A DNA stretch of 64,000 nucleotides from Singulisphaera sp. GP187 (GTDB lineage Bacteria; Planctomycetota; Planctomycetia; Gemmatales; Gemmataceae): assembly GCA_945905925.1 (NCBI GenBank), contig CAMDQN010000002.1:55547-119546 (forward strand). Reading direction: 5' to 3'. The stretch's first letter is position 1. The number at the start of each line of letters is the position of its first letter. The translations under genes and the position numbers were made by a program. Under the pieces are notes generated by a model that made no database searches, was not told the origin of the DNA, and was given only the letters and a program-made list of their open reading frames with translations. This document shows positions 1-64,000 of the stretch, piece after piece.

Positions 1-64
1 CGGACACGCGGTCGCGGTATCGTGCCGGGTGAAGGTCACCCTGATCCCGGCACGGACGCACACC

Positions 65-1039
65 ATGACCCGCTCCCTCGCGTTCTGTCTGCTCGCGCTT
101 CTGCTCGCTGGCTGCAACCGCTATCACACGCGCGCACAGGGTCCGTTCGGGAAGCCCATCAAGGAGCCGCCCCCACCATACGGCGCGATGACGCCGCCCA
201 AGCCCCCGCCAGAAGTCGATGCGGACCCGGACACGCGCCCGCCTTTCCTCAAGCCCCCCGAACCGAAACCGAAACTGCCGTCGCCGTTCGCGCCGAAAAC
301 GCCCGCGACACCGAACACGCCCGACGCGAAGAGCCTCACCGAACTGAAAGCGGTTCTTGCGACCGCAAGCGCCGCGTGGAAAGCCGTGGGCACGTTCGAG
401 GGCACACTCACGCGGCGCGAGATCAACCCGCAAGGCGCGCCGACCAGCGAAGTCGTGCTGTTCCAGTTCCGCAAGGAACCGCTGGGCGTGTACACGCGGA
501 CGATCAGCGAGAACGGCAAGGGCCGCGAAGTCATCTACAGCCCCGGCAAGCACAGTGACAAGTTGTACCTCGCGCTCGGTCAAGGCGACGTCAAGTTGCT
601 CCGCGCCGGGACCGTGTTGCCAGGCGTTTCGCCCGACGACCCGCGTGTGAAGGAAAAGACCCGCTACAGCATCCGCGACGCCGGGTTCGGGAAGAACCTC
701 ACGAAACTCACCGACCTGCTCGCGAAGATGGAAGCGGGGAAACTACCGCCTGATTCGCTCACACTCCACGGACCGGTGAAGCGTGACGAGTACCCCTACA
801 CGCTCACGGGCGTGACGCACAACCTGCGCGCCGACGACGACCCGCTGTTCCCCAAGGGTGGGAGCCGTACGTTCTTCTTCGATCCGAACGAAAAGTCACC
901 GTTTCACGGGCTACCGGTGCTGATTATTGCGACCGACGCGGCGGGCAAGGAAGCCGAGTACTACCTGTTTGAAAAGGTGAAGTCGCCGGCCAAACTCACC
1001 GATGCGGACTTCGACCCGGCCCGACTCGGAAAGAAATAG
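65..1039 (+). CDS. DUF1571-type lipoprotein
   Basis: The product is a 324-residue exported lipoprotein. The ATG at 65 gives a clean lipoprotein signal ending in LLAGC with the modified cysteine at residue 17. A GTG at 29 is in frame but would bury that signal. Residues 30-85 are a proline-rich linker. The remainder resembles the planctomycete DUF1571 domain: TFEGTLTRREI, then KEPLGVYTRTI, then GREVIYSPGKH, a pattern shared with outer-envelope proteins of unknown function. The gene ends convergently with a small membrane-protein gene across a short hairpin. The family assignment is by recalled motif order, not a search; the biochemical role is unknown. Confidence 0.8.
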   Translation: MTRSLAFCLLALLLAGCNRYHTRAQGPFGKPIKEPPPPYGAMTPPKPPPEVDADPDTRPPFLKPPEPKPKLPSPFAPKTPATPNTPDAKSLTELKAVLATASAAWKAVGTFEGTLTRREINPQGAPTSEVVLFQFRKEPLGVYTRTISENGKGREVIYSPGKHSDKLYLALGQGDVKLLRAGTVLPGVSPDDPRVKEKTRYSIRDAGFGKNLTKLTDLLAKMEAGKLPPDSLTLHGPVKRDEYPYTLTGVTHNLRADDDPLFPKGGSRTFFFDPNEKSPFHGLPVLIIATDAAGKEAEYYLFEKVKSPAKLTDADFDPARLGKK

Positions 1040-1090
1040 GTTTATTGTGAACTGCGTCCCTTGGGGTCGCTCGCTCAACGTGTTTTGTAG

Positions 1091-1107
1091 GGTGGGCACT
1101 GCCCACC
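1091..1107. terminator. short hairpin between convergent genes
   Basis: Eight-base arms (GGTGGGCA and TGCCCACC) separated by one base lie between the convergent genes ending at 1039 and 1114. The position suits a bidirectional terminator, but there is no strong T-run. Confidence 0.35.
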
Positions 1108-1113
1108 TCTTCG

Positions 1114-1404
1114 TCAGTTGTTGAACCAGACATAGTGGACCGCGACCGCGATCAGAGCGAGTGCCACGAAGATTGGATACGACGCGAATTTGATCGCGTT
1201 GGTGAGCTTCGACACTTCCGGGTCGCGAGCCATTCCCAACGGGCACGAGGCTAGGCCGAGACCGACACCGGCCACGGCGAGAATGATGTCGGTTGTCCGG
1301 TCGTGAACAACAAACATCGCGCCGATCGCCGCGAGCGCGAGGTAGACGAGCATGTCGGCCGGTGTCAGTCCGAGCCACTCTAACAGTTCGTTGTTCTTCG
1401 CCAT
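1114..1404 (-). CDS. small membrane protein, unknown
   Basis: This 96-residue protein has three apparent membrane segments at about residues 17-33, 38-53 and 73-93, separated by a short charged loop (ARDPEVSKLTNAIKF). The N-terminus MAKNNELLEWLGLTP looks cytoplasmic and amphipathic. I do not recognise the family. It is convergent with the lipoprotein gene and faces away from the response regulator, so it is probably monocistronic. The start at 1404 is the only ATG before the first membrane segment. Confidence 0.6.
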   Translation of the reverse strand: MAKNNELLEWLGLTPADMLVYLALAAIGAMFVVHDRTTDIILAVAGVGLGLASCPLGMARDPEVSKLTNAIKFASYPIFVALALIAVAVHYVWFNN

Positions 1405-1552
1405 GTCAAACCTATAGCGTGTGCGAGTGGTCCGGAGCGATCATGCTAAACCACGTCGCCAGGTGGGTCAATTCCCTGCGGATGCCCTGTCATCGTGTCA
1501 GCGGGAATGAAAGTCGTGGCAGGTTCGCGGGCGAGGAAATGTGCGAACCGAC

Positions 1553-1582
1553 TTGACACGGTGTCTGCATCTAACGTATTCT
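1553..1582 (+). promoter_or_regulatory. sigma70-like promoter for response regulator
   Basis: A perfect TTGACA at 1553-1558 is followed after 18 bases by TATTCT at 1577-1582, four of six matches to TATAAT. It sits about 140 bases before the ATG at 1720, in the otherwise empty 315-base gap 1405-1719. The next gene on this strand is the response regulator. This is sequence inference only. Confidence 0.4.
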
Positions 1583-1719
1583 TCAGTGGTTATAGCCGTC
1601 CCGCTACTCTCCGTTCGGGCTTCGGCACTTCGTTTGCTACAACCCAATTTCCAGGCTCCTTCCACGCGGCGTTGCCAGTCGGGTTCTTCCCGCCTCGCGC
1701 ACGTCCGGGGAGGTTAAAT

Positions 1720-2226
1720 ATGACTTCCGCGACACCCCCTGACCTTCGCTCCGCTTGGGGCGAACCGACGAAGACCGGACCCGCGAACGACCCGTGGCGG
1801 TTCTCGATCCTCATTGCCGACGACGATCGCGGCACACGCGAAGCGCTGGGCGAGATGCTCGCGGCTCGCGGGTTCCGCACGATGCTCGCCGCCGACGGGG
1901 GCGAAGCCGTTGAACTCGTTCAGGTGGACCTCGTTCACCTCGTTCTGTTCGACATGCACATGCCCCGACTCACGGGTCTGGAAGCGTTCGCGGTGATTCG
2001 GCAGACGCTCGACCGCATCCTGCCGGCGGTGCTCATGACCGCGGACGCGACCAACGACCTGATCCGCCAAGCGTTCGCGGCGCAGGTGTACAGCGTGATT
2101 CCAAAGCCGGTGAACGGGAACGTCGTATTACACACTCTGGAACGGGCGCTCGCGAAAGTGTACGGGCCACGCCCGGACCCGCAAGACAAGGTCGAAGGGC
2201 CACGCCCGCCGACCAGCGACGAATGA
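1720..2226 (+). CDS. single-domain response regulator
   Basis: A CheY-like receiver of 168 residues with no output domain. The acidic cluster is D34-D35-D36, the phosphoacceptor is D78 in LFDMHMP, the switch threonine is T107 in LMTAD, and the conserved lysine is K129 in IPKPV. All expected receiver residues are therefore present. The first 25 residues and the last 20 are disordered, proline- and charge-rich tails. The ATG at 1720 was chosen because a strong GGGGAGG ribosome site lies just upstream; longer frames upstream have no support. No histidine kinase is next to it. GroES follows after 40 bases and may be co-transcribed. Confidence 0.88.
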   Translation: MTSATPPDLRSAWGEPTKTGPANDPWRFSILIADDDRGTREALGEMLAARGFRTMLAADGGEAVELVQVDLVHLVLFDMHMPRLTGLEAFAVIRQTLDRILPAVLMTADATNDLIRQAFAAQVYSVIPKPVNGNVVLHTLERALAKVYGPRPDPQDKVEGPRPPTSDE

Positions 2227-2266
2227 CGAACCGATTACGAGTGACAACCCAACAGGAGACTTCCCG

Positions 2267-2563
2267 ATGGCGGCGTTGAAGATCGTCCCACTGAACGACA
2301 AGATCGTGGTTGAACGGCTCGAAGCGGATGACAAGTCGGTGGGCGGCATCATCCTCCCGGACAGCGCGAAGGAAAAGCCGAAGCAGGGCAAGGTGCTCGC
2401 GGTCGGCGGAGGCAAGCCGCTCGACGACGGCAAGCGCGCCCCGTTCCAGGTGAAGGTGGGCGACCGCGTCCTCTTCACGAGCTACGCAGGCAGCGAAGTG
2501 ACCATCGACGGCAAAGAGTACCTCATCGTGACCGAAGACGATCTGCTCGCCGTGGTTGACTAG
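2267..2563 (+). CDS. groES: co-chaperonin GroES
   Basis: A complete 98-residue Hsp10 subunit that caps the GroEL chamber. It has the family core: PLNDKIVVER near the start, the mobile-loop region KSVGGIILPDSAKEKP, and GKVLAVGGG and GDRVLFTSYAG in the beta barrel, ending EDDLLAV. Length is normal. No groEL lies within reach, so this is a solo groES; planctomycetes often carry several chaperonin genes in separate places. A good AGGAG site precedes the ATG. A long perfect palindrome begins three bases after its stop codon and probably terminates transcription. Confidence 0.95.
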   Translation: MAALKIVPLNDKIVVERLEADDKSVGGIILPDSAKEKPKQGKVLAVGGGKPLDDGKRAPFQVKVGDRVLFTSYAGSEVTIDGKEYLIVTEDDLLAVVD

Positions 2564-2565
2564 AA

Positions 2566-2649
2566 AAGTGCTGAGTGCTGAGTAAAAGGCAGAAGACCAG
2601 AGGCACGAACGCCCTTGGTCTTCTGCCTTTTACTCAGCACTCAGCACTT
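2566..2649. repeat. perfect palindrome after groES
   Basis: Two 34-base arms (2566-2599 and 2616-2649) are perfect reverse complements around a 16-base loop. The arms contain the iterated unit GTGCTGAGTGCTGAGT. The element is flush with the groES stop codon and may act as a terminator. It belongs to the wider set of palindromic elements in this window. Confidence 0.85.
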
Positions 2650-2652
2650 GTC

Positions 2653-2904
2653 GGAAAACTTCTTGCGACCCCGTTCGCGCAGATGATTAAGGGACCGCGA
2701 AACCGGGCGCGCGGGTTCGGGTTCGTCGAAATGGCCAACGACATCGAAGTCCAGGCGGCCATCGCCGTGCTCAACGACCAACCGATGAACGGACGCCCGC
2801 TAACGGTGAACGTCGCGAAACCGCGCGAAGCCGGTGGTGGCCGGCGCGCGGGCGGAAGAGGCGAAGAAGGCGAAGAAGGCGAAGGCTACGGCGGTGGGGG
2901 ATAA
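2653..2904 (+). pseudogene. truncated RRM RNA-binding protein
   Basis: The frame ending at 2904 encodes the second half of an RNA recognition motif: RNP1 as ARGFGFVEM, then the second helix QAAIAVLNDQPMNGRPLTV, followed by the Arg/Gly-rich tail typical of small bacterial RRM proteins. The first half, with RNP2 and the first strand and helix, is absent. In its place lies the palindrome that follows groES. No ribosome site or sensible start exists. The 5' part was most likely lost by a deletion that joined the remnant to the palindrome. Expression as a functional RNA binder is unlikely. Confidence 0.65.
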
Positions 2905-3176
2905 TCGCTACTGAGCCAGTTGTTGTCGCGTTTTAGCGTCGGACCCGCAGCGATCACTCTCTTCAGAAGCACGGCCCCGACGGGTCCGACGCCAACAGGT
3001 GACTTCATCCAGATTTTCGCGCGGCGCATCGTCTGTTGTGGACTGGGACTTGAGGAAAACTTTACAGACCCCCACAGTTTTTCCTTGACCTTCGCGCCCC
3101 AAATCGTCAACCTACCCCCCACGTCGCTCGATGGATCAGCGACGCCCATCACTCAAAACCAGGGAGGGTCACACCA

Positions 3177-3452
3177 ATGCTCGTTACCACCGAATCCAAG
3201 GCTCAGGGTTGGCGCGCGGTCGCGATCTTCGATGATCGCGGGGACGCACTCGTCTTCGTCGGCCGCTCGTCCACGCAGGTCCGCCAACAGTACATCGAAG
3301 CGTTCGCGGAAGTCCTCGATGAAGAAGAACGCGAACACGTCACCACAATCCAGCTTCAGCAATGGAGCGGTGCCCCGGACGCGGGCCGCTGGGTGCTCAA
3401 GAACACGCTGAAGGTGCCGGTACCGGTCGCGAAACTCCACGTCGCCGCGTAA
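3177..3452 (+). CDS. conserved small hypothetical protein
   Basis: A 91-residue soluble protein preceded by a good GGAGGG site. It begins [20 protein letters not shown], continues through an acidic helix rich in Glu and Gln (about residues 35-60) and ends in a short basic and hydrophobic strand ([14 protein letters not shown]). There is no signal peptide or membrane segment. I do not recognise the family. The 272 bases in front of it (2905-3176) hold no gene that I can see. Its codon use matches neighbouring real genes. Confidence 0.6.
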
Positions 3453-3583
3453 CCACTTCTGCGTCATTGCGAACATTCGGCCGTTCTTGTATCGTGGCAC
3501 ACGCTGCGGTGCGAAAGCGGCCGACCGCATTTCCGCCCCGCTACGATGGCACTACCACGTCTACTCCAACGGGAGCCTTGATC

Positions 3584-4104
3584 ATGACGCCCGAAGTGAT
3601 CGAGCGAATGGTTGTCGTCAAAGGGGACATTACGGAACTGCAAGTGGACGCGATCGTGAACGCGGCCAACTCCACACTGCTCGGCGACGGCGGCGTGGAC
3701 GACGCGATTCACGACGCGGCTGGCCCGCGACTCCGCACCGCGTGCGCCGCGCTCGACGGGTGCCCGACCGGCGGCGCGAAGATGACCGCGGGCTTCTCGC
3801 TTCCAGCGAAACACGTGATCCACACCGTCGGCCCGGTGTACAGCGACGGCACGAACTGCGAAGCGGACCTGTTGCGATCCTGCTACCGCACGTCGCTACG
3901 GCTCGCGGCGGAAGCAAATGTAGAAACGATCGCGTTCCCGTGCATCTCCCCGGAGCGTTCAACTTCCCGCAGACCGAGGCGTGCGAAATCGCGATCGAAA
4001 CCGTGGGCGAGTGGCTCGCCCAACACGCGCTGCCGCGCCAGGTCACGTTCTGCTGCTACCTGGATGCCGACGCCCGCCGCTACCGCACACGGTTGCGCGC
4101 TTGA
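3584..4104 (+). pseudogene. macrodomain protein with frameshift
   Basis: Residues 1-120 are a clear macrodomain (ADP-ribose binding; O-acetyl-ADP-ribose deacetylase-like): [19 protein letters not shown], the [10 protein letters not shown] loop and HTVGPVY. After FPCIS the frame breaks near 3947-3952. The homologous sequence continues in the +1 frame as [20 protein letters not shown] and ends at the stop at 4102. Restoring one base (TCC-ACC-GGA expected, TCCCCGGA seen) would recover a 173-residue protein of normal length. This is either a recent inactivating deletion or a sequencing error in a C-run. It lies among other decayed genes. Confidence 0.75.
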
Positions 4105-4137
4105 TAACGCTACTGGTTGCACAAATGGGAATCACCG

Positions 4138-4369
4138 ATGCGTACCCTCTCCGCACTTCTTGTGCTGCTCCTCCCGGCGGTCGCCGTCACGGACGACGCG
4201 TTCGCGCTCAAGGACGGGCAGCGCGTCGTCTTCCTTGGCGACAGCATCACCTACACCGGGAAGTTCAACGCGATTCCCCGACAAGAAGTTTGAACTCGTC
4301 AACCTCGGGCCTCCGAGTGAGACCGCCACCGGTCTCTCGGAACCCGACCACCCGTTCTGGACCGATTGA
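4138..4369 (+). pseudogene. remnant of SGNH/GDSL hydrolase
   Basis: The ATG at 4138 starts a signal peptide ([17 protein letters not shown]), then [18 protein letters not shown], which is block I of secreted SGNH hydrolases. The frame then stops. In another frame the typical continuation appears ([13 protein letters not shown], then [15 protein letters not shown]) before ending at 4369. About ten codons and the frame were lost at the junction, and everything after block II is missing. It is a remnant only. The next 195 bases to 4564 contain nothing recognisable except the ribosome site for the following gene. Confidence 0.7.
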
Positions 4370-4564
4370 GCCGCGAACCACTCTCCCCTTTCGCGCGTCA
4401 CTTCACCTTACCCCACCGGTCCGTTCGGAACAGTCCCGCTTGCTTACCGGGCTTGCAACCGGACAGCCCGCGTCGAACAATAGAGCAGTCCGCTTAAAGT
4501 CGGTCGCGCTGTTCCGTGACGAACGCCCTTCCGCGCGCCGACCCAGACGAGAGGAACACGCAAG

Positions 4565-5311
4565 ATGAACTCCTACGCTTCGCTGTGCGACGACTTCGGT
4601 GTCTCAACCTACATTCACGGCAAACTCGAAATGCCGACCGGGCGCGAAACCGTGCTGCACTTCTTCGAGGCCGTGCAGAAGGTTGCCCCGAAGATGACCG
4701 AGTTCGAGAAGCGCAGCGACACCGAATACATGCTCGAAGAGGACCGCGAGTCCGGCAGTTACCGCTGGGCCTCGCTCGACCACCGCCGGTTGAGCGCCGG
4801 GTTCGTCAACCCGCCCACCCTTGATGATGCCGACGTCCACAACGAGCGCGTCCTCGACATGGCCGCTGCGCACCTCGACCTCGGCGCACTCCAGACCGAG
4901 TCGATGGACGTGCTGTACTACTTCGACTTCCTGTACCAGGGGAACCACGACGAGGTAGTAGCCGAAGCGCTCACGAGCGGCACGCCACTGGAATCGTTGG
5001 TCACTGTGCCCGCGGCGCGCGTTCTGCACTACCAGCCGACCATGATGCTCGCGCTCGACGACGCGTGCCAGTTGCAGGCGCGGTTGAGCATCGAAACACG
5101 TACGAACGCGTACCAGGTGCGAACGAACACGTTCCCGGAGTCGCCGGTCACGGTGTACTTCACGGTTCGGCAGTTCTGGGGAAAGCAGCCGTACAAGTCA
5201 TTCGCGGAGAGCTACCACAACCAGCGCCGCGTGCTCGACGAGTTGGTCAGCACCTACGTCGTGCCGCAGGTGATCAACCCGTTGGCGAAGGCGATCAGCG
5301 CGAAGCAGTGA
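4565..5311 (+). CDS. conserved hypothetical protein
   Basis: A 248-residue soluble protein with a good GAGAGGA ribosome site and regular codon use. It has an acidic, aromatic-rich composition, for example DVLYYFDFLYQGNHDEVVAEAL at mid-length and TVYFTVRQFWGK near residue 208. There are no membrane segments, signal peptide or cysteine clusters. I do not recognise the family. The absence of neighbours in the same transcription unit gives no functional hint: a remnant gene lies upstream and a 360-base gap downstream. Confidence 0.65.
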   Translation: MNSYASLCDDFGVSTYIHGKLEMPTGRETVLHFFEAVQKVAPKMTEFEKRSDTEYMLEEDRESGSYRWASLDHRRLSAGFVNPPTLDDADVHNERVLDMAAAHLDLGALQTESMDVLYYFDFLYQGNHDEVVAEALTSGTPLESLVTVPAARVLHYQPTMMLALDDACQLQARLSIETRTNAYQVRTNTFPESPVTVYFTVRQFWGKQPYKSFAESYHNQRRVLDELVSTYVVPQVINPLAKAISAKQ

Positions 5312-5671
5312 ACCAGAAGCGCGTTCGCGCGTCCCGGTCGCCCGCAATCGCGTGGCGGCCGGACGCGTTTCACGGTCTCCGAAAGTCGCGAGGCACGCAG
5401 TTCACCGATCGGACCGAGTATCACATCCAGAACATCGCGGCCGTCCTCGGCGTTCTTGTGGACATTGCCGGTTCCGCGCCGCTGGTGTGAACCGTTCTCC
5501 TCCCACCCACCGCTGCCCCCTTTCCCCGCAACCGCGCCACAGTTGTTCAAGCACTTCAAATACGACGCGGCCCCTCCGGGACCAACGCTAACCTTGGTCG
5601 CAGTGGCCACGACGCGACGGCGTTCGTTTGATGAGTAAATCCCTTCTCTTACCCAACCCGAGCGACACACC
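5312..5671. other. 360-base gap, no gene seen
   Basis: The gap between the hypothetical gene and the aminotransferase gene holds no frame with plausible codon use or a recognisable motif on either strand. It presumably includes the aminotransferase promoter. It also lacks the strong palindromes common elsewhere in the window. Confidence 0.5.
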
Positions 5672-6928
5672 ATGAGTACCAGCGTCCTCACCCTTTCCTC
5701 GTTTGCCAGCGGTCTAACGGCTGAGACCGCGTTCGACGTGCTCGCGGTCGCGCGCCAACTCATGGCCGGTGGGAAGGACGTGATCGCGCTCCAGATCGGC
5801 GACTCGCCGTTCCCGACCACTGCCAGCGCGATCAAGGCGGCGCACGCGGCCATCGACGCGGGCCTCACGCGATACTGTCCGTCGCAGGGCCTTCCAGAGT
5901 TTCGCGAGACGATCGCGAAGACCGTAAACGCAGAATTCAACATCCCCGCCACCGCCGACAACGTGGTAGTCGGTCCCGGCGCGAAGGTGTTCGAGACGTA
6001 CTTCTGCGAAGCGTTTCTCGAACCCGGCGACGCGGTGTTAGTCTTCCAACCGGCGTTCCCGACGTTCGAGCCAAACATCCTGCGGCGCGGCGCGCGCCCG
6101 GTGTACGCTCCCCTAAAGCAAGAGAACCAGTTTCGGCCGGACATCGGCGCGATCGAGAAATTCGTGAAGACCGAACCGCGTGCCCGGGCGCTGTTCCTCA
6201 ACTTCCCACACAACCCCACGGGCGGTGTCGCCACGCGCGAAGACATGAAGGCGATCGCGAACATCGTCCGCGGCACGAACGTCGCGGTGTTCAGCGACGA
6301 ACCGTATTGCCACATGGTTTGGGGTGGCAAACACCACAGCATCCTGGCCGAACCCGGAATGATCGAGCAGTGCGTGGGCGCGTACACGTTCTCGAAGAGC
6401 TACAGCATGAGTGGGTGGCGCTGTGGGTACATGGTCGCGTCACCCACAGTGGCGCAGATCGTGAGCAAGATGATCAACACGTCGCTCTCGTGCGTGCCAC
6501 CGATCGTTCAAATGGCGGGTAAGGCCGCGCTCGAACACGACGCCGCCGAACGCGATGCGGTGATGACGAAGTTCCACAAGAAGGTTGAGTTGCTGGTGAG
6601 CGAGTTGCGGAAAGTACCCGACGTGACCGTGCTGATGCCGGAGGGAACGTTCTACGTGTTCCCGAACGTCGCGCCGATCTGCGCGCGACTCGGTATCACG
6701 TCGCACGGTCTCGCGATGTACCTCTTAGAAGGGGCGGATGACGAGCGGGGTGTCGCGTGTCTGGGTGGTGAGTGCTTCGGCGCTGCGGGTCAAGGGTTCT
6801 TGCGATTCAGTTGCGCCGAGCCAGACGAGAAGCTCGTATCCGCGGTCGCGTTCTTCGCGGATGCCGTGAACCGCACGGACCGCGTGAAATCGTACCTCGA
6901 CGCGCACCCGAAGTACCGCGCGAAGTGA
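5672..6928 (+). CDS. class I/II PLP aminotransferase
   Basis: A 418-residue fold-type I aminotransferase of the aspartate/aromatic group. Visible landmarks are the RYCPSQGLPEFRE segment, the NFPHNPTGG motif that binds the substrate carboxylate and cofactor, FSDEPY, and the PLP lysine in TFSKSYSMSGWRCGY. The C-terminal FLRFSCAEP carries the conserved arginine. All catalytic landmarks are present. Substrate cannot be fixed from sequence; aspartate or a related amino acid is most likely. It is monocistronic and convergent with polX across a long palindrome that starts at the last base of its stop codon. Confidence 0.88.
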   Translation: MSTSVLTLSSFASGLTAETAFDVLAVARQLMAGGKDVIALQIGDSPFPTTASAIKAAHAAIDAGLTRYCPSQGLPEFRETIAKTVNAEFNIPATADNVVVGPGAKVFETYFCEAFLEPGDAVLVFQPAFPTFEPNILRRGARPVYAPLKQENQFRPDIGAIEKFVKTEPRARALFLNFPHNPTGGVATREDMKAIANIVRGTNVAVFSDEPYCHMVWGGKHHSILAEPGMIEQCVGAYTFSKSYSMSGWRCGYMVASPTVAQIVSKMINTSLSCVPPIVQMAGKAALEHDAAERDAVMTKFHKKVELLVSELRKVPDVTVLMPEGTFYVFPNVAPICARLGITSHGLAMYLLEGADDERGVACLGGECFGAAGQGFLRFSCAEPDEKLVSAVAFFADAVNRTDRVKSYLDAHPKYRAK

Positions 6929-7033
6929 ATCGGCTGCGCCCCTTCGGGTCGAACGCTAAACAGACAACGACACATCCTCCCAGAGAGGTGTCGTTGTCTG
7001 TTTAGCGTACGACCCGAAGGGGCGCAGCCGATT
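6928..7033. repeat. 46-base inverted repeat, TTTAGCGT class
   Basis: Arms 6928-6973 and 6988-7033 are reverse complements with a single mismatch. The arm includes AACGCTAAAC and CCCCTTCGGGTCG, which recur at 32594-32665 and as a half element at 54316-54341. It abuts both stop codons of the convergent genes and can fold as a bidirectional terminator. Confidence 0.85.
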
Positions 7034-8787
7034 TACTTCGCGCTCGCCTTCTCTTTCCGCCGCGTGAGTTCCTTCGTCACGTCGGCCAAGCCGCGAGTGT
7101 TGAACACATCATCCTTCGTCAGCCACCCGCGGCGCGCCACCTGAACCCCGAATGTGTACAGCCCGAGTTCGCCGGTGCTGTGCGCATCCGGGTTGATCAC
7201 GATCGGAATGCCCATCGCCTTCGCCTGCTTCACGTACTTCCAGTCGAGATCGAGACGCGACGGTTGCGCGTTGATCTCGATCATCTTGCCGTGCTTCGCG
7301 GCGACTTTCAGAACTTCGTCGAGGTTGATCTTGTATCCTTCGCGCTTCAAGAGAAGACGCCCGGTTGCGTGGCCTAACATCGTCACCGTCGGGTGCGCAA
7401 GCGCCTTACACACGCGCGCCGTCATATCGGCTTCAGCCATTCCGAACAGCGAGTGAACGCTCGCCACCACATACTCGAAACCGGCGAGCAGTTCGTCGTT
7501 GTAGTCGAGCGATCCGTCTTCGAGGATATCCACCTCGCTACCCTTGATGATGCGGACGCCGGTTAGGTTGGCGTTCACGCGGTCGATCTCCGCCCACTGT
7601 TTCCGCACCGCGCCCGGCGGCATCCCGCGAGCGATGGTCAGAGACTGCGAGTGATCCGCGACGCCGAAGTACTCGAAGCCGAGCCGCTTCGACGCGAGCG
7701 CCATCTCTTCCAACGACGCGGTGCCGTCGCTGTAGGTGGTGTGGTTGTGGAACACGCCGCGAATGTCGGAATCGGCCACCAGCGCGGGCAACTTCTTCGC
7801 TTCGCCGGCTTCGATCTCGCCAGTGTCCTCGCGCATCTCCGGTGGAATGAAGGGAAGGTCAAGCGCCGCGAAGATGTCTTCTTCCGTCTTGCAGGGCACC
7901 GAGCGCGTGTCGTTCGCAAGCGCGTATTCGTTAAGCGTAAGGCCGCGGTCGATCGCGCGCTGCCGCATTCGGATGTTGTGTTCCTTGCTGCCGGTGAAGT
8001 AGTGCAGCGCGAACGGGTACTGTTCATCCGTCACGACGCGGAGGTCGGCTTGCATTGTGACCTTCGCGCCGTGAACGTGCAGCGCCGCGATCACGCTCGA
8101 CTTCGTTGGCCCCTGCCCCAACACCTGCACCACTTCCGGCAGTTTCACGAACGCGTCCATGATAGGCTGCGCGTTGGTACTGCTCACGAGGATGTCGAGG
8201 TCGCCGGTCGTTTCTTTGAGGCGACGAAGACTCCCGCACACCTCGGAGCGAATCACGCCGGGAAAGCCGCGAATCTGTTCGAGGAGCGCCCAGCCCAGCG
8301 GCAACGCCATATCGATCCGCACGCGGTTCCCGATCTTGTCGATGTAGAGGATCCCTTCGAGGATCTTCGCCTGGGTCTTCGCACCGAAGCCTTTCTGCTT
8401 CGCCACTTCACCGGACTCACATGCGGCCTTCAGTTTCTCGATGGTGTCGATCTGGAGCAGGTCGTGAAGCGCCTTCACCTTCTTCGGTCCCAGACCCGGC
8501 AGGCGGAGCATCTTCACCAAGCCTTCGGGGATCGAAGCGCGAAGATCTTCGAGGTAGGGCAGTTTTCCCGTGGTCACGAGCGTGGTGATCTTCTCGCTGA
8601 GTGCTTCGCCGATCCCGCGAACCTCGGACAACTTCCCTTCGGCGACCATCTGGTTGAGGTCGCCGGGAAGTTGCTGAACGAGCCGGGCCGCGTTGTGGTA
8701 CGCGTTGGTGCGGAACGCGTTCTCGCCCTTCAGTTCGAGAAGGGTTCCGATCTCGTCGAGCGCGTCGGCAACGTCATCTTTGGACAT
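7033..8787 (-). CDS. polX: DNA polymerase/3'-5' exonuclease PolX
   Basis: A 584-residue bacterial family X polymerase for short gap filling in base excision repair. Order of domains: N-terminal helix-hairpin-helix region with LPGLGPKKVKAL, a polymerase beta-like core with the metal motif GDLDILVSS after CGSLRRLKETT, then a C-terminal PHP exonuclease domain with FHNHTTYSDG and VADHSQSL. The metal ligands of both active sites are present. The ATG at 8787 was chosen for its GAGGAGACC ribosome site; a longer frame to 8910 has no support. The gene follows the PseG-like gene on the same strand after a 129-base gap. Confidence 0.92.
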   Translation of the reverse strand: MSKDDVADALDEIGTLLELKGENAFRTNAYHNAARLVQQLPGDLNQMVAEGKLSEVRGIGEALSEKITTLVTTGKLPYLEDLRASIPEGLVKMLRLPGLGPKKVKALHDLLQIDTIEKLKAACESGEVAKQKGFGAKTQAKILEGILYIDKIGNRVRIDMALPLGWALLEQIRGFPGVIRSEVCGSLRRLKETTGDLDILVSSTNAQPIMDAFVKLPEVVQVLGQGPTKSSVIAALHVHGAKVTMQADLRVVTDEQYPFALHYFTGSKEHNIRMRQRAIDRGLTLNEYALANDTRSVPCKTEEDIFAALDLPFIPPEMREDTGEIEAGEAKKLPALVADSDIRGVFHNHTTYSDGTASLEEMALASKRLGFEYFGVADHSQSLTIARGMPPGAVRKQWAEIDRVNANLTGVRIIKGSEVDILEDGSLDYNDELLAGFEYVVASVHSLFGMAEADMTARVCKALAHPTVTMLGHATGRLLLKREGYKINLDEVLKVAAKHGKMIEINAQPSRLDLDWKYVKQAKAMGIPIVINPDAHSTGELGLYTFGVQVARRGWLTKDDVFNTRGLADVTKELTRRKEKASAK

Positions 8788-8877
8788 GGTTGGGGTCTCC
8801 TCACAAGGGTGGTGTGAGGATACCAGAAGCAAATGCGAGAGGGGATGTCGGAGGTGAAGAAGAGGCCATCTGGTGCG

Positions 8878-8898
8878 CCGCAAGCCGAAGGCGAGCGG
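8878..8898. repeat. half palindromic element, CGCAAGCC class
   Basis: CGCAAGCCGAAGGCGAGCG in the gap between the PseG-like gene and polX. The same unit with one or two changes appears inside the oxidoreductase gene at 24752-24771 and at 40098-40117. Confidence 0.6.
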
Positions 8899-8916
8899 CT
8901 CACCAGGCATCGAAAA

Positions 8917-10014
8917 CTACGCTGCCACCTTCAGCCTTGGCGCGAACGATGCCGCCCGCTTCCGCACTGGGCTGTGAAGCATGATCTCCAAGCCGTTCAC
9001 GATGCGGTCTGGCCCGCGACCGTCGAACGTATTCCGCGCACAGCGCGTCATGCCCTTCCGCTCCATCGGGTCGTCGTGAAGCAGATCCACCGCTTCGCGA
9101 AGCTGGTCGAAGGTCACGTCCGCCGCGTTGCCCAGGTAGGTCGCGACCCCGTCCTCGTCGAGTTTCTTCGCGTTGCCCGCGTGGCGCTTCGTTTGGCTCA
9201 GGATCAGTTGCGGGATACCCACCACACACAACTCCGGCGACCAGCCATCCCCCGCCGTCAGTGCGAAGTGCGCGCGAACCAGTCGCGTCATCAGTTCCTT
9301 CGTTTCGGTCACGACTTCGACCTTTGTGCTGTTCTCGTCAGCGAGGGCGAGCAGGTCGTCGTAGCGCGGGTGGTGCGTGCGAGCCGAGATCGTGATCTTC
9401 GCGACCTTCGGCATCTGCAGGAGTTGCTCGGTGCGAGTCAGCGATTCGCCAGCGAGGTCGTCGTCGCCCATCGCGACCAGTGCGCGGAACGGCATCGGTG
9501 GCTCGGTCGCGCGAATCGTGCGCTGCCGGCGGAACACCCCGCGACACATCGCGTAACGATGGCCCAACAGAATCTGACAGCCCGGCTCGACGCGATACGC
9601 CTTCCGCGCCGGGAACAGTCCGGGGTTCACCACGAGGTCTGCCGGGAAGCGGATGTCCGCGGTAGAGTCGAACGCCATCACCAGCGCACCGGTCTTCTTC
9701 AACTCGCGAAGGTAGTCAGCGGAGTACCCTTCGCCGGCGACCACCACCGCCGCGGCGTTCATCTTCCGCACTGACGCGATGGTCACTTCGAGGTCGCCGT
9801 CGTCCCCGACCTTGCGCTCCGCGGGCTGCCAGTCGTTGTTCCCGCGATTGATGACCGTCGCCAGCGAGAGCGGGTCGAGGTAACTGAGGAAGTGCGTTCC
9901 CCGGCGGCGGCGCTGAAGGGCCGCCGCAAGCGAGAGGCACTGGTAGAACGGCTCCCAGCCGTGCTCACCGGTGCCGTCGCAACGAAACAGAATCGGGCCA
10001 CGAGTCGCATCCAT
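8917..10014 (-). CDS. PseG/SpsG-like nucleotide-sugar protein
   Basis: A 365-residue protein resembling the PseG/SpsG group, which hydrolyse UDP-linked deoxy-amino sugars or act as GT-B-like glycosyltransferases in surface glycan synthesis. It starts PILFRCDGTGEHGWEPFYQC, matching the R-x-D-G-x-x-x-x-G-H opening of PseG with variations (EHGW). The C-terminal half has the GT-B-like pattern LTAGDGWSPELCVVGIPQL, equivalent to the nucleotide-binding loop. Of the two possible starts, ATG 10014 has the better spacing to AGGAG than TTG 10020. No pseudaminic acid genes lie nearby, so the exact substrate is unknown. Confidence 0.65.
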   Translation of the reverse strand: MDATRGPILFRCDGTGEHGWEPFYQCLSLAAALQRRRRGTHFLSYLDPLSLATVINRGNNDWQPAERKVGDDGDLEVTIASVRKMNAAAVVVAGEGYSADYLRELKKTGALVMAFDSTADIRFPADLVVNPGLFPARKAYRVEPGCQILLGHRYAMCRGVFRRQRTIRATEPPMPFRALVAMGDDDLAGESLTRTEQLLQMPKVAKITISARTHHPRYDDLLALADENSTKVEVVTETKELMTRLVRAHFALTAGDGWSPELCVVGIPQLILSQTKRHAGNAKKLDEDGVATYLGNAADVTFDQLREAVDLLHDDPMERKGMTRCARNTFDGRGPDRIVNGLEIMLHSPVRKRAASFAPRLKVAA

Positions 10015-10526
10015 GCACAACGCTCCTGAACAACCAGCGGTTGGAAAGGTGCGCTAACGAACTCGTGCTGACTCGGGGGCCTCACGGCCACCGCTCGCCA
10101 AGAGTTGCGTTCGCGCGTTCCGGTTGGTGTGGAGTGTGCTTCCGCCTCGGACGAGCATCCATGCGCGAACGAGCCGCGCGGCGGGGGAGCCTACTTCGAC
10201 ACCTCTTCTCCGGTTGGGGTCAATTGCTGACCCCAGACGGCGCGACTTCGGGTTCCGGTCCGTTGTCGCGTCGTGTTCGGCCTTCGGGTTCCGGTCCGTT
10301 GGCCCAACGGGGCGAATCCTAGTCCGGTTTTCTCGCAACCGACAAGGCCACTTTCTTCACACGTCGTCACACTTGAAATTGAAGCCCCGCGCCCGGATTT
10401 GATTGTGCGGAAGAATCCGAATCGCGCGAAGAAATTAACCGCACAGGTCCCATGAGTCGCGCAGAATGTTCGGGACGGGAATGCCACTCGCACGCCAAAT
10501 CACGGGCGACATTCTAACGCCCATCG

Positions 10527-10544
10527 ACGTTCCACGTGGAACGT
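10527..10544. promoter_or_regulatory. parS: parS-like site 1
   Basis: The 18-base perfect palindrome ACGTTCCACGTGGAACGT closely matches the conserved bacterial parS core (GTTNCACGTGNAAC type). It sits inside a longer repeated unit starting with ATTCTAACGCCCATCG, 170-190 bases before parB. Confidence 0.85.
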
Positions 10545-10586
10545 TCCCGGACGCGGACCGCGCGGCCGACATTCTGACGTTGATCG

Positions 10587-10604
10587 ACGTTCCACGTGGA
10601 ACGT
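10587..10604. promoter_or_regulatory. parS: parS-like site 2
   Basis: Identical 18-base palindrome, 60 bases after site 1, preceded by the same ATTCT-ACG-TCG flank with a few substitutions. Confidence 0.85.
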
Positions 10605-10648
10605 ACCTCGATCCGGCGCCGCGGAGCACGTCATTCTAACGCCCGTCG

Positions 10649-10666
10649 ACGTTCCACGTGGAACGT
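10649..10666. promoter_or_regulatory. parS: parS-like site 3
   Basis: Identical 18-base palindrome, 62 bases after site 2 and about 48 bases before the parB ATG. The flank ATTCTAACGCCCGTCG repeats the flank of site 1. Confidence 0.85.
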
Positions 10667-10713
10667 ACCCCACCACGTCCCCGATTCCACTTCCCACCGC
10701 CGCAGAGGTTGCT

Positions 10714-11643
10714 ATGAAGCTGGACAACTTTTTCGCACTTGGAGACTTTCGCATGGAAACAACCACCAAAGCCCCGCCGCGTCTCGCTCGCGGGCTGAAC
10801 GCTCTCCTCGGTGATATTTCGATGCCACCCGCGGACAACGCGACCGTATCGCGGCTCCCGGTCGGGAAGATCGATTTCAACCCGTACCAGCCGCGCAAAC
10901 AATTCGACGGCGAGGAACTCGCGTCCCTCACCGCGAGCATCAAGAACCACGGTGTCCTGCAACCACTCGTCGTGCGCCTCGTGGACACCAACTATCAACT
11001 CATCGCGGGGGAGCGCCGGCTCCGCGCCGCCAAGGAAGCCGGGCTCGCGGAAGTACCAGTTCACGTTGTCGCGTTCAACGACCAGGAAGTTTTTGAAGCG
11101 GCCCTTGTCGAAAACATTCAGCGCACCGACCTGAACCCGATCGAGAAAGCGAACGGGTTCAAAGAGTACATGGACCGGTTCGGAATGACGCAGGACAAAC
11201 TCGGCTCGCGCCTCGGCCTCGACCGCACGACCGTGAGCAATCTGCTCGGGCTGCTGAACCTGCACCCCGAAGTGCAGGCCGCGGTGCGGAACGGGCAACT
11301 CACGATGGGGCACGCGAAGGTGTTGAAGGGAGTCGCGGACCTGGAGCAGCAGTACATGTTCGCCAAAGACGCGATCATGAAGAACTACTCGGTTCACGCG
11401 CTGGAGTTGCTCGTGAAGCAGCACAAACTCGCGGCGGCAGGCGCAGAACCGGTCGAAGAGCCGGCCGAAAAGAAGGAGCCCGCGGAAAAGACGGCCCACG
11501 TGAAGGGACTCGAAGACGACCTGCGCCAGCGGCTCGCGGTGAAGATCGAGATCAAGGTTAAGGCGAAGGACAAAGGTCAAATCGTGATCGGCTTCGACTC
11601 CAACGACGACTTCGAGCGCATCATTCAAGCCTTACAGAAGTGA
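10714..11643 (+). CDS. parB: chromosome partitioning protein ParB
   Basis: A 309-residue ParB/Spo0J CTP-switch protein that loads at parS and organises the origin region. The N-terminal segment PPRLARGLNALLGD is typical of ParB starts. The CTPase motifs are GERRLRA and ENIQRTDLNPIE. The helix-turn-helix is GSRLGLDRTTVSNLL, followed by a linker and a C-terminal dimerisation region. An alternative ATG at 10753, closer to the conserved N-terminus, also has a GGAG site. The three parS sites directly upstream suggest autoregulation. No parA lies adjacent or anywhere in this window, which is unusual. A classic terminator follows. Confidence 0.95.
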   Translation: MKLDNFFALGDFRMETTTKAPPRLARGLNALLGDISMPPADNATVSRLPVGKIDFNPYQPRKQFDGEELASLTASIKNHGVLQPLVVRLVDTNYQLIAGERRLRAAKEAGLAEVPVHVVAFNDQEVFEAALVENIQRTDLNPIEKANGFKEYMDRFGMTQDKLGSRLGLDRTTVSNLLGLLNLHPEVQAAVRNGQLTMGHAKVLKGVADLEQQYMFAKDAIMKNYSVHALELLVKQHKLAAAGAEPVEEPAEKKEPAEKTAHVKGLEDDLRQRLAVKIEIKVKAKDKGQIVIGFDSNDDFERIIQALQK

Positions 11644-11675
11644 CAACCAACACAGTCCCACCAACCACTTCCAAG

Positions 11676-11702
11676 CCCAGCGACTGCGGTCGCTGGGTTT
11701 TT
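11676..11702 (+). terminator. intrinsic terminator after parB
   Basis: Perfect nine-base stem CCCAGCGAC / GTCGCTGGG with a TGCG loop, followed by five T. It ends the parB transcript before the secreted-protein cluster. Confidence 0.9.
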
Positions 11703-11777
11703 GCTTTCTCTCTCCCTATTGCTCGGCATCCAACAAATCGACTACGCTCTCACCTCCAAACCTCAGAGGACTTCCCC

Positions 11778-12299
11778 ATGCGGGCACGGACGTTCGCGCT
11801 GATCGCACTTCTCACCACAACTTCCCTTGCCGCTTTCGGCCAGGACTTCCAGCAACATGCCTCGGCGGACGGCAAGTACAAGGTGCTGTTCCCCGGCCCG
11901 GTGAAGACCGAGACAACCGAGATCCTGGCCGGTAAGGACACACTGAAACTCACACTCGACACGGTGGAACTGAAAGGCGACATCACGTTCCTCGTGAGCT
12001 ACATCGACGCCTCGGATGAGGTCGCGAAGAAGCCCGCCGGTCCGCGACTCGAAAAGGTCCGCGACGGCAACAAAGGCGAAAAAGGAAAAGTACTCGACGA
12101 CCGGGAAATCACAGTCGCGGTCGGCGAGGAGAAGTTCCCAGGGCGAGACGTGCTGCTCGAAACCCCCGCCGGGTTCATCCGCAATAGAATGGTCATTGTC
12201 GGGAAGCGGCTCTACCAGGTAATGGTCCAGGGGTCGAAGGAGGTCGTGACTTCTCCTTCGGCGGACAAGTTCATCGCCTCGTTCGAGATCACCAAATAG
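11778..12299 (+). CDS. secreted protein, tandem paralogue 1
   Basis: A 173-residue exported protein. Residues 1-22 form a signal peptide (FALIALLTTTSLAAFGQ). The mature part opens YKVLFPGPVKTET and ends RLYQVMVQGSKEVV then FIASFEITK. Two further genes downstream share the same architecture and motifs (FPG near the start, PGR/PAR near the middle, RLYQ near the end), so this is the first of three tandem duplicates. The ATG at 11778 follows an AGAGGA site; the frame upstream runs through the parB terminator. Function unknown; the family resembles a small secreted planctomycete protein. Confidence 0.75.
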   Translation: MRARTFALIALLTTTSLAAFGQDFQQHASADGKYKVLFPGPVKTETTEILAGKDTLKLTLDTVELKGDITFLVSYIDASDEVAKKPAGPRLEKVRDGNKGEKGKVLDDREITVAVGEEKFPGRDVLLETPAGFIRNRMVIVGKRLYQVMVQGSKEVVTSPSADKFIASFEITK

Positions 12300-12310
12300 T
12301 CGGAGGCGGT

Positions 12311-12832
12311 ATGCGCGGGGTCGTTCTCGGAGCGGCATTCGTGTTCTTCGCGGGGGCGCTGTTTGCACAGCCCAAAACCGAGACGTTCACCTCGACCGAC
12401 GGACGGTACACGGTGCGGTTCCCCGGCAAACCGAAGATCACGACGCCGACCGCGAAGAGCGCGATCGGCGACCTGCAAGTGATCGTCGCGACCTACGCTA
12501 CGGCCGACGCGAACGTGTATCTGACGAGCCACACCGACTACCCGACCGCGGCAACGAAAGCCGAGAACCGCAAAACGCTGTTCGACGGGATCCAGAATGG
12601 ATTGAGGGGAAGTAAGGGCAAAATCGTCAGTGAAAAGGAGTTCGAGTTCGGGCCGGACAAGTTGCCCGGACGCGAAGTAGTCGTAGACAAAGACATGGGT
12701 AAGCAGCGGGTGAAGTTCAAGGTAGTCCTGCGCGACAACCGGCTTTACCAGATAGCCGTCATCGGAACGGCCGACTTCGTGTCCAGCAAGGACGCGACCG
12801 CTTTCGTGGAATCGCTGGAACTGACCAAATAA
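12311..12832 (+). CDS. secreted protein, tandem paralogue 2
   Basis: A 173-residue exported protein, second of the triplet, 11 bases after the first. Signal peptide through AGALFAQ at about residue 20. Shared motifs are YTVRFPGKPK, LPGREVVVD and RLYQIAVIGTADFVSSKDA, then FVESLELTK. A GGAGG site lies directly before the ATG. The close spacing makes an operon of three likely. It differs from paralogue 1 mainly in the central region, so the duplication is not recent. Confidence 0.75.
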   Translation: MRGVVLGAAFVFFAGALFAQPKTETFTSTDGRYTVRFPGKPKITTPTAKSAIGDLQVIVATYATADANVYLTSHTDYPTAATKAENRKTLFDGIQNGLRGSKGKIVSEKEFEFGPDKLPGREVVVDKDMGKQRVKFKVVLRDNRLYQIAVIGTADFVSSKDATAFVESLELTK

Positions 12833-12843
12833 CGGGAGAAGCC

Positions 12844-13353
12844 ATGCGGACGATTTTCACGGCAGTTGCGCTGGTGGTGTTCGCCGGTGCATTGACCGCC
12901 GCCGACACGAAATTCGAGTCGAAAGAGGGCAAATACACCGCGAAGTTCCCCGGCGAGGAGAAGCCGAAGACGGTTTCTCAGAAGGCTGGCGGGCTGGACC
13001 TGAACATCACGATCCTGGAGAAGGGCAAGGGCGGGTTCGCGGTGATCTACTCGGACATGCCCGCGGACGTGGTGAAGGCGGCCCCGGCGGCTCAACTGCT
13101 CGCGGGCGGTGAGAAGGGTCTCGTCGATAACTTCAAGGCAAAGGTCATCAAGGCCGGCGAGACGAAGTTCAAGTCCGGCGAGAAGGAATACCCGGCCCGC
13201 GACATCCTCGCCGAGAAGGACGAACTGCACCTGCGCGTCACGATCATTCTTGTGGATAACCGATTGTACCAGGTGTTCGTGGTCGGCCCGAAAGACATGG
13301 TGACGGGGAAGGACGCGGACGACTTCTTCAAGTCGTTTGAACTCGCGAAGTGA
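12844..13353 (+). CDS. secreted protein, tandem paralogue 3
   Basis: A 169-residue exported protein, third of the triplet, 11 bases after the second, with a GGGAGAA site. The signal peptide ends near LTAAD. Mature motifs are YTAKFPGEEK, YPARDILAEK, RLYQVFVVGPKDMV and FFKSFELAK. It is richer in lysine and glutamate than its sisters. The transcript probably ends at the hairpin at 13393-13420. No catalytic motif is visible in any of the three, so a structural or binding role in the periplasm is possible but unproven. Confidence 0.75.
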   Translation: MRTIFTAVALVVFAGALTAADTKFESKEGKYTAKFPGEEKPKTVSQKAGGLDLNITILEKGKGGFAVIYSDMPADVVKAAPAAQLLAGGEKGLVDNFKAKVIKAGETKFKSGEKEYPARDILAEKDELHLRVTIILVDNRLYQVFVVGPKDMVTGKDADDFFKSFELAK

Positions 13354-13392
13354 ACCTGCTCTATCGCAATCGTGTCCGAGTAGAGTAGTATG

Positions 13393-13422
13393 AGTGTGGG
13401 TCGATCTTTGGCCCACACTTTA
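13393..13422 (+). terminator. hairpin terminator before tRNA-Pro
   Basis: Perfect eight-base stem AGTGTGGG / CCCACACT followed by TTTAT, 40 bases after the third paralogue and directly before the tRNA. Confidence 0.7.
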
Positions 13423-13424
13423 TT

Positions 13425-13499
13425 CGGGGCGTAGCGCAGTCCGGCTAGCGCGCCTGCCTTGGGAGCAGGAGGCCGTGGGTTCAAATCCCGCCGCCCCGA
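13425..13499 (+). tRNA. tRNA-Pro (TGG)
   Basis: A 75-base cloverleaf. The acceptor stem is CGGGGCG / CGCCCCG with discriminator A. The anticodon stem CCTGC / GCAGG encloses the loop CTTGGGA, giving anticodon TGG for proline. The T arm is GTGGG-TTCAAAT-CCCGC. The 3' CCA is not encoded. Confidence 0.95.
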
Positions 13500-13510
13500 C
13501 TTTGGAAAGT

Positions 13511-13575
13511 GAAGGGGAGAAAGGGTGACAAAGACAACAGGGGCTGCCCTGCCTTTGTCACCCTCTCTCCCCTTC
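13511..13575. repeat. inverted repeat, GGGGAGAAAGGG class
   Basis: Arms 13511-13533 and 13553-13575 match with one mismatch (GAAGGGGAGAAAGGGTGACA and complement). The purine-rich arm resembles that of the element at 62321-62420. It lies 12 bases after the tRNA. The rest of the gap to 13754 holds nothing recognised. Confidence 0.75.
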
Positions 13576-13754
13576 TCTTTTCCTGCGGGTCGCGCTAACT
13601 TTTCTTAGCGCGCCAATTTTGGCGTAAGCGATTCCGGCAATTCCACTCCGATTTCCTTGCACCACGCGAAACCCGCACTATTTTTTTCGCCCCGATTCCG
13701 CCTATTCTTCTGACTGGTACCCGCGGTCGCCCTCCAACCGCCGAGCGTCGGAAA

Positions 13755-14597
13755 ATGAATCGTCGGATCTTCCTGAAAGCCACGCTCGCGTCGGTTGTCC
13801 CCACGACCGCCGCAGGTGCCGCCTACGGGCTGTTCGAGTCGGGGTGGGTGCAAGTCACACGCCCCACGATCGTGCTGCCGAAGCTCCCGAAAGTGTTCGA
13901 AGGAACAACGGTCGCGTTCCTCACCGACATCCACCATGGTCCGTTCACCTCACTCGACTATGTCAACGCGGTAGTGCGAACCACGCTCGCGCTGCGCCCG
14001 GACCTGATCCTGCTCGGCGGCGACTACTCCCTCAAAGACAGCAAGTACATCAAGCCGTGCTTCGACGCGCTAGCCGCGTTGCAGGCTCCGCTCGGGGTGT
14101 ACGGCGTTCTGGGAAACCACGACTACTGGCACGGACTGCCCGAAACGCGCGACGGTTTTGCATCGGCCGGCATCGGTGAACTGACGAACCGCGGCGTGTG
14201 GATCGAGCGGGGCGCGAGCCGGTTCCGCCTCGCGGGTGTGGACGATCTGTGGATGGGCAAGGTGGACGTGCGGGGCGCGGTAGGGGAGACAAGCGACAAC
14301 GATGCCTGTCTGCTCGTGAGCCACAACCCGGACGTGGCCGAAAAGATGCGCGACCCGCGTGTAGGCCTGATGCTAAGCGGGCACACGCACGGCGGGCAGG
14401 TGGTATTCCCAACCGGCGGCGCGCCGTTTGTCCCGAGCCACTACGGACAGAAGTACCTGAAGGGTCTGGTTCAGGCACCGCACACAAAGGTGTACGTGTC
14501 GCGCGGTCTCGGCACGACGAGTGCGCCGTTGCGCGTCGGGAGCCGCCCGGAATTGACGCTCATCACACTTCGTTCCGAAGGCGAGCGGGGGGCGTAA
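13755..14597 (+). CDS. Tat-exported metallophosphoesterase
   Basis: A 280-residue calcineurin-like phosphoesterase close to YkuE/YaeI-type enzymes. The N-terminus NRRIFLKATLASVV is a twin-arginine signal, so it probably folds with metals in the cytoplasm before export. Metal-site motifs appear in order: FLTDIHHG, LLGGDY, GVLGNHDYW, LVSHNPD and LSGHTHGGQ. All five blocks are intact. The last codons and the TAA stop lie in the left arm of a palindrome, so the C-terminus GERGA is probably element-derived. Substrate unknown; related enzymes act on lipid or cyclic phosphodiesters. Confidence 0.88.
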   Translation: MNRRIFLKATLASVVPTTAAGAAYGLFESGWVQVTRPTIVLPKLPKVFEGTTVAFLTDIHHGPFTSLDYVNAVVRTTLALRPDLILLGGDYSLKDSKYIKPCFDALAALQAPLGVYGVLGNHDYWHGLPETRDGFASAGIGELTNRGVWIERGASRFRLAGVDDLWMGKVDVRGAVGETSDNDACLLVSHNPDVAEKMRDPRVGLMLSGHTHGGQVVFPTGGAPFVPSHYGQKYLKGLVQAPHTKVYVSRGLGTTSAPLRVGSRPELTLITLRSEGERGA

Positions 14598-14664
14598 GCC
14601 CCCGGATGCGACGCACGACCAAACGCGATCCTCGCAAGAACCAGCGGGCTTACGCCCCCGCTCG
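14583..14664. repeat. inverted repeat, GGGGGCGTAAGCCC class
   Basis: Left arm 14583-14601 and right arm 14647-14664 pair with one bulged G. The left arm supplies the stop codon of the phosphoesterase gene. A half copy (GAGCGGGGGCGTAA) lies at 36532-36545, just after another stop codon. Confidence 0.75.
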
Positions 14665-14731
14665 TCTCAACTTTCTATACCATTCTCGGCCCGCGCTTTC
14701 GCGCGGGGCGTTCTCTCCTGAAGGAGTTACC

Positions 14732-15160
14732 ATGCGCACGCTGCTCGCACTGGGACTGGTGATCGCGGTGTTCGGCACCTCGACCGCGGCCGACGAGAAA
14801 GACCCGACAAAGGGCAAGTGGGTGATCGAATCCGTCACGCGCGAGGGGAAGTCAAACGACGCGCTCAAGGGCGCGACGCGCGAACACGCCGACGGCAAGT
14901 ACACGCTCACGCCGAGGAAGGACTCGAAGGCCGCTCCGACGAGCGGCACCTACAAGCTCGATCTGACCAAGACGCCTGTTCAAATCGACCTCGCGGTGAA
15001 GGGCGGCACCTACGACGGGAAGACACTGCTGGGCATCGCGAAGATCGACAGCGACACGCTGACGATCGCGTTCGGGGAGCCGGGCAAGGACCGGCCCACG
15101 AAGTTCGAGACCAAGGAAGGCAGTGGGATTGTGGTCGTTGTCCACAAGAAGGCGAAGTGA
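14732..15160 (+). CDS. TIGR03067-type secreted protein
   Basis: A 142-residue exported protein with a signal peptide ending near STAAD. The mature part has the TIGR03067 pattern found in large numbers in Gemmata-like planctomycetes: GKWVIESVTREGK, then LTKTPVQIDL, then LLGIAKIDSDTLTIAFGEPG, then DRPTKFETKEGSG. The ATG at 14732 has a perfect AAGGAG site. Function is unknown; these small beta-rich domains are often extracellular and expanded in paralogue families. A palindrome separates it from the convergent dehydrogenase gene. Confidence 0.82.
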   Translation: MRTLLALGLVIAVFGTSTAADEKDPTKGKWVIESVTREGKSNDALKGATREHADGKYTLTPRKDSKAAPTSGTYKLDLTKTPVQIDLAVKGGTYDGKTLLGIAKIDSDTLTIAFGEPGKDRPTKFETKEGSGIVVVVHKKAK

Positions 15161-15169
15161 GTCGTGAAA

Positions 15170-15216
15170 GCTCGTGAAGCCGCGAGCGGCAGTAAGCCGC
15201 TCGCGGCTTCGCGAGC
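15170..15216. repeat. inverted repeat between convergent genes
   Basis: Arms of 21 bases around AGTAA (GAAGCCGCGAGCGGC and its complement GCCGCTCGCGGCTTC, extended on both sides). It probably terminates both convergent transcripts. Confidence 0.75.
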
Positions 15217-15240
15217 CATTTCAGACATTCGCACAACGAA

Positions 15241-18200
15241 TCACTTCTTCGGCGGCTCCTTCAAGCCCGACAGAAACTCGACCAGGTCGCGAAGCTCGCG
15301 GCGCGACATTTTTTTGTGCAGATCGTCGGGCATCGCGCTCGGACCGGTGCGCCGGCTCGCGATGTCTTCCACCGCGATCGTCAGTTCCTTCGCCTCCGCG
15401 GTGATGAGTTTCACCTGCTTCTTGTCCTCGGCCTTGATGATGCCGGTCACGATGCGGTCGTCGGTCAGCGTGAGAACGGCCGTCTCATAGCCTTTCGCGA
15501 TCTTCGCGTTCGGCAGCACGATCGATTCGAGCAGGTAAAGCCGGGTCTTCTCCTTGTCGAGCGCGAGACCGTTCATCAGTGGGCCAACTTCGCCGCCCTG
15601 CCCGTCGAGCTTGTGACACCGCTGACAGTACACCGCGGAACTGTTCAGGAAAAGACTACGGCCCTTCTCGGCGTCGCCGCCCTCGAGCGCCTCGGAGTAC
15701 GGCGCGAGCTTGTTGCCCTTCGGGTCGGCCGCGATCTTGTTCTGCTCCGCGCGGTACTTGTCCACCTTCGGCTTGATCTGCGCGAACAACTTGAGCTTCG
15801 CGGTGTTGGCACGCACTTCGGCCGCGTCGAGCACGTCGAGGACAAGTGTTCGGGGAACCTGGCCATCAATCGCCAGATCGAGCCACTCCGCGAGAAGCTT
15901 GTCTGTCTCCTCTGAAGCCTTCATTCCCCCGAGGATCGCGAAAGCGCCCTGCTTCTCGGGAACCGACACTTTCTCGTCCTTGAGGAGAGCAGGGAGTTCC
16001 TTCAGAACCGCAGCCGGATCGAGGTGCGCCGTCACGGTGCGGCCTGCGGCACGGAGTCGCGGTTCGTCACTAGCCAGCGCGAACTTTGCTAGTTCCGTCG
16101 TGCCAGAATCCTTCAGCGCCTCCACCGCGAATAGCGCTTCCACGCGTGTCGAAACAGGACTCTTCGCGTCTTTCACGAGCGCGGCCATCGCGGGGCCGAA
16201 CTCCTTGATGTTCAGTTTCGCGACGGTCTGCGACGCTTCTTTGCGAACGACGTCGCTCCCGGAGAAGATGCCGGCCCCGGACTTGATGAGCGCGTCGGTC
16301 GCGAGCTTGGCGTCGCGCGGGTTAATGTCGAGTGTCAGCCCGGTGATCGGGTCGCGGCGCGGCGGTTTGGCCCAGTCGCCGAGGAGTTTCAGCGCGAAGG
16401 CGCGGACGTAATCCGCTTCGCTCTGACGCGCGGCGAACGTCGCGACGCGGGCCGCGCCTTCCGGTGTGCCGAGGAAGTAGTTCGCAGCCAGCGAGCGGAA
16501 CGCGATCGCGTCCGGCTGACCGGACTTGTCCGCGAGCTTCGCGAGCGCGGGCATCGCGTCCGTGATGCGCTCGTCGTAAGTTGCCCGCGCCGCCTCCGCA
16601 ACGATCTTCGGATCGCTATCAGCGAGGAACTCCGCGACCTTGCCGCTCTTGTGCTTCCGCAGCGCGAGTACCACGCCCATCCGCACCGCCGGCACGTCGT
16701 ACTTGTCCTTCGCTTGTTCCTTCGTTGCTTCCCATCCGTTGACCAGGTCGAGCGGGTTGCGCGCAACGTGAACCAGACCCATCACAGCGGCGTGGCGCAG
16801 GTACGGATCTTTGTCGTTGTTCGCCTTCAGCACGTCGAACAGCGGCATGTAGTAACCCATCTCGCCAACCGGCCGAATCTGCAACGGGCGCTGCCCGATC
16901 TTGCCGAACGCAACCGCCGCCGTGGCCTTCACGCGGTCGTCGGGGTCGGTCATCAGTTTCGCGATCGCGTCCTGAATCTCGCCCGCGCCGGGCGCGAGTT
17001 CAAGCCCGCGACCGCTGTGATGAACAACATTGCCGAGTTGCTCCGCCGCGGCGCGCTTCACTTCCGCGTCCTTGTCCGCGAGCGCTGTCACGAGCGGCGG
17101 CAGCGCTTCGCGGTGCTTGCGAGCAACCTGCCCCAAACCCCAGACCGCGTGCAGCCGCGCGAGCCGGTCCTTCGAGTCCTTCAGGATGTCCGCGAACGCC
17201 GACACCGACACGCCGGGAATGCGACCCGCCAGTTCGTACTGCGCTTCCTGGCGAACCAGTTGGTGCGGGAAGTGGAGACGCTTCACGAGGTTCTCGACGC
17301 TCTGATCGGTCGCGCCTTCGGCGATGAGTTTCTGCGCCTCCGCGACCTGCGGATTCTTCATCGCGGCTTCGTCGGTCACGCGGAAGATGCGCCCGCGGTT
17401 CTGCGGTGCCCAGCCGCCGATCCAGTCGGACCAGTAGAACGCACCGTCCGGCCCAAATTCACAGTCGGTCGGCACCAGACCCTTCACGAACGGTTCCGGC
17501 TTTGTGATCTCGAAACTCGCGCCCTTGGGCTTCACCGCCAGCGACCAGATCACACTACTATTGGCGTTCGAGGTGAAGTCGCACGCGAAGAAGTGATCCT
17601 TGTACTTGTCGTTCAGCCCAACGCCGGGGTAGTGCGTGATGCCCGCGGGACCGGCGCCGAAGTTCGCGAGCGGCGGGAGTATCCACGCCGGTTGGCCTTC
17701 ATGGTGGGGCATCCACAACTTCTCGGTGTTCCACGCGCCGCGGTTGCCCTGCGGAACCGCAGGCGTGTGATAACCGGTCTGGTACTGGAACCCGCCGCGC
17801 CAACCGCTATCGCCGCCTTCGACGATGTGAACCCACCGCGCCCGGTCGCCGCTGTCGCAGTTGTTATCGTAGGTGAACAGGTTGCCGTGGTCGTCGAACG
17901 CGATCTCTTGCGGATTCCGCAGTCCGCTATGGATCACCTCCAAGTTGCTCCCATCGGGATCGCAACGGAGAACCGCGCCCGTATTTGGGTAGAGGAGTTG
18001 GCGCTTCTCCTTCGTGGTCACGTTGAACCCGCGATCGCCCATGCTGAAGTAGAGTTTGCCGTCCGGCCCCATGCGGAGACCGTGCAGGTCGTGCCCGAGG
18101 AACTGCACCGTCGGCCCGAACCCGGTGAATAGCGATTGCTTCACGTCGGCCTTGTTGGTGCCCTTCGTGTCCTTCAGAACGTAGAGGTCGGGAATGCAGG

Positions 18201-18714
18201 TGAGATAGACCTGACCCTTGCGCGCGAGCACGCCGGCCGCGAGTCCGTCCTGCGGGCGGTTGAACCCGCTGACGAACACCTCGCTCTTGTCCGCTTTGCC
18301 GGCGCCAGTGCTGTCCCACACGATCCGCACTTGATCGTCGTACTTCTCGAAGCCCTCGTACTTGTGGTTCTTGTACATCTTGAGCAGGTCGTCGATGGTT
18401 CGGTTCGCGAGGTCTTCGTCGAGCCACTTCATGTGTCCGCGGGTGTCCGGCACCCCCTTGTCAAATCGCGTCGTCTCCGCGACGTACGCGCGGCCCTTCT
18501 CGTCAAAGCAGAACGCGACCGGGTTAGCCATGAGCGGCGCCGCGGCCCACACATCGACCTTCAGGCTCTTCTCGGCGAACTGCACTTGCGCGATTGCTTC
18601 CGCGTCGCCCTTGTTCTTGGGTTGCGCGTTCGCGGCAGGTGGACCGTCGGGGGAGAACGCGAGGAATAGCGTGCCCGCTGCGAACAGTGGCAGCGCGAGA
18701 AGGTAGCGAGGCAT
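15241..18714 (-). CDS. PVC membrane-bound dehydrogenase, HEAT and cytochrome c
   Basis: An 1157-residue exported protein of the planctomycete/verrucomicrobial 'putative membrane-bound dehydrogenase' family. After a signal peptide ([15 protein letters not shown]) comes a beta-propeller of the sugar/sorbosone dehydrogenase type ([38 protein letters not shown]). A HEAT-repeat region covers about residues 500-970. The C-terminus carries one haem c motif, CQRCH, within an '[10 protein letters not shown]' cytochrome opening. It should act in the periplasm passing electrons from an unknown sugar-like substrate. It is divergent from the DUF1559 gene. Confidence 0.85.
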
Positions 18715-18876
18715 GTGGAGATGCTCCGAGGCGGGAGAACAGGCAATGTACTGAGGCTACCGCAGATGAAGAGACACGGCAACCGCGGAGAGAATGCGGT
18801 TACGCCCGCTGCAACGGTTTGGTACACTTCAATGATTCTTACGCCGACCCCGGCAGTCTCTCCTCGGAGTTCATTT

Positions 18877-19809
18877 ATGCGTTCCGTTCGTTCTCGTTCC
18901 GCGTTCACACTCATTGAGTTATTGGTGGTGATCGCGATCATCGCGATCCTGATAGGGTTGCTACTACCGGCTGTTCAGAAGGTGCGCGAGGCCGCCGCGC
19001 GGATGCAGTGCAGCAGCAACCTCAAGCAAATCGGCCTCGGCTGCCAGACGTACCACGACACGGCCGGTTTCCTGCCGCCGAGCCGCATCGCGGATCACTA
19101 CGCGACGTGGGCGGTGCTGGTTCTCCCGTACATCGAGCAGGACAACGGCTTCAAGTTGTGGACGCTCACCAACCAGTATTACCAACAACCGCTCACGGCC
19201 CAGCAACTCCAGGTGAAAACGTTCTTCTGCCCCAGCCGGCGCGCTCTCGGCGCGCTGAGTACGGTCGGCGATAACCCGGATAACGGCTTTCCGGCGGCAC
19301 AGCACCATCCCGGCGCGCTGAGCGACTACGCCGGCGTCAGCGGCAGTCAGGGGAGTTACGCCGGCGCGAACCCGACCTGGTACGACGGACCGTTCGGGAA
19401 CGGGGCCATCATCGGGGCCGACGCCTGCACCAACTCAACGGCTGCCAGAATCGCTTCGTTCAGGGGACTGGTGCATCTGACGGCGGTCACCGACGGAACG
19501 AGCAACACGTTCCTGGTAGGTGAGAAGCAGGTGCCGCGAACCTCACTCGGAATCGGCGTCGGCGACGGGTCGATCTTCAACGGCGACCACGAGTGGAACT
19601 ACTGCCGGTGGGTGGGTCCGGGCAACGGGCTGTCCACCGGCCCAACGGACACGACCTCGTGGACCGTCCGCTTCGGCGGGAGCCACACGAGCATGGTGAT
19701 GTTCGTGTTCTGCGACGGCAGCGTGAAGGGCATCTCGACTTCGACCGACACGACCACACTCGGTAATCTGGCGACCCGCGCCGGGGGCGAGGTGGTCGCG
19801 TTCCCGTAA
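18877..19809 (+). CDS. DUF1559 prepilin-like protein
   Basis: A 310-residue member of the planctomycete-specific DUF1559 family. The N-terminus is a type IV prepilin signal: [20 protein letters not shown], with cleavage expected before F. This is followed by [12 protein letters not shown] and the [11 protein letters not shown] motif. The C-terminus has [10 protein letters not shown], the usual family end motif. These pseudopilins are found in dozens of copies per genome and are thought to work with type II-like secretion or surface structures. The ATG at 18877 has a GGAG site. It ends directly against the lipoprotein gene on the other strand. Confidence 0.92.
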
Positions 19810-20232
19810 TCACTTCCGCTCGACCGTGATGGGGTAGTCGTTCGCGGCTCCAGGCTTGACCTCGAAGGTTAGCCCGGAGTTGCCGTACTCGGCGTAGCGA
19901 ACAGGCACCGGGGCCGGTTGCGGTCCCGGTGACGAGGACGCCGACGCCGAAACGACGATCACCTTGTGCGACCCCGCCAGCGCACCGTCTTTTTCTTTTC
20001 CGTCGAGCACCGTCTTGAGTTGGTACGCGCCAGCCTCGTTCACCACCCCTCGCGCGTTCACGGTCTTGCCGTCGTGCTGAATCGCGAACTCAACTGTGGC
20101 CCCGGCGGCCGGCTTCCCATCCCGAAACTTGACGCTTCCACTGACCGGATACAGTGGCGGTTCCGTCGGGCCACACCCGGACAGCCACGCGCACACGACA
20201 AACGCCACCACCACAACCGCGACACGACACAT
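19810..20232 (-). CDS. small lipoprotein with Ig-like/CarboxypepD domain
   Basis: A 140-residue lipoprotein with the lipobox LSGC near residue 20. The mature part is a single beta-sandwich of the carboxypeptidase-regulatory type: PVSGSVKFRDGKPAAGATVEF and GVVNEAGAYQLKTV. Such lipoproteins are commonly coupled to DUF1559 genes in planctomycetes, usually on the same strand; here the pair is convergent with adjoining stop codons. The ATG at 20232 follows AGAGGA, whereas the frame extending to 20265 has no ribosome site. Probably a surface-anchored partner of the pseudopilin; inferred from context. Confidence 0.78.
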   Translation of the reverse strand: MCRVAVVVVAFVVCAWLSGCGPTEPPLYPVSGSVKFRDGKPAAGATVEFAIQHDGKTVNARGVVNEAGAYQLKTVLDGKEKDGALAGSHKVIVVSASASSSPGPQPAPVPVRYAEYGNSGLTFEVKPGAANDYPITVERK

Positions 20233-20374
20233 ACGAAATCCTCTGGGATGAAGCACAACGATCAACAGATTATGCTTTCCCCAACACCAAATCTACCACC
20301 CAGCACAGGTTAGCTGCGCGATTGCCTGCGGCGCGGCTAACAACTCGTTGCGCCTTCGCAGTGGCGATATTCTC

Positions 20375-22171
20375 TCAGAACTTCGCAATCATGCTCTTCG
20401 CGCTATCCAGCAGCGAAGCGTCGTCGTTGTCGTCGAGGGCCACGAAGCGATCGCGGATGCGCCGGAACGCCAGTTTCAGGAAGTACTTGCCGGCCACCGC
20501 GTCCGCATACGGATCAGCGTTCAACTTGCCGTTCGCGCCCTTGCCCGCGATGAGGTGATCGAGACGCGCCAGCACACACGCGCTCACGTAGATGTCGATC
20601 GCGATGTCCGCGATGCGCTCGTGAACCAGTTCCGCTTGGGCGAAGGTTTCTTCGTTCTTCAGCGACATGAACACGTGAGGCAGTTTCAGCCCGAACTCGC
20701 GGACCAGGCGCGCCAGCGTGTAGCCGTCGTCCTGCAGTTCGGGCGATTGCACCGGCACCGTCGGCGCGCTCGTCGTCAGCCACGGAGCCGCGAGTTGGCC
20801 CACCACGCCGAGCGATTGCCCGATCTTCCGCAGACTCCACTTGCCGCCCATCATGTCGTCTTGAAGACCCTTTAAGTACATCCCCGGTCCGCGACAGCCG
20901 ACCACCGCGATGAACGCTTTCAACACGTCGTTCGCGCCTTCGCCGATCGTGTTGATGCGCGCGTCGCGCATCCAGCGTTCGATAGGTTGGTCGCAGAAAT
21001 AGCCCTTCCCGCCGTACACCTGAAGCGTGTCGTTCACAATCGTCCAAAGGTGTTCCGTCGAGAACACCTTCAAGATGGCCGTTTCGAGCATGTAGTCGGG
21101 CGCCCCCTTGTCGATGAACGCGGCGCACTCCGCGGTCGCGGCCTCCATCGCGAAACAGTGCGCTGCCGCAAACGCGATCTTCTTCTGAACGAGGTGGAAC
21201 TCCGCGAGCGGTTGCTGGAACTGCACGCGGCGTTTCGCGTGTTCGGTCATCGCCTTGATGCACGCTTTCGCGTGGCCGGTGCAGGTCGCGCCGAACGTCA
21301 CGCGCCCGTAGTTCAGCACGGTGAGCGCCGCTTGCAGTCCGCGCCCGAGTTGACCGAGGACGTTCTCCTTCGGAACGCGCATGTTGGTGAACCGCATCTT
21401 GCCGGTCGCGGTGCCGCGAATGCCGCACTTCTCCGCACGCGCTTCTACCACCTCGAAACCGGGCATGTCCGGCGTCACGAGAAACGCGGTGATCTTGCCC
21501 TTCGGGTTCGCTTTGTCAGGCGTGCGGGCCATCACCGTGAGGATGTGCGCGATGCCGCCGTTCGTGATGTAGTGCTTCGTGCCGTTGAGGATGTACGCGG
21601 TGCCGTCTTCGGTGGGGGTCGCGGTCATCTGCACGTTGCCCGCGTCCGACCCGGCTTCCGGCTCAGTCAGCGCGAAGGCGCACAGTTTCGAGCCGTCGTA
21701 GAGGCCCGGCAGCCACTTCGCCTGTTGCTCCTTCGATCCAAACAGGCATAGCGCGCGGACGCCGATGCTGTGGTGCGCGTTCACGAACACCGCAACGCTC
21801 GCGTCGTGCCCGCCGAGGATCTCCATCGTCTTGAGATACTGCTGCTGCCCGAAGCCGAGGCCGCCGTACTCCGTGGGGATCGTGAGTTTGTACAGGCCAA
21901 TATCCGCGAGTCCCTGGATCACGCTATCCGGGATGCGGGCTTCGCGGTCGATCTCCATGTGGTCGATGTGCGCATCGGCATAAGCGCGGACCTTGGCCGC
22001 CATCTCGTCGGCGGCGGTCTGCTTGTCGGCCGCGAGCGTCGGATAGGGATAGAGCAGGTCACCCTTGAACTTGCCGAAGAACAGCGCCTTCGCGAAGCCA
22101 ACATCCGGGCCGGCGATCAGTTCTTCGACTTCTTTGCGTTGCTCGTTGATCTGCTGCGCGGTCAGAGCCAT
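20375..22171 (-). CDS. large acyl-CoA dehydrogenase (VLCAD-like)
   Basis: A 598-residue FAD enzyme catalysing the first step of fatty acid beta-oxidation. The length and C-terminal extension match the very-long-chain/ACAD9-like class, not the 380-residue short-chain type. Motifs: FALTEPEAGSDAGN, the FAD and substrate loop, GTKHYITNGGIA, and INTIGEGANDVLKAF, where the glutamate aligns with the catalytic base. CGIRGTATGKMRF marks the middle domain. The ATG at 22171 is chosen since the upstream extension is arginine- and serine-rich non-coding sequence. No electron-transfer flavoprotein genes are adjacent. Confidence 0.88.
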   Translation of the reverse strand: MALTAQQINEQRKEVEELIAGPDVGFAKALFFGKFKGDLLYPYPTLAADKQTAADEMAAKVRAYADAHIDHMEIDREARIPDSVIQGLADIGLYKLTIPTEYGGLGFGQQQYLKTMEILGGHDASVAVFVNAHHSIGVRALCLFGSKEQQAKWLPGLYDGSKLCAFALTEPEAGSDAGNVQMTATPTEDGTAYILNGTKHYITNGGIAHILTVMARTPDKANPKGKITAFLVTPDMPGFEVVEARAEKCGIRGTATGKMRFTNMRVPKENVLGQLGRGLQAALTVLNYGRVTFGATCTGHAKACIKAMTEHAKRRVQFQQPLAEFHLVQKKIAFAAAHCFAMEAATAECAAFIDKGAPDYMLETAILKVFSTEHLWTIVNDTLQVYGGKGYFCDQPIERWMRDARINTIGEGANDVLKAFIAVVGCRGPGMYLKGLQDDMMGGKWSLRKIGQSLGVVGQLAAPWLTTSAPTVPVQSPELQDDGYTLARLVREFGLKLPHVFMSLKNEETFAQAELVHERIADIAIDIYVSACVLARLDHLIAGKGANGKLNADPYADAVAGKYFLKLAFRRIRDRFVALDDNDDASLLDSAKSMIAKF

Positions 22172-22328
22172 GGGGAACCCCTTGTTCCGGCGTTGAGATG
22201 AGGGTAACGCAGTCGTGCCGCGATGGCTTATTCTATCCAGATTAGCCAGCCCGGCGCACAAGCTGGCGTGCCCGAAAGTATTCAACTCGTAGAATCTCCG
22301 GTGCGGTCGCCCTCTCCGGAGTCACAGC

Positions 22329-22964
22329 TTGAGCAAGACCACCCGCACTCCTGCAGATCACGACGACGGCCTAGCCCCGCGCTCGCGCGACCTGGCACCG
22401 CTACCGGTCGATCACGAGCGGTTGCGCCGCGCGGTACGCGAAATCCTCGCGGCCGTGGGCGAAGACCCGGACCGCGAAGGACTATTGGAGACCCCGGACC
22501 GCATTGCCCGCATGTACGCGGAGATCTTCGCCGGGCTTCACACCGACCCAGCCGTACACCTCCAAAAGACGTTCACGCAAAAGCACGACGAAATGGTGCT
22601 CGTAAAGGACATCGAGTTCAGTTCGTGCTGCGAACACCACTTGCTGCCGTTCTTCGGAAAGGCTCACATCGCGTACCTGCCGAACGGCCAGATCGTCGGC
22701 CTCTCGAAGCTGGCTCGCGTGGTCGATGCGGTCGCGCGTCGTCCGCAGGTCCAGGAGCGTATGACGGAGGAAATCGCTGACCTCATCATCACCCACCTGA
22801 AGGCCCGCGGCGTGGGCGTGGTGATCGAGGCGAGCCACTCGTGCATGACGATTCGCGGGGTGCGCAAGCCCGGCGCGATGACCATCACCAGTTCGATGCG
22901 AGGGGGCTTCCTCGACAACCCGGCCACGCGAAACGAGATGATGGCGCTGGTATTCGGGAAGTAG
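22329..22964 (+). CDS. folE: GTP cyclohydrolase I
   Basis: A 211-residue FolE that converts GTP to dihydroneopterin triphosphate, the first step of folate synthesis. Zinc ligands appear in [13 protein letters not shown] and in [10 protein letters not shown]; the catalytic region [10 protein letters not shown] is intact. Length fits the family with a slightly longer N-terminus. The start is a TTG at 22329 with a well-placed GGAG site seven bases upstream; there is no ATG in the right region. The stop codon is directly followed by a palindromic element that leads into the next gene. Confidence 0.95.
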
Positions 22965-23056
22965 TGCTTGGTGTTTGGTATTTAGTGTTTGGGTGGCGCG
23001 ACACGAGCGCGTTGAGGTTGTCTTGAACAAAACACACAACACGAAACACCAAACGC
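22965..23056. repeat. inverted repeat, TTGGTGTTTGG class
   Basis: Left part 22965-22991 (CTTGGTGTTTGGTATTTAGT) pairs imperfectly with right part 23028-23056 (ACACGAAACACCAAACG). It fills the whole gap between the folE stop and the GTG start of the oxidoreductase, which therefore lacks a visible ribosome site. Confidence 0.65.
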
Positions 23057-23057
23057 T

Positions 23058-26000
23058 GTGTTAGACGAAAAGCAAATCACCGACGACCTCCGCGGCCCGT
23101 TCCGTGGACGGCTCCACTTCGACCGGCTCACGCGCGGCCTCTACGCCACCGACGCCAGCCCGTTCCAGATCGAACCGCACGCGGTAGCGGTCCCCGAAGA
23201 CGCGGAGAGTGTCGCAGTTCTCGTGCGCTACTGCCACGACCACGCGATTCCCATCATCGCGCGCGGCGCGGGAACCGGCCTCGCGGGCGAATCGCTCGGC
23301 CCCGGCGTCATCCTCGATCTGAGCGTTCACTTCAGGAAGGTGGTTGCAATCGGGTCGGACACGGTGACCGTGCAGCCGGGCGTGGTGCTCAACCAACTCA
23401 ACGCGGAACTCGCGAAGACCGGGCGCCGGTTCGCACCCAATCCCGCCAGCGCCGCGACCTGCACCATCGGCGGGATGATCGCGACCAACGCAAGCGGCGG
23501 CAACGCGTTCCACCACGGCTACACGCGCGACTACGTCGCGGGGCTGGAGGTGGTGTGGGATTGCGGCGAGGTTGGCTGGGTTGGAGAGAAGAACCTCTCC
23601 CCCCAACCCCCTCCCCTAAGAAGGGAGGGGGAGTCAAGCGCCACGAGTCTGGATGCGTCTGCGGCGCGCGAGGGGGTTACTCCCGCTCCCTTCTTGGGGG
23701 AGGGGGTTGGGGGAAGAGGTTCTTCTCGCACCCAAACCATCGCCCAACAAGTCACGGAACTCCTGACCAAGAACGCGGAGCGCATCGCGATCACGCGGAC
23801 GCGCACACCGTTCGACCGGTGCGCGTACCAGCTTCACGGCGTGTTGCGCGCGAACGACGTCGACCTCGCGAAGTTACTGGTCGGCAGTGAGGGCACGCTC
23901 GCGGTCGTCACGGAAGCGACGCTGCGCACGGTCCCGGTTGCGGGCGGAACGTGCCTCACGTTACTCGGCTTCCCCACGCTCGACGACGCCACTCGTGCGG
24001 GCCTGGCGCTGCGGCGATACGGTCCCGTCGCTTGCGACCTGCTCGACCGCCGGCTGCTCTCACTCACCCGCGGCGCGGGCATCCCGGATGTGGGCGCGGC
24101 GTTGTTAGTCGTGTTCGAGGGCGACACCGAACGCGAAGCGACCGAGCGCGCGTGGGGCGCGGTCGAATCGCTCCAGCGCACACACGTTCTGCGCGCGCTG
24201 GCGGAACCGACGTGCGCGCCCGAAGGCATCGCGAACATCCGCGCCATCCGCGACGCGGCCGTGTCTGGCCTCTACGCGCAGAGCGGGGCGCGCCCGGTCG
24301 CGTTCGTCGAAGACGTGGGCGTCCCTGCCGATTCGCTCCCGGAGTTCCTCACCAAAGTTCAAGACATCTTGAAGAAGTTCGAGACGAGCGGCACGTTCCT
24401 GGTTCACGCGCTCACGGGCCAAGTTCACACGCGACCGTTGCTCGATCTGAACGAACCCACCGACCGTGCGAAACTGTGGCCGCTCGCGGAGGCAGTGCAT
24501 TCACTGGCACTGGCTTTAGGCGGCACGGTCAGCACGCAACATGGAACCGGTATCGCACGGACACCGTGGGTCGAACGACAGTACGGTCCGCTCGTACCGG
24601 TGTTCCGCGAACTCAAGCGAGTCTTCGACCCGAAGGGCATGCTGAATCCCGGCAAGATCGTCGGCCCCGACCCAAGCCGCGAAGCGTGGCCCCTGCGACC
24701 ACAGGTCAGAGAACAAAAGTCAGAGAACAAAGAACCAGAAAGTCTCGTTAGCCGCAAGCCGGAGGCGAGCGCGCCCACCGGCACTCCCCTCCTCGTCTGG
24801 AGTGCCTCTTCCCCAGCGCAAGAGGTCGCAAGGTGCAACGGGTGCGGCAACTGTCGGACGCGCAACGTCCCGGATCGCATGTGTCCGAGCTTCCGCGCCA
24901 GCGGAAACGAACACGCCACGCCACGCGCGATGGCGAACATGCTCCGCGTTCTCACCGACCCGACAGCCGCGACTCCAGAAGAGGTGCGCGCAGTCGCGGA
25001 GTTGTGCGTAAACTGCAAGATGTGCCGCGACGATTGCGACGCGAAGGTGAACATTCCGAAACTGATGCTCGAAGCGAAGGCCAGACACCACGCGGAACAC
25101 GGCCTCGAGCGCGGCGACTGGATCCTCGCCCACGCCGAAGGTCTTGCCGGCATCGGCAGCAACTTCGCGCCGATGACGAACTCGCTGCTCAGGCGCCGCT
25201 CCGTGCGCTGGCTGATGGAGAAGATGTTCGGCCTCTCGCGCCAGCGCCGACTACCCACGTTCACAGTTCGTACGTTCTTCCGCCGCGCCCGGGGCGCGGG
25301 TCTCAGTCGCAAGTCGCAAGTCTTCAAGTCAACAAGTCAAATACAGTCGGACTTGGAACTTGGTGACTTGCGACTTGCGACTTCTAAAGTAGCGATCTTC
25401 GCAGACGTGTTCGCGGCGTACAACGACCCGCTCGTCGGGATGGCCGCGGTCGCGGTATTGCAGCACCACGGCATCGAGGTCTACGTCCCGCCGCGACAGG
25501 TCGGCAGCGGAAGCGCGCCGCTCGCGAAAGGCGATCTGGATTCCGCGCGCGACGCCGCGCGCCGCAACGTGCGCGTGTTCGCGGACCTCACCCGCGAGGG
25601 CTACCGCATCGTGTGCCTGGAACCGACTTCCGCACTCATGTTGAAGCAAGACTACCTCGACATCCTCGACGACCCGGACGCAGTAGCGGTCGCGGCGCAC
25701 ACGGTCGAACTCACGACATACCTCGGCGAGTTGCACGCAGCCGGGAAACTCCGCACGAACTTCCGCAATCTCGACGTGACGCTCGGGCACCACATCCCCT
25801 GTCACCTGAAGGCGCTCCGCGGGCCGACAAACTCACCGTCGTTGCTCAGCCTCATTCCAGGCGTGCGCGTACATACAATTGACGCGGGCTGCTCCGGGAT
25901 GGCGGGCACCTGGGGGCTAAAGGCCGACAACTTCGAGACATCGCTCGCGGCCGGCGCCGGGATGCTCGCGGAACTCAATCGCCCACGCGTGTTGTTCGGT

Positions 26001-26153
26001 TCGACCGAGTGCAGCGCGTGCCGAATGCAAATGGAACAGGGTAGCGGCAAGCGCACGCTTCACCCGGTGCAGTACCTCGCCTACGCTTACGGCCTGCTTC
26101 CCGAACTCGAACCGCGATTCCACCGCCCGCTCGGCGAGTTGGTGAGTGACTGA
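23058..26153 (+). CDS. FAD-linked oxidase / Fe-S oxidoreductase fusion
   Basis: A 1031-residue fusion of a GlcD-like FAD oxidase with a GlpC-like Fe-S protein, typical of D-lactate or glycolate dehydrogenases. Residues 40-170 and 240-330 form the FAD-binding domain (IIARGAGTGLAGESLGPGVI, GMIATNASGGNAFHHG), then a FAD-oxidase C domain (HALTGQVHTRPLLDL, STQHGTGI). Two 4Fe-4S motifs follow (CNGCGNC..., CVNCKMCRDDC), then two CCG-type regions (HHIPCHLKALRG, STECSACRMQ). Three foreign in-frame palindromic elements lie at about residues 176-224, 551-572 and 750-775, all between domains or in loops. The GTG start directly follows another palindrome. Confidence 0.88.
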   Translation: MLDEKQITDDLRGPFRGRLHFDRLTRGLYATDASPFQIEPHAVAVPEDAESVAVLVRYCHDHAIPIIARGAGTGLAGESLGPGVILDLSVHFRKVVAIGSDTVTVQPGVVLNQLNAELAKTGRRFAPNPASAATCTIGGMIATNASGGNAFHHGYTRDYVAGLEVVWDCGEVGWVGEKNLSPQPPPLRREGESSATSLDASAAREGVTPAPFLGEGVGGRGSSRTQTIAQQVTELLTKNAERIAITRTRTPFDRCAYQLHGVLRANDVDLAKLLVGSEGTLAVVTEATLRTVPVAGGTCLTLLGFPTLDDATRAGLALRRYGPVACDLLDRRLLSLTRGAGIPDVGAALLVVFEGDTEREATERAWGAVESLQRTHVLRALAEPTCAPEGIANIRAIRDAAVSGLYAQSGARPVAFVEDVGVPADSLPEFLTKVQDILKKFETSGTFLVHALTGQVHTRPLLDLNEPTDRAKLWPLAEAVHSLALALGGTVSTQHGTGIARTPWVERQYGPLVPVFRELKRVFDPKGMLNPGKIVGPDPSREAWPLRPQVREQKSENKEPESLVSRKPEASAPTGTPLLVWSASSPAQEVARCNGCGNCRTRNVPDRMCPSFRASGNEHATPRAMANMLRVLTDPTAATPEEVRAVAELCVNCKMCRDDCDAKVNIPKLMLEAKARHHAEHGLERGDWILAHAEGLAGIGSNFAPMTNSLLRRRSVRWLMEKMFGLSRQRRLPTFTVRTFFRRARGAGLSRKSQVFKSTSQIQSDLELGDLRLATSKVAIFADVFAAYNDPLVGMAAVAVLQHHGIEVYVPPRQVGSGSAPLAKGDLDSARDAARRNVRVFADLTREGYRIVCLEPTSALMLKQDYLDILDDPDAVAVAAHTVELTTYLGELHAAGKLRTNFRNLDVTLGHHIPCHLKALRGPTNSPSLLSLIPGVRVHTIDAGCSGMAGTWGLKADNFETSLAAGAGMLAELNRPRVLFGSTECSACRMQMEQGSGKRTLHPVQYLAYAYGLLPELEPRFHRPLGELVSD
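23586..23727. repeat. in-frame palindrome 1 in oxidoreductase
   Basis: Arms 23586-23626 and 23687-23727 match at 39 of 41 positions. The core CCCCAACCCCCTCCCC recurs at 61153-61197 and 63716-63838. Both arms and the loop are open in the coding frame and add about 50 low-complexity residues between the two halves of the FAD domain. Confidence 0.9.
24710..24771. repeat. in-frame element 2 in oxidoreductase
   Basis: A tandem copy of GTCAGAGAACAAA is followed by CCGCAAGCCGGAGGCGAGCG, the unit also seen at 8878-8898 and 40098-40117. It encodes a Glu/Lys/Ser-rich linker between the FAD-oxidase C domain and the first Fe-S motif. Confidence 0.75.
25306..25381. repeat. in-frame palindrome 3 in oxidoreductase
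   Basis: Outer arms GTCGCAAGTCGCAAGTC (25306-25322) and its exact complement (25365-25381), with imperfect pairing continuing inward (CAAGTC/GACTTG). It is read in frame, adding about 25 residues between the Fe-S region and the CCG domains. Confidence 0.9.
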
Positions 26154-26154
26154 C

Positions 26155-26400
26155 ATGACCATCACCGTGAAGCTATTCGCCGCGATGCGCGACCTCGCCG
26201 GTTCCGACACCGAGACCGTCGAACTCGCCGACGGCACGACCGTCGCGGACCTGCGCCGCGAGTTGGGCAAGTTACTTCCGCTCGCGCGCACCTTGCTGTC
26301 GCGGTCCACAATCGCGGTAAACCACGATTCCGCGGACAACGACAAGCCGCTTCAAGCAACCGACGAAGTTGCGGTGATTCCACCCGTTAGCGGCGGCTGA
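26155..26400 (+). CDS. moaD: molybdopterin synthase small subunit MoaD
   Basis: An 81-residue ubiquitin-like sulphur carrier: KLFAAMRDLAGSDTETVEL, DGTTVADLRREL, and the C-terminal PPVSGG whose terminal di-glycine becomes thiocarboxylated to donate sulphur to precursor Z. Complete and of normal length. The ATG at 26155 is just after the oxidoreductase stop; an in-frame GTG at 26146 overlaps it and is less likely. Forms a cluster with moaE, a phosphatase and moaA. Confidence 0.92.
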   Translation: MTITVKLFAAMRDLAGSDTETVELADGTTVADLRRELGKLLPLARTLLSRSTIAVNHDSADNDKPLQATDEVAVIPPVSGG

Positions 26401-26416
26401 AAGCTATACTGACAGC

Positions 26417-26845
26417 ATGTTCCGGCTCACGCGCGACGCCATCGACTACCACGCACTTACCGAAATCGCGCGGTCGCCACACTGCGGAGCGGTCGTGTTG
26501 TTCCTCGGCACCGTTCGTGACTTGACCGGCGAACACGTAACCGTCTTTCTGGAGTACGAAGCCTACACACCGATGGCGGAGAAGAAACTCGAGGAGATCG
26601 AAGCCGAAACGCGACGGCGCTGGCCGGTCAGCGAAATCGCGATGGTTCACCGCATCGGCCGCCTCGAAGTGGGTGAAGTGAGCGTTGCGGTCGCCGTGAG
26701 TTGCCCGCACCGAGCCGAGGCGTTCGAGGCGTGCCGTTACGTTATTGACACGCTGAAAGAATTAGTTCCAATTTGGAAGAAAGAGAACGCACCGGACGGA
26801 ACCGGAAAGTGGATCCATCAATCTGCCAAACCCGGAGCAACATGA
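26417..26845 (+). CDS. moaE: molybdopterin synthase large subunit MoaE
   Basis: A 142-residue MoaE, the catalytic subunit that takes sulphur from MoaD. Motifs: HCGAVVLFLGTVRDLT, LEYEAYTPMAEKKL, VHRIGRLEVGE and the active-site lysine region KELVPIWKKE. The C-terminus extends slightly past KWIHQ. It starts 16 bases after moaD and its stop overlaps the ATG of the next gene (ATGA), so translation is probably coupled. Confidence 0.93.
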   Translation: MFRLTRDAIDYHALTEIARSPHCGAVVLFLGTVRDLTGEHVTVFLEYEAYTPMAEKKLEEIEAETRRRWPVSEIAMVHRIGRLEVGEVSVAVAVSCPHRAEAFEACRYVIDTLKELVPIWKKENAPDGTGKWIHQSAKPGAT

Positions 26846-27414
26846 GCGTCCTACCAACTGTGTATCTCGCGCGCCACGGTGAAACCGAGTGGTCAAAGTC
26901 CGGTCAGCACACCGGCCGAACGGACCTCCCGCTCACGCGTCCGGGCGAAGAATCGGCCCGACAGCTCGGCAAGCGGCTCGCCGGGATAACCTTCGAGCAC
27001 CTGTTCACCAGCCCGCTGTCGCGCGCCCGGCGCACTGCGGAACTCGCTGGGTTCACGCCCGTCGTAAACCCCGATTTGCTCGAATGGAATTATGGGGACT
27101 TTGAAGGGCTCAAGAGCGCCGAGATCGCCGCGAAGAAGCCGGACTGGAATCTCTTTCGAGACGGGGCTCCCGGCGGTGAAACACCGGAAGAGGTCGCAGC
27201 GCGAGTGGACCGACTCGTGACGAAGTTGAAGGGGCTAAACGGCAACGTGATCTGCTTCGCGCACGGACACATCCTGCGCGTGATCGCGGCCCGGTGGATT
27301 GGACACCCGGTCATGCTCGCCGACTCGATGCTGCTCGACACCGCCACGCTCAGCGTCCTGAGTTTCAACCACCACCACCTCACCGAACCCGCCATCAAGG
27401 TTTGGAACTCTTAA
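26842..27414 (+). CDS. histidine phosphatase (phosphoglycerate mutase family)
   Basis: A 190-residue branch 1 histidine phosphatase. The catalytic motif is ARHGETEWS near the N-terminus, followed by the conserved LFTSPLSRARRTAELAG, the glutamate in LLEWNYGDFEG, and the second catalytic histidine in ICFAHGHILRV. All key residues are present. Its start overlaps the moaE stop. Co-transcription with moaE suggests either housekeeping dephosphorylation or a role near molybdopterin; context alone does not decide. The stop is followed within two bases by a palindromic element. Confidence 0.88.
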   Translation: MSVLPTVYLARHGETEWSKSGQHTGRTDLPLTRPGEESARQLGKRLAGITFEHLFTSPLSRARRTAELAGFTPVVNPDLLEWNYGDFEGLKSAEIAAKKPDWNLFRDGAPGGETPEEVAARVDRLVTKLKGLNGNVICFAHGHILRVIAARWIGHPVMLADSMLLDTATLSVLSFNHHHLTEPAIKVWNS

Positions 27415-27415
27415 C

Positions 27416-27543
27416 AGCAGGCAGTGGACAGTGGACAGTGGACAGATAAGAACAGGCCGCCGGCCGCTCAATCTGCTTGGCCCGAACAGCGGCGCGCCGG
27501 TTACTTCTTCACTGCCCACTCCCCACTCCCCACTGCTCACTGA
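27416..27543. repeat. palindromic element at moaA start
   Basis: Left side has three copies of CAGTGGA in tandem; the right side has CACTGCCCACTCCCCACTCC and more, roughly its complement. The moaA reading frame begins inside it. Confidence 0.7.
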
Positions 27544-28513
27544 CAACTTCGGTCGATCCCACAACAACCTCCGCGTGTCGGTCACGGACCGGTGCAACTT
27601 GCGCTGCACCTACTGCATGCCCGAAGACGTAACATTCCGCGACAAGTCCGAGCTGCTCACGTTCGAGGAGATCACCTCGTTCGTGCGCGTGGCCGCGACG
27701 CTCGGCGTGAACAAGGTACGGCTCACCGGCGGCGAACCGCTGATGCGGAAGGAACTGCACAAACTCGTGCGGCTGATCGCAGTCGTGCCGGGCATCCTCG
27801 ACATCGGCGTGACCACCAACGGGATCCTGCTCGCGGAGCAAGCCGAAGCACTCTTTGACGCCGGTTTACGCCGGATGAACGTGTCACTTGACACGCTCGA
27901 CGCCACACGTTTTCGCGAACTCACCAGGCGCGACGGTGTCGAGAAAGTTCTTGCCGGACTTGCTGTCGCGAAGCGCGCCGGCTTCGCGCCAATCAAAGTG
28001 AACGCGGTCGCGATTCGCGGGTTCGCGGAACACGATGTCGTGCCGCTCGCGCGATACTGTCGTGACAACGGTTTTGAGCTACGCTTCATCGAGTACATGC
28101 CGATTGGGGCAGATTCGTGGGAGCGCGAGAAGGTGTTCTTCGCATCCGAAATACTGGAGTTGATCGGTCGCGAGGTCGGCGAACTGGTGCCCGCGAACAC
28201 GGACCCGTCCGCGCCGGCACTCGACTTCGCCTACCGCGACGGCAGCGGAACCGTGGGCGTGATCGCGTCGGTGTCGCGGCCGTTCTGCCACAGTTGCAAC
28301 CGCATCAGACTGACTGCTGACGGCAAGTTACGAAACTGCCTCTTCTCACTCGACGAAACGGACGTGAAAGACCTTCTTCGCTCACCATCGCTAAACGAAG
28401 AGGCGATCAAGAACGCACTCAGGCAAAGCGTGTGGGCCAAGTGGGAGGGCCACGAGATCAACGCCGCGACCTTCGTGAAACCCGACCGCACCATGCACGC
28501 CATCGGCGGCTAG
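27431..28513 (+). CDS. moaA: GTP 3',8-cyclase MoaA
   Basis: A radical SAM enzyme making the first intermediate of molybdopterin from GTP. The N-terminal cluster motif is CNLRCTYCMP, the C-terminal cluster CHSCNRIRLTADGKLRNC, and the protein ends in the required GG. The natural start of the family, LTDNFGRSHNNLRVSVT, is preceded here by about 35 extra residues encoded by the palindromic element. The only in-frame start candidate is a GTG at 27431 within that element, and no ribosome site is visible, so the N-terminal boundary is uncertain. Genes moaD and moaE lie just upstream. Confidence 0.9.
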   Translation: MDSGQIRTGRRPLNLLGPNSGAPVTSSLPTPHSPLLTDNFGRSHNNLRVSVTDRCNLRCTYCMPEDVTFRDKSELLTFEEITSFVRVAATLGVNKVRLTGGEPLMRKELHKLVRLIAVVPGILDIGVTTNGILLAEQAEALFDAGLRRMNVSLDTLDATRFRELTRRDGVEKVLAGLAVAKRAGFAPIKVNAVAIRGFAEHDVVPLARYCRDNGFELRFIEYMPIGADSWEREKVFFASEILELIGREVGELVPANTDPSAPALDFAYRDGSGTVGVIASVSRPFCHSCNRIRLTADGKLRNCLFSLDETDVKDLLRSPSLNEEAIKNALRQSVWAKWEGHEINAATFVKPDRTMHAIGG

Positions 28514-28568
28514 GGTGCGATTCCGTCCGAGCCCGAACTCAATCGCCATCAGCCTGGAATCACACTCC

Positions 28569-28868
28569 ATGAGCCGGTTCGACGACGAGAACGAGAACGA
28601 GAACGACAGCCCCGAAGAGACAGACTCCGTCATTCGGGAGTTACGAACCGAAATCATCCGACTCGAAGCGCAACTCGATCAACTTACCGCCAGTGTTCGG
28701 GAACAGTCTGAAGAATCGGCAGTCCTCGCGGCCCGGCTCGCGGAACTGGGGCGGGCCGTTGATCGGCTCCGAGCACGGCAGCGGCGCGACACCAAACTCC
28801 TCATTTTCGCGTGGGTGATGGTCGTCGCGTCACTGGCGGTGTCGCTGGTCACGTTCCTCACGATGTGA
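28569..28868 (+). CDS. coiled-coil tail-anchored membrane protein
   Basis: A 99-residue protein. The first 20 residues are acidic and repetitive (DDENENENDSPEE), then a heptad-like coiled coil runs from about residue 20 to 70 (RTEIIRLEAQLDQL...RLAELGRAVDRL), and a single C-terminal membrane segment (IFAWVMVVASLAVSLVTFL) ends the chain. The ATG at 28569 gives this complete layout. Not recognised as a named family. It sits between moaA and ispF, 55 bases after moaA. A role in membrane-linked scaffolding is only a guess. Confidence 0.6.
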   Translation: MSRFDDENENENDSPEETDSVIRELRTEIIRLEAQLDQLTASVREQSEESAVLAARLAELGRAVDRLRARQRRDTKLLIFAWVMVVASLAVSLVTFLTM

Positions 28869-28949
28869 CGCATTTCTATTGGCGTTGTCGCACCGGGCGG
28901 CCCGCAGGTACAATTCCCGCAACTTACCTCCTCGCGGGAGTTTCGTCAG

Positions 28950-29429
28950 GTGACTTTTCGCGTCGGCAGCGGCCACGACACACACCGATTGGCGGAAGGC
29001 CGGCCACTCATCCTCGGCGGGATCATCATCCCGCACACGAAGGGTCTCGTCGGTCACTCCGACGCGGACGCGGTGCTGCACGCCCTCACCGACGCATTGC
29101 TCGGCGCCGCGGCGCTGGGCGACATCGGCGACGCGTACCCCGACACGGACCCGAAGTGGAAGAACGCGGACTCGCGTCAATTCCTGACAGAAACGCTCGC
29201 AAAACTGAACCAGATGGGCTGGAAACCGGTCAACGTGGACGTGACGATCTTCGCGCAGGAACCGAAACTCGGCAGCGTGAAAACCACGATCAAAAGCAGC
29301 CTCGCGCATCTGCTGAGCCTGGACGCGAGTTGCGTGAACGTGAAGGCAAAGACCGGCGAGAAGGTCGGGCACATCGGCCGCGGCGAAGCCATCGGCTGCC
29401 ACGCAGTCGTACTCATTGAGAAGACATGA
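28950..29429 (+). CDS. ispF: 2-C-methyl-D-erythritol 2,4-cyclodiphosphate synthase
   Basis: A 159-residue IspF of the non-mevalonate isoprenoid pathway. The zinc ligands D10 and H12 lie in GSGHDTHRL and H44 in HSDADAVLHAL. The C-terminal KTGEKVGHIGRGEAIGC matches the family. The start is a GTG at 28950. Length is normal. Its stop codon is followed after one base by a palindromic element leading to cysS. Confidence 0.95.
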   Translation: MTFRVGSGHDTHRLAEGRPLILGGIIIPHTKGLVGHSDADAVLHALTDALLGAAALGDIGDAYPDTDPKWKNADSRQFLTETLAKLNQMGWKPVNVDVTIFAQEPKLGSVKTTIKSSLAHLLSLDASCVNVKAKTGEKVGHIGRGEAIGCHAVVLIEKT

Positions 29430-29430
29430 T

Positions 29431-29525
29431 TCACTGCGGAGAACGCAGAGAACGCGGAGAAGAGTGAGGCAAAATGCACTCACTGTCTCAGTTTTTCTCT
29501 CCGGTCTCCGCGGTCTCTGCGGTGA
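29431..29525. repeat. inverted repeat, GCGGAGAACGCAGAG class
   Basis: Left CACTGCGGAGAACGCAGAGA pairs with the right part GGTCTCCGCGGTCTCTGCGG. It occupies nearly all of the ispF-cysS gap. The sequence right at its end, GAAAGGA, is the cysS ribosome site. Confidence 0.75.
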
Positions 29526-29538
29526 AAGGATTTCTTCG

Positions 29539-31107
29539 ATGGCGCTTCAGGTTTACAGCACACTGACCCGCAAGAAGGAACCGTTCCACAAGAAGCCGGG
29601 CGATGCGGTCACGATGTACGTGTGCGGTCCAACCGTTTACAAGCCGTCGCACATCGGGCACATGGTCGGCCCGGTGATCTTCGACACTGTGAAGCGCTAC
29701 CTCACCTATCTCGGCTACAACGTGAAGTGGGTCGTCAACATCACGGATGTGGACGACAAACTCATATCGCGCGCCAAAGAGCTTAACACCACGGTTCCCG
29801 AACTCTCCGCGAAGATGACGGAAGACTACTTCGCGTGCCTGAAGGCGCTGAACGTCACGGGCATCGACGCGTGCCCGCGAGCGACTCAGCACATCGGCGG
29901 AATGATTGATGTTATCAACGCGCTGATCAAGAAAGACTACGCCTACGAAGTCGATGACGGCGTGTACTTCAACACGTCGAAGGACGACGACTACGGCAAG
30001 TTGAGCAACCGCAAACTGGAAGACCTCGAAGAAGGCGCGCGGCTCGAACCCAACGCGAGGAAGCGCAACCCCGGTGACTTCGCGCTCTGGAAATCAAAGC
30101 CCGGCGAACCGGAGGAAGTACAGTTCGCGAGTCCGTTCCAGTGCGGTCGCGGGCGTCCGGGGTGGCACATCGAATGCACCTGCATGGCGATCGCGCTGCT
30201 CGGCGAAACGCTCGACATCCACGGTGGCGGATTGGACCTCCAGTTCCCGCACCACGAGAACGAACTGGCCCAGAGCGAGAGCTGGACCGGCAAGGCCTTC
30301 GCGCGATTCTGGATGCACAACGGGCTGCTGAAACTGAAAGACAAGGACGGCAACGAAGCAAAGATGGCCGGGTCGCTCGGCAACGTGCTCAACGTGGCCG
30401 ACGCGCTCAAGCACGTGAGTGGCGACGCGCTGCGATTCTTCATGCTGAAAACGCACTACCGCACGCCGATCGACCTCGGCATCTGGGACTGGAAGAACCC
30501 AAGCACGCCAGTCCCCAACGGCCTGGTCGAAGCCGCGGAGTCACTTCAGACCTTCTACCGATTCTTCGAGCGGTTCGAGCGGATTACGGGCCACAGTTTC
30601 TACGCACTGACCGAGCAAAAACTCCTCGATTTCCGAATTGGCGACCCAACCAACGACGGTTTCAATGACTTGCGCCGGCGGTTCTTTGAATACCTCGACG
30701 ATGACTTCAACACCGGCGGCGCGATCGGTGTGCTATACGAGTTCGTTTCCGCTCTGAACCGGTTCTGCGATCAACACAAACTCGAGACACCGAACGCGAC
30801 GAAAAACGCGGATGGGATGTTGCATACCGTCGGCGGGGTGTTTCGTGAACTTACCGCAGTCCTCGGGCTGTTCAAACAGACGCACTCAAAGCCCGAACTC
30901 GGCGGCCGAGACCAACTCGTCTACGGTCTCATGCAACTGCTCCTCGACCTGCGCGAGAACCTACGCACCACCGCGAAGAGCGCCGCGAAGGACAACCCAC
31001 TCAAGAAGACGCTATTCGACCAAACGGACCTGATTCGCAAGCGGCTCGGCGAACTCGGCGTGACCCTCGAAGACCGCCCCGGTGGTACGACGTGGCGCGT
31101 CGGCTAA
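29539..31107 (+). CDS. cysS: cysteinyl-tRNA synthetase
   Basis: A 522-residue class I synthetase charging tRNA-Cys. HIGH is present at residues 38-41 (PSHIGHM), zinc ligands in YVCGPT, HIECTCM and FPHHENELAQ. The KMSKS loop reads KMAGS at about residues 275-279, losing the second lysine. The C-terminal anticodon-binding domain is present. Length is somewhat longer than E. coli (461), with an extension around residues 390-450. The ATG at 29539 has an AAGGA site formed by the edge of the preceding repeat. RuvC follows after 91 bases. Confidence 0.93.
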   Translation: MALQVYSTLTRKKEPFHKKPGDAVTMYVCGPTVYKPSHIGHMVGPVIFDTVKRYLTYLGYNVKWVVNITDVDDKLISRAKELNTTVPELSAKMTEDYFACLKALNVTGIDACPRATQHIGGMIDVINALIKKDYAYEVDDGVYFNTSKDDDYGKLSNRKLEDLEEGARLEPNARKRNPGDFALWKSKPGEPEEVQFASPFQCGRGRPGWHIECTCMAIALLGETLDIHGGGLDLQFPHHENELAQSESWTGKAFARFWMHNGLLKLKDKDGNEAKMAGSLGNVLNVADALKHVSGDALRFFMLKTHYRTPIDLGIWDWKNPSTPVPNGLVEAAESLQTFYRFFERFERITGHSFYALTEQKLLDFRIGDPTNDGFNDLRRRFFEYLDDDFNTGGAIGVLYEFVSALNRFCDQHKLETPNATKNADGMLHTVGGVFRELTAVLGLFKQTHSKPELGGRDQLVYGLMQLLLDLRENLRTTAKSAAKDNPLKKTLFDQTDLIRKRLGELGVTLEDRPGGTTWRVG

Positions 31108-31198
31108 CGCCACACGCACGAAACCGTCTCTCCGACATTTCGTGGAGCGCGTTCTCAGGTTATTTGCGGAACACCCATTCCGCACCGGAAGCGTTCAC

Positions 31199-31834
31199 AT
31201 GACCACTCCCACCACCGCCATTCCCACTCCGCCGCGGCGCATCCTCGGCCTCGACCCCGGCTTGCAAACGACCGGGTACGGCGTCCTCGAAGCGGCCGAC
31301 AAGGGGCCGCGTGTCGTCGATGCCGGTGTTATCCGTTCTGCCGCTGGTCGCGATCCTTCCGACATGGCACAGCGCGTCAAGGCACTTTACGATGGCCTGT
31401 GTGAAGTGCTCGACGAGTGGAAGCCATCCGCGATGGCCGTCGAGCAACTTTACGCCCACTACGACCACCCACGAACCGCAATCCTGATGGCACACGCGCG
31501 AGGCGTGTACTTCCTCGCGGGCGCGCAGCGGAACATCCCCGTGACGAGCTACGCATCCACAAAGGTGAAGAAGCTCGTGACCGGCAGCGGGCGCGCGAGC
31601 AAGGAACAAATGCAGTACGCGGTGGCACGCGAACTCGGCCTCAGCGGTCCACCCGAACCGCACGACGTGGCCGACGCACTCGGGATCGCGCTGTGCCACT
31701 ACTTCGCGACCGGCAGCGGCGTGATGGGCGGCGCTCGCGGGGCCACCTTCACCGGCGTGAACATGCAAGCTCTACTCGGCAACGACCCCGATGACCTGAC
31801 CGAAGACGAAGACACCCCGAGCGAATCCGCATGA
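31199..31834 (+). CDS. ruvC: Holliday junction resolvase RuvC
   Basis: A 211-residue endonuclease that cuts Holliday junctions. The acidic catalytic residues appear in RILGLDPGLQTTGYGV, AVEQLY and HDVADALGIALCHY. The N-terminal tail (TTPTTAIPTPP) and the acidic C-terminal tail (DPDDLTEDEDTPSES) are additions to the family core. Its stop overlaps the ruvA start (ATGA), giving translational coupling. Order ruvC-ruvA-ruvB on one strand supports a single resolvasome operon. Confidence 0.95.
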   Translation: MTTPTTAIPTPPRRILGLDPGLQTTGYGVLEAADKGPRVVDAGVIRSAAGRDPSDMAQRVKALYDGLCEVLDEWKPSAMAVEQLYAHYDHPRTAILMAHARGVYFLAGAQRNIPVTSYASTKVKKLVTGSGRASKEQMQYAVARELGLSGPPEPHDVADALGIALCHYFATGSGVMGGARGATFTGVNMQALLGNDPDDLTEDEDTPSESA

Positions 31835-32547
31835 TTACCAAAATGACGGGGCTGCTTACTCGCGTCCTCGACGACGAAGTCAGGCTGCAAATCGGCGCGT
31901 TCGAGTATCAGGTGATGGTGTCCGAAGCGGTGCGGCGGCACATTCAGCTTCGCACCGGTCAGGAAGTCACGTTCCACATCCTGGAGTATCTGGAAGGCAA
32001 CTCCGTGGGGAGCCGGTTCGTGCCGCGACGCATCGGCTTCAACACGGAAGCGGAGTTGGACTTCTTCGAGTTGTTCTGCACGGTCGAGAAGATCGGCGTG
32101 AAGAAGGCACTCAAGGCGATGGCGTTCCCAATCAAGACCATCGCGGACGCGATCAGCCGGCAAGACTCGAAGTGGCTCTCCTCGTTGCCGGGCATCGGCC
32201 CAACGACCGCGGAGCAGATCGTCACCACACTAAAACGGAAGGTGACGAAGTTCGCGATGGTGAGCGCGCCCCTAAGCGAAGCGACACCCGACGCAGTAAT
32301 CGACGAAAAGGCTAGCGGCAAGAAAGGCAAGGCAACCAAGAAGGCCGACACGGAACCGCCAGCGACGGAAGCGCTGGTCACCGCGGCCGACGGTCAACTG
32401 ATCGAGGACGTGTATCAGGCGCTGATGGGCTTGGGACTGAACCCCATCGAGGCACGCACGAAGCTCGACGGTTTGCTCCAGTGTGGCAAGCCGTTCCGCT
32501 CGCTGCAAGACGCCTTCGCAATCATCTTTGCGAAGCAAAAGGAGTGA
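31831..32547 (+). CDS. ruvA: Holliday junction helicase subunit RuvA
   Basis: A 238-residue RuvA that binds the junction and loads RuvB. Domain I runs to about residue 65 with GSRFVPRRIGF; domain II has the helix-hairpin-helix LSSLPGIGPTTAEQIVTTL; domain III is at the C-terminus (IEDVYQALMGLGLNPIEARTKL). The linker between II and III is long and lysine-rich (KASGKKGKATKKADTE), which explains the extra length over E. coli (203). The first ATG is coupled to ruvC. A palindrome separates it from ruvB. Confidence 0.93.
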   Translation: MITKMTGLLTRVLDDEVRLQIGAFEYQVMVSEAVRRHIQLRTGQEVTFHILEYLEGNSVGSRFVPRRIGFNTEAELDFFELFCTVEKIGVKKALKAMAFPIKTIADAISRQDSKWLSSLPGIGPTTAEQIVTTLKRKVTKFAMVSAPLSEATPDAVIDEKASGKKGKATKKADTEPPATEALVTAADGQLIEDVYQALMGLGLNPIEARTKLDGLLQCGKPFRSLQDAFAIIFAKQKE

Positions 32548-32593
32548 AGTGATGCTTCGCATCCTGTTGACCAAACAGGCGCATGACACGTCC

Positions 32594-32665
32594 GTTTAGC
32601 GTTCGACCCGAAGGGGCGAAGTTGGTTTGGCGGAGAAGCATCGCCCCTCCGGGGCGAACGCTAAA
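32594..32665. repeat. inverted repeat, TTTAGCGT class
   Basis: Arms TTTAGCGTTCGACCCGAAGG (from 32595) and TCGCCCCTCCGGGGCGAACG (from 32641, extended by CTAAA) pair with few mismatches. Same class as 6928-7033. It lies between ruvA and ruvB inside the probable operon. Confidence 0.8.
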
Positions 32666-32686
32666 CCACAGCACAGGGAATAGCTC

Positions 32687-33721
32687 ATGGCGCGCGAAAA
32701 AGTGATTACCACGGTTCCGGCCGACGAGGTGCTGAAGCACGACGCGGCGCTGCGCCCGAAGTTGCTCAAGGAAGTCATTGGGCAGCGAAAGGTCGCGGAG
32801 CGCCTTGAGATCGCCGTGCGCGCATCGAAGAAACTAAACGAACCGCTCGGGCACATCCTCTTCGACGGCCCGCCGGGACTTGGCAAAACCACGTTCGCCA
32901 CGGTGCTGCCGAACGAACTCGGCACGTCCATTCAGATGACCAGCGGACCGGCGCTCTCCAAGCCCGCCGATCTGCTGCCGTTCCTCACCAACCTCGACGA
33001 AGGTTCGGTGCTGTTCATCGACGAAATCCACCGCATGCCGCGCATCGTGGAAGAGTTCATCTACCCCGCGATGGAAGACTTCCGCATCGACATCGTTCTC
33101 GGCGAAGGCATGAGCGCGCGAACCATCTCCATGAACCTCAAACGGTTCACGCTGATCGGCGCGACCACGCGAAGCGGCATGCTCTCAGGCCCGATGCGCG
33201 ACCGGTTCAAGATGCACGAACATTTAGAGTTCTACTCCGTGGAAGAATTGGCCACGATCGTGCGCGTCAACGCCGCGAAACTCAACACGCCGATCACGCC
33301 CGAAGCGGCTTACGAACTCGCGCGCCGAAGTCGCGGGACGCCGCGTGTCGCGAACTCGCGTTTGCACTGGACGCGAAGCTATTCGGCCGCGAAACACGAC
33401 GGGCCGATCACGGAACCGATTGCGCGCGCCGCGCTGGATATGGCCGAAGTGGACGCCGACGGACTGGACAAGAACGACCGCAAATACCTGGAAACGCTCA
33501 TCGACCTCTACGGCGGCGGGCCAACCGGCGTGGAAGCGCTCGCGGCGACGATCAACCTCGCGTCGGACACACTCTCCGACGAGATCGAGCCGTATCTGCT
33601 CCGCGAGCAGTACATCACGCGGTCGCCACGCGGTCGCGTCGCGATGCAGCGCGCGTACACCGCGCTCGGCAAACTGCAACCCAAGCCCAAACCCGAAGAC
33701 AAACAGGGTTTACTTTTTTGA
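32687..33721 (+). CDS. ruvB: Holliday junction helicase motor RuvB
   Basis: A 344-residue AAA+ motor driving branch migration. Walker A is FDGPPGLGKTT, Walker B LFIDEIHRM, sensor 1 and arginine finger in LIGATTRSGMLSGPMRDRF, and the C-terminal winged helix around REQYITRSPRGRVA. The motif RSRGTPRVAN is conserved. Length is normal. It is preceded by ruvC and ruvA with one palindromic element in between; the RuvABC set is complete in this window. Confidence 0.96.
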   Translation: MAREKVITTVPADEVLKHDAALRPKLLKEVIGQRKVAERLEIAVRASKKLNEPLGHILFDGPPGLGKTTFATVLPNELGTSIQMTSGPALSKPADLLPFLTNLDEGSVLFIDEIHRMPRIVEEFIYPAMEDFRIDIVLGEGMSARTISMNLKRFTLIGATTRSGMLSGPMRDRFKMHEHLEFYSVEELATIVRVNAAKLNTPITPEAAYELARRSRGTPRVANSRLHWTRSYSAAKHDGPITEPIARAALDMAEVDADGLDKNDRKYLETLIDLYGGGPTGVEALAATINLASDTLSDEIEPYLLREQYITRSPRGRVAMQRAYTALGKLQPKPKPEDKQGLLF

Positions 33722-33747
33722 GTAACACCAACGGACCACTCCACCTC

Positions 33748-34176
33748 TCACGGGGGCGGGGCACTCTTGATAGTCGGCACCACGAACACGACGGTACAAA
33801 TCCCGATCAACGCCAGCCCACCAATCACACACTTCACCCACACCGGTAGCCCGCCGAACGCGATACTCAAGCCCACCACAGTCACCACCAAACACACCGA
33901 GAACACCTTCACCGGGCGCCGGATGCCGCGGTGTTCGTCCCAGTCGCGAAGCAACCGGCCGAAGATCGGTGACCGCTTCAACCACCACGCCAGACGCGGC
34001 GACGAACGCGAAAAGCAGTAGCTCGCGAGCAGCACCCACGGCGTCGTCGGAAGACCGGGCAGGATCATGCCGAGGTACGCGATGCCGACACACGTCAGCC
34101 CCGCGACGACGTACAGGAACCGGCGCAGTCCGGTCGCGGGCGGCTTCTTCTCGCTGTTGGCGGGTGCGGGATTCAC
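33748..34176 (-). CDS. DUF454 (YbaN-like) membrane protein
   Basis: A small inner-membrane protein of about 142 residues. The family signature is AYLGMILPGLPTTPWVLLASYCFSRS (residues about 30-55), then RLLRDWDEHRGI. Three to four hydrophobic segments. There is no in-frame ATG; a GTG at 34176 gives a family-like start, with another GTG at 34203 possible. It is divergent from the HEAT lipoprotein gene, with promoters presumably overlapping in the 48-base gap. Function of the family is unknown. Confidence 0.75.
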   Translation of the reverse strand: MNPAPANSEKKPPATGLRRFLYVVAGLTCVGIAYLGMILPGLPTTPWVLLASYCFSRSSPRLAWWLKRSPIFGRLLRDWDEHRGIRRPVKVFSVCLVVTVVGLSIAFGGLPVWVKCVIGGLALIGICTVVFVVPTIKSAPPP

Positions 34177-34224
34177 CGAGTACGATATAGCCAACCGCAC
34201 CACATCCCCCAACAACCGACGCTC

Positions 34225-36525
34225 ATGCAATACCCCACTTTCTTCGCGCTCCTCCTCAGCCTCGGTCTGACCTGCGGGTGCGGGAAGAAGCCCGCGCCGC
34301 CCCCGCCCGATGCCGAGAAAGGCGCTGACAAAGACAAGGGCAAGGTCACCCCGCCACCGGTGGACGAAGCAACCGCGTGGCGCACCAAGCAACTCGCCGC
34401 GCTGAAGGTCAAGGAGGACGCCACGCGCCGCGTCGCCATCGACGAACTATCGTGGCTCGTGACCGAAGACGCGGAAACCGGGCCGGCGCTCGTGGAAATG
34501 CTCAAGGACAAGGGAACCAACGGGCCGGGGCGCACGCTCGCGAACCAGATCAATAGCACCCGCGAAGCCGCCGCGACCGCGCTTCTCAAAGCCGGTCCGA
34601 AAGGCGAGACGCTACTCAAAGAGAAGGGGCTGGCGGTTCTTCGCGAAGGATTGAACGACGCGTCGCCGGCGGTGCGAGAACACAGCGCGTACACCATCGG
34701 CCAAATCGGGGCGATGGCGAAGTCGCTCTCGCCGGACATCCAGAAGTTGTGTACCGACAAGGACGCGAACGTTTACGGGGTCGCGTTCGACACGCTCCGC
34801 GTCACGGGCATCGCCGACCCAGTCGCGTTCGTGAAGTTGCTGAAGCACGACAATGAGGACATCGTTCGACTTGCGGCGGAACTAATCGCGCTAATCCCTG
34901 ACATGCCGCAAGGCGCGATAGGAACGCTCGCGGAGGCGCTCACCCACGCAAACACCAACGTGCAGACTGCCGCCGCGAACGGTCTCGCCGCGGCTGGGCC
35001 GAAGGCCGCTCCCGCGCTGCCACAACTCATCGACGCGATCAACAAATACTACCCGAAGGAGTACGACCCGCGGGCGCCGCGCGTGGAGGGCATTGAGAAC
35101 GCGTTGTGGCTCGCGCTCGCGCGCATCGGCGCGGACGCGGTCGCACCCACCGCGAAGTTGCTCGAACACACGAACACAACGGTGAAGTCCGAAGCGGCCA
35201 GAACGCTGGGCGCAATCGGTGCGCCGGCGAAGTCCGCGAAGGACGCGCTCAAGAAGGCGCTCACCGACCGGACCATCAACGTGTCGGGCGAAGCCGCGGT
35301 CACGCTCTGCAAACTCGGCGAAGCGCAGGAAGACGCGGTGAACCTCATCAAGCAGGCCCTCGGGGTTACGAACGATAGCGTCGCGGCTTTTGCGATTGAG
35401 GCCATCATGAGGATGGGCGACGCGGGTAAACCACTCATTCCGCTGGCGCTGGAGAAGATGGCGGACGCGAACCCGTATACGCGGTTCGCGGCGGTGGCGC
35501 TGGTCGGGAAACTTCCGCCTGCGGAAGCCGCCAAGCACGCGGTCGAAGTCGGCAAGCGCACAACCGATGCAGAGCCGGACATCCGCAGACTCGCGGCGCG
35601 CGTCCTCGAACAACTCGGGCTGCTCGCCTCCCCCGCGGCCGATTCGTTGAAGCAAGCACTCGCGGCCGAGAAGGAACTCGACATCCGCGACCAATTCGTC
35701 GAAGTGCTCATCGCGATGGGGCCGAGTGCGAAGCCCGCGCTTCCGGCACTGCTGCCGCTCGTTGCGGAGAAGGGGTTGATCGCGTCGCTTCGCACGAAGG
35801 CGATCGCGGCCGTGGTCGTCGCGGACGCCGGTTCACCGGAGGTCGCCGCCGCGGTTGTGAAGGCCGCTTCGGACGACGACAAGGCGGTGCGCGCTGCAGC
35901 CGCGAGCGCGATGGGATTGCTGGTTCCGCTCCCACCGGATGCGCTCAACGCGCTCGTGAAGATGGCGAAGAGTGATTCCGAGAACGTCGCGCGGGTCGCG
36001 GCGTATCGCGCGCTGACCGCTGCCGGACCGCGAGCCAAGCCCGCACGCGGGGAAATCGAAGCGATGTCCACCGGTCCGCAACCAGCGTTAGCGTTCTGGG
36101 GAAAGGTGGCCCTCGCGGCCGTTGACGGCGACGTGCAGAAGGCCTCGCCGCTGATCCGTGCCGGCTTGACGGACCGCAACGCGGCGGTGCGTGCGAGTGC
36201 AACGGAAGCGCTGCTCGTGATCGGTCCGACGACCGCCGACTTACCCGTGTTGCTGAAGCTGCTCAAGGAAAGCGGGAGCACCGCACGAATCGCCGCCGCG
36301 ACCGCGGTCGGGCGCCTCGGGGCGGTTGCGAAAGACGCGGTGCCGCAGTTAACGCGCATGCTCGACGACAGCGAAAGTTCGGTGCGTCTCCCGGCGACGG
36401 AGGCGTTGGGGCGCATCGGGTCCGAGGCGCGGCCCGCGGTCGCGAAGTTAAAGGAACTCGCGCGGTCCGACCAGTTGGTGAAGGCCACCGCACAGCGGGC
36501 GCTGGACAAGATCGGGACGAAGTGA
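34225..36525 (+). CDS. HEAT-repeat lipoprotein
   Basis: A 766-residue exported protein. A signal peptide leads to a cysteine in LTCGCGKK and a short Pro/Lys linker (PAPPPPDAEKG). From residue 50 to the end it is a solenoid of about 18-20 HEAT-like repeats with the recurring pattern A-x-x-A-L-x-x-I-G, such as ARTLGAIGAPAKSAKDALKKAL and EALGRIGSEARPAVAKLKEL. Such scaffolds bind partner proteins at the planctomycete cell surface. No enzymatic domain is visible. The start codon is not preceded by a strong ribosome site. Alanine-rich composition is normal for the family. Confidence 0.8.
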   Translation: MQYPTFFALLLSLGLTCGCGKKPAPPPPDAEKGADKDKGKVTPPPVDEATAWRTKQLAALKVKEDATRRVAIDELSWLVTEDAETGPALVEMLKDKGTNGPGRTLANQINSTREAAATALLKAGPKGETLLKEKGLAVLREGLNDASPAVREHSAYTIGQIGAMAKSLSPDIQKLCTDKDANVYGVAFDTLRVTGIADPVAFVKLLKHDNEDIVRLAAELIALIPDMPQGAIGTLAEALTHANTNVQTAAANGLAAAGPKAAPALPQLIDAINKYYPKEYDPRAPRVEGIENALWLALARIGADAVAPTAKLLEHTNTTVKSEAARTLGAIGAPAKSAKDALKKALTDRTINVSGEAAVTLCKLGEAQEDAVNLIKQALGVTNDSVAAFAIEAIMRMGDAGKPLIPLALEKMADANPYTRFAAVALVGKLPPAEAAKHAVEVGKRTTDAEPDIRRLAARVLEQLGLLASPAADSLKQALAAEKELDIRDQFVEVLIAMGPSAKPALPALLPLVAEKGLIASLRTKAIAAVVVADAGSPEVAAAVVKAASDDDKAVRAAAASAMGLLVPLPPDALNALVKMAKSDSENVARVAAYRALTAAGPRAKPARGEIEAMSTGPQPALAFWGKVALAAVDGDVQKASPLIRAGLTDRNAAVRASATEALLVIGPTTADLPVLLKLLKESGSTARIAAATAVGRLGAVAKDAVPQLTRMLDDSESSVRLPATEALGRIGSEARPAVAKLKELARSDQLVKATAQRALDKIGTK

Positions 36526-36644
36526 AGTATGAGCGGGGGCGTAATCGTTGACCGCGCAGGGAAATGGGGTTAGCATCCGGGGGTGAAATCCCGTGTTATG
36601 CCAACCGGCATTAACAGAGTTAGGCCCGGCGCCATTGCTCGATC

Positions 36645-37316
36645 GTGAGAACCATCGTGTGTAACGCTTGGAACCACTGGCCGAGTTGCGGCTGCGGATT
36701 TGGAGGCGACGGTCATTCTGGCCGGTCCTCCGGTGGTTCTCGCAAGAGGTACTTCTCGGAAACTCGTTGGGGGTACGAAACATCACACGAAAGTTTCGGT
36801 ACGTCGAGCATGACCGAGTTGGCTGCGGACCTTGGCCACTCATTAATCTTCCCGGTTCAGTGCAAATATTGTGGCGCCTCGATCTACCTCTTTGCTTCAC
36901 CAGATGGGGGGTTCGCGGTGTTTGACGAACTCGGGCCACCTTGGTCAAAACACTGGTGCAGTCGTCTGTCGCAGTCAAGGGTGATCGACTGTTCATTCCC
37001 CGACCCGAAACCGAGACGCTATACCCTCCCTGTGCCAAGCCTGGCGGATTTTCGAGCCCCTTCAACTGTCTTGAAGGGAATTGTTGTTGGGGTCGCAACG
37101 CGAAGCTACCCCGAGAAGAAGAAACAACTCTGGACTGTTGATGTTTACGACGGCAAGTATCTACATCGCGTGATCACTGATGTTGAGTTGGCACTGGGCG
37201 CGTGCATTCACAGCGATGTTGATTTCGTGCCTGAAGTTGGTACGTCTCTGCTGAACCCTACACAGCTCTTGCCGCCTGGTTACAGCGAGCCGAACGAGAG
37301 ACCTGCTGAAAATTAA
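36645..37316 (+). CDS. hypothetical protein with CNAWN zinc-like motif
   Basis: About 220 residues with noticeably lower GC and less biased codons than its neighbours, suggesting transfer or relaxed selection. The N-terminus holds VCNAWNHWPSCGCGFGGDGH, a short Cys/His motif I recall from small N-terminal zinc-like domains of planctomycete proteins. A second Cys pair (QCKYCG) and a further CIHSD follow. The C-terminal half is a mixed domain without a recognised fold. No ATG precedes the motif; GTG 36645 or 36657 is the likely start. The gap upstream (36526-36644) holds a half palindromic element. Confidence 0.5.
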   Translation: MRTIVCNAWNHWPSCGCGFGGDGHSGRSSGGSRKRYFSETRWGYETSHESFGTSSMTELAADLGHSLIFPVQCKYCGASIYLFASPDGGFAVFDELGPPWSKHWCSRLSQSRVIDCSFPDPKPRRYTLPVPSLADFRAPSTVLKGIVVGVATRSYPEKKKQLWTVDVYDGKYLHRVITDVELALGACIHSDVDFVPEVGTSLLNPTQLLPPGYSEPNERPAEN

Positions 37317-37569
37317 CCACGATCCACCGGTCGTGTGCTCAGAGGAGAGGCCAAACCGCCAAGGTCGGTGAGCTTTGCAGAACCGCAGTGCTCCCGAGGC
37401 CGAACCCGGCGCGGCACCTGATGCGATTCCCGTGGCTTCTGCGTGTTAGTCGTGGTCGGGATGAGTAATCGTCAGACCGCAGAGCGCCAGCGGCAACAGT
37501 AACTTCCCGTTCACCGCTGGTCGCGGAGTGGTTACACTGGTGGTGTCCCGTACACCGGAGGGCCGCACC

Positions 37570-37797
37570 GTGCCGACGCTGGAACAACTAGGGATCGACC
37601 GCCTCACCGTGGCTGAACGGCTCGCACTGGTTCAGGAGATTCTGGACAGCGTATCCGCGGAACAGCCGCCGGTGCCGCTGTCGGACGCCAAGCGGCAGGA
37701 ACTCGGCCGCCGCCTCGCGGACCACCTCGCGAACCCGGCCAACGTGGTGCCGTGGGAGCAGGTCAAGGCGGAGGCGCTGGCCCGGTGGCAACAGTGA
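37570..37797 (+). CDS. antitoxin, ParE-associated (TIGR02574-like)
   Basis: A 75-residue antitoxin of the 'putative addiction module component' group: LGIDRLTVAERLALVQEILD, then LSDAKRQELGRRLADHLANP and VPWEQVKAEALARW. The charged C-terminal helix is the usual toxin-binding part. The start is a GTG at 37570 with GGAGG eight bases upstream; the frame reaches back to 37528 but without a site. Its stop overlaps the toxin start (GTGA). The order antitoxin then toxin is typical. Confidence 0.88.
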   Translation: MPTLEQLGIDRLTVAERLALVQEILDSVSAEQPPVPLSDAKRQELGRRLADHLANPANVVPWEQVKAEALARWQQ

Positions 37798-38090
37798 GTA
37801 CGCCCGTCGCGTTCCGCGCGGTGGCCCGAACCGAGTTCGACGAGGCGGGCGACTGGTACGAAGCCCGCCGGCCCGGGTCGGGTGCGTCGTTCGCCGCCGC
37901 GGTCCAAGTCGTCCTCGACCGGATCGCCGCACAGCCCGACTTCTACGCCGTCGCGGAGGGCGACATTCGGGAGGCACCGGTGCGCGGCTACCCGTACTGC
38001 GTGTACTACCGCGAGGAACCGGGACAGATCATTGTGTTGGCCGTGTTCCACACGAGTCGCAACCCGGCCATCTGGCGATCGCGGGCCTAA
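37794..38090 (+). CDS. RelE/ParE-family toxin
   Basis: A 98-residue RelE/ParE superfamily toxin: AVARTEFDEAGDWYEARRPG at the N-terminus, then AQPDFYAVAEGDIREAPVRG, and the family end YPYCVYYREEPGQIIVLAVFHTSRNP. Complete. The GTG start overlaps the antitoxin stop. ParE members poison gyrase, while RelE members cleave mRNA; this subgroup is usually labelled 'plasmid stabilisation' and the target cannot be told from sequence. The pair lies beside a low-GC gene, possibly a small horizontally acquired patch. Confidence 0.88.
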   Translation: MSTPVAFRAVARTEFDEAGDWYEARRPGSGASFAAAVQVVLDRIAAQPDFYAVAEGDIREAPVRGYPYCVYYREEPGQIIVLAVFHTSRNPAIWRSRA

Positions 38091-38175
38091 CCCGTAGCCG
38101 GCCGGACCTATCCGAAATGACGGCCCGCCTTCACGCTCCCGATCGGATTTCGCACGAAGAAGCGCTCTCCAACCA

Positions 38176-38829
38176 CTACTTGCGGTCCGCGACCTGATCG
38201 ACGACTTGCTTCACGGCTTCGTATGCCGTTGCGCCCTCGCCAGTGTACTGGCGCCGCGCACCTTCCGCACTGATCTGCACCGACGCGCGACATACGTACT
38301 TCCCGCCCTCGCGTTCCAGCGTGCGGTCCTCGCGCTTCACACCCAGCTTCTCCAACCGGTCGTACAGCGGCGAAACACCCTCGGCCGCGTCGAACGGCAA
38401 AACACCGCCAGCCGGCTGGAGCGCCACGCCGGGCGCTTCGATCTTCAGTTCCTCGCCGTCCTTGAGGCGACCCGCGAGCGCCGCCGGCGTGGTCGCCTTG
38501 CCGGGTAGCACCGTGCCCTTGAACCGCTCTGGGTCGTCGATGTAGCCGACCTTGTCGTTGCGCCCGCCGGTCGGTGTCGTGAGAGGGTCGGACTTGCCCT
38601 TCGTGCCGATCCCGCGTTCGGGAACCGGAAGGTCTTGTCGCGGAATGAGCTTCGGGCCAGACACGAGCGGATCGTTCTTGCTCTTCCCGCCGCTGGCGCC
38701 GATACCGGTGACGCCGCCGGTTGCGTCCTTGTTCGTCTTGCAGCCCGCGAGCGCGAGCATACCGACCGCGCCAAAGGCGAGAGCCAGGCGCCGAGCGGAA
38801 CGACGAGTTGGAAGCAACCGACCCATCAT
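38176..38829 (-). CDS. lipoprotein, unknown
   Basis: A 217-residue lipoprotein with signal MMGRLLPTRRSARRLALAFG and lipobox LALAGC. The next 80 residues are Gly/Lys/Pro-rich and likely unstructured. The C-terminal 110 residues form a compact domain (LYDRLEKLGVKREDRTLERE, YVCRASVQISAEGARRQYTG, AYEAVKQVVDQVADRK) that I cannot assign. Start at 38829 or the second ATG at 38826. It is divergent from the dehydrogenase gene, with about 190 bases of empty sequence between. Confidence 0.65.
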   Translation of the reverse strand: MMGRLLPTRRSARRLALAFGAVGMLALAGCKTNKDATGGVTGIGASGGKSKNDPLVSGPKLIPRQDLPVPERGIGTKGKSDPLTTPTGGRNDKVGYIDDPERFKGTVLPGKATTPAALAGRLKDGEELKIEAPGVALQPAGGVLPFDAAEGVSPLYDRLEKLGVKREDRTLEREGGKYVCRASVQISAEGARRQYTGEGATAYEAVKQVVDQVADRK

Positions 38830-39022
38830 CTTGACCGCGCCTCCGGGGGCGGCTACATCACCAGTGAGTTCTGGGATCTAACCACTCTTACTCTCCCCCG
38901 CCAACTGCCCACCGTCTACGGCGGGAGAGCGAAACCGGCCGTTGGCGCGTCATCGCGGGTGAGAGAGCAACCGGTTAGGCGGACTTTGCGGGCGTCTATA
39001 TCCAACACGCGGGAAGGGTGCA

Positions 39023-40090
39023 ATGGCGGTTCACAAGATTGCGGTGATCGGCGGCGACGGCATCGGACCGGAAGTGATCGAACAAGCCGTGCGCGCGGTC
39101 GAAGTTGCGGTGCGCAAACACGATCGAGCCGAGTTGAAGTGGAACCATCTCCCGTGGAGCACCGCGTACTACCAAAAGCACGGCCGGATGCTTCCCGAAG
39201 ACGGCTGGGAGCAACTCGCCCCGCACGACGCAATCCTGTTCGGCGCGGTCGGCATTCCGGCCATCGTACCGGACAAGATCACGGTTCACGAACTGCTGCT
39301 CCCAATGCGGCGGAAGTTCGACCAGTACGTGAACCTTCGCCCCGCGTACCTGTTCGCCGGCGTGGAGTGCCCACTGAGCGGCAAGAAGCCGGGCGAAATC
39401 GACATGTTGGTGTACCGCGAGAACACGGAAGGCGAATACGCGCCCGTCGGCGGCAACCTGTACCCGGGCACCGAGAACCAGATCGCGATTCAGACCGGCG
39501 TGTTCACGTGGAAAGGCTGCGAGCGCATCCTGCGCGCGGCATTTGAAGCCGCACGTGCCCGTCCGCGTAAGAAGCTCACCAGCATCACCAAGTCGAACGC
39601 GCAGGTCTACGGTCTGGGGTTATGGGACGACGTGTTCGCGGTGGTGCGCAAGGACTACACCGACGTGGAAAGCAGTTCGTTACTCGTGGACGCCGCCGCG
39701 ATGGACTTCGTGCGGAAGCCGGAAACGTTCGACGTGGTGGTCGCGAGCAACCTGTTCGGCGACATCCTCACGGACTTGAGCGCCGCGGTAACGGGGAGCA
39801 TCGGATTGGCGAGCAGCGCGAACATCAACCCGACGAAGAAGTTCCCGAGTATGTTCGAGCCGGTTCACGGCAGCGCGCCTGACATTGCGGGGCAAGGAAA
39901 GGCCAACCCGCTCGCGGCGGTGCTCTCCGCGGCGCTGATGCTCGACCACCTGGGCCTCGCGAAGAGCGCGAAAGCCGTGCGCGATGCGGTCGCGAAGGTG
40001 CTGGCCGAGAGCCGCGTGAAAACGCCCGACCTCGGCGGCACTTCGACCACAACGCAAATGGGCGACGCCGTCGTTGAATCACTAGGATGA
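39023..40090 (+). CDS. decarboxylating dehydrogenase, tartrate DH-like
   Basis: A 355-residue NAD-dependent beta-decarboxylating dehydrogenase of the isocitrate/isopropylmalate family. GDGIGPEVI binds cofactor; the substrate and catalytic motifs are RPAYLFAGVECPL, VYRENTEGEYAP, TKSNAQVYGLGLWDD and ASNLFGDILTDL, then MFEPVHGSAPDIAG. The spacing VPDKITVHELLLPMRRKFDQ and the ECPL segment resemble tartrate dehydrogenases more than LeuB or Icd. No leu genes are nearby, so a side role in hydroxy-acid metabolism is more likely than leucine synthesis. Confidence 0.88.
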   Translation: MAVHKIAVIGGDGIGPEVIEQAVRAVEVAVRKHDRAELKWNHLPWSTAYYQKHGRMLPEDGWEQLAPHDAILFGAVGIPAIVPDKITVHELLLPMRRKFDQYVNLRPAYLFAGVECPLSGKKPGEIDMLVYRENTEGEYAPVGGNLYPGTENQIAIQTGVFTWKGCERILRAAFEAARARPRKKLTSITKSNAQVYGLGLWDDVFAVVRKDYTDVESSSLLVDAAAMDFVRKPETFDVVVASNLFGDILTDLSAAVTGSIGLASSANINPTKKFPSMFEPVHGSAPDIAGQGKANPLAAVLSAALMLDHLGLAKSAKAVRDAVAKVLAESRVKTPDLGGTSTTTQMGDAVVESLG

Positions 40091-40097
40091 TCGAATA

Positions 40098-40156
40098 CCG
40101 CAAGCCAGAGGCGAGCGCAACAGCAGCCCACCACTGACGCTCGCCTCAACTTGCGG
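40098..40156. repeat. inverted repeat, CGCAAGCC class
   Basis: CCGCAAGCCAGAGGCGAGCG (40098-40117) and CGCTCGCCTCAACTTGCGG (40138-40156) pair imperfectly. It begins eight bases after the dehydrogenase stop codon and matches units at 8878 and 24752. Confidence 0.75.
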
Positions 40157-40173
40157 CAGACCAGAGGTTCCAG

Positions 40174-40566
40174 ATGCCCACCGGGCCGCAGATCATCCTG
40201 ACGCTGAAGGTGCTCGTCGTCGCGGTAACGATACTATTACTCACGTCGCTCGTCGCGCTGGCACTGAAGCGTCCGCGGCTTCACGGACACATCAACACCG
40301 CGTTCTTCGTGCTCACGATGACGACCGTCGCGGCGTTCGAGGCGCTGTTGCAACTCGGCGGGTCTGTGACCAAGATGTTCGACCCGGAGGCGCTGCAAGC
40401 GCTCCACACGCACCTGTGGTTCTCGGTTCCGTCCGCGTTGCTCTTGCCGCTAATGATCATTAGCGGCAAGATGCGCCTGAAGCGGTTACACCTCGCGCTT
40501 GCGGTGGTGTTCACGCTGTTGTGGACGGGCACCGTCATCACGGGCCTCGGCCTTCCGATGAACTGA
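40174..40566 (+). CDS. DUF420-like membrane protein
   Basis: A 130-residue inner-membrane protein with four hydrophobic segments (IILTLKVLVVAVTILLLTSL, FFVLTMTTVAAFEALL, LLLPLMIIS, LALAVVFTLLWTGTVITGL). The LHTHLWFSVPSALLLPLMI and final TVITGLGLP segments match DUF420/YozB proteins associated with haem or cytochrome functions. It starts 18 bases after a palindrome and lies directly before scpB (8-base gap), perhaps co-transcribed. No metal motif beyond the conserved histidines is visible. Confidence 0.7.
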   Translation: MPTGPQIILTLKVLVVAVTILLLTSLVALALKRPRLHGHINTAFFVLTMTTVAAFEALLQLGGSVTKMFDPEALQALHTHLWFSVPSALLLPLMIISGKMRLKRLHLALAVVFTLLWTGTVITGLGLPMN

Positions 40567-40574
40567 CGCCGCGC

Positions 40575-41315
40575 ATGGCCCAAGCCCACAACCCGCCGGA
40601 CGAACCTATCGACCCACTCGCGCTGGGCGAAGCCGCAGCGTCACAACTCGGCGGCGCGTGGCAGTTGGATGTTGTCGAGGAACTCGCCGAAGACCTCGGC
40701 GAGCAAAAAGCGTCAGTCCCCTCTTCGAGCGAAACTTCACAAGAAACAGCGAAGCTCACGCCCCCGCTCACCAAGACAACACCAAGCGCAGAACTTCCGC
40801 CTTCCCCCGAACAACTCATCGAAGCAATGCTGTTCGTCGGCGGGCACCCGCTCGCGGCAGCGGTCGCTTCCACCGCGGTTCGCGGACTCACGACAGAACG
40901 CTTCCACGAAGCCATTGCCGTGCTCAACAAGCGGTACCGCGACCAGCGCCGGTCCTACACCATCGAAGCGCGCGACGACGGCTTCGTGCTGGTCGTGCGC
41001 CCGGCGTACCGGAACCTGCGTGAGCGGCTGTTCGGCGGGCCGCGCGAAACCCGCCTGAGCCAACCGGCGCTTGATGTGCTCTCGGCAGTCGCGTACCGCC
41101 AACCGCTCGGCAAAGCAGAAGTGGATGCGATCCGCGGTACGGACTCCGGCGCAACACTCAGACAGCTCGTGCGGCTCGGCCTCATCGCGGTTCAGCACCG
41201 CGCCGAAGCCGCGGTTCGCGAAGTGCGCTACGGCACCACACCGCGATTCCTTCAGGTGTTCGGCCTTGGTTCACTGGACGAACTCCCCAGGCTGGGCGAC
41301 TCGTCGCAAGTGTAA
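40575..41315 (+). CDS. scpB: segregation and condensation protein ScpB
   Basis: A 246-residue ScpB, the winged-helix partner of SMC-ScpA. The conserved core is PPSPEQLIEAMLFVGGHPL, then LNKRYRDQRRSYTIEARDDG and ALDVLSAVAYRQPLGKAEVD, ending VREVRYGTTPRFLQVFGL. The first 80 residues are an acidic, disordered extension not found in shorter homologues. The ATG at 40575 begins after the DUF420 gene. No scpA or smc is adjacent. Together with parB it adds to the chromosome-organisation genes near the predicted origin. Confidence 0.92.
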   Translation: MAQAHNPPDEPIDPLALGEAAASQLGGAWQLDVVEELAEDLGEQKASVPSSSETSQETAKLTPPLTKTTPSAELPPSPEQLIEAMLFVGGHPLAAAVASTAVRGLTTERFHEAIAVLNKRYRDQRRSYTIEARDDGFVLVVRPAYRNLRERLFGGPRETRLSQPALDVLSAVAYRQPLGKAEVDAIRGTDSGATLRQLVRLGLIAVQHRAEAAVREVRYGTTPRFLQVFGLGSLDELPRLGDSSQV

Positions 41316-41325
41316 AGGAACGGGC

Positions 41326-42255
41326 GTGCGCGCGAAGCCAAAGTTGCGGGTGTGGATCTGGCCGCCGCCACCGATCATGCGCCGACTGTGGCTCACGATC
41401 CTTATCGCGACCAGCTATTCGCTCGCGGTGTACGCCTTCGGACGTGGGTTGCTCGGCGACCTGCCAGGATGGTCAGCCGAGTTCGGGCTGGTGAACGGTC
41501 TTGTCCTCGGCGTGTTGGTGGGCGTCCGCACGCGGGCCGCGTTCGACCGCTGGTTCGACGGCCAAAAGTTGTGGACGGAAGTGACCGTTCACAGCCGAAA
41601 TCTGGCGCTGAAGCTGGCGCACCTCGTGCGTGCTACGACAACCGACCGCCAACTCGCGGGGGCGCTGATCGGCGGGTTCTCAGTCGCGCTAATGAACCGG
41701 CTCCGCGGCGAAAACCGGCTCGCGACCGTACCGGGATTCGAGAGCGACCTCGCGGCGCCCGCGCACGTCCCCGCGTTCCTCGCCGGCCGACTTCACGCGC
41801 TCGGCGCCCGCTGGTTTAGTGAAGGCAAGTTAGATCTTCCGGGCTTGTGGGCGTGGGAGGCGAACGTCCGCGCGCTAATGGACGCGGTCGGGCACTGCGA
41901 GCGCGTGGCCCAAACACCAGTCCCAGCATCGTTTCACGCGCTGCTCCGCCACGGGTTGTTGCTCAGTCTGATACTCGCGCCGTGGCACCTGATTCACGCA
42001 CTCGGACTGTGGGCGATACCGGTTCAGGCGCTCATCATCTACTTCATGTTCGGCATCGAGTTGACCGCCGAAGAGATCGAGAACCCGTTCGGGAACGACG
42101 CGGACGACCTGCCGCTTCAAACGTACTGCGACGCCGTGCGGCGAGACGTGGCCGAGATCCTCGCGGACGCGGACACGCCGCCCACGCAAGGAACGCCCAC
42201 TTCCAGCGCAGCCGTGATCGCCGCAGTGCCAACCGTCACCGACTCCGAAAATTGA
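41326..42255 (+). CDS. bestrophin-like channel protein
   Basis: A 309-residue bestrophin family (UPF0187) anion-channel homologue. Conserved features are RAAFDRWFDGQKLWTE near the first loop, the arginine-rich helix, and GIELTAEEIENPFGNDADDL, the calcium-clasp-like signature of this family. Four hydrophobic segments at about residues 15-35, 40-60, 205-225 and 230-250. The GTG at 41326 has an AAGGA site and follows scpB after 10 bases. The C-terminal 25 residues are low complexity. Confidence 0.82.
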   Translation: MRAKPKLRVWIWPPPPIMRRLWLTILIATSYSLAVYAFGRGLLGDLPGWSAEFGLVNGLVLGVLVGVRTRAAFDRWFDGQKLWTEVTVHSRNLALKLAHLVRATTTDRQLAGALIGGFSVALMNRLRGENRLATVPGFESDLAAPAHVPAFLAGRLHALGARWFSEGKLDLPGLWAWEANVRALMDAVGHCERVAQTPVPASFHALLRHGLLLSLILAPWHLIHALGLWAIPVQALIIYFMFGIELTAEEIENPFGNDADDLPLQTYCDAVRRDVAEILADADTPPTQGTPTSSAAVIAAVPTVTDSEN

Positions 42256-42414
42256 CCACGTTCACGTGCCGACAAACATAACCTTGCGTCGCGGTCGATG
42301 CCGACCAGTTCCAGTCTGTCTCGTTAAATTGGGCTTTTTGTTGAAGCGGGGGAACGCTATCCCCCGTTCTCACGGCGGGAATGGATTCTCGCCGCTCGCA
42401 CGGAAGCGACTTGT

Positions 42415-42780
42415 ATGCGCAAGGCAGCGTTCTGGGCCGGAGTGCCCGCGGTGGTCGGGGTTCTGGGCGTGGGTCTGTGGTTCACGCTCGTCCCCGGTCG
42501 CAGCGGTGCGGGGTGAACACCCACGGGATGTCCCGTCCCGTTCGGCGGTTCGCCGAACTTCGACCCTTACGGATTGGGCGCGCCGCCGCAGCCGTACTAC
42601 GTTCCACAACCGCAGCGCCAGCCGGTGAAGCCGGCCCCAGTCGCAGTGAAGCCGGTGCTCGCGAAGCCGCAAGCGACACAACAAGTATTCGTGCCAACCC
42701 CGGAGCAACTCGGCATTCACCTGCCCGACGCGCCGGTCGTTGTGCCGACTCCCAAAGAGCTGGGAATCGACCTGGAATAA
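42415..42780 (+). pseudogene. Pro-rich membrane protein with internal TGA
   Basis: The frame opening at the ATG at 42415 encodes a membrane anchor (AAFWAGVPAVVGVLGVGLWF) and then hits TGA at 42514. The same frame continues without interruption as PFGGSPNFDPYGLG, a Pro/Gln-rich stretch (YYVPQPQRQPVKPAPVAVKP) and two repeats of the kind VPTPEQLGI and VPTPKELGIDLE, ending TAA at 42778. This looks like one 121-codon gene with a nonsense mutation or a sequencing error. The last 14 bases (TCGACCTGGAATAA) are duplicated in tandem right after the stop. Confidence 0.55.
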
Positions 42781-42797
42781 TCGACCTGGAATAAAGG

Positions 42798-42829
42798 AGG
42801 TGCCGCTTGCCACCTGGCAAGCGGCACCT
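42798..42829. terminator. perfect hairpin between convergent genes
   Basis: Arms AGGTGCCGCTTGCCA and its exact complement around two bases. It lies between the Pro-rich gene and the convergent CBM9-like gene, suiting a bidirectional terminator. Confidence 0.75.
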
Positions 42830-42835
42830 ACCAAA

Positions 42836-43501
42836 TCACTTCACCAACTCCAACACTCCCCACAACGATGGATCATCGCTGAACGGGAAGTCCCACCCCA
42901 CGCTCAGGAACTGGTCGCCGATTTCCTGATCGCGAACGCAGTAGTACACGCCAAGCCGCGGGTGTTCGGCCGGGTCGAAACCGTTGAGCGCCGCGCCCGG
43001 TAGAAACGCTTCGAGTCGGTAACCACCCTTGATCCGGTGCGCGCGGAACGGAACGTCCGCGAGGCTTGCCATCGGTGCGTCTTGCAGCGCACGGTTGATC
43101 TTCGACTGCGTGAGAAACGGCTCGTCCTTGTCGGTGCCGCCGCCGGTCGGGAAGAACGCGAACTGGTGACAGTACCGGCTCCCGCGATGACTCGCGCGGG
43201 CGTCGCGCGTGTCGATCCAGAGTCGCAGACCGTCCGACGCGCTCGGCTTGTCGGAGTCGCCCACCGCCGGCTGCGACTTGCCCTTCACCTCGACTTGAAC
43301 CGCGAGACCAAAGTCGTTCCACGCGAGCCGCACGTCCGCGAAGTTCTCCTGCTCATCCAGCGCCGCGAAGTTGTCGAGTCTGGCGCTTTCGGGAAGCTCG
43401 ACGAGATATTCGTCTTCGTCGGTATCGCGGGGTGCGTCCTTCACGAACGGGCACGGGTGGCTGACGCGAACAAGGAACCGGTTCGGCACGATCGGCGGCA
43501 T
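42836..43501 (-). CDS. CBM9/DOMON-like carbohydrate-binding protein
   Basis: A 221-residue beta-rich protein. The pattern ADVRLAWNDFGLAVQVEVKG, SDGLRLWIDTRDAR, FRAHRIKGGYRLEAFLPGAAL and RLGVYYCVRDQE resembles the family 9 carbohydrate-binding module or related DOMON-type sandwiches. No signal peptide is evident, which is odd for that family. The ATG at 43501 has an AAGGAA site. Function uncertain; perhaps sugar binding or a structural sandwich in a larger complex. A TIGR02996 remnant lies just upstream. Confidence 0.65.
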   Translation of the reverse strand: MPPIVPNRFLVRVSHPCPFVKDAPRDTDEDEYLVELPESARLDNFAALDEQENFADVRLAWNDFGLAVQVEVKGKSQPAVGDSDKPSASDGLRLWIDTRDARASHRGSRYCHQFAFFPTGGGTDKDEPFLTQSKINRALQDAPMASLADVPFRAHRIKGGYRLEAFLPGAALNGFDPAEHPRLGVYYCVRDQEIGDQFLSVGWDFPFSDDPSLWGVLELVK

Positions 43502-43579
43502 GAAGTGATTCCTTCCCTCACGAATGGGACAAGGTTACGATACCTCAATCGTAAACACGCGACCACACCGGGTAGCGTC

Positions 43580-43767
43580 ATGAACGAACGCGACGCGTTC
43601 ATCCTCGGTATCGCTGCCAACACCGCCCGGCTCGCGTTCGCGGACTAGCTCGACGAACACGGCGAACCCGACGAGTTCCTTCGTGTTCCGTGCGCACTCG
43701 CACCGACGCGCGACCAGCACAACATTCCCCGCGCCGCGGAGTTGCACGAGCGCGAGAATGAAATCCT
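43580..43767 (+). pseudogene. TIGR02996 domain remnant
   Basis: The ATG at 43580 opens MNERDAFILGIAANTARLAF then AD, then TAG at 43646 exactly where the family has a tryptophan (ADWLDEHG). After the stop the frame continues LDEHGEPDEFLRVPCALAP and [12 protein letters not shown], the expected remainder of the Gemmata-type TIGR02996 repeat-companion domain. About five residues are also missing before ARLAF. It runs into the 3' end of nadA on the opposite strand. This domain is normally attached to leucine-rich-like repeats; none is left here. Confidence 0.7.
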
Positions 43768-44745
43768 TCAGTCCCCCGCGGGTTGGACCGGCGCCGTGAC
43801 CGGCGGGTTCAGCAGGCTCCGCGCCAGCACTTCTTTCGCTTTGTCGAATTCCGGCTGCCAAGCGATCTCCGGCGTACCGGTCTTCATGCAGTCGCGAACC
43901 TTCTCCAGCGTGTTCCGCGCCATGTGCGGGCACTTGTTGCATGAGCACGTGATTCCGGGCACGCCGAGGTACGTGTGCCGCGGGTGCCGCCGCTCCAACT
44001 CCCACATCATGTTCGCTTCGGTCGCGACGAGGAACTCCGTCGGCTCCGCGAACGTCGCGACGTGCTTGATCATCGCCTCGGTGCCGCCGGCGTAGTCCGC
44101 AAGGTCGAGAATGTTCTTCGGACACTCCGGGTGCGCGATCGTGATCGCGCGTGGGTGTTCGCGCTTCTGCTTCAGTAGGTCGTGAACGCTGAAGATCTCA
44201 TGAACCATGCACGAACCGTCCCAAAGGATCATGTCGCGTCCGGTGACTTCGGCCATGTAGCGGCCGAGGTGTTTATCGGGCACGAAGAGGATTTCGTAGC
44301 CTTGCGGCACCTTGTTCCGCACCACGTCTTCGGCGTTGCCGCTCGTCACGACCCAGTCGGAGAGCGCCTTCACCTTCGCGGAGGAATTGATGTAACACAC
44401 CGTCTGGAACTTGCGGCCGTTCTCGCGGAGCCGCTCCTGGTAGCGTTCGAGTTTGTCCGCCGGGCACGCGTCCACGAGGCTGCACCCGGCTTGCAAGTCC
44501 GGCAGCAACACTCGCTTCGACGGGTTGAGCATCTTCGCGGTTTCGGCCATGAACAGCACACCGCAAAACACGATCACGGGCGAGTCCACCTTGGTGGCTT
44601 CGCGCGCGAGTTTGAGGCTGTCGCCGGTCACGTCGGCGAGCGCCTGGATTTCGCCCTCCTGGTAATAATGCGCGAGGATGGTGGCGCCGAGTTGCTTCTT
44701 CAGGTCGAGGATTTCAGCGGAAACGTCGTCAAGAACGGCGGGCAT
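43768..44745 (-). CDS. nadA: quinolinate synthase NadA
   Basis: A 325-residue 4Fe-4S enzyme condensing iminoaspartate with dihydroxyacetone phosphate in NAD synthesis. Motifs: [20 protein letters not shown], the first cluster cysteine in [29 protein letters not shown] and the last cysteines in [15 protein letters not shown]. All three internal repeats are recognisable. The ATG at 44745 has an AAGGAG site. No nadB or nadC lies adjacent, so the pathway genes are dispersed. Confidence 0.94.
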
Positions 44746-44906
44746 TCGAGGCTCCTTGTTTTTACTGTGGCGGAGGGCCAACCCACGTAACTCACCTGCT
44801 CATACCTCCATGATACGTCTGCCTCACGCGAAAACGGCGGGAAAACGCCCCGCGCGACGGGTAAGATGCCTCACAGACCCGCGACCCGCTCCTCGGAGTT
44901 TCCGCC

Positions 44907-46349
44907 ATGCCCGCCGCGACCGAATACGACCTCATTGTGATCGGCGCCGGACCGGGCGGGGTCGCGGCGGCCGACACCGCGGCGCTGCTCGGCAAGCGGG
45001 TCGCCATCGTCGAGCGCAATGCCGTTGTCGGCGGTGCGGCCGTGAACACCGGCACCATCCCGAGCAAGACGCTCCGCGAGGTCGCACTCGCCATCGCCGG
45101 CGTCAAGGCCCGGCAGCTCATCGGCGTCGATGTGTCCGTCCGCCGCGAAGCCAAGATCGAAGACCTCGTGCGCCACGAACGCGTGGTCACCGCTACTGAA
45201 GCGCACCAGATGCGCACGCTCCTCGACAGGTATGGCGTGACGGTGCATCAAGGCACCGGCCAGTTCCTCGACCCGCACACAGTCCGCGTCACGCGCCCGA
45301 ACCCGCCGGGCGGCACCTTCGACCTACACGCTGAGAAGATCGTCATTGCGATCGGCTCGTGCCCGCTGCGCCCCGCGGTCTTTCCGTTCGAGCACAGCCG
45401 CGTCCATGACTCGGACGAGTTGCTCTACATCACCACTATCCCGCGGTCGCTCGCCGTGATCGGGGCCGGGGTCATCGGCAGCGAGTACGCGTGCATGTTC
45501 GCAGCGCTCGGCGTGCGCGTTCACTTGATCGACGGGCGCAACGTGCTGCTCCCATTCCTCGATCCCGACCTGTCGAAAGCGCTAACTGTGGCGATGGAAC
45601 GCCAAGGGATTGTGTTCCACTGGAATGAGCAGGTGACCGCGTGCAAGGTGCCAAAATCCGGCGAGATCGAACTGACGCTCACATCGGGCGACGAACTCGC
45701 GGTCGGGCACCTGCTCGTGTGCGCCGGACGGACCAGTTACGCGAACCGGCTCGCGCCACAGGCTGCCGGGTTCGGGCTGACGTCGCGTGGCCTCATTCCC
45801 GTGGACGAACACTTCCGCACCACGGTGCCGCACATCTACGCGGTTGGCGACGTGATCGGGTTCCCGGCGCTGGCGAGTACCAGTTCCGAACAGGGCCGGG
45901 TCGCGGCGTGCCACGCGTTCGGGTCCAACGCGAAGGAGGCGCTGGCCCAGTTCCTCCCCGCCGGCATCTACACAATCCCCGAAGTGAGTTCGGTGGGCCT
46001 GACGGAACTGCAAGCGCGAGAAAAAGGTATCCCGGTGGTAGTGGGTCGCGCCGACTACGACCAGAACCCGCGCGGCAAGATCATCGGGGACAAAACCGGG
46101 TTCCTGAAGCTGGTCTTCGAGCGCGACGAGATGAAGTTGCTCGGGGTCCACGTGATCGGCGAACAGGCCACGGAGTTGATTCACGTGGGCCTGACCGCGA
46201 TGATGACGGGTGGCGGTGCGAACCTGTTCCTGGCCACGTGTTTCAACTATCCGACGCTCGGCGATCTGTATAAGTTGGCAACGCACGACGCGATCCTGAA
46301 GCGGTCCGAGTTGCTCGGCAAGGGGCAGGCCGCAATCAGCCGGTGGTGA
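44907..46349 (+). CDS. sthA: Si-specific NAD(P)+ transhydrogenase
   Basis: A 480-residue soluble flavoprotein interconverting NADH and NADPH. FAD motif VIGAGPGGVAAAD; NAD motif VIGAGVIGSEYACMFAALG; C-terminal dimerisation domain with AGIYTIPEVSSVGLTE and GVHVIGEQATELIHVG. At the site where dihydrolipoamide dehydrogenases have the redox disulphide, it reads GGAAVNTGTIPSKTLRE, with both cysteines absent, which is the SthA signature. The ATG has a GGAG site. The downstream small gene begins 25 bases later and may share the transcript. Confidence 0.9.
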   Translation: MPAATEYDLIVIGAGPGGVAAADTAALLGKRVAIVERNAVVGGAAVNTGTIPSKTLREVALAIAGVKARQLIGVDVSVRREAKIEDLVRHERVVTATEAHQMRTLLDRYGVTVHQGTGQFLDPHTVRVTRPNPPGGTFDLHAEKIVIAIGSCPLRPAVFPFEHSRVHDSDELLYITTIPRSLAVIGAGVIGSEYACMFAALGVRVHLIDGRNVLLPFLDPDLSKALTVAMERQGIVFHWNEQVTACKVPKSGEIELTLTSGDELAVGHLLVCAGRTSYANRLAPQAAGFGLTSRGLIPVDEHFRTTVPHIYAVGDVIGFPALASTSSEQGRVAACHAFGSNAKEALAQFLPAGIYTIPEVSSVGLTELQAREKGIPVVVGRADYDQNPRGKIIGDKTGFLKLVFERDEMKLLGVHVIGEQATELIHVGLTAMMTGGGANLFLATCFNYPTLGDLYKLATHDAILKRSELLGKGQAAISRW

Positions 46350-46373
46350 TTCGGCTCATAAAGGAGACCGCAC

Positions 46374-46787
46374 ATGACCGACGACGCCCGCGAAGAAGCG
46401 GAACGGTTCCGCTGGATCGAGAGCGAGAAGGCGGGCCACGACCTGGGCGATGAGGCCATCCGGCAGTGGGTCGGCCGCCACTGGCACGCGTTCGTCCGGG
46501 GTCGTGCGATCGAACACCTGAGCGGCAGGCGGTTCTGGCTCGAAATGCCGCGTGCGGACTTCGGCGTACTGGTGCGAGAGTTCCCCGACCTACAGGAATT
46601 GGTGCGCGAGATCGCGACGCTGCTTGTGGCCGGGGCCGACAACCTGAAGATCCTCCAGTGGGCGACTGACGCCGCGGTGCCGATGGACGACGTGTGTAAC
46701 GTGCTCCAGCGGATCGACATCAACGGCTTGCGTGGACGGTTCCCGCCCCCGGACGACGCCGACGCGCCGCACATCGTCCACGGCTGA
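46374..46787 (+). CDS. conserved hypothetical protein
   Basis: A 137-residue soluble protein with an AAAGGAG site, 24 bases after sthA. It is rich in Arg, Glu and Trp (ERFRWIESEKAGHDLGDEAI, QWVGRHWHAFVRGRAIEHL) and ends with an acidic Pro-rich tail. The first part resembles short helical segments used as add-ons in planctomycete regulators, but I cannot name the family. Probably co-transcribed with sthA. No membrane segment. Confidence 0.6.
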   Translation: MTDDAREEAERFRWIESEKAGHDLGDEAIRQWVGRHWHAFVRGRAIEHLSGRRFWLEMPRADFGVLVREFPDLQELVREIATLLVAGADNLKILQWATDAAVPMDDVCNVLQRIDINGLRGRFPPPDDADAPHIVHG

Positions 46788-46867
46788 CGCGCGACCGTGC
46801 GAATCGCCGTCGTCGATCCCCCGCATTCGCTCCCATCCTCGCCTTGACTCAATTCCACACAGTGCCT

Positions 46868-47752
46868 ATGTCCACCGATCGTGTCCCGGTTCACGTGAGC
46901 GTGCTACCGGCCGAAACACTCAGCCTGCTCGACCCGAAGGCGGGCGAAACATGGGTCGATTGCACCGTCGGCGGCGGCGGACACACGCGAATGTTCGCGG
47001 AGCGTGTCGGCCCAAACGGGCGCGTGATCGGGCTGGATCAAGACCCGACCATGCTCGAAATGGCACGCCAGAGAGTGGCCGGACTGACGGTCGAACTGGT
47101 TCACGCGAATTTCGACCAGTTAAGTGAGGTGCTGACCGCACGCGGCATCGACAGCGTGGACGGCGTGTTCGCGGACCTGGGATTCAGTTCCGATCAAATG
47201 AGCGAGAAGGCGCGCGGGCTAAGTTTCCGCGACGACGGCCCGCTTGACATGCGGTTGGACCCAACCACGGGCGAGACGGCCGCAGACATGGTGAACACGA
47301 TGAGCGAGGCCGGACTCGCAGATGTGTTCTGGGAGTTCGGCGAAGAGCGACGCAGCCGGAGGGTGGCACAGCGGATCGTTGCACGCCGCGAGGAGAAGCC
47401 GTTCGCGACCACCGCGGACCTTGCAAATGTCGTGCGGAGTTGCGTGCCACGATCCGGTAGCATCGACCCCGCGACGCGCGTGTTCCAGGCGCTGCGCATT
47501 GCGGTGAACGACGAACTTGGTTCCCTCGACCGCCTGCTCGCGATGCTGCCGCGGGTGGTGAAGCTGGGCGGGCGGGCGGGAATCATTAGCTTCCACTCAC
47601 TCGAAGACCGGCGCGCGAAACAAGCGTTCCGCGCCGTGGGGCTGTGGCAACCGGTGACGAAAAAGCCGGTCGAGGCGAGCGACGAAGAAACGGCCCGCAA
47701 CCCGCGCGCACGGAGCGCCAAGTTGAGGGTCGCTCGGAGAATTGCAAATTGA
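46868..47752 (+). CDS. rsmH: 16S rRNA m4C1402 methyltransferase RsmH
   Basis: A 294-residue RsmH (MraW) that methylates C1402 of 16S rRNA. The SAM loop is VDCTVGGGGHTRMFAER, then GLDQDPTML, FADLGFSSDQM and DGPLDMRLDPTTGETAADM, and the C-terminal GRAGIISFHSLEDRRAKQAF. Complete. In most bacteria it opens the division and cell-wall cluster with mraZ upstream and ftsL downstream. Here neither is present; the following gene is a Pro-rich LysM-like membrane protein. The ATG at 46868 is family-like; TTG 46844 is possible. Confidence 0.95.
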   Translation: MSTDRVPVHVSVLPAETLSLLDPKAGETWVDCTVGGGGHTRMFAERVGPNGRVIGLDQDPTMLEMARQRVAGLTVELVHANFDQLSEVLTARGIDSVDGVFADLGFSSDQMSEKARGLSFRDDGPLDMRLDPTTGETAADMVNTMSEAGLADVFWEFGEERRSRRVAQRIVARREEKPFATTADLANVVRSCVPRSGSIDPATRVFQALRIAVNDELGSLDRLLAMLPRVVKLGGRAGIISFHSLEDRRAKQAFRAVGLWQPVTKKPVEASDEETARNPRARSAKLRVARRIAN

Positions 47753-47818
47753 TGATTGAGGCGCATTGGGTGCTTCGTCAATCGCAAATCTCCAATCGAA
47801 CACACTAAGAGGTCACGG

Positions 47819-49321
47819 ATGACCGAACCCATCGCCGTTGACACGCCGGCCAAGCCGTCGTTCTCCCGTACCGGTCCGGGCGCTGCGCCCGTGTCGGTAT
47901 CCCTGCCCGCGCCGACACCCGCACCCGCTCCAAAAGTCGAGGCCGCGTCCAAACCAACGGTCGCGGACGCAACCGGAGTGCCGCCAGTCGTCGCGCCAGC
48001 GGCCACCGGTTTGTTCGCGCGCTTCACCAAGAAGCAACTCGCCCTCGGCGCGACAGCCGCTTTCAGCCTGTTCACCGGCATCGGCACGATGCGCATGATG
48101 TTCCCCGCGAAGGACGATGCGAACCCGTCCGTCCCGGTCGCGGCTGCGGTCGATGACAAGGTGAAACTCAACCCGCCCGCGGCACTCGTGAAGGCGCCAG
48201 CCATTGAGGTGGAATCACCTCGCGAGTCGCTCGGCACGCTCCCGCTGCTGCCCACGGTTCCGGCCGCGCCTGTTGGCGGACCACCAACCACACTCAAACC
48301 AACCGGCATCAGCCCGCTTCCGCCACTCGCACCGCCAACAATTGGTGTGGACGCCCGACCGCCCGCGTTGCCTACGCTCCCCGACTTCATCGTGCCGCCT
48401 CCGCCTACCGGTCTCGTGCCGATTGGGGGCGCGTCCCCCACGATTCCGCCCGCGCCGACACCGCCCGCACCGGCTGTCGGCCTTCCGCCTCTGCCCGCAG
48501 TCCCGCCGCCAACCGGACTTGCGCCGCCGAGCGTCATTCCACCCAAGCCCGAGTTACCCGCGCTTCCGCTACCGGGCGGGGTCGTTCCGCCACCATCGGG
48601 CGACCTCATCCCGAAACCGCTCGCGCCCGTCGTGCTACCCGACCCCACACCGAAGTTGCCACTCCCCGAAGTGAAACTGCCCGCCGCCTTCGACCCGAAG
48701 CCACCCGTCGGTGTTGTCCCGCCAAGCATGTTCCCGGTGGACGTGAACCCAAAGCCAGAAGTGAAGTTCCCACCACCGGCGTTCGACCCGCCCACGCTCG
48801 GAATGCCCCCCGGGTTCACGAAGCCGGCGGGGGCGTCGGAGGTGAAGCCGATCGTGCCCGAGTTCGCCCCGAAAACGACGTTCGATGTGGACGTCCACGA
48901 CCCGAAAGCGGGCGACACCTACGAAACGATCAGCCTGGAGTTCTACAACGACCGCCGGTTCGCCGCGGCGCTGCGGGCGTTCAACCAGAACGCCGTGATC
49001 CAGGGTGGGCGCTTCGTCAACGTGCCACCGATTCACGCACTGAAGCGGCAATTCCCGGCGCAAACCGGTGGGACCGTGGTTCCGGTCGGCGAGTCCGGGG
49101 TCGTCCCGCCCGCGACGTCGGTCAGACCGGACTGGGGCGCCGCGCCGAAACCGTCGACGCGCAACACCTTCACCGTGCCGCAAGGCGGAATGACGCTGCC
49201 CCAGGTCGCGAAGCAGGCGCTCGGCAACGAGCAGCGCTGGCGGGACATCTACGAACTGAACCCGTGGGTGACGAAGCCCTCCGAACCGCTGCCCGCAGGC
49301 ACCGAGTTGAAGTTGCCGTAA
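47819..49321 (+). CDS. Pro-rich membrane protein with LysM-like end
   Basis: A 500-residue protein. A Pro/Ala-rich cytoplasmic-side stretch precedes a single membrane segment near residues 68-92 (KKQLALGATAAFSLFTGIGT), followed by about 270 residues very rich in proline (for example PPPTGLVPIGGASPTIPPAP), which should span the periplasm. Two LysM-like modules close it: a DVDVHDPKAGDTYETISLEF segment and NTFTVPQGGMTLPQVAKQAL with DIYELNPWV. This layout suits anchoring to the cell wall or envelope. It occupies the ftsL position downstream of rsmH. Start ATG 47819. Confidence 0.7.
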   Translation: MTEPIAVDTPAKPSFSRTGPGAAPVSVSLPAPTPAPAPKVEAASKPTVADATGVPPVVAPAATGLFARFTKKQLALGATAAFSLFTGIGTMRMMFPAKDDANPSVPVAAAVDDKVKLNPPAALVKAPAIEVESPRESLGTLPLLPTVPAAPVGGPPTTLKPTGISPLPPLAPPTIGVDARPPALPTLPDFIVPPPPTGLVPIGGASPTIPPAPTPPAPAVGLPPLPAVPPPTGLAPPSVIPPKPELPALPLPGGVVPPPSGDLIPKPLAPVVLPDPTPKLPLPEVKLPAAFDPKPPVGVVPPSMFPVDVNPKPEVKFPPPAFDPPTLGMPPGFTKPAGASEVKPIVPEFAPKTTFDVDVHDPKAGDTYETISLEFYNDRRFAAALRAFNQNAVIQGGRFVNVPPIHALKRQFPAQTGGTVVPVGESGVVPPATSVRPDWGAAPKPSTRNTFTVPQGGMTLPQVAKQALGNEQRWRDIYELNPWVTKPSEPLPAGTELKLP

Positions 49322-49427
49322 CTTCGTGGGGCAAATGGCCCCCGCCGAGGGTGCGCGGTATAGTGTCGCGAAACGAAGTGCCGGCTGTTGGCAACCGGCA
49401 CGAAGCGCACTTACCGGATTTCACAAG

Positions 49428-49787
49428 ATGAAACGATTCGTTGCCTTTGGGCTTGTGGGTGTTTTGCTCCTCTGCGCGACCGGCTGCGGCGGCCCCGACG
49501 CGCTGATGAAAGAGTTCATCGTTAATCTCAACGTGTACGCCGAAACACTTGAAAAGAAGGAATCGCGCGAGAAGCAAGCCGGGGCGCTCGAACGGATCAA
49601 GACGACGATTGAAAAGATGGACAAGCTCAAACTGAGCAAAGACGAGCAGGACAAGTTGCTCGCGAAGTACGACGCGGAGTTCAAACGGGCGAAAGAACGG
49701 ATCGAGGCCGCGCAAAAGACCCTGGTGATGGAAGGCGGCACCGCCCCGGACACACCAGACCTCTTCGGCGGCTTCAAGGCGAAGTGA
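49428..49787 (+). CDS. small helical lipoprotein
   Basis: A 119-residue lipoprotein with the lipobox CATGC (modified Cys20). The mature protein is a charged helical hairpin, rich in Lys and Glu (LEKKESREKQAGALERIKTT, KAKERIEAAQK region), probably a coiled coil. The frame reaches back to 49326 but the ATG at 49428 gives the clean signal peptide. It follows the LysM-like gene after 106 bases, suggesting an envelope role. I cannot name the family. Confidence 0.68.
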   Translation: MKRFVAFGLVGVLLLCATGCGGPDALMKEFIVNLNVYAETLEKKESREKQAGALERIKTTIEKMDKLKLSKDEQDKLLAKYDAEFKRAKERIEAAQKTLVMEGGTAPDTPDLFGGFKAK

Positions 49788-49794
49788 TTCCGCC

Positions 49795-49868
49795 TGGTAT
49801 AGCGTAGGCCCCGGATGGGCCGTCTTGCCACAAGACAAGACGGCCCATCCGGGGCCTACGCTATGCCA
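49795..49868. repeat. 33-base inverted repeat
   Basis: Arms 49795-49827 and 49836-49868 match with one mismatch (ATAGCGTAGGCCCCGGATGG and complement). It lies between the lipoprotein and the convergent gyrB and probably terminates both. ATAGCGTAGG...CC is a variant of the TTTAGCGT class. Confidence 0.85.
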
Positions 49869-49875
49869 GAGCCAT

Positions 49876-52317
49876 TTACGCCCCGTAGTCGATGTCCTCG
49901 ACGCTCTTGAGCGTGTTGTTGAAGATGAACGCGCGGCGGTCTTGCACTTCCTTACCCATCAGCGTGCGGAACATCTCCTCCGCCTTGAACGCATCGTTGA
50001 GCGTCACGCGGAGCAGCGTGCGGTGCTGCGGGTCGAGTGTTGTCGCCCAAAGTTCTTCTGGGTCCATTTCGCCCAGCCCCTTGAACCGCGTCACGGCCAT
50101 GCCCTTCTCGCCGAGCCTGCGGACCTCGGTCACTAACTCGCGGAGGCTCACGAGGTTCTTCGTGTGGCTCTCGTGTTCGAGGGTATAGCGCACCGGCGGC
50201 TCGCGCCCGGCGATCCTCTGAAGCGGGATCATGTCGCTCGTGTCGAACCCGGTGCTCTTCATCTTCGCGAGCGCGCGGTTGAGCGCCTTCAGGTCGTGCC
50301 ACTCGTCGAGCGTGTAGTCCTCGCCGATCACTGGCTCGCGCTTGAGTTGCTCGGTGAGTTCCGCCTTGTAAGCGGCAACGTCCTCGGCCGTGCGGAACCA
50401 GTGTTCCTTGTTCTTCGCGCGCTCGGAAACGTGGTACGCCGGGAACGCACCGTCCACCGCGCGCGGCAGGAGTTCGTCGAGTGTCCGACCGCGGCGCTCC
50501 AGGCCCACCACGGCGGTTTCCGCTTCCGCGAGCGCCGGAAGCAACTTCGTGAGGTCGTCGCCGGTTACAGTGCGCGCCGGCTGGTCCGGCTTGGTTACGT
50601 GCAACGTCGTCGCCTTCAGTCCGCGACTCGTCAGTTCAACGACCATCTCTTCGCGGGTCTGGACGAATCGCGTGTCTTTCTTCTGCGTCACCTTGAACAA
50701 CGGTGGGCGCGCAACGAACACGTGCCCGGCTTCGATCAGCTTCCGCATCTGGCGGAAGAAGAACGTGAGTAGCAGCGTGCGGATGTGCTGGCCGTCCACG
50801 TCGGCATCGGTGAGGATGATGATCTTCCCGTAGCGAACCTTGCTCACGTCCTCGACGTTGTTGATGTCCACACCCACAGCCGCAATGAGCGCGGAGATTT
50901 CGTTGTTCTCCAAGAGTTTCTCGTCGCGTGCCTTCTCGACGTTGAGTACCTTGCCCTTGAGCGGCAGAATCGCCTGGTACTGCCGGTTCCGCCCGCTCTC
51001 GGCGCTGCCGCCGGCGGAGTCGCCTTCGACCAGGAACAACTCGCTGTGTTCGCGCTCGCGGCTGGTGCAGTCGTACAGTTTGCCCGGCAGCCCGCCGCCG
51101 CTGAGCAGGTTCTTGCGGTCCTTGAGTACGGCACGGGCCTTCGCCGCGGCGAGCCGCAGTTCGGCTGTCAGCGACACCTTCTTGCAGATCTTCTCCGCAT
51201 CCTTCGGATGCTTTTCGAGGTACTCCGACAGCGTCTCGTACATAACGCTGTTGACGAGCCCTTCCACGTCCGGCGTTGTCAACTTCACCTTTGTCTGCGA
51301 CTCGAAACTCGGGTCCGGGTGGCTGATGCTGATGACCGCGGTCAGCCCTTCACGGAAGTCGTCGCCGCGGATGTCCAAATCCTTGAACAAGTTCTCCTTC
51401 TTGCCGTAAGCGTTGATGGCCTTCGTCAGCCCGGAGCGAAAGCCGCTGAGGTGCGTGCCGCCGTCCTTGTTGTAGGCGTTGTTGGTAAAGCACATCTCCA
51501 ACTTGCGGTCGTCGGCGATGTACTGCATGCACACCTCGACCGTCACACCATCCACCTGCTTGTTGACGTAGATGGCCGGGTGATGAACGGGTTGCTCGCC
51601 GGTGTTCAAGAAGGTGACGTACTCGACGATGCCGAGGTCGGACGCGAACGTATCGGAGCGGCCGTCGCGTTCGTCCTTGATGGTGAGCGTGAGTCCGCGG
51701 TTGAGGTACGCGATCTGCTGGAACCGGGTGGCGAGCTTTTCGTAATCGAACTTGTGCGTGCCGAAGATTTCGGCGTCCGGCATGAACCGAATCGTGGTGC
51801 CGGTTTGCCCCGCGGGTGCGAGGCCGAGATCTTGCAACTTGCCGTCCGTGGCGTATCCGCGTGCGAAGTCCATCTTGTAGACGCGGCCATCGCGGCGCAC
51901 CTCGGCTTCGCACCACTCGGAGAGCGCGTTCATGGCTTTCGCGCCCATGCCGTGCAGACCAGCCGACACGCGATACGCGGCGTTATCGAACTTGCCGCTC
52001 GTGCCCGCGATCGTGAGCGCCTCTTCGAGCGTGGACTTGCCCGTGTCGGCCTTCACGCCCACGGGAATACCACGGCCGTCGTCGGTAACGGAGACGGCCC
52101 CGTTCACGTCGATTACCGTGGTAATGTTCTTGCAGTATCCAACGAGTGCCTCATCGACGGAGTTGTAAACGATTTCGTAGACGAGGTGGTGCAGTCCTTC
52201 CACGTCGGTATTGCCGACGTACATGCCGGGGTTCTGTCGGATGTGGGCGGCATCCTTCAGCGTCTTCATGTGGTCTTCGGTGTACTGACCAACTGCCGGT
52301 GTCGTCACGGTGCTCAT
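49876..52317 (-). CDS. gyrB: DNA gyrase subunit B
   Basis: An 813-residue GyrB providing the ATPase for supercoiling. GHKL motifs: DEALVGYC, DDGRGIPVG and GLHGMGAKAMNAL; transducer region; TOPRIM with LFLVEGDSAGGSAESG and ILTDADVDGQHIRTLLL; C-terminal FKGLGEMDPEELWATTLDP. An insertion of about 170 residues in the TOPRIM region matches the longer type of GyrB. The ATG at 52317 was chosen for its GAGGAAACC site; a TTG at 52338 is also in frame. Order dnaA-dnaN-DciA-like-gyrB follows the conserved arrangement near oriC. Confidence 0.94.
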   Translation of the reverse strand: MSTVTTPAVGQYTEDHMKTLKDAAHIRQNPGMYVGNTDVEGLHHLVYEIVYNSVDEALVGYCKNITTVIDVNGAVSVTDDGRGIPVGVKADTGKSTLEEALTIAGTSGKFDNAAYRVSAGLHGMGAKAMNALSEWCEAEVRRDGRVYKMDFARGYATDGKLQDLGLAPAGQTGTTIRFMPDAEIFGTHKFDYEKLATRFQQIAYLNRGLTLTIKDERDGRSDTFASDLGIVEYVTFLNTGEQPVHHPAIYVNKQVDGVTVEVCMQYIADDRKLEMCFTNNAYNKDGGTHLSGFRSGLTKAINAYGKKENLFKDLDIRGDDFREGLTAVISISHPDPSFESQTKVKLTTPDVEGLVNSVMYETLSEYLEKHPKDAEKICKKVSLTAELRLAAAKARAVLKDRKNLLSGGGLPGKLYDCTSREREHSELFLVEGDSAGGSAESGRNRQYQAILPLKGKVLNVEKARDEKLLENNEISALIAAVGVDINNVEDVSKVRYGKIIILTDADVDGQHIRTLLLTFFFRQMRKLIEAGHVFVARPPLFKVTQKKDTRFVQTREEMVVELTSRGLKATTLHVTKPDQPARTVTGDDLTKLLPALAEAETAVVGLERRGRTLDELLPRAVDGAFPAYHVSERAKNKEHWFRTAEDVAAYKAELTEQLKREPVIGEDYTLDEWHDLKALNRALAKMKSTGFDTSDMIPLQRIAGREPPVRYTLEHESHTKNLVSLRELVTEVRRLGEKGMAVTRFKGLGEMDPEELWATTLDPQHRTLLRVTLNDAFKAEEMFRTLMGKEVQDRRAFIFNNTLKSVEDIDYGA

Positions 52318-52399
52318 CGTGTTGGTTTCCTCGTTCAAAGAAAACTAGGGGCTTGCGCCCACTGGCTACAAGACAGTCGCCATTCCAAGGCTAAAAGAC

Positions 52400-52711
52400 T
52401 TACCACGCGGCGGCGCGGAACTTCAGGTCGGTGAGCGTGACGCCGGGTATCGCGGCGCGGAGTTTCGCAAGCAGGCCGCGCTTGTGGAACTGTGTCAACT
52501 CTGACATCAGCACCGCGTTCCGCACCGCGATCTCCATCACGCCTCGCCGCATCCCCAGCACTTGCGTGTCCTTCAATAACTCTTCGCCCGCGACGCCCGC
52601 CCACGCCAATTCGAGCCGCAATCGGTCGTTCTTGCGACCCCATCCGCGGGACGTGAACAACTTACCGAGGATGTCGGCGATGTTCTCCGGACCTCGATTC
52701 TCATTCGCCAT
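52400..52711 (-). CDS. DUF721/DciA-like protein
   Basis: A 103-residue DUF721 protein related to DciA, the helicase-loading factor found in bacteria without DnaC or DnaI. It has LFTSRGWGRKNDRLRLELAW near the start and the beta-rich EELLKDTQVLGMRRGVMEIA with VRNAVLMSELTQFHK. It lies between dnaN and gyrB, the same place as dciA/recF-linked genes in other bacteria, which supports a replication role. recF itself is absent between dnaN and gyrB. ATG 52711; GTG 52723 is an alternative. Confidence 0.75.
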   Translation of the reverse strand: MANENRGPENIADILGKLFTSRGWGRKNDRLRLELAWAGVAGEELLKDTQVLGMRRGVMEIAVRNAVLMSELTQFHKRGLLAKLRAAIPGVTLTDLKFRAAAW

Positions 52712-52734
52712 GAGGGTTAGCACTTAGTGTTCGT

Positions 52735-52842
52735 TTAGCCGCGACCCGTAGTCCGCGGAGGGGAGCGCGCCAGCGAAACAATTCAATGCGCCTGTGCGCT
52801 GAGGTTGCGCGCTCCCCTCCGCGGACTACGGGTCGCGGCTAA
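52735..52842. repeat. perfect 36-base inverted repeat
   Basis: Arms 52735-52770 and 52807-52842 are perfect reverse complements (TTAGCCGCGACCCGTAGTCC and on). It separates the DciA-like gene from dnaN inside the apparent operon. The start TTAGCCGCGACCCG resembles the TTTAGCGTTCGACCCG class. Confidence 0.9.
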
Positions 52843-52854
52843 CCAACAGCCCAC

Positions 52855-53982
52855 TCAACCAGTCAGCGGCATCACGAGATACGTGTAGTCCTCACCACAA
52901 TGGAACAGCGCCGCACGCAGACCGGTGGACATCTCAAGCATCACCGTCGGCTCGTTCTCGATCGCCCGGAGAAACTCGACCAAGTACGATGGATCAAACG
53001 CGATCTCCGTCTTCGGCCCGTGGTACTCCGGCAGTTCGAGCGTCACTTCGCTCGCACCGGTCTTCGCGCCGCGGGCCTTCATCGTGACACCGCCCACGTC
53101 GAACGTCATGTCCACGCGCATACTCTCGTCGTCCGTCATAATGGCCGCTTGCCTGACGCGCGAGAGGAACCCGGCAACGGGCAGCGGCACCTTCTGCGTC
53201 GCTTCCTTGCGTGTCTTCGCGATGATCTCGCGGTACGGCGGGAACTTCCCCTGCACCAGCGACGTGTAAATCATCGCGCGCTCGGTCTGGAACAGCGCGT
53301 CGTTGGTCCGCAGTCCGACCCGGACCAGTTCGTTGTCGTCGGTCAAATTGCGTTCCAGTAGCCCAACGGCCTTCAGCGGGACGAGGTGAACCGCCTTCAC
53401 GTTGTCCGCAACGCCGTACACGCTCGCCGGCCCCTGACACACCGCGAGCCGCTTCGTGTCGGTCGTGACGAGGTGGGCGCCGTTGCCGTCTGCTTCCCAC
53501 AGCACGCCTGTCAGGGAGAACTTCGCGGTGGTATCCTTCTTGTCGGCCGAGAACGCGGTGCGGCGGATCATCGTTCGCAGCGTGCCGGCCGTTACTTCGT
53601 GATAACGCCCGCCGTCGTCGAACGCCGGGATGTCCGGGAACTCGTTGACATTCATACTCGGCATCTCGAACCGCCCGCCGCTCGTCTTCGCGACGATCGC
53701 CTCATTGCCTGCGTCTAAACTGATGTCGGGGTCGTTGCTCTCGCGGAGGATCTTCTCCAGTTCGGTGACGGGCAAAATACACGACCCGGCCCGAACCACG
53801 GTGATGCCGCGTAGTTCGTAGCGGATACCGACTTCCATGTCGTAAGCAACGAGCGTGAGTGCGTCGTCTTGAGCCACCGCCTTGATGTTGCTCAACACTG
53901 GTTTCGTTGTGCGAGCCGCAACCGCCGCTTTCACGTTCTGGCACGCAGTGAGTAGGCTGTCTCTCTGACACGTCACCTTCAT
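52855..53982 (-). CDS. dnaN: DNA polymerase III beta clamp
   Basis: A 375-residue sliding clamp. The N-terminal MKVTCQRDSLLTACQNVKAA, central VPLKAVGLLERNL and C-terminal domain ending EDYTYLVMPLTG (family usually ends V-M-P-[MV]-R-L) are all present. Three clamp domains at normal length. A GGAGG site precedes the ATG at 53982. The gap to the dnaA stop contains the candidate origin. Its transcription must start in or cross that region. Confidence 0.95.
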   Translation of the reverse strand: MKVTCQRDSLLTACQNVKAAVAARTTKPVLSNIKAVAQDDALTLVAYDMEVGIRYELRGITVVRAGSCILPVTELEKILRESNDPDISLDAGNEAIVAKTSGGRFEMPSMNVNEFPDIPAFDDGGRYHEVTAGTLRTMIRRTAFSADKKDTTAKFSLTGVLWEADGNGAHLVTTDTKRLAVCQGPASVYGVADNVKAVHLVPLKAVGLLERNLTDDNELVRVGLRTNDALFQTERAMIYTSLVQGKFPPYREIIAKTRKEATQKVPLPVAGFLSRVRQAAIMTDDESMRVDMTFDVGGVTMKARGAKTGASEVTLELPEYHGPKTEIAFDPSYLVEFLRAIENEPTVMLEMSTGLRAALFHCGEDYTYLVMPLTG

Positions 53983-54036
53983 GGCGAATCCTCCTCCCCT
54001 TCCTGGGGTTTTGGGCTTTGGGTCGGGTGTCTTCCA

Positions 54037-54303
54037 GTTACTTGTTATTCTTCATTTTAAATAACCAGTAGCAGTAGTAAGGCGGACGGCGTTTCTGGCG
54101 CGCACTCCTCGCAAACGTTCCGAAGTCCCTTGTCCGCAAGCGGTTCGCGTTCACGAGTACCTGTGGAAAACTTGGCGCGCGGCTGGCGCGCCCGTGATAT
54201 CCCGCGACGCGCCGATTCCAGATCACGTCAACTGTTCGTAACTCGACCCACTGCGCGCCAGTTAAGAGAACTCGCGCGCCAGTCGCGCGCCAAGTTTTCC
54301 ACA
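54037..54303. other. oriC: candidate chromosomal origin (oriC)
   Basis: The 352-base dnaA-dnaN gap has a clear architecture. An AT-rich stretch (54037-54066) is followed by TAG-CAG-TAG-TAA at 54069-54080, which resembles a DnaA-trio array in the expected orientation. Two perfect matches to TTWTNCACA lie at 54162-54170 (minus) and 54295-54303 (plus). They are the ends of a 30-base inverted repeat (54162-54191 and 54274-54303, one mismatch) containing GCGCGCCAAGTTTTCCACA. Six GCGCGCC(A)AG-type words form a mirror-image array (54095, 54171, 54183 plus; 54253, 54274, 54285 minus). Confidence 0.72.
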
Positions 54304-54315
54304 AGGTTCGCAACA

Positions 54316-54341
54316 CGCCCCTCCGGGTCGGACGCTAAACG
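54316..54341. repeat. half element at dnaA stop
   Basis: The reverse complement reads CGTTTAGCGTCCGACCCGGA and on, close to one arm of the elements at 6928-7033 and 32594-32665. Its TAG is the dnaA stop codon (54335-54337). Confidence 0.75.
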
Positions 54342-55378
54342 AGGGTGGTGCGAAGGTCGTACACTCGCTTCGCCAGCGCGGCGTCGTCTTTGACCTCTTC
54401 CGCCACTTTGCGGCAGGCGTGCAGCACGGTGGTGTGATCGCGCCCAAACGCCGCGCCGAGACGCGGAAGCGACAACCCGGTCAGCTCGCGGGCAAGATAC
54501 ATCGCAACCTGTCGCGGGCGCATTACATTGCGTAACCGGCTCAACCCGAGCAGTTCCTTTTCGCTCACTCCGAAGGCCGCGGCGACACGCTCCACGATCC
54601 TCGAAACGTCTGTTACGGCGGATGTCGGTTGACCGCTTTCCGCAAGGATTTGCTGGACATTTGCGAGCGTAAGCGGACCTGGAAAACCGCTCGCGACCTG
54701 CGCCAGATTCTGAAGTAAACCGAGTGTGGCGCGGACCCCGCCGCCCGTTGATTGTTCCGCCAGGCAAGTCAGCGCGTCGTCCGTGAGGCGCACGCCTTTC
54801 AGCGTTGCGACTTCGGCCAGAATCGCGCGCCGGCTCGGAATCGTGAGCGGTTCCAGTTGGATCACCAATCCGGCCGCGAGCCGCGATGTTAACCGTTGTG
54901 ACAGGTGCGCGAGTTGCGACGGCCCGGTGCTCGCGGTCACGATGGTCGCCCGTCGTCGCACCGTGCGCCCGTCGATGAGGTCGCACGCGGCGTCCGCGGC
55001 GCGCGCGGTCAGGTGCTGAACGTCTTCCAGTGCGAGCAGGTCGCAGTCGAACAGTTCACGGTCGGAAAGGCTTTCGTCCGGGGAACGGGTTACGTCGCCG
55101 GCAGATACCACTTGCGCCGTCACGCCTTCGGGCGAGGCGGCGAGTTGTTCCACAAGCGCGGCACCGAGTCGCGACTTGCCGGTTCCCGGCGCACCGTGCA
55201 AAACCAGAGGGTTCGCGTTCGGGCGCTTTCGGGCGAGAACGGTGCGACACACCGACCGGACCGCGCGGACCGCGACGCGGTTCTCCGGCAGCACAAGGAA
55301 TCCGTTCCAGCGCGTCGTTGGGACGCTCCAACGGGCCTCTTTTGCGGGTATTTCGTGCGTTCGTGAAGCGGTGTTCAT
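54335..55378 (-). CDS. dnaA: DnaA replication initiator, short form
   Basis: A 347-residue DnaA consisting only of the AAA+ domain III and DNA-binding domain IV. Domain III: FLVLPENRVAVRA, Walker A LHGAPGTGKSRLG, Walker B LLALEDVQHL, box VII RLTSRLAAGLVIQLEPL. Domain IV carries the DnaA signature: RPRQVAMYLARELTGLSLPR then FGRDHTTVLHACRKV. Domains I and II, which bind DnaB-loading partners, are missing; typical DnaA has 440-480 residues. No upstream in-frame extension encodes them. It is divergent from the desaturase gene, with an AT-richer 177-base gap that may hold its promoter. Confidence 0.9.
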   Translation of the reverse strand: MNTASRTHEIPAKEARWSVPTTRWNGFLVLPENRVAVRAVRSVCRTVLARKRPNANPLVLHGAPGTGKSRLGAALVEQLAASPEGVTAQVVSAGDVTRSPDESLSDRELFDCDLLALEDVQHLTARAADAACDLIDGRTVRRRATIVTASTGPSQLAHLSQRLTSRLAAGLVIQLEPLTIPSRRAILAEVATLKGVRLTDDALTCLAEQSTGGGVRATLGLLQNLAQVASGFPGPLTLANVQQILAESGQPTSAVTDVSRIVERVAAAFGVSEKELLGLSRLRNVMRPRQVAMYLARELTGLSLPRLGAAFGRDHTTVLHACRKVAEEVKDDAALAKRVYDLRTTLV

Positions 55379-55555
55379 GCAACCGGTATTTTACCGATTT
55401 CCGGGCACCCGGTAAAGCCCAATGCCGACTCGCTAACGTGTGAAATCACAATATGTTGCGGTTCGCGGAACGAGCAATTTCGGGGATGCGACGGAAGTGC
55501 TTTGTCGGGTGCAGGTTTCGCTCATTTCAGATGGACGGAGTATCATTTCAGAACG

Positions 55556-56581
55556 ATGAAACTTATTGATAAACACCTCCTTCTCGCCCTCCACAAGCCG
55601 GGGTGGGCCGGGTATCGACTCTCGCAGGTCTACGCAGTTGCGTTCTTTGCGCTCCTGGGCGGAATCGCCTGGGCGCTCGCGGAGGAGCGCTACGCGGTGC
55701 TGGCGCTGTTCGTGTTGGCGCAGGCGTTCGTGATGCACGCATACCTGATCGCGTTTCACGAAGCGGCACATGGCGCTCTTTGCCCGGTGGGTGCGATCAA
55801 CGGCTATCTGGGGCGTGTGACGGGGCTGTTCAGCTTCATGAGCCTCACGCTCTACCGCGCGTCGCACCACTGGCACCACGCGTACATCGGCGACACGCGC
55901 GACGAGGAGTTCTGGCCGCTGAACGATCCCGCCACCGCGAAGTGGACTCGCCGGCTCGCGGCGTTTTGTGAGTTGTTCTTCGGGTTGTTGTGGACACCGT
56001 TCTTGTTCCTGCGCTCGTTCTTGCGCTGCGACACCGCCATCCGCGAGCGAACCGTGCGGCGTCTGATCTGGGCGGAACTCATTGCGATGGTGCTGTTCTG
56101 GGTCGCTGTGGTGTTCGCGGTGGTCTGGTTCGACGTGGTGCCCGCGTTTCTGGCCGGGTATCTGATTCCGGCGTACCTCGCGGGGAATGTGCAGAGTTGG
56201 CGGAAGTACATCGAACACGTGGGCTTGACCGGCAAGCGCGCGGTGGCGCTGACACGCAGTGTGCGGAATCCGTCGCGGGTCGGTCGGTTACTTTCGTGGT
56301 TGCTGTTTCAGGAACCGTACCACGACGTTCACCACCTGTATCCGAAGGTGCCTCAGGAGGCGTTGCCGACGGTCGCAGCGGCCGAAAACCCGGTGCCACC
56401 CGAATTGCCGGTGTTTCCCAACTATGCGACCGCGTTTCGCGATCTGCTCCGCAACCTGTCCGACCCGAAGTTTGGCAAGGCGTGGGCGGAGGAGCAAGAA
56501 AAGAAGAGTGTTCACCGCGCACTTGGCGGTGAACACTCTTCGGTTTTCGACCTTCCCGAAGGCGGTCGCGTTACTCGATGA
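55556..56581 (+). CDS. membrane fatty acid desaturase
   Basis: A 341-residue integral membrane desaturase of the di-iron family. The three histidine boxes are intact: HEAAHG near residue 70, HHWHHAY near residue 103 and HDVHHLYP near residue 257. Hydrophobic pairs flank them. Likely inserts a double bond in membrane lipid acyl chains. The last 25 residues (KSVHRALGGEHSSVFDLPEG and on) are encoded by the hairpin terminator and beyond, and overlap the next gene by 11 bases, so this tail is probably not ancestral. The ATG at 55556 starts the first amphipathic segment. Confidence 0.85.
   Translation: MKLIDKHLLLALHKPGWAGYRLSQVYAVAFFALLGGIAWALAEERYAVLALFVLAQAFVMHAYLIAFHEAAHGALCPVGAINGYLGRVTGLFSFMSLTLYRASHHWHHAYIGDTRDEEFWPLNDPATAKWTRRLAAFCELFFGLLWTPFLFLRSFLRCDTAIRERTVRRLIWAELIAMVLFWVAVVFAVVWFDVVPAFLAGYLIPAYLAGNVQSWRKYIEHVGLTGKRAVALTRSVRNPSRVGRLLSWLLFQEPYHDVHHLYPKVPQEALPTVAAAENPVPPELPVFPNYATAFRDLLRNLSDPKFGKAWAEEQEKKSVHRALGGEHSSVFDLPEGGRVTR
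56503..56546. terminator. terminator hairpin inside desaturase 3' end
   Basis: Perfect 16-base stem GAAGAGTGTTCACCGC and its complement (56503-56518, 56526-56541) followed by GGTTTT. It lies within the desaturase reading frame, 40-80 bases before its stop, and also faces the convergent operon. Confidence 0.85.
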
Positions 56582-58169
56582 TCTGGATCGCCTTGCCGTC
56601 GGCGCCGCGCTTGTAGAGCGGGAGGTGGCGGTAGTACACCTCGAGCGTCAACAGGCACATTGCGGTCGTGCCCAGACGCCCGCAACTGCTGCCAATGAAG
56701 CCGGCTTCGGGCTCCCAACTACCCTTGTTCAGATCCTTCTTGAGTTGCTGTCCGATGAGCCAGTCGCGCATCCCGCCCTTGCGGGTGCCGTCGGTGGCCG
56801 ACTTGGGGCCTTCGTTCCACGTCCGCCAGTCCTCGCCTTCCGCGAAGTGAACGACCTGCGTCGCGTAGTAATAGTAATACATGTTCTTGATTACGCCCGT
56901 GCCGACCGGGGGCACCTTCATTAACCCGCCGACGCCATCGACCAGGTTCCGGTGGAGCGGACCCCACTCGGAGATGTAGTACCGGCACAACAGCCCGACC
57001 GCCGTGAGCGCCGTGCCGGGCCCGGCGTTGGCGTTGTCGTTGTACCCGTACATCGACTTGTGCGACCCAGCCGCGGCGATGTCGAGGAACTTGTTCGCCT
57101 TCTGGATGACGCGATCATCAACGACGAGGTCTTTCGTCAACTTCGCGGCCTTGAGGACCTGGATCTGCCAGCCGACGATGGAAGTGTCGCCGTTGTTCCC
57201 GCTGTTGCCGTAGCCCCAACTCCCGTTCGGGCCTTGCGTCCGCGCGATGAAGTTAACGGCGGCCTGAGCGTAGGGCTTGAGGGCGGGATCCTTGGTCATG
57301 CCGAAGGCTTCGCACAACGGCAGGGCGGCGATTGCGTTCGCGTACACGTCGCCGCTGAGTTTGCCGGAGTTCGCGCCGCTGAGCGGACACGCCTTCATCA
57401 GCACCGCGAGTCCCTTCGCAACGACTTGATCGTAGCCCTTGAAGTCTTTCTCTTCCTTCTTCCGGTGGGTCACGCCAGCCGCGAGGAACGGCAACAACGC
57501 GAAGCCCGTCGCGCACGCGATGTCGTCCGTTCTGCCCTGGTCGAACTTCCAACTCCCGTTTTGTTGCTGTTGTTTGGCGAGCCACGCGAGACCCTGCGCG
57601 ACGGCGAGTTCGCTGGCGGCGTTGCCGCCGCCCTCGCGGATCAACCGTGTCTTGGTGGCGCCTGAACGCCCGGAGGTCGCGGCCGCGTTCATCATGCCGT
57701 TGTTCCCGCTGTTGCCGGACATGGCGGCGCCGGTGTCGCCGGCGGTTCCGGGTGTGGTGAACTCGGCTCCGAGACCGGGGACGGCGGTGGCGTTGTTGTT
57801 GTCCTCGGTGACGTTGGGCTGTCCGACGTTGTCCTGCGTGACCTTTTCATCGACGGTTTTGGCGTCGAGGCGTTCGATTTCGGGGAGCGCGGCCTGGATG
57901 TTGGAGTCGATGCCGAGGTCGTCGTTGGTGAGGTTCTTGTCGTCGGGTTCGTCGGCTTTCTCGGCGGTTGTGGTAAGGAGTTTGTCGGTCGGCTTGGTGA
58001 CGGCGGGCCGCGAGCCGAACAGGAGGATGGCGACGGCGATGACGGCGACGTGGATCGCGCCGCTGACCACCCACGCCGGGACGTGCTTCTTGACCAGGCG
58101 TTCCTGAGAACTCTCCTCCGCCGCTTCCATCAGACGGATCACCGCCGCGTTCGCTGCTTTTTCGCTCAC
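56571..58169 (-). CDS. TonB-like anchor fused to squalene-cyclase-like toroid
   Basis: A 532-residue protein. Residues 1-50 hold a single membrane segment (PAWVVSGAIHVAVIAVAILL) as in TonB-type energy transducers. Residues 60-165 are an acidic, Asn/Gly-rich spacer. Residues 175-520 contain repeats of the prenyltransferase/squalene-oxidase kind: AQGLAWLAKQQQQNGSWKFD, ARTQGPNGSWGYGNSG and a late TTAMCLLTLEVYYRHLPLY, forming an alpha/alpha toroid without the DXDD catalytic motif of cyclases. Downstream of ExbB and ExbD genes on the same strand, it probably uses their motor. The start is GTG 58169 with GAGGAGG. Confidence 0.75.
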   Translation of the reverse strand: MSEKAANAAVIRLMEAAEESSQERLVKKHVPAWVVSGAIHVAVIAVAILLFGSRPAVTKPTDKLLTTTAEKADEPDDKNLTNDDLGIDSNIQAALPEIERLDAKTVDEKVTQDNVGQPNVTEDNNNATAVPGLGAEFTTPGTAGDTGAAMSGNSGNNGMMNAAATSGRSGATKTRLIREGGGNAASELAVAQGLAWLAKQQQQNGSWKFDQGRTDDIACATGFALLPFLAAGVTHRKKEEKDFKGYDQVVAKGLAVLMKACPLSGANSGKLSGDVYANAIAALPLCEAFGMTKDPALKPYAQAAVNFIARTQGPNGSWGYGNSGNNGDTSIVGWQIQVLKAAKLTKDLVVDDRVIQKANKFLDIAAAGSHKSMYGYNDNANAGPGTALTAVGLLCRYYISEWGPLHRNLVDGVGGLMKVPPVGTGVIKNMYYYYYATQVVHFAEGEDWRTWNEGPKSATDGTRKGGMRDWLIGQQLKKDLNKGSWEPEAGFIGSSCGRLGTTAMCLLTLEVYYRHLPLYKRGADGKAIQIIE

Positions 58170-58272
58170 GGTCTGCCTCCTCAGTTCGGCCGCTCGTTGC
58201 GGTCAGAGATCACGCTAGAAAAATCACAAGGTCCGGTCGTTGGATCGTAAACACCCGGCGCGGACAGTTCTG

Positions 58273-59805
58273 CTACGCGGGTGGGGCGTTTGGGTCGAAC
58301 GGGTTGCGGTGTCGCACCGCGTCCATCTCCGCTTTCGCCTTGCGGTCGCCGCCGCGGTAGTACCACGTGAACATGCCGGCACAGAAGACAAGGAGTACGC
58401 CGCCGACCATCACGGCATTGCCGAAGTCGCTCCACGTGACCGGCGGCGGGGTGTCCGGGTCTCGGCGGGCGATCGGTCCGCGACCGATCAGGAGCGGGGC
58501 GAGTTTCTCGATGCCTTTCGCAGGCGTTTTTGCGTCCGGTTCAGCCGACTCGTAGCGCATCCGCTTGAACGAGTAGCCCGCGAACGACACCCACTTGTTC
58601 ACGCGCCCGGCCGGTTCGACGCCCACAAGCGGTTCGCTAAACACGATGCAAATCGGGTTCCCGCGCGGCTCGTCTTTGGGGATCATCCACCCCTCGAACA
58701 TTTCCGTCACGCCCGCGGCTGAGAGCCAGTCGTTCACCTCGACGCGCCGCAGCGAGATGAGCCGGCCCTCGAACTTCACGCACGCGAGTTTGTAGTCGCG
58801 GCGAGAATCCTCGAACAGGTCCGCGAACTTTAGGTCGCCGTTCGCGTATTCTTCGAGTTGTTCGGCCGAGAACCGCGAGGCGTGAACGATCACCCGGTTG
58901 TACGCGGAGACCTCCGGCCACGTCGCGTCGTTCGGGGCGATGCGGGTCATCTTCACGTCGTCTTTGATGAACTTGTAGATGCGCACGTTCTTGTCGAGCG
59001 CGATCGGGTTTGGGGACGGAACCGGCGGGCCAGAGCGCATCGTCAACCCACGACCGATCAGCAGTGGCAGGGCTACCACCGCGTTCGCCTGTTCGCCCGG
59101 GACGTTCATCGTCTTGAAGAAGTACCCGCTCGCGGTCACCCATCCGTCTGCGTCGAGCCACTCGTTTTCTTTCTTGTTCTTCACCGCCGCGAGCGATTCC
59201 GGCAGGTCGATGAACACGATCGACACGGGCGTGAGCGGCGACTCGTCGAGCGGAACGAACCGGGCTTCGTACAGTTCGGTGATGCCGGACTCTCGCAGTT
59301 GGAGTGGCGTCATGAGTCGGCGAACGCAGACCAGTTTGCCGTCAAAGCGGATCAACTCCGTGCGGTACGCGGCTCGCGCCATGTTCTTGAAGTCGAGCGG
59401 AACGAGGTCGCGGATCGCAAACTCGTCGAGTTCGCTGGTGTTCTGTTTTTTGGCGTGGAGAACGAACTCGATCCAGGCATCGTGTTCGCGCGGGTTCACG
59501 TCGTGGCGGGCGACCGGTTTGAAATCCTCGATCGCGGCGAAGATGGCGCGGTCACGGTTCGGGATCTGGAGCCGTTCGCGCGCTTTGTGTTGTGGCGAGT
59601 CAGCCGGGAGAGGGTCGCGCGTATCGACCTTGTCTGGGTCGTCCGCGTCCTTCTCTTTCTCTTTGGGAAGTGGCGTCGGTTGTGCGCGAACAGTTCCGTC
59701 GGCGACGGTGAGCAGCCCGCACGCGAAACCACCGAGAGCGGCGAACGCGAGGAGCGCCGCAGCTTGGTGTTTCAAACGCGTTGTGCGGACAAGCCGACCG
59801 GACAT
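58273..59805 (-). CDS. duplicated-domain periplasmic protein in ExbBD operon
   Basis: A 510-residue protein with an N-terminal signal anchor (LLAFAALGGFACGLLTVA) and a C-terminal membrane segment (NAVMVGGVLLVFCAGMFTWY). Between them lie two copies of one domain: LVCVRRLMTPLQLRESGITE pairs with LISLRRVEVNDWLSAAGVTE, SIVFIDLPESL with CIVFSEPLVGV, ASGYFFKTMNV with FAGYSFKRMRY, and LLIGRG closes each. I do not recognise the domain. The ATG at 59805 has GGAGGAG. It lies between the ExbD genes and the toroid gene, so it may be a periplasmic partner of the motor. Confidence 0.7.
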   Translation of the reverse strand: MSGRLVRTTRLKHQAAALLAFAALGGFACGLLTVADGTVRAQPTPLPKEKEKDADDPDKVDTRDPLPADSPQHKARERLQIPNRDRAIFAAIEDFKPVARHDVNPREHDAWIEFVLHAKKQNTSELDEFAIRDLVPLDFKNMARAAYRTELIRFDGKLVCVRRLMTPLQLRESGITELYEARFVPLDESPLTPVSIVFIDLPESLAAVKNKKENEWLDADGWVTASGYFFKTMNVPGEQANAVVALPLLIGRGLTMRSGPPVPSPNPIALDKNVRIYKFIKDDVKMTRIAPNDATWPEVSAYNRVIVHASRFSAEQLEEYANGDLKFADLFEDSRRDYKLACVKFEGRLISLRRVEVNDWLSAAGVTEMFEGWMIPKDEPRGNPICIVFSEPLVGVEPAGRVNKWVSFAGYSFKRMRYESAEPDAKTPAKGIEKLAPLLIGRGPIARRDPDTPPPVTWSDFGNAVMVGGVLLVFCAGMFTWYYRGGDRKAKAEMDAVRHRNPFDPNAPPA

Positions 59806-60011
59806 GAAACGCTCCTCCAACACCCCATTCGACGACCAGTTGCGACGGAAGTTCCGGTTTCCGGGCAGGTTTCCTGAACTGCGCCATTGTCCCGCGCGTG
59901 CGTCCACCGGTCAACAGAGCGAATTGTGAAGCGAGCAAAGGACTTGGAGCGACCAGTGCCCTCGTAGGTCACGGTCGCGGAGGCGTTGTGACGAGGCCCG
60001 CCGAAAGCGCG

Positions 60012-60521
60012 TTAGCGTTTCGTCTTGTCGATGGGCACGGGCGAGATGTCGCTGAACCCGGCCCGGATACCGGTGTCCACGAGTAGCATCACGTGATCTT
60101 GGAGCAGTTTTGCGTCCAGTTCGAGCGTCAGTTTGCCGGGTTTCTTTTCGGCTTTCAGCATGGCGTCGAGCGCTTGCAGTTCCTTTTGGTAAAGTTTGAT
60201 GTCACCCATGAGGTCTTTGGGTGTAGTCGCGGCACTGCCATCTTCGATCAACGTCATCTTTTCGATGCGGCCACCGGGATCGGTGGCGACCACTCGCACG
60301 ATGTAGTGCTTCGGCGGGTCCGGTGCCGAGGGATTGGGGATGCTCGGTCCGCCACCCTCTTCTTTGGGCAGCGTAAGCATGATCTGGCCCTCGGTGGGGG
60401 CCGGTTTGAAGGTCATGATGAAGAAGGCGAGGAGCTGGAAGGACATATCGAGCATGGGCGTGATGGGCAGGTCCGGCTCGACGAAGTCCGCTCCCTGGTG
60501 CTTCCGCTTGTGAATCGGCAT
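60012..60521 (-). CDS. exbD: ExbD/TolR-type protein 1
   Basis: A 169-residue biopolymer-transport stator subunit. The single membrane segment has the key motif [20 protein letters not shown], where the aspartate carries protons through the motor. The rest is a periplasmic domain ([40 protein letters not shown]). The ATG at 60521 begins the cytoplasmic basic tail (PIHKRKHQG). Second ExbD in the operon, suggesting a heteromeric stator with ExbB. Confidence 0.85.
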
Positions 60522-60589
60522 CGCTCGTCTCTTTGGTTCGTTTGCGTTCGGCTCTTGCGGTCGCTGATGCGAAACGTTCGTGGACGGAA

Positions 60590-61087
60590 TTAGCTGCCGA
60601 TGTCCCCGCCGTGCAGGATGGCGCGAAGCTGGACCCGGAGATAACCGGCGCTGCGACACGCCTTCATGATGCCGTAGGTTTTGTCGAATGGGCACTCCTT
60701 GTGGACTCGCAGGACGACGAGCGTTCGCAGCGGTTTGTCCTCGTTCCCGGGACCAGCCGCACGCCGGTCTTCGTTCGCGCGATTGCGCAAGATGACCAGG
60801 AGTTGTGCCGGGTTATCGGTGGACTCGATCGGCTTGCCGTCCGAGCCGATGGGCCGTGCGAGTTCGGGGAAGATCACCTGCCCCTTCTCGTTGACGTTCA
60901 GGTAGTAGACGTAGTCTTCTCGAGCGTCGAGCGGTTTGGCCGCGACCGCCTCCGGGAGCTTGATCTCTACGCCGGTGTCAGCCATCACGAAGTTGGCGCA
61001 CAGCATGAAGAACATCACCAACTGCAACACGAGGTCGAGCAGTGGGGTGAAGTTCGGTTCGCATTTCTCGTTGCTGCCGTGGCTCAT
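60590..61087 (-). CDS. exbD: ExbD/TolR-type protein 2
   Basis: A 165-residue ExbD/TolR protein. The N-terminus [20 protein letters not shown] contains the proton-path aspartate. The periplasmic domain has [20 protein letters not shown] and [20 protein letters not shown]. It precedes ExbD 1 with a 68-base gap and follows ExbB after a palindrome. Two differing ExbD subunits with one ExbB is common in planctomycetes. All are on the minus strand in one operon. Confidence 0.87.
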
Positions 61088-61112
61088 GGAAACCAGAAGT
61101 CAGAGGACAGGA

Positions 61113-61234
61113 GTCAAAAAAGGGCGCCGAGGTTTAGGATCGTCGGACAAACCCCCTCCCCAACCCCTCCCCTAAGAAGGGAGGGGTTGGGGAGGGGAGT
61201 CGCTGGTCCCGCAGGGGCCAGGCTCCTCGGCGCC
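61113..61234. repeat. nested inverted repeat between exbB and exbD
   Basis: The outer stem GGCGCCGAGG (61123-61132) pairs with CCTCGGCGCC (61225-61234). The inner perfect 19-base arms (61153-61171, 61179-61197) read CCCCTCCCCAACCCCTCCC. Same core as the first in-frame element of the oxidoreductase gene and as 63716-63838. It is in the middle of the operon. Confidence 0.88.
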
Positions 61235-61253
61235 GAGATCATTCTTGCCGATA

Positions 61254-62099
61254 CTACCGGCCCGGAGGCGCACCTGGCGCGGGTGGCGCGGCGGCCGGGG
61301 CGCCGCCGGCAGCCTTCTTCGAGTTGTGGTACATCTGCGTGAGCAAGTCGTCGGCGATGTGGCCGGTGTCCATCGTCACGCGGGTAATGCGGTTCTTGTA
61401 GAAGGTGTTGAAGAAGATCGCGGGCACCGAGATGGCGACCCCGACGAGCGTCACGACGAGGGCGTGCGAGATACCCTCGGCCAACTTGGTCGGGTTCGGC
61501 TGTCCGCCGAGTGACAACACCTGGAACGACAAGATCATACCGTACACGGTGCCGACGAGCCCGAGCATCGGTCCGAGCGTTGCAATCACGGCGGTGTAGT
61601 TGTTCTTCTGATCCTTGTCGCTCTTGATGCTTTCGAGCGTGTTCATCGCCGCTTCGCGGGCGTCTTCAAGACCATACTGAAGGCGGCTCATTCCGGCCGT
61701 GAGTACCTGACCGAGGAACGACGGGTCGTTCCGGGCCATGTCGAACGCCTCCTTGAACTTCCGCTTGTTGACGGTGTCGGTGAACTCGTCCACGAACCCC
61801 GGCGGGATGGCCGCGGTCATGCGCAGGTCGAGGAACAGCAACACGACGAGGGCCAGCATCGCGACGGAGATGGCCAGCAGCAGCGGGCCGAACACCCAGC
61901 CGAGCGAGCGGATCATGAACATCACAAGACCGCCTTGAGATTTCTCCTCGGCGGCGGGGGCGGCGGGGGTCGGGGCGGGAGCCGGAGCGGGGTCTTGCGC
62001 CTGAACGACGGCTGCGAACATTGCGGCGGCGACGAGCACCAGAGCCGCCAGACACAGGAATCGGCCGATCGAGCGCAACCGGGAAGACGAGCGAGTCAT
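61254..62099 (-). CDS. exbB: ExbB/TolQ/MotA-family proton channel
   Basis: A 281-residue motor stator protein. An N-terminal hydrophobic segment (CLAALVLVAAAMFAAVV) is followed by an Ala/Pro linker and three membrane segments. The proton-channel core is YTAVIATLGPMLGLVGTVYG and ISHALVVTLVGVAISVPAIF, with conserved Thr residues of the ExbB family. It should assemble with the two ExbD proteins downstream to use proton motive force. The C-terminus is Ala/Pro-rich. It follows the toroid lipoprotein gene after about 320 bases containing a palindrome. Confidence 0.9.
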   Translation of the reverse strand: MTRSSSRLRSIGRFLCLAALVLVAAAMFAAVVQAQDPAPAPAPTPAAPAAEEKSQGGLVMFMIRSLGWVFGPLLLAISVAMLALVVLLFLDLRMTAAIPPGFVDEFTDTVNKRKFKEAFDMARNDPSFLGQVLTAGMSRLQYGLEDAREAAMNTLESIKSDKDQKNNYTAVIATLGPMLGLVGTVYGMILSFQVLSLGGQPNPTKLAEGISHALVVTLVGVAISVPAIFFNTFYKNRITRVTMDTGHIADDLLTQMYHNSKKAAGGAPAAAPPAPGAPPGR

Positions 62100-62320
62100 G
62101 CTGCGAATCCTGGGAAAGTCGGGTGTTCGCTGACGGAGTTACGGTCTGCACAACACGGAAGGCGACGTGTGTTCCGTTGGACGCGACCCGCGGCGAAAGA
62201 GTTCCGCCGAAAATCCGCATGAGGTTGGAATCTGGTCGCACGTCGCGTGTTCGGGCTGAACGTTCTGCTTATTAGGAAGGGAGATGACTGCTGTCGTCAA
62301 GCAGTATCGGACAAAAAGTT

Positions 62321-62420
62321 TGAAGAGAAGAGGAGAAGGGGAGAAGGGGTGAAGGGGAGTAAGACAGAACCAAGACGCTCTTGTCTTATCACCCTTTCTC
62401 CCTTTCTCCTCTTCTCTTCA
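62321..62420. repeat. inverted repeat, GGGGAGAAGGGG class
   Basis: Arms 62321-62352 and 62389-62420 match at 30 of 32 positions (TGAAGAGAAGAGGAGAAGGG and complement). The right arm overlaps the stop codon of the toroid lipoprotein gene (62418-62420). Similar purine-rich arms occur at 13511-13575. Confidence 0.85.
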
Positions 62421-63686
62421 AGGGCGGCATCGAGCCAGCGCGAGAATCGCGTTGCTCGTCGCGACGAGGGGGTCGTTCTCGCGCACCAGTTCAATGGGGT
62501 TCGTCCAACTTCCATCTTTCGCCTGCCGCGCCGCCAGCGCGTAACTCAGTTCGGCAACCCCGTCGCGACCGTTCGGCAGCGCGAGTTTGTGTTCGCGAAA
62601 CGTTCTCGCGACGGACGCCGCGTAGTAGAAGTACACCGCGTCGCGGTTCCGCTCGTGGGCCGAGGCGTAGTCGCCGGGATGGTGGTCCGCGCGGAAGGCT
62701 CCCGTGAGCCAGTTCGCGGACGCGGCGCGGCGCTCCTTGTCGGACGGGTCGTTGCACAGCGCGAGTGCGTGAAGGCCGTCGGCGGTGGTGCTGCCGTAGG
62801 AGTGGAACACGGGCGGGTCGTCGTTGGCCTTGCCGGCCTTGTTGCGGACCGGGTCGTCGTAGATGAAGTGAAACCCGCCGTCCACGAATCCCGACCACAC
62901 GAACGGCGACTGATGCGGTTGGAGGATCGGCCAGTTCTGGCACCGGCGCACGAACACCGCGGCGGTCTTGTAAAACTCTGCGTCCGTTTCACCTACCGTC
63001 TTGAGCGCGTCGAGCGCGAACACCGTCGCGGACAGGTTCGACTCGATCAGGCTCGGCGCGAGCGTGCCAGGCTCCGGCTTCTTCGGAATGACGCGACAGT
63101 ATCCCCACCCGCCGTACTGCTTGTCTGCTTCTTTCCAGCCGAGCGCAGTCGTGAGTTGCCGCTCCTTGAGGTACTTCACCCACCCGGCGCGGTGCTTTGC
63201 GAAGTCCTTTGCAGTCGGGTGCGAGAACGCTTTCAGCGTGAGCGCCGCGGTGTAGACGGGGTAATCGAAGCCGTCCGTGGGCGGTTCGATGGTGCCGTCC
63301 GGCTTGACGAACTTCGCGAGAAACTCGCACCCCTTCTTGATCATCGCTTCAACGACCCGGTTGTGAATGTGGGCGTCGTGGGCTTCTTGTAGCGCCACGA
63401 CCGCGAGCGGCGTGAGCGCGGTGCCGTCTTTGAATGTGGCGTACACGTCCGAGCGCCACGCGCCATCGGGCGACTGCTGGTTCTGGAGGTAATCGCAACC
63501 GAGCGCGAGCGCCTGTTGCCGCGAGCGCACCTGAACCGGGCGCGGCGGGGGGATGCTGCCGTCGTCGGGCGTGGGGGGCGCAACGAGAGCCGGGGTCGGC
63601 GCTTCCACGACCGGCGGAGGGGCATCCTTGCGCGCACAACCGAGCGCGATGAAGAGGGCGAGCGCGAGAGGAAGGACGCGCGACAT
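62418..63686 (-). CDS. squalene-cyclase-like toroid lipoprotein
   Basis: A 422-residue lipoprotein with signal LPLALALFIALGC (cysteine near residue 17) and a Pro-rich linker. The mature part has prenyltransferase/squalene-oxidase-type repeats: CDYLQNQQSPDGAWRSDVYA, KFVKPDGTIEPPTDGFDYPV, KQYGGWGYCRV and LAARQAKDGSWTNPIEL. No DXDD motif, so catalysis like hopene cyclases is unlikely. It is the first gene of the ExbBD operon; the second toroid protein closes it. The two may form an envelope complex driven by the motor. Stop TGA is the edge of a palindrome. Confidence 0.75.
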   Translation of the reverse strand: MSRVLPLALALFIALGCARKDAPPPVVEAPTPALVAPPTPDDGSIPPPRPVQVRSRQQALALGCDYLQNQQSPDGAWRSDVYATFKDGTALTPLAVVALQEAHDAHIHNRVVEAMIKKGCEFLAKFVKPDGTIEPPTDGFDYPVYTAALTLKAFSHPTAKDFAKHRAGWVKYLKERQLTTALGWKEADKQYGGWGYCRVIPKKPEPGTLAPSLIESNLSATVFALDALKTVGETDAEFYKTAAVFVRRCQNWPILQPHQSPFVWSGFVDGGFHFIYDDPVRNKAGKANDDPPVFHSYGSTTADGLHALALCNDPSDKERRAASANWLTGAFRADHHPGDYASAHERNRDAVYFYYAASVARTFREHKLALPNGRDGVAELSYALAARQAKDGSWTNPIELVRENDPLVATSNAILALARCRP

Positions 63687-63715
63687 GGGAGAACCTGAAT
63701 GGGGACGAAAAGACA

Positions 63716-63838
63716 ACCTACCCCCCAACCCCCTCCCTGAAGGGAGGGGGAGCAAGACATCGGCGCTTCGCTGATGTAGAACGATGCGCCCAACTCTTGC
63801 TCCCCTTCCCTTCAGGGAGGGGGTTGGGGGGGGTAGGT
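63716..63838. repeat. palindromic element, CCCCAACCCC class
   Basis: Left ACCTACCCCCCAACCCCCTC and right GAGGGGGTTGGGGGGGGTAG halves pair, with further pairing inside (GGGGAGCAAGA/TCTTGC TCCCC). It lies upstream of the first gene of the ExbBD operon. The remaining 160 bases to the window end show nothing recognisable apart from a possible promoter for that operon. Confidence 0.85.
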
Positions 63839-64000
63839 CTTGCGAAGCTTGCGGCTGACAGTTCATGACATCTTTGGGCTTGACACGGGAAACCTTGGAA
63901 AACTCAGCGGTTTTCGTTTGGGTGGGATGCGGGTTGATGGCTGAAACTATTCGGTCGCCTGAGTCACAAACCATTCCCCACATTGCACTTGCTATGTCAA

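What the first reader, a model, noticed from the sequence alone, without database searches (positions are those of the whole stretch)
23058..26153. Three different palindromic elements inserted in frame in one gene
The FAD/Fe-S oxidoreductase contains three separate foreign segments at 23586-23727 (39/41 palindrome), 24710-24771 (direct repeat plus CGCAAGCC unit) and 25306-25381 (17-base perfect outer arms). Each belongs to a type also found in intergenic DNA here (first two directly seen elsewhere; third by structure). All keep the frame and sit between domain motifs. This resembles Rickettsia palindromic elements, which also enter genes in frame, but with several unrelated types in one gene. 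It suggests a mobile or replicating element pool that generates protein linkers.
Basis: partly seen in the sequence, partly recalled or inferred. Interest (0 to 1): 0.9.

Follow-up and report, generated by a model that had tools for sequence, protein, structure and literature searches.

The report
Repeat elements refilling three protein loops
One enzyme gene of a bacterium related to Gemmata carries three different repeat elements in frame, in three stretches predicted to be floppy loops, and in relatives of the same genus the same loops often hold unrelated repeats or none, likely because such elements insert widely and only loops like these tolerate them.

Summary
The gene at 23058-26153 encodes a 1031-aa FAD/Fe-S oxidoreductase with a 142-nt palindrome (type 1, site 1), a heptamer-spaced direct repeat plus a 24-nt REP-like unit (site 2) and a palindrome of 7-nt units (site 3). 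All belong to repeated families of this genome. In the orthologues of 19 genomes of the genus, 17 of 19 inverted repeats and 13 of 13 heptamer arrays fall in these three sites, 12% of the sequence, and the families differ between species (site 1: at least 8 changes on the gene tree). None of 29 homologues outside the genus has a repeat at the sites, though all have the loops. AlphaFold gives pLDDT below 50 at all three. HpnE and a type III polyketide synthase each show one such refilled loop at protein level. The site-2 unit flanks a RAYT-like gene on both sides; no mover was found for the others. Best reading: several repeat families insert widely and selection keeps in-frame copies in disordered loops. 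In-frame palindromes are known (Rickettsia, GTAG-REP genomes); genus-wide, multi-family refilling of the same loops is the new part.

The parts
23058..26153 (+). Host gene: 1031-aa FAD-linked oxidase / Fe-S oxidoreductase (FAD_binding_4, FAD-oxidase_C, Fer4_8/Fer4_17; CCG just under its cut-off)
23586..23634 (+). Site 1, left arm of the type-1 palindrome, holding the hairpin CCCCCTCCCCTAAGAAGGGAGGGGG
23635..23678 (+). Site 1, variable loop between the arms
23679..23727 (+). Site 1, right arm
24705..24731 (+). Site 2, direct repeat of GTCAGAGAACAAA, spacing 14 nt (two heptamers)
24748..24771 (+). Site 2, REP-like unit TTAGCCGCAAGCCGGAGGCGAGCG (family F4), one of 72 pattern matches in the genome; the same unit flanks the RAYT-like gene of locus L135
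25305..25382 (+). Site 3, palindrome of CAAGTCG heptamers (family F5)
22965..23057 (.). Upstream spacer with TTTGGTG-type heptamers in both orientations (read by eye); in the sister genome G003 the same spacer holds an unrelated palindrome

Best explanation
The three inserts are copies of three unrelated repeat families of this genome, and they most likely reached the gene because such elements insert all over the chromosome and selection keeps only in-frame copies that fall in the few loops that tolerate them. Shown: the families are multi-copy in this genome; the same three loops carry repeats of several unrelated families in relatives, with few repeats elsewhere in the gene; loops without repeats exist in relatives; the REP unit of site 2 flanks a RAYT-like gene on both sides. 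Predicted: the inserted stretches are disordered. Inferred: the site-2 unit was moved by a RAYT-like transposase; the type-1 palindromes and the heptamer palindromes arrived by a process not identified here (no target-site duplication seen for type 1, no linked enzyme); frame-breaking and structure-breaking insertions were removed by selection; the same loops are hit or overwritten again and again because they are the main permissive places in the protein.
For: Genus orthologues: 17 of 19 inverted repeats and 13 of 13 lag-7 arrays lie in the three sites, 6,741 of 57,072 nt (binomial 2e-14 and 9e-13, ignoring shared ancestry). Different families at one site: site 1 has type-1-like sequence in 10 genomes (shared 11-mers), a CCGCTTGCGGCTTCGCG-like palindrome in G010 and G015 (by eye; the 11-mer check keeps these two apart), a GCCGGGAGCGTCGGCGACCGG palindrome in G014 and a TCATTGG heptamer palindrome in G002. 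Gene tree, with states labelled by hand: at least 8, 2 and 5 changes at sites 1, 2 (REP) and 3. The pool matches the gene: the site-2 unit has 72, 29, 23, 59 and 35 matches in G000, G003, G018, G010 and G015, the five genomes that carry it at site 2 (altered in G003 and G015), and 0-5 in the other 14 (the gene's own copy is counted where it is intact). G010's and G014's site-1 elements have their best matches in their own genomes. G011 and G017 give no match to these families, no Y1_Tnp hit and no repeat in the gene. pLDDT is below 50 at 179-221, 536-574 and 755-774. Generality: 14 palindromes inside 13 of 887 called genes; HpnE and a type III PKS each have one internal site of variable fill in 121- and 120-row alignments. 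RAYT link.
Against: The RAYT-like proteins score below NCBIfam's cut-off (41.5 and 39.1 against 80 bits), and one of the two is also below Pfam's (21.9 against 23). G007 has type-1 matches but no Y1_Tnp hit, so a RAYT is not a general requirement for type 1. No empty/filled pair with clean ends was shown for the three sites, and 15 type-1 copies show no target-site duplication. Site-1 arm 1 is 44 of 45 nt identical between G000 and G003 while third codon positions in the rest of the gene are 69% identical, which fits overwriting by other copies as well as or better than an old insertion followed by decay. Shared ancestry inflates the counts; the five genomes with the site-2 unit need only 2 changes. 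The evidence for refilling in HpnE and PKS relatives is at protein level.
Confidence: 0.72

Rival explanations
1. Replacement in place: an element arrived at each loop once or a few times, and later copies were exchanged by recombination or gene conversion with the many dispersed copies, so each species' gene shows its own genome's variant.
For: Arm 1 of site 1 is 44 of 45 nt identical between G000 and G003 with all 15 third positions identical, where the rest of the gene has 69%; 10 of 869 other (overlapping) 15-codon windows do the same. G007, G009 and G012 share the right part of the site-1 fill, but G007 has a different, long palindrome on the left.
Against: Arm 2 gives no such signal: its third positions are 73% identical, about as in the rest of the gene, and arm 1 alone is 15 codons. 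Exchange between similar copies cannot explain switches between families without shared sequence, such as type-1 in G018 against the CCGCTTGCGG palindrome in its sister G010.
Confidence: 0.3
2. Local growth: heptamer arrays and palindromes at sites 2 and 3 arise in place by slippage and template switching in an already repetitive linker, without any mobile element.
For: Sites 2 and 3 are largely heptamer arrays; sister species have different units in one place, CAAGTCG in G000 and CAAGTTC in G003; the exact 19-mers are low-copy; period 7 stands out among arrays outside genes (27, against 9, 4 and 7 for periods 5, 6 and 8).
Against: Does not explain the REP unit of site 2, the type-1 palindrome of site 1, or why the same units recur at distant places in the genome.
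Confidence: 0.3
3. The elements are kept because they do something: as DNA or mRNA hairpins, or as linker peptides with a role in the enzyme.
For: Type-1 palindromes are inside genes far more often than the others (12 of 40, one of them doubtful, against 3 of 170; p=1.5e-7), and this is not explained by more open frames (2.9 against 3.1 of 6). G/C-rich hairpin motifs have been linked to triplex formation and instability in E. coli (PMC4666352: abstract, one section and passages seen); a match of that motif to type 1 was not tested.
Against: Relatives lack any repeat in the gene by the same scan (G001, G011 and G017), and the family changes often, so no particular element is needed.
Confidence: 0.08
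4. Assembly error or a decaying pseudogene.
For: The genome is a 251-contig draft, and one relative's match (G011) holds an in-frame TGA.
Against: The same sites are filled in independent assemblies, including genomes of 1-3 contigs (G007, G012, G016). The Cys motifs of the Fe-S part are invariant in all 51 rows of the alignment.
Confidence: 0.01

Closest known systems
Rickettsia palindromic elements (RPE) inside protein genes
   Same: Short palindromic repeats in frame inside conserved protein genes, also intergenic, with more than one family per genome (passages of PMC2229807; one section and passages of PMC3733652)
   Different: Other phylum; several unrelated families in one gene; the same loops carry other families in sister species; sequence relationship to RPE was not tested
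Intragenic GTAG/CGTC REPs (PMC3733652; one section and passages read)
   Same: REPs and REP dimers inside genes, sometimes two per gene (uvrA of Opitutus terrae), suggested to be neutral where they lie in flexible parts; different REPs at about one site of recB in two Xanthomonas species
   Different: Here three loops of one gene across a genus, mixing REP-like, type-1 and heptamer families, with family changes counted on a tree and two further genes at protein level
REP / RAYT (TnpA-REP) REPtrons (PMC6006769, passages read)
   Same: F4 palindromes lie on both sides of a Y1 transposase-like gene and are dispersed through the genome
   Different: HMM score below the RAYT cut-off; the unit begins GTTAGC and not GTAG or GTGG; the paper reports a class 3, found mainly in Planctomycetes, with a CnGA foot
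Heptamer STRR repeats of cyanobacteria (recalled; search listings only)
   Same: Tandem 7-nt units, mostly intergenic
   Different: Here often arranged as palindromes and found in protein loops
G/C-rich intrastrand triplex motifs (PMC4666352: abstract, one section and passages seen)
   Same: G/C-rich hairpin repeats in many copies, tied to variable places of the genome
   Different: The E. coli motif is reported as always intergenic; a sequence match to type 1 was not tested

Membership tests
REP elements mobilised by RAYT (site-2 unit, F4) | Short imperfect palindrome, many copies, mostly extragenic | tested here: met
   72 matches against 0 for the reversed pattern; all 9 palindromes of cluster F4 in the sample are intergenic
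REP elements mobilised by RAYT (site-2 unit, F4) | Copies next to a RAYT (Y1, HuH) gene | tested here: met
   L135: F4 palindromes at 1176-1265 and 1898-1971 around the ORF 1267-1881; Y1_Tnp 27.2 bits, over the cut-off of 23; NCBIfam RAYT model 41.5 bits, under its cut-off of 80
REP elements mobilised by RAYT (site-2 unit, F4) | GTAG/GTGG tetranucleotide at the hairpin foot | tested here: inconclusive
   The unit starts GTTAGC, not the canonical foot; an atypical foot is reported for a class found mainly in Planctomycetes (PMC6006769, passages)
REP elements mobilised by RAYT (type 1) | Copies next to a RAYT gene | tested here: not met
   None of the three Y1_Tnp loci of this genome (about 1.5 kb on each side) has a type-1 palindrome; G007 has type 1 but no Y1_Tnp hit
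MITE of a DDE transposon (type 1) | Target-site duplication | tested here: not met
   15 copies with both termini: 0 perfect duplications at the lengths of 4-9 nt tested, match fractions within the range of 500 shuffles; old duplications could have decayed
Rickettsia palindromic elements | In-frame insertion in conserved protein genes | tested here: met
Rickettsia palindromic elements | Sequence homology to an RPE family | not tested
   No RPE sequence was compared
Cyanobacterial STRR heptamers (definition recalled) | Tandem 7-nt units, mainly intergenic | tested here: met
   30 lag-7 arrays, 3 of them inside genes
Cyanobacterial STRR heptamers (definition recalled) | Sequence homology to a named STRR | not tested
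   No STRR sequence was compared

The most novel reading that the evidence does not exclude
In Gemmata a community of unrelated palindromic repeat families treats a small set of protein loops as shared docking ports: each species' genome repeatedly swaps its own repeats in and out of the same loops of core enzymes, so the linkers of whole protein families are exchangeable DNA cassettes whose amino-acid sequence follows the genome's current repeat pool and not the protein's own history.
Probability: 0.3. Interest if true: 0.87.

Novelty: new variant of a known kind. Interest (0 to 1): 0.72.

Why it matters
It takes the Rickettsia phenomenon to bacteria with genomes of 5-10 Mb and gives it replicates: one gene, three loops, 19 genomes, several repeat families. 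That makes an old question testable, namely whether selfish DNA is a steady source of new protein sequence, and it amounts to a natural insertion scan that marks which loops of an enzyme tolerate foreign peptides. It also warns that linker alignments in such genera can reflect the repeat pool and not descent.

Tried and rejected
Target-site duplications for type 1: looked for in 15 copies, none of 4 nt or more. More open reading frames as the reason for the type-1 excess inside genes: rejected, 2.9 against 3.1 of 6; the type-1 regular expression is strict and counts a relative of type 1, the in-gene copy at C9:39570, among the others. RAYT as mover of type 1: not supported. Exact heptamer 19-mers as markers of a genome's own pool: weak, few matches, and the CAAGTTC form is about as frequent in G000 (9) as in G003 (11). 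Concerted conversion of the arms between G000 and G003: arm 1 fits, arm 2 does not. Foldseek against the PDB placed the FAD part with D-lactate and 2-hydroxyacid dehydrogenases (the 50 best of 716 matches seen). Paper searches that name Gemmata or Planctomycetes, and wider ones, listed no report of this pattern; they cover only the open-licence library and I saw the listed papers' titles and abstract starts.
Full report
What is there. The gene at 23058-26153 encodes 1031 aa with FAD_binding_4 (40-173), FAD-oxidase_C (300-534) and a 4Fe-4S dicluster domain (589-664); a C-terminal CCG domain scores just under its cut-off. PDB relatives of the FAD part include D-lactate and 2-hydroxyglutarate dehydrogenases. 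The host genome is a 6.47-Mb draft in 251 contigs. I take the genus to be Gemmata in the GTDB sense because close homologues carry names such as Gemmata sp. SH-PL17, G. obscuriglobus and Frigoriglobus tundricola, and the site sequences of the last two are those of genus members G001 and G016.

The three inserts. Site 1 is a 142-nt palindrome at 23586-23727 with 49-nt arms, 94% complementary; the left arm holds a smaller hairpin, CCCCCTCCC-CTAAGAA-GGGAGGGGG, and the right arm a near-copy of it in reverse. Site 2 is a 13-nt direct repeat with 14-nt spacing followed by TTAGCCGCAAGCCGGAGGCGAGCG (24705-24771). Site 3 is a palindrome of CAAGTCG heptamers (25305-25382).

They belong to families of this genome. 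The site-1 hairpin core has 137 forward and 139 reverse exact matches against 0 for the reversed pattern; the two strands mostly count the same hairpins. The whole element gives 93 BLAST matches, both strands counted, with 40 of 206 candidate places scored. The site-2 unit has 72 matches against 0. In 1,258,053 sampled bases I called 887 genes with a simple 3-periodic Markov model and found 210 palindromes of score 18 or more, against 0 in a Markov control: 181 intergenic, 14 overlapping a gene end, 14 inside genes and 1 doubtful. They form 62 clusters; the largest, with 62 members, holds type 1 and some purine-rich relatives. Period-7 arrays number 30, of which 3 are inside genes.

Palindromes inside other genes. 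The 14 lie in 13 genes; only the gene in question has two at this threshold. With the doubtful copy, hosts are, besides this gene, a CobW GTPase, a type III polyketide synthase, a carboxyltransferase, a class-V aminotransferase, a P-type ATPase, a GT87 glycosyltransferase, a methyltransferase, a PSCyt2/PSD1 protein, HpnE (name from homologues) and an aldehyde dehydrogenase; three have no Pfam match. Type-1 hairpin palindromes are inside genes in 12 of 40 cases (the doubtful one included) and all others in 3 of 170 (p=1.5e-7), although others have as many open frames. Why type 1 is so well tolerated is open; its Pro/Gly/Ser-rich peptides are one guess.

The same loops in relatives. I read the three sites at DNA level in the orthologues of the 19 genomes of the genus that are held. 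At site 1, ten genomes have type-1-like sequence by shared 11-mers, in different variants and in G006 nested; in G009, G012 and G004 it no longer forms an inverted repeat of score 13. G010 and G015 have CCGCTTGCGGCTTCGCG-like palindromes (by eye; the 11-mer check keeps them apart), G014 a GCCGGGAGCGTCGGCGACCGG palindrome, G002 a TCATTGG heptamer palindrome; five have none. At site 2 there are heptamer arrays, the REP-like unit, a GGGTATC heptamer palindrome (G014) and a palindrome around CCCCAACGGGG (G004; weaker in G008). At site 3 there are palindromes or arrays of CAAGTCG, CAAGTTC, GCGGAAT and GCGGAGT units. Counted by script, 17 of 19 inverted repeats (score 13 or more) and 13 of 13 lag-7 arrays are in the three sites, which cover 6,741 of 57,072 nt. 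The two exceptions are in G005 and G014. In 29 homologues outside the genus none is at a site and one inverted repeat is elsewhere. So, in what was examined, the elements are a feature of the genus and the loops are older.

Turnover. On a tree of the gene without the sites (875 columns), with states that I labelled by hand, site 1 needs at least 8 changes of family, site 2 at least 2 for the REP unit, site 3 at least 5; some deep branches have low support (23-56). Type 1 and the CCGCTTGCGG palindrome alternate between sisters (G018 and G010) and between G015 and its nearest relatives G000 and G003. In 15 kb of synteny between G000 and G003 (83% identity) the spacer upstream of the gene holds TTTGGTG heptamers in one and an unrelated palindrome in the other, and G003 has a palindrome near window position 31158 that G000 lacks.

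The gene follows the pool. The site-2 unit is present at 23-72 matches in exactly the five genomes that carry it at site 2 (intact in G000, G010 and G018, altered in G003 and G015), and at 0-5 in the other 14. Type-1-like sequence at site 1 occurs in 10 of 14 genomes with matches to the window's element and in 0 of 5 without; these matches include the gene's own copy, and G005 has only 4. G014's and G010's site-1 elements find their best matches in G014 and G010. In some searches at most 40 candidates per genome were scored, so the counts are lower bounds. G011 and G017, with no match to these families and no Y1_Tnp hit, have no repeat in the gene. Shared ancestry explains part of this, so the p-values (8.6e-5 and 0.011) are only descriptive.

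Loops. AlphaFold2 with 51 sequences gives mean pLDDT 78.3, pTM 0.53 and, below 50, segments 179-221, 536-574 and 755-774, which contain or overlap the inserts (aa 177-223, about 550-571, 750-775); four other segments of 4 to 23 residues are also below 50. Site 1 lies between a strand and a helix after the FAD_binding_4 domain, site 2 between the FAD and Fe-S parts, site 3 before the C-terminal part. That the inserts are disordered is a prediction; low confidence can also come from poor alignment there.

Generality. For HpnE (120 homologues) and the type III PKS (119) the only internal low-occupancy run of the alignment is the insert site (HpnE has two more, at the ends); 57 of 121 and 55 of 120 rows, query included, have 8 or more residues there. 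Site lengths, with nine flanking residues on each side, run from 19 to 99 and from 20 to 114 aa, and many of the 45 printed rows in each set show type-1-like peptides in different variants, others none. This is protein-level evidence.

How it may work. Two of the three Y1_Tnp-like genes of the genome lie beside palindromes: one between two F4 palindromes, the family of site 2, and one, itself below Pfam's cut-off, beside a GTTTAGCGTTCGACCCG palindrome (family F11); the third has none. This is a REPtron-like arrangement, with the reserve that both proteins score under NCBIfam's RAYT cut-off. Among the further Y1_Tnp loci fetched from the genus several also have long palindromes near the gene, which I did not count or assign to families. 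Type 1 has no such neighbour here, no target-site duplication and exists in G007 without a Y1_Tnp hit, so its mover is unknown. For the heptamer palindromes local growth is a fair rival. Replacement of copies in place by recombination is supported by arm 1 of site 1 between G000 and G003 (44 of 45 nt, all 15 third positions, against 69% of third positions in the rest of the gene) but not by arm 2 (73% of third positions). Purifying selection as the filter is inferred.

What is known. RPEs in Rickettsia, and GTAG/CGTC REPs inside genes of several bacteria, including two insertions in one gene and different REPs at about one site of recB in two Xanthomonas species, are in print (PMC2229807, passages; PMC3733652, section on genome distribution and passages). 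Searches of the open library that name Gemmata or Planctomycetes listed no report of the present pattern. I therefore call it a new variant of a known kind.

Noticed in passing
window 10503-10678: Three 54-nt direct repeats, each with the palindrome ACGTTCCACGTGGAACGT, just upstream of a parB gene (10714-11643; ParB_N, HTH_ParB, ParB_C). The core resembles parS (recalled), so this is likely a cluster of centromere sites.
   Followed up: partly
L135:1176-1971 (G000:C29): RAYT-like gene between two F4 palindromes, a REPtron-like unit.
   Followed up: partly
L136:1099-1959 (G000:C99): Second RAYT-like gene with a 92-nt palindrome (perfect 40-nt arms) of the GTTTAGCGTTCGACCCG family directly after its stop codon.
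   Followed up: partly
window 6918-7043: 126-nt palindrome of the same GTTTAGCGTTCGACCCG family between two convergent genes, overlapping both gene ends.
   Followed up: no
L070 site 1 (G006:C576): Nested palindromes: one type-1-like palindrome seems to sit inside another (inverted-repeat score 81), inside the coding frame.
   Followed up: no
G000:C3:60562-70712: Four places with type-1 hairpins in 10 kb, two of them inside genes 1.7 kb apart (CobW GTPase, type III polyketide synthase).
   Followed up: no
G011 and G017: Small genomes (4.9 and 4.8 Mb) of the genus without Y1_Tnp hits and without any match to the repeat families tested; possible natural repeat-poor controls.
   Followed up: no
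window 61153-61197 and 63721-63831: Two more type-1-like elements; the first is intergenic, the second lies before the start I called for the gene 62418-63686 but inside the longer ORF 62418-63983.
   Followed up: no
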